64,000 nucleotides of DNA from Dichotomocladium elegans (taxonomy: Eukaryota; Mucoromycota; Mucoromycetes; Mucorales; Lichtheimiaceae), in the NCBI GenBank assembly GCA_025716815.1, contig JAIXMN010000018.1:496001-560000 (forward strand), in the 5' to 3' direction. Every line of letters begins with the position of its first letter. The stretch's first letter is position 1. Below, piece after piece: positions 1 through 64,000 of the stretch. A model generated the notes under the pieces. It was not told where the DNA came from. It was given only the letters and a program-made list of their open reading frames with translations, and did not search any database. The translations under genes were made by a program, and so were the position numbers.

Positions 1-33
1 TACTAACACAGGGCTTGATATTTAACCATACAG

Positions 34-1278
34 AACATCTACGTCTACTGTTCTCGTGAAGGTCTTGCCGATTCCGTCAGGAATCCCAAAGTCAACCCAA
101 AGCGCAAAAGACCGTCTAAACGTTGCGACTGCAAATGGCGAGTTGTCCTCAACGAGAACAAAGAGACCCAGATGTGGAGGTTCAGAAAGTCAAACAACCC
201 AGAGGCACTGACTCACAACCATCCGTTGATGAAGCCCGAGGAAATCGAGCGTGGTTGGCCTAAAGAAGTCCATGATACGATCTGTCAGCTCGCTCGAGGT
301 TTTCTGCAGACACACGAGATTCGTCAGCGGGTCCAGCTGCTTTTTCCCGAGATTACATGGAACGAACGCCGGTTTTATAACAGACTTTCTGAGGAGCGGC
401 AAAAGATTCGACAAGAGAGCACTACAGTACGCGCTCAACAGCTTACAACCACATGGTCCAAGGTCTGCATGGCAGCAGCGGGTTGCGAAGAATTAGCCGA
501 GTACGCACAGACGCAGCTGATGCAAATGCTCAATACGATATGTACAATGGCTCAAATTCCAGTGGATTCACTTGGAGAGCCACCCGTATTGTCATCAGAA
601 GATGAAGACGACCCGATCAGCGTTCCTAAAGGTTTTGCTGTAGTTGTAATCCCCGAACACACATACCTCGTCAAAGTACACAGTCAGCGCACGATCCAAA
701 AGAAAAGAAAGTGCATGTCTCCGATGCTTCCGCCCTCTCAACCGTTCACCCAACTACCACCCCATCATTCACACGCGGTATCGGCTCCATCAACAGCAGT
801 AGCGACAGCAACAGAAACGACTGCAACTGCAACTGCACCGCCACCGCCACCACCGCCGCAGATGGCAAATTACATGGTCTACCCACCCCCGATGCACGTT
901 CCTTACTACCCTGTGCAAGAGGAGGATATGGTTTATCCGCCGCTTGATACCTCTAGCGTTACCAGCAGCCCATCACCTGCCTCGTCATCCACACCGCCGC
1001 CACCGGCAGCTACTTTCATGACCCATGCGACCGACCGACTTATACCACAACCTGCCAAACGGCGTCGGTCATCCCATATGACCTTTCCATACTCTCTGGT
1101 CTATCAGCAAAGACCGTCTTCTCCTATGAATGGTGCTGGAGTACACAAATGTTCCGCGGCTCACGTGCCTGCAACCACAATCCCCCATGGTATTTCACCA
1201 CAACATTCTCCTCAGCGTCTGTCATCTCAACCGGTCTCCGTGGCCCTAACAGCAGATCCTACTCGTCATAATCATCAG
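34..1278 (+). CDS. FAR1/GCM1-type zinc-domain protein, 5' partial
   Basis: The window opens inside an intron: a TACTAAC branch point lies at 1-7 and an AG acceptor at 32-33, so the exon begins at 34. The first 65 residues carry a Cys/Cys...HNH arrangement (RCDCKWRVVL, then an aromatic-rich strand, then HNHPL). This is the FAR1 DNA-binding fold of the WRKY-GCM1 superfamily. A short helical part follows (to about residue 125), then a long Ser/Thr/Pro/Ala-rich tail with poly-Pro and two basic patches (KKRK, KRRR) that could be nuclear localisation signals. Probably a nuclear DNA-binding protein. The exon most likely ends at a CAG/GTAAGC donor after 1278; read straight through, the frame stops at 1320. 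The 3' exon is unresolved; the nearest acceptor, at 1444, would add only four codons. Confidence 0.6.
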
Positions 1279-1598
1279 GTAAGCCAACCATCCGACTCTA
1301 TGCGTTGTCGAAATACGTAGCATGCTCACAAGCCAACATAGATCCCTTGCTATGATAATAACTATTGGTAATCGTCGGGATGTACTCCCCCCCTTTTTTT
1401 CCCGCCCAATAAATATTCATTCTATTATGTTTGATATTACAAAGTTTGGAGAGCCATGATGCTGCATTTGCTGCTGCTTTGTTAATGCCTTGCCACCGCC
1501 CGCTCCTTGTGATCATTCCCCTCTCTCTCTTTCTCTCTCTCTCTCCTTTTTCTTTCCCCCCTCGCTCTTCTCTCGCCCATTACTTTTTTTTTTCTCTG

Positions 1599-2084
1599 AT
1601 GACCTTTGACTTTGAAGAACGTACAGGCAGTTTATTTGATGATGGGAGCTCCTACAGCATTGCGATTGGTTTCAGCGAAGACCTGCGATATGGAAAAGGT
1701 ATACCCTTTTTAAGATCCCAACCCAATCCTGACACATGATTGTTCTCGCTTCGGAAAGGTGTCACAGCGGCGATGCGGCAGCGATACGGCAACCATCAGC
1801 ATCATCTGCAAGCCCAGAAGCACAGTGTGGGACAGGTTGCCCATGTTCCGCTTACGCTCCATCGGCATGTCTTTTACCTTGTCACTCGTCCAAAGGTCTA
1901 TAATCGGACGAGCTATTCGGATTTGGAAGCCTGTCTGATACAACTCCGTAAGACATGTGAACAGCTTGGAGTGCGACGTCTCGCAGTGCCATCAGAGCTT
2001 GGGTTGGACGGCGTACAGGACAAGTATTTGAAAGAGCTGATCTTCAAAACATTCCAAGGCAAGTCAAACGAAATCCCATCGTGA
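1599..2084 (+). CDS. Macrodomain ADP-ribose hydrolase, TARG1/OARD1-POA1 type
   Basis: Two exons, 1599-1698 and 1759-2084, give 141 residues, the length of human OARD1 and yeast Poa1. The order matches the family: a GSLF strand near residue 10, SEDLRYGKG (about 26-34), a YGNHQHHL helix, FYLVT strand, then a P-x-x-x-GLDG loop and final helix. Family members remove ADP-ribose from proteins or ADP-ribose-1''-phosphate from tRNA splicing. Two details look atypical: Arg where TARG1 has its catalytic Lys after the YLIT strand, and a loop one residue shorter before the LD pair. The 60-base intron (1699-1758) joins GKG to VTAAM exactly as the family requires. Activity is inferred, not shown. Confidence 0.8.
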
Positions 2085-2118
2085 GGAGGGGTGTCGGTTG
2101 ATTGCTTAGCGAACATAT

Positions 2119-2134
2119 TATATATATATATAAT
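2119..2134. repeat. (AT)n microsatellite
   Basis: A short run of alternating A and T just after the stop of the macrodomain gene, in its presumed 3' untranslated region. Confidence 0.8.
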
Positions 2135-2784
2135 AGGATGGCAGGGGAAGATGTTAATGTTTCAGCAGGAAGATTCATAACGAAAAAAAAAAGGAGCATA
2201 CATATGTAATCCATCCATAACAGCAAAAAGGTTGATAAAAGTGAATATATACCCCTTCCCCCCCCCAGACGTTGCTTGTCAGAAACACGCGCATGATTGC
2301 ACCATGTGTTGCCTACTCTCACTCTCCACACAAGGGGGGCGGCTTGTTGTTGTTGTTGGTAATTAGTACCTTTGCCTCACTCACACACATATACACAGAC
2401 ACCCAACATTGGGGCTTTTTCGTCAGTTACCCTCATCCGTCGGTCCGACCCATTGACAGAGAGACAAGTTGTTACTCTAGTGCAACCCCAAGTTTCGGGA
2501 CGCTGGGTCGAGGTTGCCAGGTTTCCTTTTTTTTTTTGTGGGCGTAATCGCACCCCCTCCTTTTACCACGATCCAATGTGAATGAACTTGATTGGAGCAA
2601 TTTCACTTTTGTGTACCGCGTGGTCCACAACCGCCCCCTCCTCCAAAAAAAAAAAGGGGAGAGCCGCGCGCTCGCAACGCGAGAGAACGAAGGGAGGAGG
2701 CATTGCAGTATTTGTTGGGTTACGAGTTAAGGTGTGCCATGTATCACATTCGTGCGCCGCCTGCCGCGTGTTCCCCCCACCCCC

Positions 2785-2807
2785 GGGGGTGGGGGCAGGG
2801 GGGTGGG
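2785..2807 (+). other. Potential G-quadruplex
   Basis: Four runs of three or more G separated by one- or two-base loops lie within 23 bases, directly after a C-rich mirror stretch (2773-2784). The pattern fits the usual quadruplex rule; the C tract next to it could instead form a hairpin. It lies in gene-poor DNA between the macrodomain gene and the sugar transporter. Confidence 0.5.
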
Positions 2808-5751
2808 CCTGCGAGGCGCCAGAGATCTCGGCAAATGCTTTGTTTTTTTTTGTTCATCGACAGCAAGCTGAATAATCCCCCCTCGCCCACCTCGTTATCG
2901 ACTACGCTATCCACCACGGCATTGTTGATCAGTCATGTCCTGAAAGAATAAACTATGCCGTGAAGAAAATAGCTTGTTCCATGGCTGCCCGAAAAAAAAT
3001 GCCCAACTATTGCCCCCGATTTCATCCTATATAAAAGAGTTTCTCTGTTTTTGTTTCCGTATGCCTATGTTTAATGAGCTCCACATTTCATTACAAAGAT
3101 GGCTAGGGTAGATGGTGTCAATGAGCGTAATTGTCCATCGGTGACCAAACATGTCGCTCTTCAAGCGGAGGATTATTACGCCATTTAGATAATAATAAAA
3201 ATACAAAAAGCCTACCCAAGAAGGTGGGTGGGGAGGAATATCCACACCCTTGTGTGCCAATGAACGCAGTGTTTATTACGTATATGACCTAATGGCCTTT
3301 TCATACCTTATGCATTTCATTTATTATAGCATTAAGGAAGTCAAGGTATTACCCTATTGTGGGAGTCGCAGGCACCTGATGCCGGTAAAATCGTAGTTTG
3401 GCACTGCAACTACTACTGCAGATGTCGCGGTCTTGGATCACACCACGCTTCATACAAGTATGGTATCCTGACTCGTCAAACCAAGTCGAACACACACCCT
3501 CTCTCTCTTTGCTTCAATGAACAGACTGCATTCATATATAACACAAATCGATGGGAGCCTTCGCACTGAGAGACATCAAGTCGTCTGCGTAATTGCTTGA
3601 GCGGTTGCGCCATCAGTGTACCGCTCCTTTAGGATAATCGATGGGGGGGGGAATTCTCATCGACACACGCTGCAGTAGAATGATGACACCCTTATCCTTG
3701 ACCATGTACCTGAACGGCAGCAACCTGGCTATCTCTCTCTCTCCTTATCTTGACAAGGCTGTTTCATCTTGCATAGCCCCAACGTTGTGTTGGACGTATG
3801 GATTCAGCGAAGGGGTGCATCCGTTTTGTCGATGTTGTGGACCGCGCAAGTTGTCTAACTGCAGACAAGGCAGCTATTCTGTGATGGGAAAACAAAAGAT
3901 GCGTGTGGATGGTTGTTTTCTCGTCAGCGATGGAGTCTATGAGCCCAGAGTAGCCATGCTCGACAACAATGATGAACGTGTGAGAAAAGGTGAAGGGATC
4001 GATGACGGGGGTGGGGAGCGCTGACATGGTCGTTCCATACAATGCTTTTTTTTTTCTGTCAACCAATGTCATTCATTGTGCAACACGGGTCTGTCGCGCT
4101 CGCTCTTTTCATACATAGGCTGGGTTCTTTTGGGTGGGGGTTGAGGTCGTTTGCAAACAACCGCCTGCCCTCTACTACCCAGGCGCTCTTTTCCTTTTGG
4201 GGGGGGGTTCCCGTCTGGGTAACTTGATGTTTGCACTAGCTATACAAGCATAGGGAATGCCATGATACATAGTTGCGACGTAACTTGCCCATCTCATTAT
4301 TTCTGCAGCATGCATGCTCCGCATGGGACCGTTATTACATACTGGATTGTGTTGCTCCGACTCCGTATATAGGATAATTCATTACTGACGACATTGGTGT
4401 TACGCTGTTCAACCAGGGTTCAGAGAAAGAGAGAGGTGTGGCTTGCAGAGCGAAAGCCATCAAATACGCATCAGCCCTTAGATGGCTCGGGACAGCATAG
4501 GCCGGCAAGTCGCCCACGATGTCCTGACAAGATGGGGGGGGCGCCTCTTCTACCGCGTTCATGAGAACTCACTTGATCGGCCAAAACCTTCGGTTATGTA
4601 AGCCAGCTGCAAGACCATGCGTACACAGTTACGTAGCACATGCTTGCGAGAACAAAAGTCCACATCGAGGGGTCCAAGATGACCAATGGGACTATCTATG
4701 TATCCTCAGTCTCAACGTACTTTTCTCTGCCGCGAGGAGCACACGTTGCCCATCGTCCTCCAACGCCCGAGCACGTCTTAAAAGAAGGATCAAAACTTGC
4801 TTGGAGGGGCTTTTCGACTCTCTGAACGCAACTCGGGCCGTGTCCGTGATGGATAAATAGATCTTCCAGGAATTTTTAAAGTGATCCTATCCCGTATCTG
4901 TTGATGAGGGACAGCTGCTGGAGGTAATCGAGTAGTCGGGCGCATGATCAGGGGACTGCTGTCGTACAAATGCCGAGCACGAGAAGCCTTGGGACAGGAC
5001 TGCACACACCCGCAAAGACGATTGCTGACCTATAATCCATAGTTGAGCGACCCTGAAAATTCCAACACCATCTGTCATGGGTAATTGACGTACCGAAGGA
5101 CCCGTCGTATTGCGCGAGATATCCAAAGAGACTCTGGTATCTCTCGATTCTCTTACAGGTGCATAAGCCCAAGAACGGCGCAGCAGGTATGACAGGCACG
5201 TAGCTGTCAAACAAACGGTCTTTCTATATAACAAGCATCCTACGTTTATGCTCGCCCATTGTTTTGGGGGAACATGCGTAGTTTTTCATCTCAGGAACGA
5301 ACAATCTGTTGGCTCAGGGCATCTGTCAACCGACTGGAAAAGTCTCGCTCATCAGAGTAGGAGAGCAAACAGAGTGCGTGAGATTACGACAGGGAAGACC
5401 TCAGAGAGAAAGAGCGGCGGCAAGGGAACGGCCAAAATACAAAAGGGTTTTTCCCGCGTCTGTTTTGTGCTGATGCACCCAGTAGTACAGTATGAATCGC
5501 AGCAGCCTCTTGGGGGAAAATGCCCGCTTCCATTCGGAAGTGTATGCATGTAGCGCGCGTTGCAAGTTGAAGAGTGTGGAGAAGGATTCGTGTTTCCCAG
5601 AGCGTGTGTCTCTCTCTCTAAACATCACTGCGACCTCCCCTTTGCCTAGGTGATGCGGTCACTTTATACCATTTTATGCAAATGTCCTTTTGTCTTGTAT
5701 GCGAAATTTATTCTTTAGACGTTCATGACCGAGGGAAATCAACCAACAAAG

Positions 5752-6118
5752 GAAAGCAAACGTATAACCGGTGGAGCAAATGATACGAAGCACAACGATT
5801 AATAAAATTTCCAGAGACTTCGTGAGCATAATCCTAAACTCAATGCTTTGGTCACACAAACCCCGCTATATAGGAATTACCATTCCATCCGGGGAAAATG
5901 TGGGATGATGTCTGAAAACGTAGCAGGCTATATGCTCCATCGGTGGATCCTACGTACCTGTCTCCCGGTGGCTTTTGGCGTGTCTTCAAAAAGTAGGAAA
6001 GAAATAAGTTTCCCGTCTTCATATCTCTTTCTTCTGGAGTTTTAAATCCTATCGTTCTTGAGCTTGCATCAAATCCTGTGCTGTCAATTTGAAGAAGGGC
6101 TGCCATGGCGACAGGCAT
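5752..6118 (-). CDS. Possible small three-exon gene, unknown product
   Basis: A tentative model. An exon from an ATG at 6118 to a CAG/GTACGT donor (5958-6118) joins a second exon (5911 downward to a GTAATT donor) and a third that stops about 15 bases before an AATAAA signal. The first exon reads as a plain soluble sequence rich in polar residues (MPVAMAALLQIDSTGFD...). No family is recognised. It would be divergent from the sugar transporter. Exon phases fit, but the third exon looks weakly coding, so this may be chance. Confidence 0.25.
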
Positions 6119-6297
6119 TATCGGCCATTTTTCTTTGTACATCTACATAAAGGGGAATATGGATATTCCAAAAGAAGAAGAAAAACCTCCGTTGCCCATA
6201 CTTTCGTGAGAATCACAACCTCCACTTGTGCCACAGCGCTCGTCCAGACAGGTTCATGAGCGCTAGTGCATTTATGAACGAGAACTTAGACGTCGAG

Positions 6298-6305
6298 TAT
6301 ATAAG
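6298..6305 (+). promoter_or_regulatory. TATA box of the sugar transporter
   Basis: TATATAAG lies about 72 bases before the chosen ATG (6377), the usual spacing for a fungal core promoter. Confidence 0.5.
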
Positions 6306-6376
6306 GAACGAGTGTCCAAGCGGTCAACCTCTTTTTACACAACCCATTTTGTCCTTCTCTCCATCTTCCTGCGAAT

Positions 6377-8255
6377 ATGGCCCCGATCATCGCAGTCAAA
6401 CAATCCAAAGGAGATCCAAACATCAAATCAGACGCTGGATGGATCCTTTACATGTGAGAGTTATATATATATATATATACATATATTAGCAACTGTTGCT
6501 CACAGCATGCATCTGTTTCTTCATGTTAGGAACACAGCGTTTGCTGCCCTGGGCGGTTTTCTCTTTGGCTGTAAGGAATGCTTTTTTTTTTACGCTTAAT
6601 CGCCGCCACTAGGTCTAAGTGCTAGTACTATTATAGATGACTTTGGTGTAACCAGTAGTGTCATGGCAATGGCTCCTTTCCAAGCGTACTTTGCTCCCTT
6701 GACCCCGGCGCTTAAGGTACAATTTAAGGTTCTGAAGGTTCGGGGAATGACCCATGATCTGATTTCTCAACAACGCAGGGCGCATTGAATTCACTGATGG
6801 GTGCTGGAGCTGTTATTGGTTGCTTGATCGCTGGTTGGATGTCTGATCGGTGGGGTCGTCGTGACAGTGTTGCTGTGGCAGCGCTCGTCTTTATTGTCGG
6901 TGGTGTTCTTCAGACTGCCTCTGTTCATGTGGCCATGCAGCTGGTTGGCCGTTTTATCTCGGGTCTTTCAGTAGGCGCTTGCTCAGTACTATGTAAAATT
7001 CCCTATTGCGGATGAAAACCCTGCACGAGCGTCCACGTGAAACTAAACATGTAATATAGCTCCCATGTACAATGCAGAGCTGGCTCCCAAAGAAATTCGT
7101 GGCAGACTCGTCGGCTTCCAGCAACTTATGATCAACACCGGCCTGCTTGTTTCTGGTTGGCTCGGGTTCGGCACAAACTACATCACCAACGACTGGTCAT
7201 GGCGCATTCCATACCTTGTCCAAGTCTTTCCCGCCATTGTCCTCGCCCTTGCGCCCTTTGTGCTCCCTCGGTCGCCCCGCTGGCTCGTGGAGAAGGGTCG
7301 CGTTGACGAGGCGCATCGCGTCCTTGCAAAGATCCACGGCAAGAACGACCTTAACCACCCTTATGTTTTGATGGAACTCCAGGAAATCAAGGACAATGTC
7401 GAACTTGAGAACAATATCTCGGTCAACAATTATTGGGACATGCTCAAGGACCGTGCTAACAGCCGTGTTCTCTGGGTCGGCTGCTCCATCGCTGTTTTCC
7501 AGCAGCTCACCGGCGCCAATGTGATCATGTACTATGCCCCTCTCATGTTCAAGCAGGCAGGCCTCAAGGGTGACTTGTCCCTCCTCGCGAATGGCATCGA
7601 CTACATTGTGATGGTTATCTTTTGCTTGCCTGGCATGTGGCTTGTCGACAAGATCGGCCGTGTCAAGCTCATGACGATTGGGTCCATCGGCATGTGCTGC
7701 GGCTTCTTTATCATGGCGGGTTTGTATGGCGGTTGCGGTTACGTTGAGTGGTCTGAGGCAGACCTTAGCCATGTCATCAACATGAGCGAGCACCCAGCAG
7801 CTGCCAATGCAGTCATTGCCTTCATTTTCATCTTTGTCGCCTTCTACGGCACCACATGGGCTCCTGTCGCCTGGATTTACATTGCAGAAATCTTCCCTCT
7901 CCGTATCCGCAGTAAAGGATTTGCTTTCGCCTCCGCCCTCCTCTGGTGCGCCAACATCTTGGTCGGCCAGGTGACACCGATCCTCATGGACGCCATAACC
8001 TATGGCACGTACATTGTGTACGGCGCGGTTGGCTTGATTATGCTTGTATGGATTATTATGTTTGCGCCCGAACCCAGAGGTCTTTCTCTTGAGGAGATGG
8101 AGGTTATCTTCCACGGCCCGGTCATTGTCACGAACCTTAATTACGAAGAATATCTGGCTGCCCACCACGAAGAGATCGAACAGAAGCGTGCTGAGGTGGC
8201 TGCTGCTGCTGCTGCTGCTGGTGGCAATCATAAGCTTGCGGACGAAAAGATTTAA
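6377..8255 (+). CDS. Sugar transporter, MFS sugar porter family
   Basis: Five exons (6377-6453, 6530-6570, 6613-6716, 6779-6992, 7060-8255) encode 543 residues, normal for this family. It is a 12-helix plasma-membrane proton symporter or facilitator for hexose or a related sugar. Family signatures are in order: GGFLFG in helix 1, DRWGRRD between helices 2 and 3, GRFISGLSVGA, SPRWLV before the central loop, FQQLTGANVIMYYAP in helix 7, and PEPRGLSLEEM after helix 12. The substrate cannot be told from sequence. Introns are 76, 42, 62 and 67 bases. The tail has a run of Ala codons made of GCT repeats. A TATA box lies upstream. The long open frame antisense to the last exon is a codon-bias shadow. 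Confidence 0.92.
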
Positions 8256-9136
8256 TTTTATACACACACAGCTCTCCTCTTTCTTTACCTTGTTGAGTTC
8301 TGTACAGTCAGTTAGTACCTTATACTTATATAGCAATAATACATCTATACCTTTTTACTCCAGTCGAATTATTATTCCTCCTCGTCATAGTTATGTACAT
8401 ACGTCGTAGAGGATTTTCCTATGTTCCCGAAGCATACAAGCCTCGGTGAGGTCTAGTCTAGTCATTATGTCGCGATCTGCAGTATTCTCACGTTAGTTGG
8501 CAGCCCAATCTTGCTTTTAATGTATGGTGGCCACCTGCCCGTCTACAAAACTAGGGCATGATACTGATCTCTCTCAGTCCTTGAGTCAATATACTGCAGT
8601 TATTGACAGGGAAACAGAACAAGCTTTACAAGACAGCCAACCGTGTAGACCGATCGACAGTAGCTCTTGTTTTGCCACCAAGGCCTATGAGGCGTCACCC
8701 TTACTTTTAAATGAAAGACGCCTACGGCATGAGTGAATACACTATTGCCGTGATGACACGGAACTGACCAGCGGATGATCGCTGTAGATATGCATATGTC
8801 ATTAAACGGAATAAATCAAAAGCACACACCCTTCCCATTCCAAAGGTTAAAGTCTGATGACAGAGAAAAAACATACCTAAAGAAAAAATTCAAAAGTCTC
8901 TTAAAAGACGTGTGATATTTAATTTCGGGAAATGTTGTACATCAGCAGCATACATGACAGTAGCACAACGATCAAGCGTCTGAATGATGCACTTCTCAGG
9001 ATAGATGACTTTGTACCCGAGTATTTCGCGCACTAAAGAGAAAACATTGCCACAGAACAGCAATAGCAAGAGGTTTCTACACTTCTAGAGATGTATAATT
9101 TTTTTATTATGCATTATTAGAAACACAATGGATCAT
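8256..9136. other. Intergenic, nothing recognised
   Basis: This holds the convergent 3' ends of the sugar transporter and the S20 gene. The first 150 bases are T-rich, like a 3' untranslated region. I see no further gene. Confidence 0.6.
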
Positions 9137-9823
9137 TTAAGCAATGGTGACCTCAACCTAGAATTCAGAGAATGCGTGTTAGTTGATCTGGATACCTTTT
9201 TAAATACAACAAAAAAAAAAAAAACGGATCTTACCTCCACTCCGGGCTCGATGGAGATGGAAGTGATCTGCTTGACAATCTCGGAGGGCGAGTGCAAGTC
9301 GATCAAACGCTTGTGGATTCTCATCTCGAACTTGTCGAAAGTCTCGGAACCGTTACCGCAAGGCGACTTGCGGGTGGTGATACGGAGGACCTTGGTAGGG
9401 AGACGAACGGGACCCTTCACCTTAAGCTGCTTGTCCTTGGCGCGCTGGATGAGGTCAGCAGAAACTGATCAATTGGTACCATCAGCAAATTATCCGTCAA
9501 GAGCATTCTCTTCTCCCAAGTTCAGCCCAATCCTTACCCTTCTCGAGGTTCTTGACGTTGCGCGAGGTCAAGGTGATGCGAATGCGGTGAATCCTATGGA
9601 GAAAATAATAATTCATCATTGAGATATTTGGCCCTTGCATCATCCACCCATTATCATCGTATTTGTGGGCCATAACTTACTTGACCTGGGGTTGTTCCTC
9701 CAATCCGGGCTTAGCCTATCGAGTGCAAAACCAGGTAAGATTTAGAACACTATCTTGGGCACGCTGAAAAGCGCCATTAAAGAGAGCATTGTATCGAAAT
9801 GTACGTACAATGGCAGCAGACAT
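9137..9823 (-). CDS. rps20: 40S ribosomal protein S20 (uS10)
   Basis: Five exons on the minus strand (9809-9823, 9681-9715, 9538-9593, 9235-9464, 9137-9157) give 118 residues. uS10 binds the 18S rRNA 3' domain in the 40S head. The sequence is close to the animal protein throughout: [54 protein letters not shown], then GVEVEVTIA at the end. The first exon is only 15 bases, which is typical of ribosomal protein genes with early introns. All four introns (77, 73, 87 and 93 bases) have GTAAG- or GTACG-type donors. I looked for a C/D snoRNA in the introns and found no complete C/D pair. Confidence 0.97.
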
Positions 9824-10904
9824 GGTGTATCAAAAAGAGAAGGATTTCAATGGGTTCAGGCGAAACGAAAAATTTTGTTTCGCGCCTGTGACGGTGAAAG
9901 TAGCTGATTTTAGAAATTTACCCAAATTTCAGGAACAGTGCAGTCGTATTAAGCGGGATGCCGGGGCTCACTACCTCCTCTTTTTTTTTTTCTCTCCCCG
10001 AAAGAAGGGGAGTTCGTTGTCATAAGCAAAATTCCATTCATCTCCAAATAGTTTTGCTGACATTCTTAATGAAATAGACGTAATAATGATAGTTAACTGG
10101 ATGGTTCTGGAGCCGAGGACATCGTCCAGGTTTTTGCTTTTCAAAAATGATCGAGGAGCGTAGATTTCCGGCTCATGTTTGGGCCAAGGGATACGTCGCC
10201 GATGATGAACAGCTCAAATGTTGGTCCAAAGCACCATCGTTGATCCCAGAGGCAGGCGACTGACTACCTAGTGTCTAGTCATAGAGACAAGGTTTCTGTA
10301 TCTGATATATATATATATATATATAGGTGCTTCCGGAACGCGTCCGAACGTTCACTACGCTATTTCGCTTTAGCGAGGTCTTGACGCGCTTGAGGAAGCG
10401 CATCATATGCAACCTACATAACCTCGTCATCGAGTAATGCTATCGAAATATTTGCTATATCGTTTTACGTGCCTCATCATTCACATGGACCCAAGTGTAA
10501 AGCGAAAAGATCATCCCTCAACCCAAGCCCTCTCCAGAGATTGATTCTCATAGTGATCTATACATCGCTTAACGCGTTGTGCATGAAGGATGGGCAGTTC
10601 TGCCCAGGATACCAACTGAATGTGGTATACCAGATAGTAGATAGAATTCTGTGTCGCAGAATAAGTTCATGGCTCCTTATGATCCAAGGCTTCTTGTGGG
10701 GTGGGGATCAAATCGCGTTGCTGCCCGGCACGATGGAGATTTTTTTTGGGGGTGGGCGGTTGAAGGGTAAAAAGCTGACACAAGGCAGGATAACCCTAAT
10801 TGAAAATTTTCTATTGGATGGTCCGCTGACCCGGAGATCTTTCTAACCAATGTGCGGCAGGGCATCTCAGTGAAGGGAAAAAAAGGAACCCTTCCACCCC
10901 CGCT
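9824..10904. other. Divergent intergenic region between rps20 and ERG12
   Basis: About 1.1 kb separates the two starts. It contains a T-rich stretch near 9981-9991 and a TA microsatellite at about 10302-10325. No conserved protein or RNA gene is visible. It should hold both promoters. Confidence 0.55.
10302..10325. repeat. (TA)n microsatellite
   Basis: A dozen TA repeats in the divergent region upstream of the mevalonate kinase gene. Confidence 0.85.
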
Positions 10905-12388
10905 ATGACCTCCTCCAAACGCCTTCTCATCTCTGCTCCGGGCAAAGTCATTCTTTTTGGGGAGCATGCTGTTGTTCATAAGAAGGTATGCTGGAACATG
11001 GATAGAGGGTCTGTCGTCTAATGGCAGACTTTGGGTGCACCATTTAGCTTGCAGTCGCTGCCTCGCTCGGCTTGCGCACCTACCTCTACCTCGAGCAGAA
11101 TGAAAGCAGCCTAGTCCGCCTGAAACTCCCCGATGTTCAAATCGACACGGCATGGTCATTTGCCGATCTGAACATTGAAGTTGATCGTGCTGCCCTGGAG
11201 CATCGTCATCCATCGGAGATGCCGGCCCAACTCAAAGCTCAGTTCGATGCGTGGATTGGCACCAGCGCCAAGACTGACGCCGGAAGGAATGCCGTGTTTG
11301 CGTTTTTATACCTATTCCAGATTCTAAAGAAGGCAAGCCGTCCAAGCCTTGGATTCACGATTAGCACCCGTTCCACGCTGCCGGTTGGCGCTGGCCTGGG
11401 TAGCTCTGCGAGCTTTGCGACTGCCATGGCTGCCGCTTTGCTGATCCTCTTTGGCCATGTGCCGCAAGACTTCTCCAGGTCATCAGAGAAAGAGCGCTGG
11501 CTGGATATCATTAACAGCCATGCTTTCAAAGCAGAGCAGGTGATCCACGGTAACCCCAGCGGCTTGGATAATGCGGTGGCAACGTATGGTAGGTACACCA
11601 TCCATTCCGGCAGCTGCAGTTGCGTGTTGTTGGATCTGGTAGCATTGACGCATCAGATAGGTGGAGCCATGTCTTTCCGCCGTGGTGAACGATTTACACG
11701 CCTTGAAGGGCTCCAGTCACTACGGCTGCTACTCACGAATACCAAGGTGCCTCGATCAACCAATCTTTTGGTAGCTGGCGTTGGCGCAAAGAAGGAAAAA
11801 TATCCAACTATTATAGACCCCATTCTGGATGCGATCGACAACGTCTCGCTGCGCTGCGTAGATGCATTTCAACGTTTCCAGACGAGGACGATCACCGCAG
11901 ATGAATTGACGCGTGAACTGGCGGTACTGCTGTGAAGATTTGATCTCATGACTTGATCATGTTACTGACCGATGCACACCGTTGACAGGACCTCGTTGAT
12001 ATTAATCACAGTTTGTTGCATGCGATTGGCGTCAGCCACGTCAGCTTGGAAACAGTGCGCAACGTAACCAGTACTCATGGTATCAAGACCAAACTGACCG
12101 GTGCTGGAGGCGGAGGCTGTGCCCTTTCTATTATTCAGGATGGTAAGGAGCATAATGCTCAGATGACAGAGTACATGGGAGGCTGAAATCTACCATGATG
12201 CGTTAGACGTGTCGGCAGATGCTATCGATGCAGTGAGCTCTGAGCTCCGGCTCAACGGCTTCGATTGCTACTCGACATCTCTAGGCGGCATCGGTGTTAG
12301 CGCTTCAGTATTGACGGCCGACGAAAATGATTCGTGGATTATTACCGCGGATCGCCAAGTGCTAGAAAATCTTGTTCTTAAATCATAG
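10905..12388 (+). CDS. ERG12: Mevalonate kinase
   Basis: Four exons (10905-10985, 11048-11923, 11989-12142, 12207-12388) encode 430 residues. The enzyme phosphorylates mevalonate with ATP in the cytosolic isoprenoid and sterol pathway. It belongs to the GHMP kinases: N-terminal APGKVILFGEHAVVH, the phosphate-binding PVGAGLGSSASF (about 139-150), HGNPSGLDNAVATYG with the catalytic Asp, and C-terminal KLTGAGGGGCA (about 354-364). The first exon ends just after the substrate-binding HAVVHKK. The second intron uses the donor at 11924; the in-frame stop twelve bases further shows the intron must be removed. Length fits fungal ERG12 proteins. Confidence 0.96.
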
Positions 12389-12465
12389 ACGAAATATACC
12401 AGAGCCGCTTTTGCTACATATTTTGTTCGTTTACTTGTTATCATTGAAAATAAGAAGGTGAAATT

Positions 12466-15400
12466 TTACACAGTGATATATTTCCGCAGAACAATCTGCG
12501 CTAAATTAAATGCACCGCTTGTCAAATATATTATGTGCAAGTTGTACGCCGCGTCTCGGACCAGACTGGTATCGTCTACGTCACCAAAGTCGTATTCTGC
12601 ATCTTCATCAAACTCATATATGTTCTCTAGGCTTTTCTCTGGAATTTTTCCCTCATTGGCTTGCGAGGGCATGACTAATACTCGCTCATAATGTGGTATG
12701 GCAAGGTGAGTCAGGCCTAGCGGTAAATATGAGCAATGGAACGAATTCATCGTAAAAAATAGTATTACCCAAATGGTGGAAAGCACGGCCGAGATTGTAT
12801 TCTGCTTCTTGGTTTTTGTTTCGCAGCCTATAATATCTTTGCAAAAAGAGAAAACCCTGTTTTTTTTTAAAAAAAAAAACTTCGATCAGCACTTGCAAAC
12901 TTAGCTGAGTATAGTGTTACCTGAGTGATTTGTTGATGGCGGTTGCTGGTTTTGCGATTCATTGCCCTTTGGAGAAATGAAACACCGAGAGTTAGCAAGT
13001 TCAGCGGATCATTTCCGTAGATGGCTTGGGATCGCATTAAAAATACTATATATCCTTGGTATAAGTACAAAATGAAGTCATAAGACCGCAGGACGGCGTA
13101 CTTACAGCATCCAGCTATGTAGTTTCGTGTGATCGTCATCTGCTGGCCAAATATTGAAAGTAATACGGGATGGACTTGCTCCGGTACCTCGCGTTTAGCC
13201 TCCAGGTCTTCAATTTGTCGCCAATTTTTCTTTGACGCTTTGAAAAACGTTTCCAAATTGAGTTCTTCAATTGCTGTGGGGTCTATTTCTTCAGCATTAA
13301 TGGCTTCGCTAAGTTTCTTCAGAAAACCCTCCTCTTCGCCGTTTCTTCGCGAAGCGATCGCATCAATAAAGCGAATATGACGCAACATAAGCTTGTGCGA
13401 GCTTCTGGATGCAAAGTATACGGCACCGTGGTGTCCACTATATCATTGTTCATGTTAGCTCCACGAGGCATCTTTCTGGACCCTTCCTACCCTTTCCAGA
13501 TAGCGGAATGAAGCCGGTAAATGTCAGTCTTAAATTTTGAACCGTTTATGAGCGAACGCATAGTGTCATGTAGAACTTTCATGTTGTTGTTGATCAGAGC
13601 ACAGCCTACAAAATAATGTTAAGTACAAGGTATACATTCTCCTTGCTGTTTACCTAAAAGTGCTAGCTTGAGAGAAAATCGTTTGGAAGGATCGTTGCTG
13701 AAATCGCGTACTTCAGCCACTCTATTGAGCATATCATATGCCTTTTCTGCAGGCCGTGATTGTGCAAGCATGTATCCATACTGTGTTTAATCAGCACCCA
13801 GAGAAAAAAACCCATCTTGATGCACATATCCTTGTAACTTACTGAGATGAAGACTTCAAGCCATCGATCAAAGGAAATTAAGCGGAACTGATTGGCAGCT
13901 ACAATTCTGGCTTCTTCCTCTTCCTCCTCTTTAAGCCGTTGCTCCTCTTCATCAAGTTCTTCCTCTATTTCTTCCGGTTCCGCTTGTTCATCAGATGTCC
14001 GTAAGCGATCACGCAAGCGTTTGGCCATCTCCTGAGCTTCGCGGACTCGTGACCCTTTGTGGTTTGTATTCTTGCGCATACTGTAAAAACCAGTATGCAT
14101 CGTTCTCTATAATATGTACATTAGTTAAGATGGTATCAGCGCATTGCGTATGTACGACATACACGAAAGATAGAATACAATGATCGTGTTTCAATGAACT
14201 CAAGATATAGCGATTGAGCGATCTTCATATATTCTCGCATCACAGTTCTATCCATGCCGACAATCCCGTCTGATATCGTCTTTTCGAGATCATGCAACTT
14301 GGAAAATGCAGCTACTGTTTGTTGCTCCTTTTCGTCCTCAGCCCGCCTTCGTTGGTCTCTCAATCGCTTATAATACTCGGTCTTTGATATGGGGTTTCCG
14401 GACTCGTCGAATATTGAAGCATGCTTATTCTTTTTCTTATCATCGCTGGCTTCTTCTTCCTTGTTGGCCTCATTCTTCTTTTGCTCCCGTCGCTTTTCAC
14501 GGTTTTTCTTCATGACTATCGATCTGTCAGGCCCACCATCAGCTGACTTTGAAAAATATATTACCGAAATCTACAAGCTCCAATGCTCGTTCCTCTTGTC
14601 CTTGTTCTTCATATACAGTTGCAAGAGATAGCATGACATCTAGGTTTTCTGATTGCTCCTCCAGAACTAAAGAGTTCACTGGTTAGACGCATACATCATA
14701 CTTCTCCGTGCCTGATCGGCTGTGTTACCATTGGCATAAAACATGGATGCCGTATCCAATTCACCAACTGCATGATAACAGTCGGCTGTTCGGATCAGAA
14801 TATCAACTTCAACTTCCTACATCAAAAATATGAGCTCATGATAGCTAGGATATATTGATATATACCTCTGAATTGTCAATGATTTTCTGGAAGACATTTA
14901 GTGCTGGATCATAAAGTCTCTTATCCATATACGCATATGCAACATCTTGATACAAGTCAGGGTAAGCGCTTGCGGGGTATTTGAGAAGATATTTAAAATG
15001 TTCCTAGTAAAGCTGAGATAAATAACTTTAAAGTAGAACTGTGATATACTTACCATGGCTATCCTGTAGTCACCCAAATATAAGCGACAAATGCCCATAC
15101 GAACTCTCATTTCGATAGGAAAATCTGCGCGATTTAGACTTTCATCATCTGGATTGGTTCCTTCAAAGAATTCTTCATCTGTGTCTGGGTCCCAGTGCGT
15201 TTCGTTTTGTCGATGTTGTACGTGCCGGATACCCTGTCTTAGACAATCGAGTGATTGCCGGTAGTCATTCTGAATTAAGTACAATTCACTGAGCATGTTA
15301 ATTTCAACAAAGCCCAGCTTGTTTGCATGTTCTTCGTCCTCTTCCTCATCCATGTCGGTATTTGTAATATTCTTGGTGTGGTATTCAACAGCATCTTCGT

Positions 15401-16410
15401 ATAAGGAGATGGCTTCGTTAATAAGTCCTTTTACACGATAAAGTTGGGCAAGCTCATTGATCACTTTGAAATGATGAGGTGTAATGGTTAAAATCTGCTT
15501 GAATCCGTCGATAGCATCATCAGAACGATCCATTTTTTTGTACAGGAATGACCGGTCCCATAGAGTATCAACGTCTGTTGGATCCACATTGAGTGCCTTC
15601 GTAAAACAATATATTGCCTGCTTTGTTGCACCACTTTCACTACAGACAAAAATGTCAGATCATTAGTCCAGATTAGCATATCTCTCTTCCCAAACTTCTT
15701 ATACTTGCATCGATTTGACACCCAATTCCTTCCACAACGAAGCATCATTTTGGTTCATGTGTGCTGCAACCATACGAAGCTGGAGTGAACGTTCGGTGTT
15801 GCCGATTTCCTCGTGGATCAAGCCCAGAGTATTCCATGCCTGATGGATGTTGGAGAATTTTGTGATGACCTCTTGCAAGCAATCAATGGCTTTGCCATAA
15901 TCCCTCGATATATACAGAGCATTTGCTTTGCCAAGCATTTCCTTTGCCTCCGGAGGAAGTCGACTTTCGCCTGCTGTGATCCTCTTCTTCTTGCCGTGTT
16001 TTAATTTGCCGATGCCCACCGTGTGGATCAAATTGTCTTCGAATTCCTCAAAGTCCTTTGCTAACTCGTCAAGATCACCTGTCTTCAACCGAGAACGTGC
16101 TTCTCTTGTGCTGTCCAGAAGTTGGCTGAAAGAGGATTGTATCGGTATTACGGACTTCTGTCAGCAGGAGATCAGTCACTTACGTGATCTCATCGTCCTC
16201 ATATTCAGATTCTTCGTCGTCCTCGACTGCATCCTCTTCCTCCCACAATGGATCATAAGCATCGTCTTCGCCTTCGTCTTCAGCGTAGTCGTCTAGGTCC
16301 ATGGCATCCACGCCGGGGCCTTTAAGTAAATTCTCGAACACGTCGTCCGGATCATTATGGGTTCCTTTGCTGGTCAATTCCTCGTCCACTTTTTTCGAGC
16401 TGCTGGCCAT
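12466..16410 (-). CDS. TFC4: TFIIIC subunit TFC4/Sfc4 (TPR protein)
   Basis: Fourteen exons from 16410 down to 12466 encode 1070 residues, matching yeast tau131 and human GTF3C3. The protein is part of the A-block-binding half of TFIIIC and recruits TFIIIB to tRNA and 5S genes. An acidic N-terminus (about 1-75) precedes TPR units from about residue 115, an acidic/basic linker with RLKEEEEEEARIV, more TPRs, and a C-terminal helix pair ending in AAYNLHIIYLTSG. Exons: 16184-16410, 15709-16125, 15054-15639, 14866-15003, 14729-14816, 14565-14666, 14163-14515, 13843-14106, 13654-13780, 13491-13605, 13106-13437, 12921-13045, 12769-12856, 12466-12716. Intron 2 needs a GC donor (GCAAGT); it restores a normal TPR (KSIESG). 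The gene diverges from TAF3 with 290 bases between the starts. Confidence 0.93.
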
Positions 16411-16700
16411 TGGTTATATGATTAAGTCGATTGCGCGTTAATGCGATCGCTTTGGAACTAGGCGTCAGTTAAAATACAGAGAAATAGACAGCCTTTGTGG
16501 TACCTTGCTCGCGTTTAAGGAAGACTGGAGGATATCGCATGGAACGAAAAAAAATAGAAAATTTCAATTTCCGCGAGTCTGGTCGTGTGGTGGAGATGGA
16601 TTCTTTTCTGTGTCTCTTCCTGTCCTCTTGGGGTTTTTTTGTTCGTGTACTTTTTTTCTTAATTTTTTTTTCTGTTTCCCTTTTATCCCACTAAAGCGCC

Positions 16701-18658
16701 ATGACAGACAAGTTTTGTTTTGCGCTTCTACGGACTACGGCACTCCAAATTATACAATCGGCAGGCTTTGATTCAGCTCATATAGATCCTACGAACATCC
16801 TGACGGACATCATGGGGCAATACTTACAACTTTTAGCGAGCACGACTTCGGCATATGCAAAGCTTGCAGGAAGAGCAACAGGAAATGCATGGGACGTCAT
16901 GGATGGTTTGGAGGAAATCGGCGTTTCCGTGGATGCATTGCGAGAATGGTTAGAAGAAGAAGGGAAGGCATTGACACCGAGCTGGTCTGAGCAGTCTGAT
17001 CCTGGGCGCACCATCGATGGTACGATTGCTGTCGAAATGAAATATCTTCTGTTACAGTAACTGACGAAAGGAATTCAGGTGTTGTTCGAAATGGGCGAAA
17101 CAGGCACGAAGACGTCCTTGTATATGAGTATACGGATATTCCAGAGAACGTGCTAGAATATAACTATTCAGATGACGAGGAAGAAGAGGAGAAAGCCAAA
17201 CAGCAACCCAGCGAGTATGAAGAACCGGCCGAATCACCAGTAATACCCAGAGAGGAGCAGAATAGCAATCTTCCAGAAAATATACCTTCGTATTTTCCTC
17301 CCTTTCCATCGTCAATCAAAAAGGATGCGACACCGCCTCCCCAATTTGGTCGACCTCTACATCTTGCAGCAATAGCAACAACTCCTACTGCCCCAGTTGC
17401 CTCAATAGCTGTTCCACCAGCAACACGACCCTCATCTCCAGCATCGGGTGCACCGGCTCCAATTATCGTTAGGAGTCGGAAGAAGCCCATCGATAATCCA
17501 TTCACACACGTTGTTCCGTTCGAAGAGTCAGCACTAGCTATGGATAAAAACAGCTCTTTATCGCTGACATTGCACCAAGAAAATGGAGATGGAGACAGTC
17601 GACTACCGGAAGCCCCATACAAACGTCGACGTGTTGCATTAAGCAACGCTCAGATGAAGAGGGCGATCATATCATTGACGTCTGAAAATAATCCCCAAAC
17701 AAAGCTCAAACAGCGTGACGAATTAGCTGGAAACCATGCAATGTTTCGAAAACTTACTCAAAACGATGCTGCACCGGGCAATACGATGTTCTCCAGCAGC
17801 AAGGGTGTATTAAGTGAGTTACTACATCGCGTAGCGCCGCCAGCCATGGTGTCAAAGTTATCAGCACCTAATCTGCTTGTGGATGTCGTGTCTCCAAGTC
17901 AACCTGCTACACCGGCGGCCGCCGTGAATGGCCCCAATCCATCTTCAGCAGCGACAGCGCCTACAGCACGTGAGCATCCGGTGCCTATCCGCTCATCGTC
18001 GAGCTCCATGCTAGCGAGCTTAGCAGGTGGGCAATATAATCGGAAACAACCACCAAATGTCGAAGAGATTACCGCGTCACCCAACACATCGTTGACATCG
18101 GCATCATCACCTCGACCCTCCACTACAGTTTCTGCACTGTCGAATACGTTAAGCGCCTCTATGAATAGTACGGCAACTGGAACAACGCCAGTAGGCAGTG
18201 GCTTGAGCCAAAATACCAGCAATAACAACACTTTCAAACCTACGCTGACACCTATATCACTTGCATCACTTTCTGCGGGACAAGAACCACAGAAGAAGAA
18301 AACAACTAAACTCACCCTCAATTTATCAAACGGGGAGTCCCTTGCTCGTACGCCTACTACCGCACCGTCTACAGCAGAAAACACGCCTACGTCTCTCAAC
18401 ACCCCGAAAATCCGATTCAAGATCAAGCCACCGGAGGAGAAGCCAGAAGTATCTGTAACGCCACCTCCACCGCCACCGGAGGATTCAGAAGAAAACGTTG
18501 ATATCGTGCGCTGTATCTGTGACAATCCCACAGTAGACTATGGTACTTTTATGATTGCATGTGACGAATGCGGGATCTGGTATCATGGCAACTGTGTAGG
18601 AGTAGATTTGAGCGACAATGTTGAAGAATGGTATTGCAGAAATTGTAAAAAGCTATAA
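16701..18658 (+). CDS. TAF3: TFIID subunit TAF3, histone fold plus PHD finger
   Basis: Two exons (16701-17019, 17079-18658) encode 632 residues. Residues 1-85 are a bromodomain-associated histone fold (FCFALLRTTALQIIQSAGF..., then LTDIMGQYLQLLASTTSAYA); the partner in TFIID is TAF10. A long low-complexity middle rich in Ser, Thr, Pro and Ala follows, with a basic KRRRVAL patch. The C-terminus (about 583-630) is a C4HC3 PHD finger: CICDN, CDECGIWYHGNC, WYCRNC. In animals this finger reads H3K4me3; budding yeast TAF3 lacks it. The aromatic residues expected for methyl-lysine reading (the Y before GTFM and the W of GIWYH) are present. It shares a 290-base divergent promoter with TFC4. Confidence 0.93.
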
Positions 18659-18758
18659 ACGGACTCCAATAAAATGAAAAAAGTGATGTATTATTTTTGG
18701 GGAGAGAAGCACATTTAGTTCGACGATATGATTTGTGGATGTGGCAATATGCTGATAT

Positions 18759-20639
18759 TCAGTATGTCAAGTTTTGTTGAGCTTTCGCGATAATATCGCC
18801 TATATTACTGGTGGCTAGCATGGCAGAGTCGAGGATATTTTGGTTGGAAAGATATGTCTGAAGCCGCTCCAAGAGTTCTACTTGCTCACGTGCAGTCAAA
18901 TGGTTGATGGCCAGTGCTAGGATAGAGCCAACCGAAACATTGTATGTCTAGATAAGCCATGTCTCTGTGAGCTTTAGTCATTACATATATTGTGTGTGTA
19001 TATATATACATCACCTTGATAAAGCTTTGGTGATACATATGCGCAAAAAGCCCCATTAAAAATTGACAGTCCATTCTGTCCGTCATGCCGCCGTGACCTG
19101 GAATGCTGTGACCGAAATCCTTAATCTTAAAGGCACGTTTCACAGCACTAGCGAAGAAACCACCAAATGGAGCAATCAAGGATGCGAAACAAGCCATCAC
19201 CAAACTGTGAATTTGCACGGGTGCAATTGGGACCTCGGTAATATCGCGTCGTAACTATCAAATATATATATATATATATATATATATCAGTCGTGTCATC
19301 CTCTCCTCGTGACACGTGTGTATTTTCCCTTACAATGTGCTTCAATAACCAAACAACATTTGACGGTAGTTGCCATGGAACCGTAGCGAAGACTGGGTTC
19401 TTGGGCTCGCATGAAACATTTGACCAAGCTGTCGCACCGAGGTCCTGTTAATAGGAAAACCATATGGGTGGTGGGTGGGATCGCCGACGACATATCTCAT
19501 TCTCCTTTATCCTCCCCTACAAACAGCATCCGCCGATTACCTGCACTGGACAAATAATGTAGTTGAATTGCATCAAAATGGTAGTGATCTCAAAGCGTAT
19601 AAGAATTGCTTATAAGTATTGGACCAATGTCATGAATCCAACCAGCAGACCTGTACTTACGATGAAGCCAAGGAATAGGGTACATATGAAACCTCCTACA
19701 AATCCTTCCACTGTCTTTTTCGGGCTCAACTGGATGAGTGGGGTTCTTCCCCAAAAGAATCCGCATACGTAGGCAAAAATATCATTACAAATCACCAGCG
19801 CAACGGGCATGACAAACCTGCGAGCAATCACATGAATATGGGTCAAAGACGCGGTATGTGCCAGTATGAGCTTACCAAATCAGACCTTCCAAAATATTCT
19901 CAACAATGAAGTGACTTTGGACGACAATGAGGAGCAATGCCATATGCGTGTAGCAGAACTGGGCCATCTGGAACGCGTATTGTCCCTTCTTCAAATTCGC
20001 AACGAAAAAGACAAACCCTATATCCAAACCTCATAAGGCCACTACTTCCCCAGCTTCACTGCCTAAATCCATCTGGATTACTTACCTAGAACGTATAGCA
20101 TGAAGCTGATGAACCTGTGGTGTGTCGCGAACGGCAGCAAGAAACGATCGACCATGACAATTTCGGTAAAGTAGTAGATAATAGATTCACCATAAAGGAA
20201 GTACTCAGTTGTAATCAAGAAGTACCTATTCATAATTATTGTTATTAACCAACATGTATCAGTAAGAGCATAAGCATGGAAGGACTTACCAGCTCATTGT
20301 TTTGAACCAACGGACGCTTTTCTCTTTCGCAGGGACTTGGGCAATTTGGATAACCTCTCGATATACCTGGACCGTGATAGCCATGACGGCCACTATAGAC
20401 CATACATACCCAGACGCTAGTACAAACAGAAATGCGGCGATCATAAGCAGAGTTGTGAATGACCGGACCGCCATGTTCCGCCATTTCTTGCTGTTCTTCT
20501 CTGCAGCAAGTAGCACAGTAGGTTTCTCTTCTGCGGGTTTGCCCATCGCTTGGTCAGCGACGCTGCTTCGTCTACTACTGGATTCTGAATGTGTTGTGTC
20601 ATGGTGCTTTTTGAACAGCAATCTTCGCTTTTGTGTCAT
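18759..20639 (-). CDS. CDS1: Phosphatidate cytidylyltransferase (CDP-diacylglycerol synthase)
   Basis: Eight exons (20290-20639, 20086-20225, 19876-20017, 19661-19817, 19541-19588, 19334-19444, 19015-19233, 18759-18947) encode 451 residues. The enzyme makes CDP-diacylglycerol from phosphatidate and CTP in the ER membrane, for phosphatidylinositol and cardiolipin synthesis. It has a basic Ser-rich N-terminus and several hydrophobic helices ([36 protein letters not shown]). The family signature S-x-x-KR-x-x-x-x-KD followed by PGHGG and DR-x-D lies at about 345-368. [17 protein letters not shown] matches the conserved luminal loop. The start at 20639 was chosen because the region upstream shows no similarity. 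A TA microsatellite (19260-19286) sits in intron 6. Confidence 0.95.
19260..19286. repeat. (TA)n microsatellite in a CDS1 intron
   Basis: About thirteen TA repeats inside the intron between exons 6 and 7 of the CDP-diacylglycerol synthase gene. Confidence 0.85.
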
Positions 20640-21645
20640 GATGCTTTTGGTAAAAGATATGGAGAGGAAAGAGAAGCGGGAAATATTCCTGCAACAGGGT
20701 TCCGAGAAAAAGAGACAAGACAAATTCTACGCCTTGCGTCTGGCGGAGCCCAATCTGCAACAGACAATGGGGCACATTTTTGGACTTAAAACTGTGCAAC
20801 ACCGCCAGTCAACCGATCGACTACGCGATATATAGTCATTCCAGATACGTAGAAATACTATTTCACATTACTTCCAAGATAACACTGACTAAGGAAGTAG
20901 TGTGCAGTGGCATAAAAAGATAGTAAATCCTTCATGGGGTTAGAATATTAGTGTGTCTGAGTTTGATGGATGGCAGTATCTTAATTCCGTCATTCTGCAA
21001 AGGACAGTACAGCCTTGGCACTTTCTGGTTAAACCGTCATGCTTTTTTTACAAGCGCGAATTATGATTTTCCTTAGAGCGCGATAGAAAATGTGATTTTT
21101 CTTGCAACTTTGGCGCAAGGTTTTCGCCTCTTCGGATAGTTCGGCTCCATATTAGAGACGAGATACTATAAGGCAAAGAGCCACAATTGGCATAATGCTC
21201 CATCCATAGTTTTGAACTAGACAAGGGAAACTTAGTTCGATGTATGAAGAATACATACATAACTTCTTGGGTGGAATTGGGCGGATATTTGTTATAGACA
21301 TACCACATAGCTTCATTTTGGAAGTAGTCCTAGGAACTAGGACGATTGCCGTGCTTCTAGCCGCGGTGCCGACATACAATGGAGTGCAACATACGACTTT
21401 GCACTTCTTGTCAATTTCCTTTAACCTGGTTATTGCTTTCCTTCTATGGCGCATCGTACAAATTTGGGATTCACTGTCCGTCCTGTTTCTCTCGTTCGAG
21501 AAAAAATAAAAGGGTATAACCCTTGCGCAACGAGCTTTGCGGAGCGACCAGACCGTTCTTTGTTATTCCCTTCTACTCCACTGGGCTTACTCATAAGCTT
21601 CCCTCCCACTCGTTTCTTCTGCAGCAAAGCAATCATGAAAGCAGC
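20640..21645. other. Divergent intergenic region between CDS1 and the methyltransferase
   Basis: About 1 kb with no recognised gene. On the minus strand a TATATA element lies near 20830, about 190 bases from the CDS1 start. A weak open frame (21240-21509, plus) and its antisense neighbours have no recognisable motif. Confidence 0.5.
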
Positions 21646-24636
21646 ATGGGCGACAATTGTATAATCAATGACCAACCCATTGACGACGATATAGCCCTAT
21701 TTAACATTGAGTCACCGCGATCACCGATACCCACAAAATCTCCCTTGAAACGGAAGCTTAACCAAGACAACCTACCGATCGCAACACAACCTACTCCACA
21801 TGCTGCTGATCCTACTGGCGGAATCACCGAGCCACAAGTCGAAACGGTGGTTGACATCTTGAAACGATTATTAACGCAAGTAAATATTGACGTTAAGCAT
21901 TCCAATGGTAAAATGAAAAAATAGGAGCATTAGAAGCAATGTAGAAGGGAAGAAGTGGAAAAAAGGGGGAAGCCTGACTTTATGCTAATTTGTAGATTGT
22001 CCCAAAGAATCGGGTCCAAACAATAACGGAGTGCAGGGTCTCATGACAAGCTTCATGACAACCTATCTCATATTTATCGAAATACTCCTATCGGACCTTT
22101 TAGGCCAAAATGCACCTTCTCGGACCCTTGAAGCATATATGTCCATATTTGATCCGCACGACCGCATCGTTGGCGACCTTCTTGGTCTGCAGTATATGCA
22201 AGCGACATACCAACCCTTGGTCGCTGAGTTACGGTATCAGTTACGCAGTAATAAGATCATATTCGGTTCTTTGCGGTGGATCGATACTATCTTTACGAAA
22301 TTCTATACGACTTACTTTCTTGAGGTTGCCGCCCAAAAACATCAGAAAGACCACGGCCAATTTTATACACCTCAGAGTGTTGTTCAATTCATGTGGCAAC
22401 TTTGCCTCAAAGATGATGCATCAGTTCCACTCGTGCTTGACCCTTGCATGGGCATGGGTGCTTTCCTTTGCGAATTCTTCACCCGCCTAGTAGACAAATG
22501 CATGTCCGTACCCAGCATTTGGAATAATGCATCCCGACTTCGACATTTACTCTGCACAGAAATCCCAGAGAACATATGGGGCGTCGAGATTGATGCGTTC
22601 GCACTTAAGCTTGGTAAACTCAACATGCTGGTCCATTTATTCCCGCTTTATAGACGGTTGCTGGACCTTGGCGAGACCAATGTGCATGTAAAACGATTTC
22701 ATTTCTTTTGCAACGACACCCTCAAGCTCACCGTTGAAGGCGATCTGTGGGAGCAAGAACAGTTACAGCGGCTCCGGGGATCGCTCAAATTTGAGTACAT
22801 TGTCACGAACCCGCCGTACATGATCAGGAAGACTGGATTCATAACTGAACCCGATCCAGTTCTTTATGATACATCCGTTCTAGGCGGCCGCGGCGTGCAA
22901 GCGTATGTCTACTTTATGTGGATATGTTTACAGCGCTGCGACCCACTTTCGGGCCAGTTATGCCTTATCACTCCTAGCCAATGGTTGATCCTAGAGTTCG
23001 CACGACGCCTGCGGTAAGTCCCTTATCTTTTACAAACATTTCAGTAAACTTATTAGTCTACATTCTTTTTTTTAATAGTGCTTGGATGTGGAAGCATTGC
23101 CAACTATTACAAATATACCAGTTTGAACCGTACAAAGTATGGCCAAAGGTACAAACCGACTCGCTGATCTTTCGTCTCCGCATGCGAGCGAGGAACTGTC
23201 AAGGGAACACTCTCTTTCTGCGCTACATGTCCCGTAAAGCAGACCTTGATGAGATACTTCATGCATACGCAGGTTTTGACCCAGCTCAGCCCGCTAACAT
23301 CTTGTACAAATCAACACCAACACAAGATGTTAATCGTATTCATCGGTCGCCTAATGCATCGTTTGCTTTTCTCTCGCCAACATCCAAATTATCTGATCAA
23401 CTTGCAGACCTGACTGTCGATCTCCCCCGCCTTTGCTACAGTGCCCGCTCTCCGCTGCTGTTCAATCGTGGTCCGAACACGAACCCGGTTTATGCACTCG
23501 TTGTCCGCACCCAATGGGCTCTTGATTATCTTGGCAAAGTCTGCTACGATCGGTGGCTACGCCCAGCCTTCTATTGGAGCGGTAAAACATCCGGTAACGA
23601 TAAGGAGAGCACTTTCTGGATGGCCCGTGACCCTCTCCGCTTATCAAAAAAGGAAACGTCACCGGCTGAGGCCTATTCGCCATTATATCAACCTGAGGCC
23701 TTCTATTCAATGGTGCTTGTGGATAAAGAAGGAGCGAAAGAACTCGAGGCATCTTACGCGGAGAATGGTGATGCAAGTCCGTATTGTGCCCTCTATCATT
23801 ATCTCAAGGACACGCGCCGAGAGCTCCAGCCGACCAAAGAGGATCAGGAGCTTGCATGGTGTCAATTTAACAAGTGCGGCGTTGATGTTCCGGTGAAGAT
23901 CGTGCATCCCATCAATTACGGGTATTTTACGCGTTCCCAACCGCGGCAGCGCTTCTTCATTGACCGAAAGCAGCTTTGCCTCACGAACCAATGCATGTAC
24001 TTCACTATCAAGCCCGATTGCCCATGGCAGTCGGCCGAATTCTTTTGTGGACTTCTTAATTCGAGTACGGTCCAACTATTTATCCGCGAACACTGTTATT
24101 ATGACCAACAAGGTCGTACCCGCTTTTTTGGAAAGCACATGGCAAATATTCCGTGTGCCTTGCCAACAGGACCAGAAGATGTCGAGCTCATGACCCTACT
24201 TGTCAAGACTGCCTCAGTAGCACGTGAATGTATCCACGGCATTGTTTGGCACACAGGGGTGCAAGGCGTAATGGAGAAGGTGCGCCGATGCAGCTGGGAT
24301 TTGTCGCCTGCCGATAAATTGCTTTTAGCCGATATGCGAATATCAGACATCATGCAGGCCATGACAAGCGCACTTTCCATTGACCAGCCTCACTGGATAC
24401 TTGACGAGTTGAAACTGAGGGCCGATCATTTGGTGGTCGATGAGTTGGTGCGTCTTCTCAAAATCGCGTCGCTTTGCCAGTATGGTATCGATCATTTAGC
24501 CTTTGAATTATATCAAATACCTCGGGATCTCGAGCAGCTGCTCGAGAAAGAGCTTGGATTAACAATCACAGAGCAGTGGAATGAATTACCACTAAGCTCT
24601 GTCGCGGAAAACCTGAAAGCTGTGTTCTTTTCTTAA
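21646..24636 (+). CDS. N6-adenine DNA methyltransferase, restriction-modification type
   Basis: Three exons (21646-21907, 21996-23013, 23079-24636) encode 945 residues, the size of bacterial type IIG/IIL enzymes. The motif order is that of gamma-class N6-adenine methyltransferases: motif X GQFYTP (208-213), SAM-binding motif I DPCMGMGAFL (236-245), an acidic end of strand 2 in GVEIDAFALKL (about 283-293), and catalytic motif IV NPPY (359-362). The second half (about 430-945) resembles TaqI/Eco57I-like target-recognition regions, including a GLLNSSTVQLFI helix and FFGKHMANIPCALP. The N-terminal 90 residues are Pro/Ser-rich with a basic SPLKRKL, unlike bacterial enzymes. I see no PD-(D/E)xK nuclease motif, and no restriction gene lies nearby. 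Expected reaction: SAM-dependent methylation of adenine N6 in a specific DNA sequence. Upstream in-frame codons exist, so the start could lie earlier. Confidence 0.88.
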
Positions 24637-24839
24637 CTATCCTTTGTAATTGTTTATAATACTAATACTAGTACTTCTAATTTAATAATATTTGATCCGA
24701 TATCAGAATCGGCTCTTTTTTTAATACTTCAGTCTGATATGTATCATCAGTAGTATTTCGTCATGGCAACTTTCTCTTTAGAATTTCTGATAACAAATCA
24801 GAATGGGAGATTGTGCTCTGTGTTGCTTAGTCTCAATAA

Positions 24840-27484
<2,645 letters not shown>

Positions 27485-27718
27485 AACTACCCTTTCTCGT
27501 TAAACATTCGACCCTCCAAAAAAAAAAGAAAACTCCCACGCGTAATCCTCTGCATTTGAGCTAAAAATATCACGGCATTCTTTTTGTTTACATTGCTCCC
27601 TCTCTCACTCTCTTTCTCTATCATATTTTCTTTCTATTTTTCCCTCGTATATCATTAGTCTTGTTCTTTTGTAAACATCAACCAATCTCTATTAAAATAG
27701 TATCAAGACAAAACCCTT

Positions 27719-28675
27719 CTATTGTTGGCGTGACGTCCGCTCTGCATACAACGCCTCTGCCCAAGCCTTGACTACAGGATGCTTGAACTTGCCCTGCGTC
27801 GAATCAAAGAAGGACTGCAATGCCTTTTTGTCGGCTAAAAGTGAGACAGGAAAGGGCAAATGATCTCAATATGTATACAGGAAATAATCCTCCTTTGCAC
27901 TCGCTGCTTACACTTTTCGTATTCGAGTGCCTGAACGATCATTTCAAACTTGTCAAGATCCTTGACCAGCAAGGCTTCAGGTGTTTTTGCATCCTCATAT
28001 TCTTGCCATAGATCTACAATTTCTTGCGCCAATGACGTATTTCCCAGCAAGGACAAGAATTCATGCATTGCCGCCTATAAATCACAAAAGAGAAGAGATA
28101 AAAATTATCGGATGCCATTTCCCCCCCCCAAAAAAACACACACACACACACACACACACATTCTCTCTCTCTCTCTCGCGCGCGCGCGCGAACGTTTACT
28201 TACACGTTCCTGTTGGTACTTGTCTTCCTTGCTGACTCCAGCATGGGGAGTAATATCACCCTTAACATCCTGATGAATAATAGAGCTCACACGCAACTGG
28301 GTAAAAGAAACTGTCAACCTACCACCACAGCTTCCGCGAGATCATGAACAATGGCCATTTTCACACACCTGCGCAATTCGAGTTTGGCTTAATGCAAGCT
28401 ACTGGGATTATTTTTTTGCGCATACTTGCTACGGTCCAACGACGGATCATCAATGATCATCGCCATGACACCCATGCGATGCATGTGATCGGCGATCGAT
28501 TCAGGTTGTTGGATTCCGTTGTCGACCCAGCCTGTTCGTTTGGTTCTCTAAGAGAGCGGGTTTCCACGCATGCATTGGTGAAACGCGCATTGCATTCTTA
28601 ATCGCTATTTCTTACTTTCAGGTTCTGGATAATGTGCAAAAACTGTATCACGCTTGCAGGATTGCTTTGAGACAT
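27719..28675 (-). CDS. HD-domain hydrolase, HDDC2/YGK1 type
   Basis: Six exons (28616-28675, 28426-28547, 28323-28368, 28204-28269, 27912-28074, 27719-27834) encode 190 residues. The family hydrolyses deoxynucleoside 5'-monophosphates with a divalent metal. Metal ligands are visible in order: H of DHMHRMG, the HD of AIVHDLAEA, and D of KDLDKFEM. The substrate-proximal RTGWVDNGI and QPESIADH match the human protein HDDC2. The HD helix is cut by a phase-0 intron right after AEAVV. Intron 4 (28075-28203) holds a large mixed microsatellite. The gene ends 234 bases from the end of RLI1, convergent with it. Confidence 0.93.
28121..28190. repeat. Composite C9/A7/(CA)n/(CT)n/(CG)n repeat
   Basis: In intron 4 of the HD hydrolase gene a poly-C and poly-A run leads into about twelve CA, seven CT and seven CG repeats without interruption. 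It includes Z-DNA-prone alternating purine-pyrimidine at both ends. Confidence 0.9.
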
Positions 28676-29021
28676 TATGAAAAGATAGACAGATCGGCGA
28701 GTGCGAGAATTTTGGGATGTTTAGAGTTCTCGTGAAGAGTAGTCGCGCGCGCGCGCACCGCGCAACGAAATAAATTGCTGGTGACCAGCGCTCCCCCAAC
28801 ACACACACACCCGTATACGTATATTGGGATTCCCACTCCAAAAGGAGCTTCAGCAGCTGTTCCAGTTCATCCCCAGCAAGGCATATGGGCCATGCCCCCA
28901 GGACCCTTATTCTTTATTACAAGGTATCTATAGTTTTCGTTCCAACTGTCCTTGAGTTGACACAATGCGCCGATGGTTAAACGAAACAAAAGACGGAGTG
29001 GTATCAACCTGGTCGATCGTC
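28676..29021. other. Intergenic between the HD hydrolase and EMC5
   Basis: About 350 bases: the HD hydrolase promoter and the EMC5 3' end, both genes being on the minus strand. A short CG-alternating run lies near 28745-28757 and CA repeats near 28798-28810. No gene seen. Confidence 0.55.
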
Positions 29022-29476
29022 CTATTGCCCCACCAACCCCACCACATAAAATGAGTAATTCTCTAGCCAGCCAGCCAGCTCTTCCTTGCTTTTCCACCGT
29101 TTGACATACATGGTCGCCATATAGGATGAGAAGAGAATGTTTTTAAAAGGCTGTGCAGAGATAACGACGCCAACGAGTGTCACAAAGGCTGCCAGGAGGC
29201 ACTCGACTGTAATCTACAAAGCAAATTCACATTACACGTGGGGAATGCTATTTTGAAATATGCAATATTACCTCAATGGGGAGTGATGCCTCGGTCTGAT
29301 CCACGGCTTTCAAATAGGCGCGATCTACAAAGAATGTGAGACGCCATCCAGGTATGTTTAGACATCGAGAGCCTTTTGTAAGTTTGTGCATTCATACGCT
29401 CATAGGTTGAATAGGCCGAGTGTGCGAGAAAAAGTGAGCTAACGATGGCCAAGACCTTTCCAAAGCTGCTGCTCAT
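29022..29476 (-). CDS. EMC5: ER membrane protein complex subunit 5
   Basis: Three exons (29398-29476, 29272-29324, 29022-29213) encode 107 residues. EMC5 (MMGT1 in animals) is a two-helix core subunit of the EMC insertase, which places tail-anchored and multipass proteins into the ER membrane. Helix 1 is KVLAIVSSLFLAHSAYSTYE at the N-terminus; the luminal-side strand LPIEITVECLLAAFVTLVGV starts helix 2; the cytosolic tail has the family's FSSYMATMYVKRW. Length and spacing fit fungal EMC5. It precedes prefoldin 3 and the HD hydrolase on the same strand, but each gene has its own promoter gap. Confidence 0.93.
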
Positions 29477-29747
29477 TGGTTAAAATGCAAGTTGTTCGCT
29501 TAAGCAGAGGGGCGCAGACGAGATACGTCTCTGGCGGGGAAATTTTCCTTAATATATGGTCCCGTCCAAGCACGGTTAAGATCCAATTTAAGGGAAGCAG
29601 AGAGAGAGAGAAAGAGAGAGGGAGAGAGATTCCAGCAAACAAGCTCTCCACCGCCTGATTCGCCTATACACACACACACACACACATCCATTCTCTAGCC
29701 ATTCGCAAGAAGCAATCAGGGACTGAATAAGATGAAGGAAGTAGATT

Positions 29748-30633
29748 TTATTGCGCTGCCTGCTCCCGAGCCAATCGTCGTTGCTTGACGTCCCAGTTGT
29801 ATACTCGTGCGGTATCTGTAAAGCATTAGAGTCAAGGATGTACAGTTTGATATGCGTTTGCCTTCCCATCTCTCTCCATCATTATCATCAAATCTGATCA
29901 AAAGGATACTGACTTCCATCGTAGTGATCTGGTCCCTCAAGAACTCGAGATCCTCAATGGTATTTTTCAACGATGTCTTCGCGGTGTCACGCTTGGATGT
30001 CAATAGGTCTTTTGCTTCATCAAACGTGTATTCGAGCATCACATTGGCCTGTCGGGAATCAACTGGTCAGTCTAGGCCTTCTTGTTCTGGCGCGTAGTGC
30101 TTACACCCAACCAAAGGTACACAGTGCCTGAGGGCTGGACCTTGGCCTTGCAATAGAGCGTATCGTTCAGTTCATAATCGGTGTACACAGGTTCATCTGC
30201 ATTCTGCTTCTCGGCCAAAAAATTGACCATCGCAATCGTCTTCTCGATTTCGGGTATTTTCTCCTCAAGCACTTTGCGTCGCTGCAACAAGTTTATCTCC
30301 ATAAACTTGTATTTGCTAAATCGCGACAGGGAGAGAGATTGGGTGAATAAAAGAGCTTCTTTACCATAATGACAGTAGTCCATCTATTGTTACCTGATGG
30401 CTTCTTGGAACTTTCTCAGGACGGCCTCCACGGGCTCAGCAGGAGACACATAATCTTCCACGCGTTCCTAACAGCAAGTTAAATAAAAAAAAACGATCGG
30501 TAGGTTACCAACGATGCCACTATAGGTTGAAGTGGGCGAGGGGCAGGTCAATTTTTTTTATTATTGTATAAAGACTCACAACAAAGGGGGATCGTGGGAT
30601 GCCCCGAGGATTTGATTCCATCTGAGTTGCCAT
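29748..30633 (-). CDS. PAC10: Prefoldin subunit 3 (VBP1/PAC10)
   Basis: Five exons (30580-30633, 30394-30467, 30105-30315, 29910-30048, 29748-29815) encode 181 residues. This alpha-type prefoldin subunit is part of the hexamer that passes unfolded actin and tubulin to the CCT chaperonin. After a short N-terminus with GIPRSPFVERVEDYV come the first coiled coil (FQEAISKYKFMEINL), the beta hairpins (YTDYELNDTLYCKAKV, TVYLWLGANVMLEY) and the second coiled coil, ending at ARVYNWDVKQRR. Intron 4 uses the GTATCC donor after GTCA; it gives the conserved MEVNTARVYNWDV junction. Confidence 0.95.
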
Positions 30634-30782
30634 GTCAAAAAAGAGAGTGTGTGAGTGGATATGTGTTCGCGAAGGAAGGGGCGTGTGTGTGCGAGAGAAA
30701 TGGTGTTACAGCGAGCACTTATCCCCGCTCTGGCAAAAAAAAAAAAAAAAAAAAAGAGAGAGGGGGGGTGGAAAAATAGAAC

Positions 30783-32678
30783 TCAGAATTTCTTGACTAA
30801 ATTCAGACCATCTTGGTTTTGATCTTTCTTGAAAGCCAGGCCAATCCTGTTCTCCGTAGGATCAAAGGAAATATAGAATAGGTTGGTAAAAGCAGTACCA
30901 AGCACCCAGTCTCGCACTGAGTTACTTCCACGGGCAATGCGGGTCGCACAACAGTCTCTGCGGCGGTCGATCACGCGTGTCCAATACTGAGGCGGGATTT
31001 CCACCAGATAGTTTCCGAGATACAACTCGAGATTAGGCAACGTGCTGATTTTGGAGCATTTGACTTTGTACGTCTGGGTATCATCCTGAAGCTTGCCGCC
31101 ATAGACCTCATGGAAAATGTCGGCCTGATCGGCTGGCATGGTAATATACTGTTGCGAGGTACTGATAGATGCAACAGCGTTGCTCTTTTGTTGAATCATA
31201 AGATCCATACCGAATCGCACAAGCGTGATTGGTATATCCCATCTTCCGCCGCTGTTTTCCGCCAGATCAATGTATTGAATATCGCCTTTGATTGCATTCT
31301 TGTCAATACCACCTATTGGGCATGATAAATTGAGATGACATAGAATAAAGACAAGACATGAAGTGTGTGCATCATATACCGAGAACAAGATAGCCAGCAG
31401 GCGCATCCGTATTGTGTCGTTTGACGAATCCAAACCCATCTGAAGTAATACCGATACCTCCGCTTGTTATTGTGGTATCTGTTGTTGTAGCAACTGTGAT
31501 TGCTGTCGCCATGGCCGTGGTTGTCGCAGCAGCGATAGTACTAGAAGAAGTTACAGGCATTGGAGTAGAGACACTAGGTGCGCTGGAATTGGTTGCGGAT
31601 TCGATGGTCGATGAGGATGACGACGGAGTGCTGCTAGTTGCAGAACTAGAGGCCAATAACCCGGACTGACCAAATCCATTATCACTAGATGATGTTGTGT
31701 ACATGCCAAACTGTGCGCTTTCGAGACCAATGGCCTGCTGATAGGCGTTTGTTACGAAGCTAGAGGCACCGAAAACATCCCGACGTATCAAGTCTGTGTG
31801 TGATTGAAAGAAAATCACGGTTAGTTTGTCCCCTTTTTTTCCTTTGGTAAAAAAACCGGGGTGCATTTTACTCTTGGTAGGATTCGTGTAGAAAGTTGTA
31901 TGATTGAAGTCGACGTCACGTCCGAGGCCAAAATAACCATCTATCAAATAGTTAATAGATTCGGTAAATACGAGGGAGAAGGATTATGATACGTTATCGT
32001 AAATAGAAACATACCAAAACCATGGTCAAATCCAGTCATCCGATATGCTCCGCCAAAAGGCATTTTAACTTTTTGCCCACCAAACTCAACGTCATCCAAG
32101 TAAATGGTGGTTTCGACGCAAGCATTGTCGTATTTCACTTTGAATTTCTGGCCTGTTGACTCGGCTGTTTTCGACCGAGTAGAATAAAAAGTACATCTGC
32201 CAAGACAATTTTCGGTCTTACACTACGTCGGTTGTGTGTGTGTGTGTTTAGATGTGAGGGTAATCAAGAAAATAAATTAGGAACCTACACGAGAGCCACG
32301 GACCCAGGAATAGCCAGAACCTTAACCTGGGTTAGCTGCCGAGCAAATGCATATAGAATGAACATCCACTTACTTGTATCGAAAGCCATGGTGAACTCTT
32401 GGGGAGGTGATCCAATGAGTACTTTCCCGCCGAGCTGATTTGCATCCATTTTTAAGGAGGACGCGCATAATTTTTTTTCTTTGTTGGCAAACAAAATGCG
32501 GCGTTCTCTTTATTCTTTAAAATGAAGCAGCGAAGGCACTTACCACCCCGTTGTCCAGCTGTTCTGCCCCTGTTCGCACGATTCCATCGTTAGTGCGTCT
32601 GTAGAGAGGAATCGTGACTGGGTCTGCAAACGCTGCCGGAGCAGCTAGAAACGCCAGCCAAAAAAGCGTTTGCCGCAT
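30783..32678 (-). CDS. Pepsin-like (A1) protein, second active-site Asp missing
   Basis: Seven exons (32544-32678, 32374-32434, 32289-32320, 32015-32222, 31872-31940, 31380-31793, 30783-31312) encode 482 residues. A signal peptide (about 1-19) is followed by a short propeptide and a bilobal pepsin fold. Lobe 1 has VLIGSPPQEFTMAFDTSSGYSWV with catalytic Asp64, and a cysteine loop. Lobe 2 has the GYLVLGGID, WDIPI and DWVLGTAF landmarks, but where pepsins have DTGT the sequence reads ASIST, so Ser355 replaces the second Asp. A Ser/Thr/Ala-rich insert (about 217-280) separates the lobes. It is probably a secreted protein without normal peptidase activity, perhaps a binding or inhibitor-decoy protein. 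The fold is certain; the role is not. Confidence 0.85.
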
Positions 32679-33929
32679 TATACGTATGGTGTGGTACGGA
32701 CGAATTATGGAAAAGTATAGAAAAGAGGGGATTAAAGAGAAAAGAAAGAGAAGAAAAATGCTTTACTTGTGTTCGAAGCAAGGGACAAAATGCTTTTAGG
32801 TTATTGGACCCATATTCCAGGAGTTTTATTTTCCTAAAAAAAAAAAAATGTTTATTCAGTGACCGCAGTGGGTTTGCTTTGGAGTATCTGCAATAGCTGC
32901 AGTCCGGATGAGGGGAGGTGATCCAGATAGGATCAACTAGATTAGGTGACCATGATGATAGCTGGCTAGCTCGTCGATGCTCTATTGCCTTCGGCGCGGA
33001 AACAGGATGAAGTCGAAATTTGCCAGAAACTGAAGAGTAACGAAACGACAGAGTGCAGAAAACGACTTCATCCCGAACCGGTTCTTACAAAATGAAATTA
33101 GATGTTGTGTGACATGCTGTAATCCAGGAGACTGATTATCGGGAGATCGCTGTTGTCATATTGACTTTCACGACTTCTATAAATATACGAGTGCTCACGT
33201 CGGCGTTTTCTGAATGTACTTTCATAAATGAGCAACCTATGTACTTTTATTATGTGGGAAAGAGGTTATTGTTTGCCGAAAACCGGGGCATAAGCATCTG
33301 CCCATCCTCATCCCAGCTTTTTAAATATTTATTTTAAATGAAGCCTTTAGCACATAACCACAGTTGTTGCGAATTGCATAGGGTGCTTGAACAAAGAAAC
33401 TGCATCAAGTCATATCCTTACCATTATGGTCACAGTGAAAAACTGCCGCTATAACTGATGTTAGTTTAATAAATGGAAATCGCTGCTGTTATTTCCAATC
33501 GAGATAGAAGTTATTCTGTGTGTTTCATTTATGCATAGGATAAAAAATATCGACATGCTGAGTGGGAGCTCCGTGTCGTTACCCTTTCATCCCAAACACT
33601 TCATTATGCAATCGTCAATCTGGTTTGTTGTTCGTTTTAAATCAGGAAACAACGAATACGGTCATTCTCCCAAACAGCCGTGCTGTAGGTAACCGCGACG
33701 ATTTACATTTAATAGAGTATGCCATAATCCAAATTTGATAACTACAGGTGAATAGCGATTTTCTAAGTAGAGCAGGCTGATATCCTTATACAGCAGTCAT
33801 AATGGGTTCCAAGGAAGTGCAGACGTAGTACACAATCAAAGTGAATTTTGTAAAATTCGGTTAGAGCTTTGCGACAATGGTTCAAGCAATGTAATAGAGT
33901 GATGGAAGTCTACTAAAAGTTTCGTGTTG
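32679..33929. other. Intergenic, AT-rich, nothing recognised
   Basis: About 1.25 kb between the promoter of the pepsin-like gene and the 3' end of HAT1. No open frame above 60 codons with coding character, no tRNA and no repeat beyond a 12-base poly-A were seen. Confidence 0.6.
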
Positions 33930-35790
33930 TTACAGCATTTCCAATATACGATGATAGTCTTCCACTACGCCTTCATATGTCTGGTGTAACTTTTCTTTCC
34001 TGTCATCGGCCTCTAGTTCTCGTAGTGCATCCTATTGCCCTTGCTTGTTATTTCCTTGTATGTGCAAATAAACAAACGTTCAATGGGGTCTTACAAGATT
34101 AAACAGGTAAAGCCGCTGTTTGACCTGCAGTCGGAAAGCCTTGTATTCATCTTTTTTCAGCTTATTCAACCTAGAGAGCAAGTGCATCTCGACACATCGT
34201 TGGATTTGTCTCTATTATGCGGTTAGGATTAGCTTCGACACTTGGCGAATCTATTATCGGATATGCAGCGAGGCTTACGTCTGTGAGCTTAAACTTATCA
34301 CGTAATTCCTTAAAGGTTGATTTTGAAACAGGCGCAGTCAAGCCGTCAAAAGCATGGTTTGTAATCAGCGTACGCATATCATTTTTATCGCGCATATCAG
34401 AGAAATCTTCGTTGGGATCCTCAACTTGATTTACATTCGGCATTAGCAACGCTAACTGCTTCTCCCCAAAGAAGCTTCTTCGTACCTGTGATCTCTTTGA
34501 CATCTTTCCGGGACATGAAAATCTCATATAATGTTTGATAAAGTTCACCTTTGGGCCATGATGGTGAGTTCCATGATCTCCCCTTTTCATTAGAAAGTCT
34601 GTAGCTTACTTCCATGCCCTTGCTTCTGGAATGGCGGTAGGACGACAAATTGACTGGAAAATTGATTTCGTTACAATGATTACTATCTGACCAAGCTGTG
34701 TCTCATCCTTTTACCTGATACGCATACGCGTACACTCTGGCCAGAAAAAGAAAGGATAGGTGGTTGCATAGCCCACAAAGTGGTATGTGTCTGAATCGCC
34801 CATATGCTCCCGCTGAAATCTAAAGCATCACAATAAGCTTGTGAGAAAGCTATAAACATTTCAGAGCCTTGTGCTTACATGGTATAGATTTCCCATTTTT
34901 CATCATCGTCTTCAATATAACTCGAGCCCTCAATAAACAAAAGGACAAAGAGCTGCATACGACGATGATACTCACGGAATTTGCTGCTTTTAAAAGAGGA
35001 CTGTCATAGGTGTAGATAGCCAGAAGTTATTAAGTTGAAACCAGTTTCTACTCGCATACGTGAAATGTGTCAAACATACCGTGTAAATCTCAAAATGTTC
35101 TTCTACCCCATCCTCGTTTTCTCGGCTGTATTCATGGATCTTTTCGCCAATAGGTCTGAACGACTTTGCGTCCTCCAGGACAGCCCGCTGAAATTCGTCA
35201 CCATTACTAATCAGATCTAACAGGATGTTATGCTAATATCAGTTGCTGTTTGGACTATTTCTGATTTGCGACAAACCTGGAGGAAGATACTCCTTCAATA
35301 TGCCGAACACGTCATCCGCTCTAATGTGTTCTGCAGTAGCTCCAGGGGCAGACGAATTCGTTGCCGACTGGTATTTTTGCTTGTAATCTATGCGGGGATA
35401 CAGCCGAAGTGAGCCGGAGGAGTACGAAAGCTTTAAAGAAGTAACGTTTTCATATGTCAGATAAAATGAGATAACGAAGTTGTCGATCGTACATGCGGGG
35501 CGGTGCAATTGCTACGAACAAGGTTATACCTGGATGGATAGGCCTTTGTAACCAAACACCACTTCTTGTTCCCCAAATATAGGATAGGTAAAGGAAGGCT
35601 GAAATGCGACAGCCTCGACCGGATCACGCGTCTCGCCATTGTGCTGTGGTCGCACTGAACGTACGTTTCCGATTAGATCAAGTTCTTAAAAAGGGGTTTC
35701 ATCTTCTTTCCAACCTAGCTGGATTGTGGTTCGCTCTGTTGTTTTTGCGATCCAAGGGGCCATTTGTGTAGGAATCGCTGCTAGGTCCAT
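33930..35790 (-). CDS. HAT1: Type B histone acetyltransferase HAT1
   Basis: Eleven exons (35715-35790, 35530-35684, 35277-35430, 35080-35216, 34879-35000, 34715-34819, 34610-34653, 34486-34548, 34279-34424, 34095-34211, 33930-34031) encode 406 residues. HAT1 acetylates new histone H4 at Lys5 and Lys12 before chromatin assembly. The N-terminal FQPSFTYPIFGEQEVVFGYK, then YHRRMQLFVLLFIEG and the GNAT core VGYATTYPFFFW and VVLPPFQKQGHG (acetyl-CoA binding), followed by VEDPNEDFSDMRDKND, are all as in yeast and human HAT1. The C-terminal helices end YEGVVEDYHRILEML. Intron 1 has a weaker GTTGGA donor. The start lies 172 bases from FCF2 on the other strand, a shared promoter. Confidence 0.95.
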
Positions 35791-35962
35791 GGGAAGGTTG
35801 TGTGCGATAAGAAGGGGTAAAAAAGAGCAAAAAGATTTGATGCTTGGTCCTGTAAAACCGAGTGTGGAGTCTATTTTTTCGGTCCATGCAAATTCAGCAG
35901 AAAAAAATTATTTTAAATCCATTTTCTTCCACTTTATTATTGTATCGCCCTGATAGAATACT

Positions 35963-37273
35963 ATGGCATTGACTCGGCGACAATCAAGACTTCTCGCAAG
36001 CAAGCAGAATCAAGGAACAGCTGAGGTAAGTATAGCAACAATAATACGACCTTGCACAATTGCGTATTCTGATCGTGGAGAAAAATGATCGGATCTCGCG
36101 ATCTGCAGAAACTCACCGATGAATCATCACAAATCGCCGGAACCAAACCCGCTTCTCGACCGGAGGTTCCAATAGAAACAGAGATCTCGCATGACAGCAC
36201 TCAGGAGCAACTCGACGGGAAAGTCGAACATAGCAATGATCAGACAGCAGAAGAAGAAGCCGAAAAAAATGATAGCCAAACATTAGAAGGCTCCGACAAT
36301 ACCAGCGACCATGAAGGAAATGAAGAACAAAAGGTCGATGACGAGAACGATGAGCAGCCGTCTGATGAGGAGCAATCGGATGAGGAGCAATCGGATGAGG
36401 AGCAATCGGATGAGGAGCAATCGGAGGAGGAGCAATCGGAGGAGGAGCAGTCGGAGGAGGAGCAGTCGGATGAGGATGATTTGGAGAAGCTGCTCAATAA
36501 TGCTCAGGAAGCACTTTCTAAGCAAAAGCAATTTGAGGAGGTGGAGATGTATGTGTGAAATAGGTAAAGTGGGGTTCTCATAGGCCTGAGGTTGATTATT
36601 GTTATTTGTAGGCAAGAAGATGACGATGCTAAACGGGCATTTTTAATTCCTAAATTAAACACGGGAATCAATGTATACGACCAGCTTTATATAAAGAAAG
36701 AAAAGGGATTAGCAAGGCTTGTCGAAGATAGTGTCGCTCTGGTAGAGGAAGATAACCAAGGACCTCTTAAGAGCCGTCAAGCGGTGGTTCTCAAAGAAAG
36801 TAAAATCGAAGGGAAGAGACTGTCACGAAAAGAGCGTCAGCAGGTAATATGATTGTGGATCGATCCTTCACAGATGGGTATATATTCATGCGGAGTTCTC
36901 CCCTCCTCGACAATAGGAACGTGAAAAGACAGCTGGCAAGGGTTGGTTTGACATGCCCAAACCAGAGATGACACCAGAGATGAAACGAGACCTTCAGGTC
37001 CTCAAGATGCGCCACGTCATTGACCCGAAAAGACACTACAAAAAATTCGGCAAAGGAGAGGATCCCAAGTACTTCCAGACAGGTACCATCATTGAAGGCC
37101 CCACCGAATTCTTCTCGTCACGTATCAATCGCAAGGATCGGAAACAAACCTTTGTGGATGAGCTGTTGGCTGACGAGACTGCGAGAAGCTATCACAAGCG
37201 GAAGCATCTTGAGGCACAATCTCGGGGCAGAAATGGAAGAAAGAAGATGAAGCGGGAGATGAAACGGCTGTAA
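35963..37273 (+). CDS. FCF2: rRNA-processing protein FCF2
   Basis: Four exons (35963-36025, 36109-36548, 36612-36843, 36917-37273) encode 363 residues. FCF2 (DNTTIP2 in animals) is a nucleolar factor for early pre-18S rRNA cleavages. The C-terminal Fcf2 domain is clear: GWFDMPKPEMTPEMKRDLQV, LKMRHVIDPKRHYKKF, FQTGTIIEGPTEFF, and a Lys/Arg-rich end. The first half is acidic and carries eight tandem copies of a five-residue unit (DEEQS or EEEQS) coded by a 15-base repeat at about 36362-36475. The gene diverges from HAT1. Confidence 0.93.
36362..36475 (+). repeat. 15-base coding tandem repeat in FCF2
   Basis: About eight head-to-tail copies of a 15-base unit coding SDEEQ or SEEEQ. The copies differ only by GAT/GAG and CAA/CAG changes, so the array is young and could vary in length between strains. 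Confidence 0.9.
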
Positions 37274-39751
37274 TTAAAAGAATACAATGCTTTTCTGTTC
37301 GATGTAATTACGTTAGGGTTTATGTATTCTTTTGCAACAAACATCGATTGCTGGAGGGAGACGTATGTATGCAAGTTATTCAGAAAAAGTATGCTTCATA
37401 CAGCATAAGTCAATGACTTTCGGCTACCACATTATCTAGGTTGTAAGTTTTATTTATCACTATGAGATGGTTAGGCAAGGCGATTCCTTGGTATTCCGGT
37501 GTTTGTGTTTCAAATCTTGGTCCTTTTTCATCGCTTTCAACGTTTCTGTGCTTTCCTTCATAAGTAATTAGTTTGCGCCGTGTTTTCTTTAACGAAAGTG
37601 ACAACCATATTATTGTATACTTAGTTGCTTTGCTATACCGGGATGAAGCAGTGACATAGCACATACAGGAAATTTATTACTAGTGCTTGATCAATCAGAT
37701 CGTTTGTATTAAGCGGCTAGCAACGATTTTGCATAGCATATCAGCGTAGTATCCAAGATGATAGCTCTCGATCTCAAGCATCTCACAATCTCATAAGGTA
37801 AAGTGTGATAGGTGGCTTTTTTCTATGGTGTTCACGCGATGAATAAGGAAAACAAGGGCGTGAATCCAACGAACCTTCACCTGCAAGTTTACCCAGGTAC
37901 AGGTCGAAACTATGCTTTAAATAACATGAAGTGGAGTATCATGATAAAGAGCAAAAATCCCCCGGCCGCTGTTATTGTCATACCTTCTCTTGTTGGAAGA
38001 CTAGTAAGGTTCAGAGAGGACATGAGACTTGATATGGTCGAATAAACATGAAGTCGGGTGTCCTACATTTCGAAAGACAGTATGCCGGTCACTCAAGTAA
38101 AAAGGTTTACGGACATTTCAGTCTCAACTTTGAACATCTGGGCACGAGTGATCATGACTACGGAAAGAAGCTCACGAAGTAATCAAAATCTTTCTTATGG
38201 GGCTCGTGATACTTGTCGACGACGCGGTCTACTGTAGATATCATGTTCCTTATAATTTTACTATATAAAATTTAAGGTTAAACTGTGATGAAAGAAGAGG
38301 TAAGTACCCCAGTTTTGAGAGCGGAAGTATGGACCTTGACCTGACAGATAGAGTGATATTGGCCTGGGTGGTCGTAGCATATGGTGAAGAGCGACGGAAC
38401 GGCAAAAACCCGACTTATTTGCTGAAAATGGCATTTCCGCTTGTGGCGGGGAAGGGGGCTACGGACGCATCTCTCTTTCTCTCTCTCTCTCTTCGGGTGA
38501 GTGTATTTTTATAATATAATTTATTAGATAAACTGGTTTCGAGAATCGGAATGTCACTAGATCTTTGTTGAAGTGAGCAACCAGTTATTAAGAACGTTAA
38601 CCACAATTGCGCGAGCTCTTCGCTGATCGGTGACAAGAATCTGCCTTCTGAACTTCTTGAAGGAAGGTCGGTACCCATCATAAGGGATGACATCAAGATT
38701 ACAGTAAATGTCAGTATAGAGCATAGTGGTTTCTGTATGACAGCGCACATTATATCATTGGATATATAAAAAGCGACACGCCGCAGTTCGCATCCTACGC
38801 GATGCGCGCCGTCACTTACCCGTTTGGCATTCATTCTTTATCTCTTGCGCTGTTGTTTCCGTTTTTCTCTGTTTTCCCCCCTCTTTGACCGGCGTATCCG
38901 CCTCTGGATCTATATAGAGAAAACAGAGACGACAGCGATGATCTACAAGGAACACCATGTTTGGAAGCGAACCGGAAAACGGAACGCGCCCATTGTTTTT
39001 GATGTCTCTACTGAGAGAATGACCGAACATGGGCGCTCGTGCGACGTTGATCGGTTAAATAAAGATACAGGGAAGCAAAGCATGTATTCTTTGCGCCTCC
39101 GTGCCAGCGCTATTCCAGTAAAAGGAAAGGAAGGGTTCTAGCCCATTAACGAGAGAACGCAGAAAAAAGAGAAAAAAGGATGATCGTGATGTCCGTATCG
39201 ATAGGTCCCGATTTCGTATGTCCTCTGTGCGTATGTGTCACGGCCTAGACTTAACTAGGGAACGCCAAAGACATTGCACGTTGTTTTTCAGATTTTTCTC
39301 TCGTGGCAGCAACGTCGGTAGCAGTCTTGACTATCTCTCTGCCTCCCTCGGGGCATCTTGTTGAGTGCTGACACAAACGAGGAAAACGGCAGATGCAGGG
39401 GTAATAATAAACATCTGGCTTCCATGACTCTTAGCCTTATGGAGCATAACAACAACATGGTGGATTTGCACCAAAACGAGTGTCACAGATGGAAGATGCC
39501 ACGTTGTAGCACACTTGGGTTGGCTGTGGTGGGTAAGCCTGTTAACGTTCCCGGGCCGCATTGTTACAATTTTGTACAAACACCGAAAAAGACCGACTAT
39601 GACAAAAACAATGTTGTTTCTCGTAACGTCGTACACCCTTCACTGCGCACTACTTTGGCTTCCATGCGGCTCTCATCACCATCGGTTCGGTGCGCTCGAT
39701 TTTCATCGTGTAACCTGTTCTCCATGCCCTCTTTCCTCGGTTCCATGTCTT
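37274..39751. other. 2.5-kb stretch with no assigned gene
   Basis: This holds the FCF2 3' end and the upstream region of the homeodomain gene. A TATA-like element (38761-38771, plus) precedes a 105-codon open frame (38824-39141) of unknown nature. On the minus strand, 38557-38760 looks coding in two frames behind a good acceptor; see findings. A CT run lies near 38470-38492. Confidence 0.45.
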
Positions 39752-39757
39752 TATAAA
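39752..39757 (+). promoter_or_regulatory. TATA box of the homeodomain gene
   Basis: TATAAA stands 50 bases before the ATG at 39808, inside a T/C-rich promoter. Confidence 0.45.
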
Positions 39758-39807
39758 CCTCATGTGTGTCTCCGCCTTCTCAACCTTTTTTCATTGTCAC
39801 CTTTCTT

Positions 39808-41134
39808 ATGGCTCCCACGACTTCAACGAGGCGCAAACGAACGCTACTCAATTTTAACCAGCTGGCTATCCTACAGCACTCCTTTGCAAAGAACCCTTTA
39901 CCCGACAATGCCGTCCGCGCCAAGCTGGCAATTGATCTTGGTGTTACTGAGCGCACTGTACAAATCTGGTTTCAAAACCGTAGGGCAAAGACTCGCAAGA
40001 GCTCCAAGGAATTACTTGCACAGCAAAATGTTGCATCTGGCCCTTCGGAGAATCCAGTCTCAGGGCATCCATTATCTCGGTCAGCAACGGTGACGTCGCA
40101 GGATGAACCAATGGATCATCAAAAGCAGCAGCGACGATCTTTGCCCAGTGGGGGGCGGTATCAGCCTACATTTCGGACATTGATGACCCCCGAGCGGTAC
40201 GAGGAATTACGAGATCGGCGCCGTCCTCGGGCCACTCTGTCAAGCAGTAGTAGTACGAGTGAAAACACCATCAGAAGCAGCACGAGCACTGTCAGTAGTG
40301 TTGGCAACAGCGACAGTGTTAGTGTCATGACGAAAAAAGAACCTCCGTTGCCTAATCCAGAGATCGCCTCAGGTGAGAAAGACAGAGAGACAGAGTGTGT
40401 TATTGATACAAAGTCGGAAAGATTGATTTTTTCTTTCAACATACGTAGGCGTGACCCTCTCATTTATGGCGCATATGCTCCGGATCGGCACCTGGACCCG
40501 ATTCGCCAAGCACACCGCCACACCCAAGAATGCTGGGGGCAGCTGGGACCTTGCGTGCGAGGTGGACCCGTTTCTCCGCCGCATTGTCTGGCAGATTCAG
40601 GTACAGGACGGCAATCTTTTTCGCATGCAGATTCCCTTTGAGGCCATCCGACAAATCCGTCTTTCCAACGCCTATGACGATCTTTGCCTCGCTGACCTCG
40701 AATTCGATCTCTTCAACCCCGCCCTTGTCGTCTTCACTATGCTGCGTCGCGAGATCGATCTCGACTGGGTCCTGTGCAGCGACTTTTCAGAAGAGTGCCA
40801 GGCGACCCAATGCTTCGTCCATGTGTTGCAAGGCTACTATGAGATATTCAACCAGACGCTCCTCAATCTCATCACTCTGGTCCCTGAATTTGCTTCGACG
40901 GTCATCTTCGCGACTCCGCCCGTGTGTCGGGATACCCTGACCTCGTCCCCTTCTGCGACACCCGAGCCATATATTGCGACTTCAAACACAACGATGACTG
41001 CGATGAATTACTCTACTCCAATCATTTATCAACAAAGTTACCTGCAACCGCACTTCCTTCCCCTCGGCTTGGTTGAAAAGCCGATCAACCCCAATGATCT
41101 CTACCTGATTGCCGCCACTGGGACTTACTTTTAG
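39808..41134 (+). CDS. Homeodomain transcription factor, PHO2-like
   Basis: Two exons (39808-40372, 40449-41134) encode 416 residues. The homeodomain fills residues 7-66, with RRKRTLLNFNQLAILQHSF in helix 1 and ERTVQIWFQNRRAKTRK in the recognition helix; its residue 50 class (Gln/Ile region) is ordinary. A Ser-rich linker follows, then a separate folded region (about 190-330) with GGSWDLACEVDPFLRRIVWQ and alternating strands, and an aromatic/Pro tail. This second domain occurs in fungal homeodomain proteins related to yeast PHO2-type regulators, though I place it only by its position and look. Nuclear DNA binding is expected; target genes are unknown. The start at 39808 is preferred because the homeodomain begins seven codons later and a TATA box fits. 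Confidence 0.88.
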
Positions 41135-42832
41135 ACTTTTGTTCGTTGCTTTCTATATACCAGGGCTGGTTCCCTTCTTTTTGTACAGCAGTATACCAAC
41201 GTTACTCTCTTTATACATATCTTTACTTATCCTATCTAGCTCCCAATCACCATACCGATATACTTACTGGATTCCCTCGATTCTATATATATTTATCTAG
41301 TAGTTAGTACCTATATTTTATCCATTCCCCCTTTTTTGGTCTCTGTACATGTCATATTCTTAATTACACACCCATAAAGTCAGCCTGGCCCCACATTCCC
41401 GGCTCTGTCACGTATTCACTTGGCATTCGTTTCACCAGCAAAGGAGCTTGAATTGACCTCACACAGGACAACATGACTCTATTTTGACAGAAGAACATTT
41501 GTAAGCAGATTTAAAAGAAAGGTATGATATTCGAAAATTTTGGAAGGATGCAAACTGTAGCTTCCTTGACGGGTCTGAATTCCATATTAACAATGAAACA
41601 GCAGCATGGCACGGTCTAAGGAATGAACTCTGCAGTGCTTACATTACCAAACACAAAAACAAAGCCGATGTCAGTCTTGGAAACCACGTCGGTATCAAGC
41701 ACCATTCAATTTAACATGTGGCTATTGTAGTCATTAGCCAAGGAAAGAGGAGACGGCAGATTAACCCATACCTACAAGCGATGAATCTGTAGATTACATT
41801 ATCTCAGCTCCCTCAACACTACAATGGACAGAACGAATACGTGTAAACACATTTAGACTATTGCATGTACGGTTGATAATGGATAATGCAGCTATTCATA
41901 AGGCCGATGATATCTTTCAATATATCGAATTTTAACATGCCTGTCTTCTGGCATACTTGCATGAACTAAGTCTAAAGAGGAGCTTTTTGACCAGCTGTCA
42001 AGAGCAATATAAAACAGATTGCATCTTTGGAAAGTTGGTGGGTTCGTGATTCATTGAATACGTGAGAACTGGGCGATAGCTAAGGTCATGTCTGTTATCC
42101 TTATAGGCGTCTAATTGCTGTGACTGTTGTAATTAAGATGTCCGTTTGATCTCACTACGCATGATAACTCTACAGAGATTATCATAGTGTACGTATACAT
42201 AATATCATCATTACTTCTTGGTCTACAGCAATACAAGTGCTTGATTGCTTTGTGCACATATCCATATTATTATGCGAAAGTGCGTGATTTATGTAGATGC
42301 CGAAGACATTATTACAAGCAGAGGACAAAGCTATGATTGTCGTTAAACTTCATGTGAGAACTTGTAGAATGGAAAGAGGTCTGTCCCTTCACATACAGTG
42401 AAACTATACCTTTTTCAGATAGGACATAAGCCGCAAAATGTGTGAAACCTTTGGATACAACCATTCGAACAAGTCAAACCTGAGCCTACTGCTGCGACTC
42501 CTCAAGTTGTACAGAATAAGAGCCCTGTAGGACCGCTTTTCCAAGCACTAACCGATCGCAGGAATGGCGAAATGAGTGTTCACGAGATATCAATACCTTC
42601 CCATTGTTCAAGAATACAAATACGCCGTTAAATATTTACAGAGAAATCTTTAACCGTCTTTCTGGTGAAAATAACCGAAGTTTCCAGGATCTTAGATATG
42701 TATAATAATAGAACAGGATGACACAATGCGCCAGATCCCCGGGATTCTCTATAACTCCACAAGCCGAGACGAGTCTTTTTTATACAATGCATATCAAAAC
42801 CGGCGCCTGAGGACTCTCAATACATGCCTTAT
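41135..42832. other. Intergenic, AT-rich, nothing recognised
   Basis: About 1.7 kb between two convergent genes. The first 200 bases are T-rich with several TATAT/TTTAT elements, as in a 3' untranslated region. No coding signal or repeat found. Confidence 0.55.
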
Positions 42833-44141
42833 TTAACACTGTTCTATACCAATGAGTGGCCCAATAACAAAATATAACATAATGAACAGCATCAGCAAGT
42901 AATGAACGTCGCGCATTGAGATTTGGATACAATCGACCGCTGTAGCGTCTGCGACGTTGATTTCATATAAGTAACAGACTATCGAGAAATCTGGTCCTCC
43001 GTAGACTCCAACCTCGTTATCTCTTCCATGCTCTTATCCGGTATGATCATTACATATCATATTACATGCTTTTGCAGATTTGTCCAATCATACTCTTACC
43101 TTATGAACCAGATGAGGGAGGATGTCATGGACACTTTTCCGCTGCTGTCTCCAGTCCCACTCTACCCATTTCCTCTGTCGCCGCCTGTTTCATCCTGCAT
43201 ACAGGCTCTTACTCCTTGTCCTGCTTCTTCGTGCTGGTTATTGCCGAGGGCTGCCCAGACTAACTGTTGAGTCCCTTGTAGTGGATCCTCTAGTGTAAAG
43301 TTAAAGTACATAGAAGGAAAGGGTAATACCCTCTAATGGAGTGACAGGCTCCAACTCAAACAGGATGCGAAATCTAATACAGTAGCTTTAGTTGCACGCC
43401 ACCCAATTCTGAAGTCATCAGACGCCAACAATAGAAGTAGCTTCTGCCAAAAATTCTCTGCGTAATATGACAAATCTAACCTTGCATACACGGAAATACA
43501 ATAGGAGAAAATGTACTTTCCTCAACCGACTGTTCTCACAGCGTCTACTTACCCAGTGTATCTTCCATGAGCAAGTCTGCACTTGTTGCTGAGCATGTCC
43601 CGAATTGAGAGAATACAGTCAGGATTCGATTGACCGTTGAGCTCTGTCAGGCGCAAATGCCACTGACTACCGATATTCGTTGAAGTAACCCAGATCGGAT
43701 AATCGCAATCCTTTTCGGCTATCGTAGGATAGAGGTTAGATACATTATCCTATTCAAATAATAGCTGTATTGTCTATCGAGCCAGCAATCTTGCAAGTAG
43801 TAGGGTTTTGGAAGTCCACAGTAGGCAAAATAGGCGAAAGTTTCTGATATATTGTTTCGATAGATGTTCAAACCAAAAATGTACAGCAGGCATGGCAGAG
43901 GGCGTTCGTCAACCAAATGTTATGGAATCGGGATCTGGGGGGTCATAACATGAAACATATCCTCCGTGGTCTTCGAGAAAATGAGTTATCCTCAGCAACG
44001 TTTCAGAGAGGAAGTACTGCACAAGTGTCTGAGGCTCGTGGAAGGCCACGCTCACCTAATCAGAGTAGCGGGACGTGAGACCACGGCGGGCAAGGCCAGG
44101 AAGACCATGACGCACACGCTCAAGGCGATGGAAACGGTCAT
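42833..44141 (-). CDS. Unrecognised secreted or membrane protein with an internal repeat
   Basis: Seven minus-strand exons are proposed. Five chain in phase with good splice sites and are well supported: 43553-43749, 43330-43373, 43213-43289, 43100-43159 and 42833-43012. The first two (44056-44141, 43874-43934) are tentative. The N-terminus reads as a signal peptide (MTVSIALSVCVMVFLALPAV). The luminal part contains CDYPIWVTSTNIGSQWHLRL, six or more cysteines, and two copies of a motif: L-x-x-L/I-N, six or seven residues, then DCI-x-(I)-S-x-RD. The C-terminus is a hydrophobic helix (LLMLFIMLYFVIGPLIG) that could anchor it. Total about 234 residues. I do not recognise the family. Confidence 0.5.
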
Positions 44142-44490
44142 GAGCCCGACCAATAATTTTACGCGTCAGTTATCGCTGATGTATTCAAGATAACCCCAGC
44201 CCTTTGGGGTAAGCCCTCTTCTGTTGGAAGAAACGGTGTATTGTAAGTTCACGGGTGTGATAAAGGACTAACACACAGTTTAATTCATGAATGCGAAATC
44301 TTTCTACCTATTGATACCCCTTTCTTTTCGTATTTTATACGCCATTGGAAAATATAGTACGTGCATACACAACCTACGCATATGGAAATCAAATTTGGAA
44401 AGCAAAGTTGATGTCTCACCAGCTCCAGCTGGCACAAAACACAATTCAGCCTCGTAGTAGGTTTTGCTGCATACCCCTTTTGCTCGCATC
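44142..44490. other. Divergent gap before the nitrilase gene
   Basis: About 350 bases, with promoters of both neighbours. On the minus strand the frame of the signal peptide continues upstream for about 20 codons, but with one TGA in it; see findings. Confidence 0.45.
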
Positions 44491-45485
44491 ATGCGCATCG
44501 CAGCCGTTCAATTCCATATTGACCATGAAGACAAGCAATCCAATTTTGACCGCGTCGAAGAGTTTATGGCAGAAGCTGCAAAGAAGCAGGTCGATCTAAT
44601 TGTCTTCCCTGAGCAAGTGGTCATCTTTCTATTTTCGTCTCTTGCACATGTATTCCGTGGCTAAAAGCTCTCTGTTATCAATTAAGATTTTTCCATGGTG
44701 GTCCAGGTCGGAAATCCATCGCGCCAAATGGGCGTGAGCGGTTCCAAGAGTTTGCCAGGCGGTACAATATAGATGTTGTGACGGGGTCGCTCGTTGAGAG
44801 ACGGCAAGATGGGAAGGTGTACAATGTCATTTATTACATTGAGAATACCGGGAACATTCTCCTCGAATATTGCAAGGTCCATCTTTGGCTCCCGGAGCGG
44901 CGATATCTGACAGCCGGTCCGCCTGAATTCAAGACCGCCAGGAACCGATTTAATATTGTGGTGGGGGTATGTGCTTGCTGGGATGTGATGTTTAACGAGG
45001 TGTTTCGCTCGATGGCTATGGATCAAGGTGCGCAGCTCATCCTTGCACCAGGTAAGATATACATATAACAATATTTCGTGCAAGTGCTCACGATGACAAT
45101 GGCCTCAGCATACTGGGTAATCGGCGATTTCGAGGATGATAATGGTGTCATCCATAAATACGATCCAGTGTTTGAAACGCGACTATTAAACGCACTGTGC
45201 ACCGCGCGCGCTCATGAGAACGAATGCTGCGTGATTTTATGCAACATCGCATACCAAAGCAACAAGAACCGCCCGCAGCCGTTTGGCGTGTCCGCGGGAT
45301 GCACTCAAATTACTGTACCATTCCTTGGTCCAGTGGCAGAATGCCAGCATAACCGAGAAGAAATGATCATCGCCGATCTTGATATCCATACTCTCATAGC
45401 AGACATTGAAAAAGCTTACCAAATTCGCAAAGACTGGAGTCAGGGTAAGATCTACAACAGTAGTCTGAAACCTGCAAAATTATAA
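44491..45485 (+). CDS. Carbon-nitrogen hydrolase, nitrilase superfamily
   Basis: Three exons (44491-44612, 44687-45051, 45109-45485) encode 287 residues. Catalytic triad in family order: Glu41 in LIVFPEFF, Lys104 in EYCKVHLWLPE, Cys138 in VCACWDVMF; a later region has LAPAYWVIGD. The superfamily cleaves nitriles or amides through a cysteine thioester; substrate is unknown. The first intron has no usable GT donor: only GCAAGT at 44613 gives the right phase, and it joins FPE to FFHGGPGRK as the fold requires. Other GT choices put a hydrophobic insert right after the catalytic Glu. Confidence 0.85.
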
Positions 45486-46330
45486 GCGATCCGTAATTCA
45501 GAAGAGCCTATGAAAATGCTCTCAATATTATCCCATTCACACAAGTCACTGGGAAAACCATCCTTGGCTTATCTCTAGAGATTGAGTAGTAAAACTGTCA
45601 TTGCTTTGGAAAGACATCGACTTCATATGTAACGCCATGTGTCGGACTTGTGCATACATCGATGCACCAATTCTTATCTATGTAATGATTTACTTTATCG
45701 ACGAGCACTATTAAGAGTAGTGGTATATTGGACGCGCATCTTCAGTGGAGGGAAATGTAATTATTGCGACATGTGGTTGTTGACTCACTCATGCTGTAGG
45801 CGGCTCACCGCCGAATTGGCCTAATATGGTGTTGCGCTTTGCTATGGTTTACTCGTATCCACGGATCTACAGGACGATGTAGAGCTCTCTCGATGTCCTA
45901 ACGCGTGGAAAGCCATCGGAGTGCTCGTCTATCTCAGATAATTTATTTATGAATTCTGTTTTGACGACACACAACTGATCTATTTCTTTGGTTTATGGAT
46001 GTCCTTGATAGCATCCGCAACGGGCACTCAATTTTGGAGGGTCTGTAGAGTGTCTATTGTGAGATGAAAGCTTATTTCGGCCCCTCCAAAATTAAAATCC
46101 AAATGTAGTGCTTGATATGCCAAAGTCCCCGCGCATCGAAACTTAGTAAGCGTACGATATACTCGATGAGCTCTATCAGGCTCGAGATGAGGTGTAATAT
46201 CGAATATCAGTTATAACTTATTGTCTTTACCCCTTCTATGTCAAGATTAACCCTAAAAAGACTCGAAAGAAGCAGATATGCATTAATGGACAAAGCAGAT
46301 CGAACACAAAGCCGAGATGCTGGCAGTGTG
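45486..46330. other. Intergenic, nothing recognised
   Basis: About 850 bases after the nitrilase gene. No open frame with coding character and no RNA gene seen. Confidence 0.55.
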
Positions 46331-46334
46331 CGGT

Positions 46335-46351
46335 CCAATGGCCTATATAAA
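46335..46351 (+). promoter_or_regulatory. CCAAT and TATA elements
   Basis: CCAAT at 46335-46339 and TATATAAA at 46344-46351 lie 60-75 bases before the ATG at 46410. The pair looks like a core promoter. Confidence 0.4.
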
Positions 46352-46409
46352 TTTTCATACAAGAGCCAACCCTCCTCAACTATGGGGGACATCCCCAAGC
46401 TTGAAAGAA

Positions 46410-46595
46410 ATGGAACCAACTGACCAACCCACCCTCAATTCCAGTCAGCCGTCTATATTACAACCTGAAGCAAAGATCGGGGCGAAAATCTGCCTGATGG
46501 AAAACCAACAGAAACTGGCGCGGGTTTGTGATGATGTGCAGGAGGAGTTCATGTTGGTCAAATCTAAGATTACTAAAACACAAGCCAGAGCATGA
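46410..46595 (+). CDS. Possible 61-residue helical protein
   Basis: A single open frame from the ATG at 46410 behind a CCAAT/TATA pair. The first 20 residues are polar and Pro/Ser-rich; the rest (KICLMENQQKLARVCDDVQ...) has a heptad-like pattern that suggests one coiled-coil helix. No family recognised. An ATG 28 bases upstream starts a 13-codon frame. The gene might continue through an intron that I could not place. Confidence 0.3.
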   Translation: MEPTDQPTLNSSQPSILQPEAKIGAKICLMENQQKLARVCDDVQEEFMLVKSKITKTQARA

Positions 46596-47366
46596 TACAG
46601 CATTGATGAGATCGGCTTGTACTCGAGAATACCCGCCCGAGTGAGTCCATGTTGCAAGCATCAGTCAGAGGCACAGAGAAGGGTAAGGGGCGGTTTATTG
46701 TTGTACCTGCGTGCAAAGTGGATGAGTTAAAATAAACTCCCCATGGCATCTATGGGTCATCATCAAGGATCAAGTGCTCTCGGTCTCAATGGAGTTCAAC
46801 AGCAGTTTGTGTCTTTTTGGGCGAGAATCCATGCAGTGCCTATGCTAAATGAGAGGTTTGACCTCTTTTTTTTTTGGGTAGAAACTACTTGCTGTACACA
46901 GGATGAAGATGCATTATATATTTGAAATATAAGCGCAATGCAATTGTCATTTACTAAATACTCTACGGCGATTCCAGATCCAGAGCTACTATCGATGACT
47001 CTTGCCACCCGCAAGGCACCTGTGCACTCAAAGATAAGAGATTTGATTTCGATGGACAGATTGCCACGGCAACTCAGTGCAGTCCTATGCGATTGTCAAA
47101 CCAAAATAAACTAATTGATATGAAAGTACCAGAGTCCCCTGTCTGTGTACTGCACAAGAGATTTTAAAGAGCACTGGGCCCTATCTTTCTTCTTTTGTTG
47201 GGAGTTCTTCATGAGACATGGTCTCTATCTAGGGTCTTTGATCGGGACATGGAGCATGTCGTGTCAGACGTCCTCCGGGCAAATGCGGCGGAAGAATTGG
47301 CAGCGACAATGTTTCCGCCTAAAAAGGGTTGATCCCATTTTTCACCGCCTCCTGTCCTCTTGAGTT
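46596..47366. other. Intergenic, nothing firm
   Basis: About 770 bases up to LCL2. An AATAAA-like signal lies near 46730. A 60-codon frame at 46743-46925 has no known motif. A 10-base T run sits at about 46866-46876. Confidence 0.5.
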
Positions 47367-47726
47367 ATGCAGCGAGCCATCCTATTATTCGTGTTAGCCT
47401 TGGCATGCACCACAGCCGCTCTCGATTTCAAGCAAATTCTCTTTGGGAATGGTGATGCGCAAGGACATAAAACGAACTTTGGCATGCAGGTTCCTCATCA
47501 CGACCAGAAACGTATGCATCTCTCTCTGATTTTACGCATGGAATATTGCTAATGATTCTTTCTCTTAGATGTGGATTGTGACAAGTACATGTGCCCATAT
47601 ACCCTTACCTGTGTTTCAAAGCCAATCGACTGTCCTTGTCCACATGTGCGCGAAAACAAATGTCCCGTTGGACCAGACTGGTATACCTGTGTCCGAAGCA
47701 GTTGCGATAGTTTATCATTAAAGTGA
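47367..47726 (+). CDS. LCL2: LCL2-like secretory protein
   Basis: Two exons (47367-47511, 47569-47726) encode 100 residues. The N-terminus is a signal peptide ([18 protein letters not shown], cleavage near residue 18). The remainder has the LCL2 family pattern of paired cysteines: [20 protein letters not shown], then CP, C, C and C in the last 25 residues. In yeast LCL2 is linked to ER-associated degradation and chronological lifespan; the biochemical role is not settled. The intron (57 bases) falls just before the cysteine block. It converges on NBP35 with 190 bases between the stops. Confidence 0.88.
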
Positions 47727-47916
47727 GGCTATGCTACGTACTTTCCTTTAATGATAACTCCTGTCTGTACATGGGTTATCGCTTGTACATTTGCATTTTA
47801 TTGGTGATTATCTACTGTACAGGATGAAATATTTAATATATAGAATGTGGAAGCTTCCTAAATTTCGGGAATGAATATTCAAACGACTGGTATGCAAAGA
47901 GAGTGATAAGATGGCC

Positions 47917-49052
47917 TTATTGCAGGCGTGCCTGAAGTTCTAAAGACAACAAGGCATGAGTTGGTTACACGTACGTTATTATATAAATTCACTTACTCTC
48001 GATAATATCCTCGTATGCCCGACATGCAGGCGAATCTGGATACTCTTCCAAGAATGATACACCCATGTCACAGCTCTTTGCAATCCTAGGATCCAATGGG
48101 ATGCGACCCAACAGTTCAATACCTGTTTCCTTGGCCAATGCCTCCGCACCACCTGTGGTTGGTGGGAAAATGACAGACTCCCCTTTGCAACTCGGGCACA
48201 CGAATCCCGACATGTTTTCAACCAACCCGAGCACAGGTATCTTGACCTTGCGGCAGAAATCGATCTCCTTGCGCACATCCTGGAGCGCCACCTCTTGAGG
48301 GGTAGTAATTACAATGGCCCCGTCAATGCCCGATTCCTTTAGATAGGTCGCCACCGACAAATGTTCGTCAGATGTGCCGGGTGGGGTGTCCACCAGCAAA
48401 AAGTCGAGCGTGCCCCAGTCCACGTCCTTGAGGAACTGTTTGATTAAACCATTTTTCTTTGGTCCACGCCAAATGACGGCATCGTCTTGGTCAGGCAGCA
48501 TGAATCCGATGCTCATCACACCGAGATTATCTTGCACAAATACAGGCTGCCAGCCACTGTTGCTCTGATGGATTTGCTCACCCGCCAGACCCATAATGGT
48601 CGGCATAGAAGGCCCGCAAATATCAATGTCCATCACACCCACTTGTGTGTCATCATCGTGGGCAAGTGCAAAGGCCAGCTGGGCAGTGAAGCTGGATTTG
48701 CCGACGCCGCCTTTGCCCGAGAGTACAAGAATCTTGCGTTTGACAGTTTGCATGCGAGCAGTAATGAGTGGAATCGCTTAGCCATCAAACTCAATTAGTT
48801 CAACTGCTATCAAAACAACTGGAACGTCAGTCGATGCTCACCTGGATCAGGTCCTTTGGGTGCAGTGGCGCAAATGCTCTGATTGGGACAACCTTCGCAT
48901 GCAGAAGCTTTACCGGCTTGATCGCTTTCTGTACCCTAATGGTAGCTGTGTTAAGTTAAAGACCGTTATTTAAGAATCACTATCTTAGATCATACAGGAC
49001 AATGCTCAGGTGCATTTTCGGGAGCCTTGTCTTTCGAATGGGGAGGGGTCAT
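47917..49052 (-). CDS. NBP35: Cytosolic Fe-S assembly ATPase NBP35
   Basis: Four exons (48996-49052, 48842-48935, 47997-48776, 47917-47939) encode 317 residues. NBP35 is the scaffold of the cytosolic iron-sulfur assembly pathway and works with CFD1. The N-terminal ferredoxin-like cysteines follow C-x13-C-x2-C-x5-C (residues 18, 32, 35, 41), which separates NBP35 from CFD1. The deviant Walker A GKGGVGKS lies at 71-78, the switch motifs [10 protein letters not shown] and [10 protein letters not shown] follow, and the bridging CPSC pair is in GFVCPSCKG. The last exon is only 23 bases (end of IIEKLQARLQ). Confidence 0.97.
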
Positions 49053-49768
49053 AGTGTATACAAATCCGTATGGAAAGAAGAAAAGCGCTGCACGACTTGA
49101 TTAATAATCTGTCTCAAATGGAAAGGCGCAAGGAACTTGGTTGTCCAATCGTATGCATCCCTTAATTGTAACCAATCGCCATCTTTTCATAAACCAAGAT
49201 GAAAGAATTCTCATGCTTTTTACGATCCAATCGAGGCATTCCGGAGAAGAGGAACTGAGATATCCAAGCGGCCTATCTATCAGATTGATTGACATTCTTT
49301 TACATAGTTCGATCACATCACACAAATAAAGCGGTTGGGCGGTGTGAATTGACCCGGCAATTCGTGGGCAAATGCCTATCGGAAGTGGCCGCTCGTATGA
49401 ATCGCAATGAACTCAAGGCAGTTCAATAACTGTATGAACCGCAACCGTGATCTATCGTTTCGCATACGAAAAAGGAATCATTGAATCCTGGATACTTGGC
49501 TCTGGCTTCATCAATTGGCTGCTGAGTGGTTAGTTTGGAATTAACTTTCACCTTCTCGTGGCGATAAGAAAGCTACGATGGTACCAAATGGTATTCATAA
49601 CACATTAGCCAATACCGTTTTGCATGCTGCGTAGAGATTTGTATCAGAGCGTCAGCATGAACCAAGGTTTTGAACTAAAGATTCCAGGAGCAGGCCTCGC
49701 TCCGCACTGCAATCTTTTTTTTTTTTTTTTACCTCTTTTTCTGTTCCCTTTTCACGAAATATACTCTG
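49053..49768. other. Divergent intergenic region between NBP35 and TAF11
   Basis: About 715 bases with a T run at 49717-49731 close to the TAF11 start. No gene recognised. Confidence 0.6.
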
Positions 49769-50682
49769 ATGTACCCCTCACCCTATAATGTCACTAGTCC
49801 ACCGCCAGTTCATCGCGCCACTAGTGCTGCTAGTGCAGCAGCAGCTTTTCGCCGATCTTCTTCTGCTGTGAGCACATCAACGCCTCGGCGTCAGAGCAAT
49901 TCTAGCAGCAGTGGTGTCACACCAGCAGCTCATTCCATGTCACGTCAAGGATCTGTCGAGACAGATCGCGAGGGAAGCGTCACCCATACTTTACCTGCGG
50001 ACGAGACAGATGAAAATGCACAAAATACACAGCCTGATTCACAGCAGCCTCAGGATGCTGAGGCTGAGGATGACGATGAGAATAAAGAAGACTTGCTGGC
50101 GGCCGACATGGATGCTTATATGCAAGCGCAAATGGAAAAACAGAAGGAAGACATGAAGTGAGTTAATACACCTCTTCGCCATATCCACCAAATCGACACC
50201 AACACCGGTTTCTTATCAAAGGTTATTGCTTGAGAATTTCTCAACTGAGCAACTACAACGCTATGAAGCATATCGAAGGTCCGCATTGAATAGGACCAAT
50301 GTGCGAAGGGTATGGTATATACATAGTGTATATAGGTATATGTATCAAGCAAGGATAGAAATTTGCATTGGCTGATGTGAATGCGTATTAGCTTGCAAGT
50401 CAGGTCTTGAACCAACAATGTTCGCAAACCATGGCCATTGTAGTGGCTGGTTTCACTAAGGTCTATGTAGGCGAGATCATTGAGAAAGGCAAGCTGACAA
50501 AAGAGTGAAACGCAATACCGAGTGTTTTGACGAAAATTTTGTAACGAGTAGCTCGGGAGGTGATGGAGGAATGGGGTCAAACAGGATCTATACGACCAGA
50601 GCATCTACGTGAAGCCCATCGTAGATATAAGCTAGAACGTGAGGCGTCTTCTAGTGTGGGGAAAACCCTGTTCCGACGATAA
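49769..50682 (+). CDS. TAF11: TFIID subunit TAF11
   Basis: Four exons (49769-50157, 50222-50309, 50392-50488, 50552-50682) encode 234 residues. The N-terminal 110 residues are Ser/Thr/Ala-rich and then acidic. The C-terminal histone fold pairs with TAF13 and touches TBP: LLLENFSTEQLQRYEAYRRS, ALNRTNVRRLASQVLNQ, TMAIVVAGFTKVYVGEIIEK, and EEWGQTGSIRPEHLREA. The third intron starts with GCAAGC after AAAG; no GT donor in reach keeps the frame, while GC joins EK to AREV as in other TAF11 proteins. Confidence 0.95.
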
Positions 50683-50851
50683 GTCATTTCCATAGCTACT
50701 TTTGTATTTTTGTCCGCTTGTTGTGTTCCAATGCATGCACATCATTCGCCTACATATAAAAAGTTCGATTCTCTAAATGAAACGACGCCCGAGAGCTACT
50801 CAAGATGTAAATACTGATCTTTTGAAGAGAAGAACAATATCTGATGGATCA

Positions 50852-51380
50852 TCAGATGGAGTCATGTCTGTCCCTGATGAACCATAGCCTATCTTTAAGC
50901 AAGCTATGTGCGAGGCCGTGCAGTCTCTGTCCAAGTGGTGTGGTTTCGCAATACAGCAACCATATCATTCCTGAAAGTTTCCACTGATGCTGTCATATTT
51001 TATTGCCTCATGTTGTCTTTTGGCATCACAGTTATTGGCAACAGCAGGCGGATCACTTGACAGATGTCACAGAAAAGACATACACTAGTCAAGCTCTGGC
51101 GGAAGGCTCCCAATGATCGCCCTTCCCACAGTGAAATGTCGCGGCCTCTGTGATGGTGCTGTACCCAGAACCAGCGAGAGGAGGTATCAATAGGATATTC
51201 CATTTCGTATGTTAGATCAATGGACCTTAATAGATATGCGAGATTAAAGGACGCATACCTGAATATGAAGGCAAAAGTGCTAAGCTCGCGGCCATTATCA
51301 GATGAGCCTTTTCTGTGACGCACATTCACTATTGGACGGAAGTCAGCTGGCGTCACTTCCACAATCGGTTTCAATATCCA
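50852..51380 (-). CDS. Unrecognised gene, three exons, 5' end unknown
   Basis: Three minus-strand exons chain in phase: 51259-51380, 51084-51225 and 50852-50983, with GTATGC and GTATGT donors and AG acceptors. Together they code about 130 residues, beginning WILKPIVEVTPADFRPI and ending in a stop. The middle has many aromatic and basic residues (SRWFWVQHHHRGRDISLWEG). No family is recognised, and I cannot find the first exon or a start codon; upstream of 51380 lies a G/C-rich run. It may be an intact gene with an exon further up, or a gene remnant. Confidence 0.4.
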
Positions 51381-51639
51381 CTATTGCGCCGGACCTCTAG
51401 GAAAGACGATATCAGAAAAAGCACATCTTGATTAGAAGATCAATAGTGCAATTTCGTACCACCGGTTGATCAAGATTTCCAGGGTTGCCTCTTTTTTTGG
51501 GGGGTGGGAATGGAGGAGGAGGAAGTTATAGGTGGGGGGAGCAAGGTTTCCGTTTTTGGACCTCGCATAACGTACACTGTACAAACGCCGCATTTCTTAT
51601 TTTCCTTTTTGCTTCTCATCCTCTTCCTCTATTGCAGCA

Positions 51640-53970
51640 ATGCCCCTTCACATCTACCGGTCTCAGCTCCTTATTCTGAGACAGCGATTCCTAGTTTCAG
51701 GTGTCATCCATCGCTGTCGGCTCTATCATGTTTATGGCCAAGAACCTCAGACCACCTCCCTGTACCACAACGACTCACCGCAACACCATCTCGATACTAT
51801 TGCCGACCCTCGAACGGTAAAGATATCCTTCAGGAATTTCTAGCATGCCAGGTGCACTGCGCTTCTCTAATTCTTTGTTCGTTTCTGTGCACTCCATGTA
51901 CGGCAGATTGTCAAACATCTGGATGATTACGTGATTGGTCAAGAACGAGCTAAAAAGATCCTTGCGGTCGCTGTTTTTAATCATTATAACCGCGTTCGTG
52001 CAAATCTTGCAATGCAGCGCGATGCTTCTCAGGCAGATAGCGCATTATCAGAAGACATGGTCAGCGTATCTGGCTCTGGAGCAGCCCCAATGACCTCAGG
52101 AGGATCGTCCGTCGGGGCAGGGACAAATACTGCAGCGCCGGCCGACAGCGAGAAGCATACCCAGTTGGCACATGATTATTACACTTCCAGCTCACTCATT
52201 GGGGCTGCGGATATTGTTCCGGCGGAACGTGTTTATGGTATACATGCAAAATGGCGGGAAGGTCGAGTTTTCGAGCGAGCGAAAAATTGAAGATAGGAAG
52301 CTCACATGGGAAGCGTCGTAGGGTCACAACAGCGAGCATGGCTCAATCCTCCTACCCAATCCGCAAGCGGCATACGAGACATGATGTCGAAACCAACACA
52401 GTCTTCACTCGCAAACCCGGATGGAACAATATACGAGAAGAGTAACGTGCTCCTCATTGGACCTACGGGCTCAGGTAAAATAAAAGAAGCGCGCATTAAA
52501 GCACTCTTTTGCCTCACATGCACATGTCTGTCAGGCAAAACATTGTTGGCAAAAACAATGGCTCAGATCCTGCAGGTTCCGTTCTCCATGTCCGACGCAA
52601 CTCCGTTCACACAAGCTGGCTATGTGGGAGAGGACGTTGAATTGGTTATCCAACGGTTATTACAGGTAGAAGGCACACTCATACACACAGCGAGAGAGAA
52701 AGAGAATATATACATATATAGAGAAGGGCGGACACTCATGCATATATGTTAGTCATGCGACTATGATGTGAAAAAAGCAGAGACAGGCATTGTTTTCATC
52801 GATGAAATAGACAAAATATCGAGGCGATCAGATAGTCTCTCCACGTCGAGGGATGTCTCTGGCGAAGGAGTTCAACAGGTAAATTGGGAAGAAGCGTAAA
52901 GGAGACTGTAGACTGAAACCGAGACAAGTCACTGCTTAGGATGCTGGAAGGCACTATTGTCAATGTAACCGATAAATCCGGAGGAGCAGGAGGACGGCGG
53001 ACTGGTTCGCCTGGATCCATTGGCAACAACGGTCCGGGTCTGGGTGGTGGCAGTAGCAGCGGCAAAGGAGAGACCTATGCAGTAGATACCAGCAACATCC
53101 TCTTTATCCTTAGCGGTGCTTTTGTAGGGCTAGAGAAGATTGTGCAGGAACGACTTGCGAAAGGTGTAAGTAACAGATAGGCCGAGTAGCCATACTGTTG
53201 GTATTGATGGCAGTATTATATTAGTCTATCGGTTTCGATGCCACTCTTCGTACGACAGGCGACGACATATTTGATAACGTGGAAAAACATACCTCTCAAT
53301 CGTTAGCACAGGTTGAGCCTGCAGGTGAGATGTCAATTGAGAGATTGTTTCTTTTTTATCGCTAACCCGCAAGCTTCAATGAGATCTTGTCAAATATGGC
53401 TTGATCCCAGAGTTCGTCGGTAGATTACCTGTGATTGCATCCGTCAACAATCTGTCGGTGCAGGACCTCGTTCGGGTCATGACAGAGCCCAAAAATTCGC
53501 TTATAAAGCAGTATGAGGGTCTTTTCAGGTTGAACCAGGTACATCCAGATGATGAGGGATTATATATCCATATGGACGCAAGAAAGCTGATTCTCATATG
53601 CTGTTAATCCAGGTTGAACTTATTTTCAGTAAATCTGCATTGCAGCGCATTGCAGAAGCCGCGCTTGAGAACAAGACAGGTGCACGTGGTCTTCGTCGTA
53701 TCATGGTAGGGGGGCGCATTTTCTGACTGGAAATGGAGTTTTGTCTAAACGGACGTGCGATTGTAGGAGAATATATTACTGGATCCAATGTTTGATGCGC
53801 CTGCATCTTACATCAACAAAGTGGTGATCGACAGCAAGGTTGTAACTTCAGGAAAAGCGGCAGTCTATCTTGCGAATGATCAGAAAGAACTCGCCTCTGA
53901 CATCGTCGCCGCAGATGATAACATGGATGATAAATTGGAAACTATTCAGCAGCAGATGACGCACGCATAA
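51640..53970 (+). CDS. Mitochondrial ClpX-type AAA+ unfoldase
   Basis: Ten exons (51640-51816, 51907-52237, 52322-52474, 52535-52665, 52753-52878, 52929-53165, 53225-53324, 53384-53538, 53613-53705, 53767-53970) encode 568 residues. The basic N-terminus ([13 protein letters not shown]) looks like a mitochondrial presequence; there is no ClpX zinc finger, as in yeast Mcx1. Motifs: [12 protein letters not shown], Walker A GPTGSGKT (about 216-223, split by intron 3), pore loop GYVGED, Walker B FIDEID (279-284), and [11 protein letters not shown] in sensor 2. Two low-complexity inserts are seen: a Ser/Gly/Ala-rich one before Walker A and a Gly/Ser-rich one after [13 protein letters not shown]. 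It could unfold substrates for ClpP or activate haem synthesis; which cannot be told here. Confidence 0.94.
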
Positions 53971-54070
53971 AACACTCCTTAACATGACGGATATTTACAA
54001 GGATGTATTCCCATTCTTTTTTCCCATTACGCCCCACTATCGTTCATTGTGTGTATACAGTACATCTTGT

Positions 54071-55240
54071 TTATTCACTCATATCCTCGTCCTCAACTTG
54101 AATTTTCCGTCGTTTTTTCTGAGATAAATGTAGAAATAAAGGCGTATCTTCATCATCTGTTGATTCATGCATCTTGTCGTCCTTTTGAGTGAGAGCTTGG
54201 GCTGAGGTGGTACTGCTGGGAGAGTTGGAAGCAGGAAGGGCGGTTGTGGCATTTGTAGCAGGAGTTACAGTGTTGGAAGTGGGGCTCGAACGGTTGACAT
54301 TGGTTACAAAGTTTGTAAAGAGCTCGTCATCGTCGTCATCATCATCGTGGTTGCTCTTGTCGAGAGGAGACTGAGAGGGATTGGTTTTCGGTCGGTTTGG
54401 TACGATGGATGGCGTTGGAGCGTCCTCGATAGAAATGGTACCCTGCTTGACGCCCACCAAGTAGTCCATAAATACTTCATTCATGGCTTCATCATCATCG
54501 TCATCGTCTTTGTCAGTCTGTTGTGAGCTATGAGTATCCGTAAAGGGATCTTTTGCAAGCAAGGGTGAATAAAAAACATCCCATTATGCATAACACACAT
54601 TTAAACACACCTTTCTCTCCTTCAAGTTCAGCGAGCATCCGCGCTCTTTCGTCCGTCTTCTCTCGATGTTCGTCTTGCCACGTTCGGAGCTCCTGAATGA
54701 CTTTGGGGTTGGCAGTTGCCTTGAGCACATTTCGAGCAAAGTCGCGAAATTGCAGGCGAGGGTATAGATTGTGGGCCCACATTTGGTAATAGTCCATGAG
54801 CTTACGCAAATCGGCAACCTGGAAACAAGAACATTTTGTCATGCGCTCGTATGAGACAGCCATGGTGGAGGAGGACAGCATGGATGGCAACACATACGCC
54901 TTCCCTCCCTTGTAGTCTGTTTACCTCATTGCCTTTGCCATAGAATTTAATGAGTGGTGTCTGTTTACGTATCCGTGGTAATCCTTTGCTGGACAGTAGC
55001 CTACAGTCGGACAAAACAGTTGAGACCTACGACCAAGAGAGGCGCGGACGATCCTTACAATTCCGCATCGAGTTTCTTAAATCGGCGTCGTTTCGTTATA
55101 GGCAGAGCTGCATTATGACCGTCTGCGGAAGAGAGTGATGGAGCAAGAGGATCAAATTCTGTTTTTCGTCCTTGATTGTCGTTCGTGTTGAACGTTTCAT
55201 AGTCGTCTAATAAGATCTCATCGAGCTCATCAATGTCCAT
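54071..55240 (-). CDS. Replication fork protection subunit TIPIN/Csm3/Swi3
   Basis: Four exons (55059-55240, 54925-55000, 54611-54818, 54071-54549) encode 314 residues. The Swi3 domain (about 60-150) is recognisable by LLSSKGLPRIRKQTP, then KFYGKGNEVADLRKLMDYY and WAHNLYPRLQFRDFARNV. The protein pairs with Timeless/Tof1 to stabilise stalled forks and signal the S-phase checkpoint. The N-terminus is acidic with a basic KRRRFKK patch. The C-terminal half is low complexity, with runs of Asp coded by GAT repeats and a Ser/Thr/Ala stretch, ending in a basic KKRRKIQ. It converges on ClpX with 100 bases between the stops. Confidence 0.9.
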
Positions 55241-57351
55241 AATGAAAAATGTACACAGAAAAAATTGAGACGCGAGACGCGCTCGCGATTTTACGGACGC
55301 GATAAAAATCCACAGTGGCTCCTTCATTATTCCCCCACCCCACCCCATTTCCCGGTATAAATACTGGGAATGGACCAAAAGAACGTCTCGAATGCTCATG
55401 TCACGATTGTTAGTGAAGCATCCATAAGAACAAAAAATCATCAACGCTGTATTTTCTGCAAAGAACATACCGCATCTTAGCATGCTCGCCTCTCTGACCA
55501 AAACTGCTCAACAATATTAAGTTCAAGCAAATACTGTGTGGATGGGCAGCTGAAATCATGATCCGTAACGCGTTAGTGGTTGAGCGATCGACGCCACAAG
55601 TTGTGTCCTACCCCGCAAGGTTTGAAGAGCGAGTATACGGCATAGAGATGTCGGAAGGTACTGTGAAACCAAGGGCCCGTTTGGAGCCATTCTTTGGATG
55701 AAGGCCAACAAACGAGAAGGCTAGTAGTCATGGCGCATGATCCACCAATAGGTTTTAAACCATGTGTCCCTTGGTTAAACTTTATTCTCTTCGACTAGAC
55801 TTCTTCGAAACGCAAAGCGTCAGGGTTTTCTCAAACAATGTCAGCGAAGAAACCGTGCAATCCTTTCGGACAAAAAGAAAGAAACCGATCTCGGTGTTTA
55901 CATCAAGCGTTCCTGGGGTGTAGGGGATTGACAAAAGTTTTCTCAGGTGAAGAATGAATTGTCCCATTTTGCAGGACATAACGCATCAATATAATTGTGG
56001 GATATGGAGTTCCAACACTTGAGGAGAAATAGGCTCGGTCGCACAAACGGATCCACACTATGTAGATACTTCGCCGAAAGTAGGTGCGTCCGCCAAAAAC
56101 AAAAGTGGCATTTTATCGATTGGGATGCCCGATTTCTTGATAGCTCCAGCAGATCGGTAGGGTCGGTTTTCCCCCCCAAGGTACAGGAAAGATCTTGTCC
56201 TAGCAACAAAAGCCATCATACGTACCCGATGGTCGTCTAGCTGAAATATTGAGCTCAGTAAGATCAGGCTCAATGGCACTGTCCCTTTTCGGAAGAGCGC
56301 CTCCCCCGCCCCAAAAGACATCAGTGGCAAGTACTGCCTTTTTATACCGTGACTGTGTATATCAGAACTGGGCAGAGCATGGCTTTAATAACAGAAAAGG
56401 ATGTATAGAGTAGGCAGTAAAAACATGAGAAGGTTCTACACACACACACAGGGCGATTGATCAGGTAGTTTGTGTGGTTGAAGGGGAACGAGGGAATGAA
56501 CAAAGTAGGATGGACACTATCTAGGCAGCAGGCGGGAGGTTTGGAGGAGGCCCGTGGGTTCCAATTTCGCTAGGTCGATGTGGGTACGGAGAAGGCTGGA
56601 ACGAGGAACGTAGAATGACGATTGATGAGAACATATCTGAAGCACAGAAAACGCGTATGGGATTAAGTTAGGACCAGAGATCGCAGTATGAAGCTACCAA
56701 CGGGTCGTAGCCCGTCTCCCATTCCTTTTATACTGTTCAAACTGCAAGACGCCGCCATTCAACGAAAATTAAAGACGCTTCGTGTTGCCGTCTAGAATAA
56801 AACAACAGCATCAAACGGTCTGCCGCCTTGCCTTAGCCCCACGCGTAATGGTTACATGGGAAGCCAAAAAGGAAGATCGTGTTTTTGAGCCACATTGTCA
56901 TGAACGCATGTATCGCTCATACCACGCAAAGCGCTTATTATAAGTAAACCTGAGGCGGATGATTTTGTGCGAGGTAGAATAGAACTAGTGACCCGACTCT
57001 GAGGATTTTTTCTGTAGCACATGCGAACCTGCTGATGGACATCCCCAAGTTATTTTTAACCTTGACATATGGCAGATTAATAACTAAAAAAAACCACCGT
57101 ATCAAGACGTCTCGATATTGTATGTGCATTGATCATTTCTTAGGCCAGTGCGCCTCGTTCTGCCCGGAAGCGTCCCGTGTGTTCCTCAGAGGAAAAGGCA
57201 AGGTCTACTCCGCCCACTACCTCCCGCCTGTTCTCCACCCACTCTGCCCCCCCACCCACCCAAATAAAACACCGAGCTGATAAAATTTGAACCAAATGCT
57301 GGCGGCTGCCTATGCTCAACAAGCGAGCCGCTGTTTTATTCCAGTTACAAA
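55241..57351. other. 2.1-kb stretch with no assigned gene
   Basis: Between the divergent TIPIN and HP1-like genes. The minus strand of about 55943-56330 is open in two overlapping frames of about 90 codons, with a possible start at 56321; no motif is recognised. A short CA run lies near 56440-56450. The rest looks non-coding. Confidence 0.45.
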
Positions 57352-58556
57352 ATGTCAGAGAACGACACAGATTTCCTTGAATCCGAAGCGGAGGAATATG
57401 AAGTCGAAGCAATCGCAGGGCATCGAAAAAACCGGAAAAAGGCAAGTGCTTTTCTTTTTCGATTGCCTCTGTCGCGTCCCAAATCGCCTTCAAATGACCA
57501 AATTTTTGACCACTCTATACGCTTAGCTCGGTGTCGATTATTTAATCAAATGGAAGGGCTATGATGAGTCTGACAATACATGGGAGCACGAATCCAATGT
57601 GTAAGAGCGATCCCGCACCACATTACACGCGATACGGCGGATGTTTGAAGAATGCCTTTCCTCATTGGCTTTCACTCACTCACCCAAAATATAATTGTTT
57701 TTGGTTATACATATGTTCATATAGACATGCCCCAGAGCTCATCGAAGCGTACTGGGCAGACAAGGGCGGGAAAGAAGGACAAAAGGCTGCCAGAATGGAG
57801 AAGAAGAAGAAGAAGGAGGAATCACCGCGAAGGCGACGATCGCTCATCAATCGAAAGAAAGAGATCAGCACGCCCAAGGAGAGTCATGACCTTAGCGCGT
57901 CCTATGACGATATTATACCTTCACCCTCATCACCAACAAAACGCGATTCGCCTTCTTTGGATGAAGAATCAAAGAAGCGCTTGAAACCCCTTCCGCCCAA
58001 AGATATGGAAGAAGACGAAGATAAGATGAACGAGGACCAGGTGGAAAAGGAGGCAGTCGAAGAAAACATGATGAAAGAAGACTTGTCGAAGGAAAAGGAG
58101 GTAGAGCAGAGCAACAGAGATTTGGAGAATAAAGCAAGGCCGGCAACATCCTTGGATAATTTCCTGATACAGAAAACGCTAAAGGAAGTGAATACGGACG
58201 ATATTATCTTCGATTCGAATTACCCTCCTGACGGTGACTCGATTGATTGGGAGGACGAGGTGGCGTCAGTGGAGTACATGGTGTGTGACCCCGACGACAT
58301 TACCGTGGTATATGTCGTACTACGATGGTAAGCGCTCGTTGACATTGTTATGTACCACGCTGACCGGCCCTAAAAGGAAAAATGGCGACCTATCTATGCA
58401 CGAAAGGACCTTGATACACAAGAAATGCCCTCATCTTGTAAGTCACTGAGCCAAAGAGCTCCCAGGCGCAGATGACGCTAAACTCCACACCCTTCCTAGC
58501 TTCTTCAATATTATGAAAAACGGGTAAAATTCCCTGGACAGAATCTTCCGGCTTAA
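57352..58556 (+). CDS. HP1/Swi6-type chromodomain and chromoshadow protein
   Basis: Five exons (57352-57441, 57527-57600, 57725-58327, 58377-58437, 58500-58556) encode 294 residues. The chromodomain (about 15-65) has EYEVEAIAGHRK, DYLIKWKGYDESDNTWE and the closing helix ELIEAYWADKG; the aromatic cage (Tyr16, Trp and Trp/Tyr) for H3K9me is present. A long hinge with basic and acidic runs follows. The chromoshadow domain (about 228-290) ends LLQYYEKRVKF, the dimer helix. This is expected to be a heterochromatin protein. Intron 1 starts GCAAGT after AAAAAG; no GT donor fits, and the GC donor restores the chromodomain core. It converges on the phosphatase gene. Confidence 0.94.
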
Positions 58557-58656
58557 CCAAGAAGTCTCTGTCATATGCATTTAGTATCGACAACGCAAAA
58601 GGAAAAGATCTTCTCACTTTCACATTCTCGTTGATCGTTTTCATCTTCACCTTATT

Positions 58657-59410
58657 TTATTTTGACTCATCCCGGTTGCTCGAAAGAGCCTCTGTCACTT
58701 TGTATTCCTGTTCATGACCAGCATGTTGGGCGTCGACTGGATGTCGTGTATGATAGGCTATGTATGCCGGATTACTGAGATCAAGTATATAGTTCATCTC
58801 GCGGAACAGACGTAGCTGATCCATGAAGCCTGGATTTGGGTTGACAAAAGGGCGCTTCTGTTTAATAAGGGCAAGAGCCGCTTTTGGGTGGATATGGCGT
58901 TTGTTCATGAGATAGGCCGATACAATAGTTGGGCTTCTAGACACGCCTGCCAAGCAATGGACCAAAATGCGCTTTCCGGCATCGAGTGCTCCATCGATGA
59001 ATTCAATGGCTTCCGGAAAATGGACAAGAATATTGGCCTCTGGATTGTCCGCAATGGCAATAATCTACAGACGCGCAACAGAAGAAGCATATTAGGGAAT
59101 GGAGTACTATTCTTTTTTCTTGTGCTTTTACTTTATGTGTAAATTCATTTGTTGGGTATTGCTCTTTGAAATGGCCCAGAGTCAATATTGCTTCGATCTT
59201 GTTTTTTTTTAGAAATGATAGGTCTTCGTACGCCTTGTAACCGCCGATCCAGAGATTGGGGAAGATCTCCTGTGCGAAGCTCGTAATGAGGATGCCTCCA
59301 GGTTTTCCATCGGCGCCGGCTTCCAGAGCAAGATAAAGGGACTCGGGTGGCGTTGCGGAGGAGTGTGTCGCTATTGCAGGACTTGCCAACTCATTGCGTT
59401 CACAGCCCAT
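58657..59410 (-). CDS. Dual-specificity protein phosphatase
   Basis: Two exons (59132-59410, 58657-59064) encode 228 residues. The catalytic loop HCLAGVSRSPT (Cys130, Arg136) and general-acid Asp in the IADNPEANI region are present, so it should be active. The front strand has EIFPNLWIGGYKAYEDLSFL and EAILTLG, typical of small DSPs. The helix HPKAALALIKQKRPFVNPNP and the following FMDQLRLFREM complete the fold. Substrates could be MAP kinases or other phosphoproteins; the sequence does not say. A polar C-terminal tail is unstructured. An intron of 67 bases follows TNEFTHK. Confidence 0.93.
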
Positions 59411-59775
59411 GGTAGAGGATTTAAAAGAGAGATAAGAATCATGCAAGTAATTTTTCAACCCCTGAAAAACGAATCATTTTATGTCTCAGCCCAGTCGTAA
59501 GGATGGGATCCATAATAAGCAGCATTCAATTCCTGTGCATGATGACTTGCAACTTTGTATCGCTATGCCATGTTCGAAAAGTCAAATGATGGTGTCAAGT
59601 CACGAAGGCTTTGACTTCAATATGGGCCACCTTGATCCTTTTGATCCAGGGCATAGCTTTCACGCATGATCTGCGCGGGTTAAACAAAGCGTACACGTTA
59701 CTGGCTGTAATTGACCGACGTGTCAAATACGCTTTTTTTTATTTTTGCTTTTACCTCTTGCGGATACACGCTCAT
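59411..59775. other. Divergent gap between the phosphatase and GCS1
   Basis: About 365 bases containing both promoters. T-rich near 59730-59750. No other gene is seen. Confidence 0.55.
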
Positions 59776-62700
59776 ATGCCACGTCTAGTCGGCCTCGTAG
59801 GCTTGGCAACCATCGCCAGCCTCTTTATGCAACCGACCCAAGCCGTCGTCGACCCGGAAAATGTTGAATTCGTCCTGAATGCCGATCGCGCTGCTAATGA
59901 ATCGTTGCTTTGGGGTACATACAGACCCAACCTCTACTTCGGTACCCGAACACGGCTACCCGAGTCGCTCATGTCCGGTCTCATCTGGTTCGATGCCAGC
60001 AATTTCCAAGGATTTCAACGTAACATATATATTCCTTCATCATCCCGATCGGCCAGCGCAAGCACGCACGCACACACATACCCCTTTTTCTCCTTGCACA
60101 CTTTGACAAACCTGGACGGTTTCAATTTTGAATATAGGGGCTCGGCACGCTTGCGATCAGGGCGACGGTATTCAAGGCTATGGCTATCAGAAGCACGACG
60201 GCCGAACCTATGCTATGCAAAAGATCAATGACGCGCCGAGCAATATCGCCATCACAACCGAATTCATCAAAATACCTGGCGGCGAACATGGTAATTCCAA
60301 CCTATTTCGTCATGGAAAGAATTAATAACTAAATGTCACCGATGCTGAGTCGACCTAAGGTGGTGATTGGGGTGTACGAATCCATGGTATCCCGGTGGAC
60401 AATCAACGTAAAGTGGATACAAAGGCGGGAATGCATAAAGAAAAAAACAAACAGAGGATCTAATACAACGAATCACAAAAAAAAAAGATCCGTCCACGAC
60501 AAGTATCATTTACTACTTTGGTTTGGAAGGCGAGGGAAGCATGGACATCACCAGCCAGATCTCCCGCAAGGGCTTACGCTCACCGGTGCGCATTGAAGGC
60601 GATACCCCGGATCTGGGCGATTTTGAGATCGAAATCGTGGATGGTCCCTTGAATAGGAACCCGACTCAGGTAGTGGATGGACACGATCTTTCACGAACGC
60701 AGTGGTGGGGTGTCGAGGTGGACGATAAACAGATCTGGAGAGCCAAAGGTATATTTTACCCATTACGGGCGCGCAAAGCGCAGAATGCATTCTGAACATC
60801 AAATGTCAAACATTCATTCCTGTCTATTGCTAGACATCATTATGCCAAAAATCCTTGATGAGGCCAGGACAAGGCTCTCTCGGGCAAATCCTGAGGAAGC
60901 GATGACCATCCCTTTTTCCTATCTTACCCTCGAAAATGCCTTGAGCGAAAATGAAGGCGAAGTTGCTAATCTCTATGCATTTCAAAAAGTTTTCCATGGA
61001 GAGTTCCAGGTAGATGAATATCAAGAGAAAGGTCTGACAAGCGCTTCTAAAAATGATTCGTATGACCAGTTTGACGTTCTTTTCCGGTCCGCGAGCTCGC
61101 AAGAAAAGATCAGTGGTACGTAAAGTAAAGGAGGGAGAAGGTGTTAAGACAGGTGATGCGTTTCCTCTCTCTCTCTAACTGCAGAGCAGTCGATAGCATC
61201 AGCCGAAAGCTCCTCCAAAAGAAGGACGAGTTCCGAGAGAGATTTGAGAAAACATTCCATCTGAAGGAAAAGGGCTTTTCAAACAAAGAAATCGAGTTTG
61301 GAGAATTTTTGCTGAGCAACTTGCTTGGCGGCATTGGCTACTTTTACGGCTCTTCTATCGTTGACAGATCGCATCATCCGATGCAGGATGAAGAAACCTT
61401 CGCTGGTGAGCACACCCGTCCCCAATTCACGAGCCCTTACAGTCTCTTTACCGCAACGCCCAGCCGTCCTTTCTTCCCCCGCGGCTTTTACTGGTATGGA
61501 TGCTTATCGATGGCGAGAGAGAGAGAGAGAAAGAGAATAGATTGACACATTCACTAGGGACGAAGGCTTCCATCAGCTAGTGATAGGCAAATGGGATAAT
61601 GGCTTAAGGTGAGGGGGCCCCATGCGAAAGGGATAAGTCTGTCATTTCTCTTTTCTCATAGTTGGCAATAAGTCTTGATATCATTAAGCACTGGATCTCT
61701 CTCATTGACGAGAACGGCTGGGTGGGCCGTGAGCAAATTCTTGGCGAAGAGGCACGGAGCAAAGTGCCTCCCGAATTCCAGACACAGTTTCCACACTATG
61801 CCAATCCGCCTACACTCTATCTCGCCATCAAGCGCTACGTTGACCGTGTCTCGAGCCACCGTCATGCAATCTTTGAGGAGACAGCACAGCTAACCTTTGG
61901 AAGTTTTGATGACCCGGTGCTGCTCAATGACCTTCATCTGGAAAGCCCTGTACTGGCACGCGCATGGCTTGACTCGGTGTATCCCAAGCTGCGTCTGAAC
62001 TGGCAATGGTTCCGGGCCACACAGCGAGGACATCTAGACCGGTTTGGCAGACAGGCACCCCATGACGAAGCCTATCGCTGGAGGGGCCGCACGCCCGAGC
62101 ATACGTTGACATCAGGCTTGGATGATTATCCTCGTGGTGAACCACCCAATATCGGCGAACTTCATGCTGACTTGATGTCGTGGATGGCCTTTGCGACACG
62201 CCTGCTGAAGGACATTGCATCGGAGCTTGACAAGCCTGACGATGTGGCAGAGTATACAAAGATTGAAAGCGAGATGTTGGAAAATCTTGATGCTCTTCAC
62301 TGGAGCGAAGAGGAGCAGTCGTACTGCGATCAAACTATAGAACAGGGTAGGGGTTGAGGCTGAATCCTCCTATGCGACATTGGGAGATCGAGACGTTCAA
62401 CTTTCTTTGCATCTATAGGTGCGCCAGTTCATGTGTGCCACAAAGGTTATGCCTCCTTGATGCCTCTTGTTCTGGGTCTACTGCCGCCCGATTCGCCAAA
62501 ACTAGGGGCTATTCTCGAGACAATCCGCAGCGAGGACGAGCTCTGGTCGCCCTATGGCCTGCGATCACTCTCTGCATCGGATCCATACTATAATACGGGT
62601 GAAGTCTACTGGCGCGGTCCGATCTGGATCAACATCAATTATTTGACTCTCCAGAGTCTGTACAACGTAAATATGCAAACATCCTTTATTTGCACATAGG

Positions 62701-63017
62701 GTAGACAGCATATCCTCACTCTGCATTTTTAGAACTACATGAATACACCCGGTCCTTACCAAGCTCGCGCCAAGGAGATCTATGGTGAACTGCGGAACAA
62801 CCTTATCCGGACAGTCTATAAAGTAATATGGGATGCTTTCTTCCAATACCACAGCTGCCTTTACTTACTCGCCAGCCGTTTGATCTTGTAGGATTACCGC
62901 AAAACAGGCTATGTATGGGAGCAGTACGATGACGCGACCGGCCAGGGACAACGGAGTCATCCATTCACTGGATGGACAAGCCTTGTGCTCCTCATTATGG
63001 CGGAGCAATATGCTTGA
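59776..63017 (+). CDS. CWH41: Processing alpha-glucosidase I (GH63)
   Basis: Eleven exons (59776-60019, 60138-60290, 60360-60407, 60488-60748, 60834-61115, 61187-61493, 61558-61608, 61673-62346, 62419-62666, 62733-62822, 62892-63017) encode 827 residues. The ER enzyme removes the outermost glucose from Glc3Man9GlcNAc2. An N-terminal signal anchor ([15 protein letters not shown]) is followed by [28 protein letters not shown], the GH63 core [19 protein letters not shown] with the catalytic acid, [21 protein letters not shown], the second acidic site in HADLMSWM, and the end [20 protein letters not shown]. Intron 7 acceptor at 61672 was chosen because it alone keeps the frame. Confidence 0.95.
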
Positions 63018-63416
63018 ACTAGATTAGTGTTGTTGCAGTGTATAAAAACAGAATACGAGGAGGACGGATTAGCGTGTTTGAGGTATTATTCTCTCATTCC
63101 TGTCTGCCATTCTACCGTGTCCGATAAAAACTCAACGAGAGAGAAAGATCATTGGTGGAAGCTCTTAACAGGACGAAAGAAGATAAAACCGAGGCAGAGG
63201 AGATGGTTGTTCATGCGATCATCATGGACGAGACTTTGTGGGAGACCCTGTCAAATGCCCGCAATCGGCTTGACCAGCCGGCGGAGTCAACGTAGCCTGA
63301 AAAGCGTAACAGTGATTTTTCGTTCAATAGCTCTTGTTCAGATTGTAAACAACGACAACATCATTGACATTTATTCATAATACATATATATATATACATA
63401 CATATATACGCCGAAA
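63018..63416. other. Intergenic between GCS1 and ATP23
   Basis: About 400 bases, the GCS1 3' end and the ATP23 promoter. A TATATATA run lies at 63384-63394, about 25-30 bases before the ATG. No gene seen. Confidence 0.55.
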
Positions 63417-63678
63417 ATGACAGAGACGACATCCGAGCCCTCACAAAACAATGAAATGTCCTTGAAGGACATGAAAAAATTCGAAAAATGGAGAAAGTCG
63501 TTGCAATACATTACCGGCCTGGGCATGTCCGAGGAAGAGCAAAAGCAGTTTCGTAAAGGACTGGATGCGGAGCTCCAGGATCATCAATGCCGGCAATGCG
63601 AAGTTTGGCGCGACAATTTGATGAAAAACAGTAATGAGCGTTCTTTTCTTTCGCACAAAACCTAACATCTGAAGACAA

Positions 63679-63749
<71 letters not shown>

Positions 63750-64000
63750 GATATATATCTATATACTGGAAGCTAACAGTCATGCCATTGCGCTAGGTCC
63801 TTCTGTCCGTTTTATGGTGGACAGCCTTCGCAAGATTGGACATGAGCTCAAGCGGGACGATTTTATGTGTGCGCCGTGTGACGCCACGCGATCGGGCGGT
63901 TTCTCGCCCGAGGACGGTATCTTGCTGTGCCAGAACCGATTCAACTCAAAGACTCACCAAGAACACACGATGGTGCATGAAATGGTCCACTTGTACGACC
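63417..64000 (+). CDS. ATP23: Mitochondrial inner membrane protease ATP23, 3' partial
   Basis: Two exons are visible (63417-63630 and 63797 to the window end), about 139 residues. ATP23 is an intermembrane-space metalloprotease that matures Atp6 and helps assemble the F1Fo ATP synthase. The zinc site HEMVH is the last thing before the edge (about residues 132-136). Upstream are the family's cysteine pairs (CRQCEVW; MCAPCDATRSGGF) and LCQNRFNSKTHQEHT. The intron (63631-63796) contains a long CA repeat. The C-terminus lies outside the window. Confidence 0.93.
63680..63746. repeat. (CA)33 microsatellite in the ATP23 intron
   Basis: An uninterrupted run of about 33 CA units fills 40 percent of the 166-base intron. 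Confidence 0.95.

Follow-up and report, generated by a model that had tools for sequence, protein, structure and literature searches.

MetB, a family of adenine methyltransferases conserved in early-diverging fungi, was named by Lax et al. (2024; PMC11258239). According to the accessible text of that paper, deletion of metB in Mucor lowered 6mA by 70–75%, chiefly in its asymmetric part, abolished the AAA6mACA motif and resulted in hydroxyurea sensitivity, higher lipid content and lower virulence in Galleria (PMC11258239). The same text reports conservation of MetB in Mucor and Phycomyces, notes an MmeI-like recognition domain detected by HHpred and, from a phylogenetic tree, proposes an ancient transfer of MetB from bacteria and a second transfer in Glomeromycota. 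It also states that MT-A70 enzymes (Mta1, METTL4) likewise write 6mA in fungi and that 91.7% of 6mA in Phycomyces is symmetric (PMC11258239). The accessible text of a 2026 review restates the MetB findings (PMC13297926), and that of a methylome paper on R. irregularis treats only MT-A70 enzymes (PMC8298701). The discovery of a bacterial-type fungal 6mA writer has thus already been made in Mucor, with knockouts. A first-pass annotation of the locus described here held that a second, sequence-specific methyltransferase would be new; it was anticipated by MetB, for which a knockout, a motif and a proposed bacterial origin are on record (PMC11258239). Subscription papers aside, a literature search found no further experimental paper on MetB and, in the open literature, no paper joining Dichotomocladium and methyladenine. 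Neither D. elegans nor Gongronella butleri is mentioned in the main text of PMC11258239.

CamA of Clostridioides difficile is an orphan adenine methyltransferase with the site CAAAAA (PMC8187626), compared with AAA6mACA for MetB of Mucor. CamA is mentioned in the main text of neither PMC11258239 nor PMC13297926, and no paper dealing with CamA, MetB and 6mA together was found in the open literature; only for that reason is the comparison with CamA presented here as an addition.

Gene Model and Genomic Setting

The window, i.e., the whole stretch of 64,000 nucleotides that was analyzed, originates from Dichotomocladium elegans (Mucorales, Lichtheimiaceae), whose assembly comprises 39.4 Mb in 122 contigs. 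Splicing of three exons yielded a single metB frame of 945 codons plus a stop:

21646..21907, + strand, exon 1 of metB, residues 1–87 (splicing)
21908..21995, + strand, intron 1, 88 bases, GT-AG; if retained, the frame ends at a stop at 21924
21996..23013, + strand, exon 2, most of the catalytic domain, preceded by N-terminal helices (splicing)
23014..23078, + strand, intron 2, 65 bases, GT-AG; if retained, the frame ends at a stop at 23017
23079..24636, + strand, exon 3, end of the catalytic domain, target-recognition half, C-terminal helices and stop (splicing)

The predicted product was 100% identical, over its full extent, to the deposited D. elegans protein P0001 (945 aa), which is annotated as a SAM-dependent methyltransferase. 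The gene model of the first-pass annotation, a 945-residue product with two GT-AG introns, is therefore also the annotated model, and was confirmed by splicing and by this identity.

The gene is carried within a contig of 951,348 bases, of which the window covers positions 496,001–560,000. Pfam matches were obtained for seven of nine neighbouring frames (none for the other two) and comprised a PHD finger, a GHMP kinase, a sugar transporter, a homeodomain, a NUBPL-type P-loop NTPase and two ATPase pieces, which, by their domain pattern, we take to resemble the ATPase ABCE1/RLI1. As had been argued in the first-pass annotation, metB of D. elegans is a real, resident nuclear gene with eukaryotic neighbours. 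The frame of the homeodomain protein was located at positions 39766–40641 of the window (Pfam 3.7e-18).

Protein Motifs, Domains, and Predicted Fold

The following features were located in the protein, with invariance given for an alignment of 32 relatives:

within exon 1, + strand, residues 1–54, predicted disorder, pLDDT <50
21748..21756, + strand, KRK basic cluster, residues 35–37, possible nuclear-localization signal
22355..22372, + strand, motif X GQFYTP, residues 208–213; G208, Q209, T212 and P213 invariant in 32/32
22439..22468, + strand, motif I DPCMGMGAFL (SAM binding), residues 236–245; D236, P237, C238, G240 and F244 invariant in 32/32
22808..22819, + strand, motif IV NPPY (catalytic), residues 359–362; invariant in 32/32
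22823..22837, + strand, IRKTG loop after motif IV, residues 364–368; invariant in 32/32, pLDDT <50 over 363–369
23416..24168, + strand, target-recognition half, about residues 540–790 (structure prediction and conservation)
23938..24153, + strand, TaqI_C specificity-domain match, residues 714–785; below the Pfam cut-off, best among relatives 3.6e-07
24169..24633, + strand, C-terminal helical part, residues 791–945; weak conservation

Two Pfam families scored over their cut-offs, Eco57I (5.4e-20) and N6_Mtase (PF02384; 4.5e-16, 59.5 bits vs. a cut-off of 20.4). TaqI_C (8.5e-05, 23.2 bits vs. 26.5) and MmeI_Mtase (0.0031) fell under theirs, as did every NCBIfam match, with the Alw26I family at the top (1.6e-10). 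Among the 32 relatives, at E up to 10, Eco57I and N6_Mtase were both matched in 32/32, TaqI_C in 29/32 and MmeI_Mtase in 24/32. The 14 Pfam families listed for these relatives included no nuclease family, although an unknown nuclease fold could have escaped the scan, and no PD-D/ExK-like pattern was found ahead of motif X in the D. elegans protein. A loose PD...D/ExK pattern occurred in 8 of 92 fungal N-termini, vs. 15.0 expected from shuffles.

Invariant positions of the alignment included GQ..TP, DPC.G...F, NPPY and IRKTG as well as many residues of the C-terminal half, e.g., those of RGPNT, QPR.RFF.D, TNQ and YDQQGR. Motifs X and I were present in 94 fungal-type proteins, and 93 of these have NPPY. 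A KR-type cluster was present in the N-terminus of 19/32 aligned relatives; since P0005 and P0021 have no basic cluster ahead of motif X, a nuclear signal of this kind is not common to all.

The predicted fold aligned with DNA-bound CamA over residues 182–907, covering both halves, and with MmeI over residues 60–920; BrxX structures were also among the matches. CamA and the D. elegans protein are about 16% identical, and the latter has an additional helical N-terminus (residues 62–172). The fold match over both halves and the lack of a restriction partner among the neighbouring frames would fit a CamA-like orphan enzyme that acts as a single chain on a non-palindromic, A-rich site. By residue offset, K366 matches the position of Lys172 of CamA, which fills the space left by the displaced base (PMC8187626). 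The IRKTG loop of the D. elegans protein likely faces DNA and may play a similar role.

These results identified the D. elegans protein as an N6-adenine DNA methyltransferase of the gamma class, in which a target-recognition half but no nuclease was detected. Motifs X, I and IV lay where the first-pass annotation had placed them, and the Pfam families that it had named were recovered, TaqI_C below its cut-off. The TRD-like C-terminal half corresponded to a target-recognition fold in the structure prediction, and the proposed bacterial type, as opposed to MT-A70, agreed with Pfam matches that did not include PF05063. A solitary modifier, as had been suggested, was likewise consistent with the lack of a detected nuclease and of a restriction partner among the neighbours.

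Assignment as a type IIG enzyme was rejected on the absence of a nuclease family and of a PD-D/ExK-like pattern before motif X. The BREX protein PglX was rejected on a score of 18.5 bits against a model cut-off of 500 and on the eukaryotic neighbours. Unlike type IIG/IIL enzymes (MmeI, DrdV, BpuSI) and PglX/BrxX of BREX systems, the D. elegans protein has no detected nuclease part and no defence neighbours. MT-A70 enzymes (Mta1, METTL4) belong to another family with a DPPW motif, and this assignment was rejected because PF05063 was not matched and NPPY is present instead of DPPW.

Relatives and Phylogeny

A single-sequence search returned 89 proteins, 88 of which had E-values of 1.8e-54 or lower (own record included), i.e., lay beyond chance expectation. 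By name, 66 were fungal (own record included), 22 were metagenome proteins in the same score range and one was archaeal (1.3e-04). In a profile search, which listed 113 proteins, the fungal type extended down to 338 bits and the next row scored 45 bits. Fungal relatives were 43–63% identical to the D. elegans protein; relatives outside the fungi, at E up to 0.001, were archaeal or metagenome proteins.

A quick tree was built from 42 fungal and 13 prokaryote-type proteins. All fungal proteins lay on the same side of one branch (SH-aLRT 99), and the D. elegans gene was grouped with those of Fennellomyces, Zychaea and Phascolomyces (98). In this tree, the prokaryote-type protein P0130 was attached to the fungal side with a support of 93 and a branch of 4.83, and long-branch joins were flagged by the program. 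A careful tree, for which 27 fungal and 5 prokaryote-type proteins were used, agreed with the quick tree (100/99 and 100/99), and 17 Mucorales, among them Mucor and the D. elegans gene, formed a set of their own (97/98). Mucor was represented by P0015 (M. circinelloides, 46% identical), as a stand-in for the deleted M. lusitanicus gene. The tree check proposed in the first-pass annotation thus assigned the D. elegans gene and its counterparts in Mucor and Phycomyces to one fungal clade; with its N6_Mtase domain and target-recognition domain, the gene is an orthologue of MetB (Lax et al., fungal clade 1). It shares family, domain order (N6_Mtase, target-recognition half) and clade with the MetB genes of early-diverging fungi, that of Mucor lusitanicus included. 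Enzymatic activity and the motif AAA6mACA have been demonstrated in Mucor only.

Outside Mucoromycota, MetB was observed in Basidiobolus ranarum (P0036); for such cases, the accessible text of Lax et al. names only Conidiobolus and Paraphysoderma (PMC11258239). Motif I takes the form DPCLGVSTF, in which Ser replaces the second Gly, in 42 of the 94 fungal-type proteins that possess motifs X and I. The named proteins of this type are from Mortierellomycotina, full-length ones reach 2248 aa and both that were aligned carry an insert after NPPY. The listed relatives included no protein from Lichtheimia or Absidia, though Lichtheimia belongs to the same family as D. elegans; this gap may reflect loss or missing annotation.

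Conservation of the Recognition Half

Identity to the D. elegans protein was compared between the recognition (residues 540–790) and catalytic (186–460) regions, both of which were filled in 77 of 85 fungal-type proteins. Recognition minus catalytic identity had a median of 0.2 points in these 77 proteins (range -6.9 to +5.3), with recognition/catalytic values of 62/62% for Mucor circinelloides, 55/51% for Rhizophagus and 47/49% for Mortierella alpina P0066. By this measure, the recognition half is conserved as strongly as the catalytic core, and a common MetB target site is therefore predicted. In restriction enzymes, by contrast, recognition domains are expected to change fast. The D. elegans gene itself looks functional and well conserved.

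Gongronella butleri has three diverged MetB copies (P0067, P0107, P0108), which retain NPPY and are altered in RGPNT, YDQQGR and the IRKTG loop; all three had long end branches in the quick tree. Identity gaps as large as those of P0107 (-6.9) and P0067 (-6.5) also occur outside Gongronella, in Rhizopus microsporus (-6.6) and Pilobolus (-6.0). On the strength of the changed invariant residues only, the Gongronella copies are candidates for altered target sites.

Prokaryotic Relatives and Origin

A profile of the fungal family aligned through both halves with P0134–P0136 (residues 148–791, 609 columns, probability 99.5, E 4.4e-23), prokaryote-type metagenome proteins of 1265–1278 aa with 23% identity, and over the catalytic part with P0122 and P0089. 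P0134–P0136 bear an N-terminal PD...DAK (residues 80–99) that the D. elegans protein does not share. P0122 scored as a type IIG enzyme (1.8e-221), with an HSDR_N match. Because P0134–P0136 and P0122 have nuclease-like features and the D. elegans protein shows no such pattern, it is a reasonable inference that MetB descends from a fused restriction-modification ancestor that shed its nuclease.

A long branch, of 1.74 and 4.38 changes per column, separated fungi from prokaryotes in the two trees, which therefore pointed to no particular donor. No relative was detected by tblastn in two scans of viral contigs, one with exon 2 and one with the family alignment. In bacterial genome contigs scanned with the family alignment, 14 stretches fitted the pattern and none was a relative by tblastn, a result that does not show absence as the patterns derived from fungal-specific stretches. 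Among the tblastn matches listed for plasmids and phages (20 of 1100 + 20 of 43 records), coverage was 18–33% and identity 20–30%, mostly in the catalytic domain. The earlier suggestion that the gene was probably acquired from bacteria therefore agrees with the shape of the tree, but neither trees nor scans pinned down the donor.

Other Methyltransferases of D. elegans

The D. elegans genome contained three MT-A70 matches (L002, L003, L004), two of them with DPPW in the surrounding frame, and a single Eco57I match, metB itself. A second N6_Mtase match (L007) was a HemK-like frame with SNPPY. D. elegans may thus hold writers of both symmetric and asymmetric 6mA, as Mucor does. MetB need not be its main 6mA writer, since 6mA is predominantly symmetric (91.7%) in Phycomyces, which has the close relative P0005.

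Discussion

The D. elegans gene very probably represents the orthologue, in this species, of MetB, which belongs to the gamma class of N6-adenine DNA methyltransferases and acts as an orphan enzyme. Its ancestor would have passed from prokaryotes to early-diverging fungi long ago, with vertical inheritance since. Most likely acting as a single chain, MetB would use its C-terminal half to read a non-palindromic site that is short and rich in A (by analogy to the Mucor motif, AAAACA), accept the flipped-out adenine in the NPPY pocket and place the methyl group from SAM on one strand only. Because such a site is non-palindromic, one daughter duplex would be left unmethylated after replication and would need rewriting. 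In D. elegans, the activity of the enzyme, its target site and its role are predicted, as is the single-chain mechanism, with Mucor, in which deletion abolishes asymmetric 6mA and the motif, as the presumed model. The likeness to CamA supplies a worked structural mechanism for methylation of one strand.

Entry into fungi via a large DNA virus, instead of endosymbiotic bacteria, is unlikely. Adenine methyltransferases of the giant viruses Yasminevirus and Bodo saltans virus were among the top predicted viral structures (BFVD; Foldseek E about 2e-14), but TM-scores by query length were 0.27–0.41 for the top ten viral structures vs. 0.42–0.46 for CamA, both viral-contig scans were without a sequence relative and the non-fungal sequence relatives were archaeal or from metagenomes. 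That the protein is a decayed or repurposed relative, with little or no expression or with RNA or protein as its target, is quite improbable. NPPY by itself is likewise found in protein-glutamine methyltransferases, HemK among them, in keeping with a weak TIGR00536 match (0.14), and the activity of the D. elegans protein is a prediction. However, its frame is open, its catalytic motifs are invariant, its recognition half is conserved like the catalytic half and its fold matches DNA-bound CamA across both halves; moreover, a HemK-like frame is present elsewhere in the D. elegans genome (L007), and the Mucor knockout loses DNA 6mA according to the accessible text of PMC11258239.

A role as a component of a functioning defence system, be it restriction-modification or of the BREX type, is very hard to reconcile with the data: likeness to type II, type IIG, MADS2 and BREX PglX models and to BrxX structures is at the family level, whereas the NCBIfam matches are all far below cut-off, no nuclease family or PD-D/ExK-like N-terminal pattern was found and the neighbours are ordinary eukaryotic genes. 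Bacterial contamination of the assembly, which the bacterial type of the enzyme might suggest, has a negligible probability and is refuted by two spliceosomal introns, the 951-kb contig, eukaryotic neighbours and fungal relatives with 43–63% identity.

That fungi have kept a bacterial-type adenine methyltransferase to write epigenetic marks is an important finding, yet one already published for Mucor; what the D. elegans orthologue of MetB adds is comparative, namely the conserved recognition half and the structural likeness to CamA. We consider it possible, with a slight lean against it, that MetB maintains an ancient common mark. The recognition half, which has hardly changed between Mucorales and Glomeromycotina, Mortierellomycotina and Basidiobolus, would then correspond to a single adenine mark, A-rich and strand-asymmetric. 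A CamA-like single-chain enzyme, having lost its ancestral nuclease, would write this mark and rewrite it at each replication, and the three altered copies of Gongronella would be natural changes of specificity.
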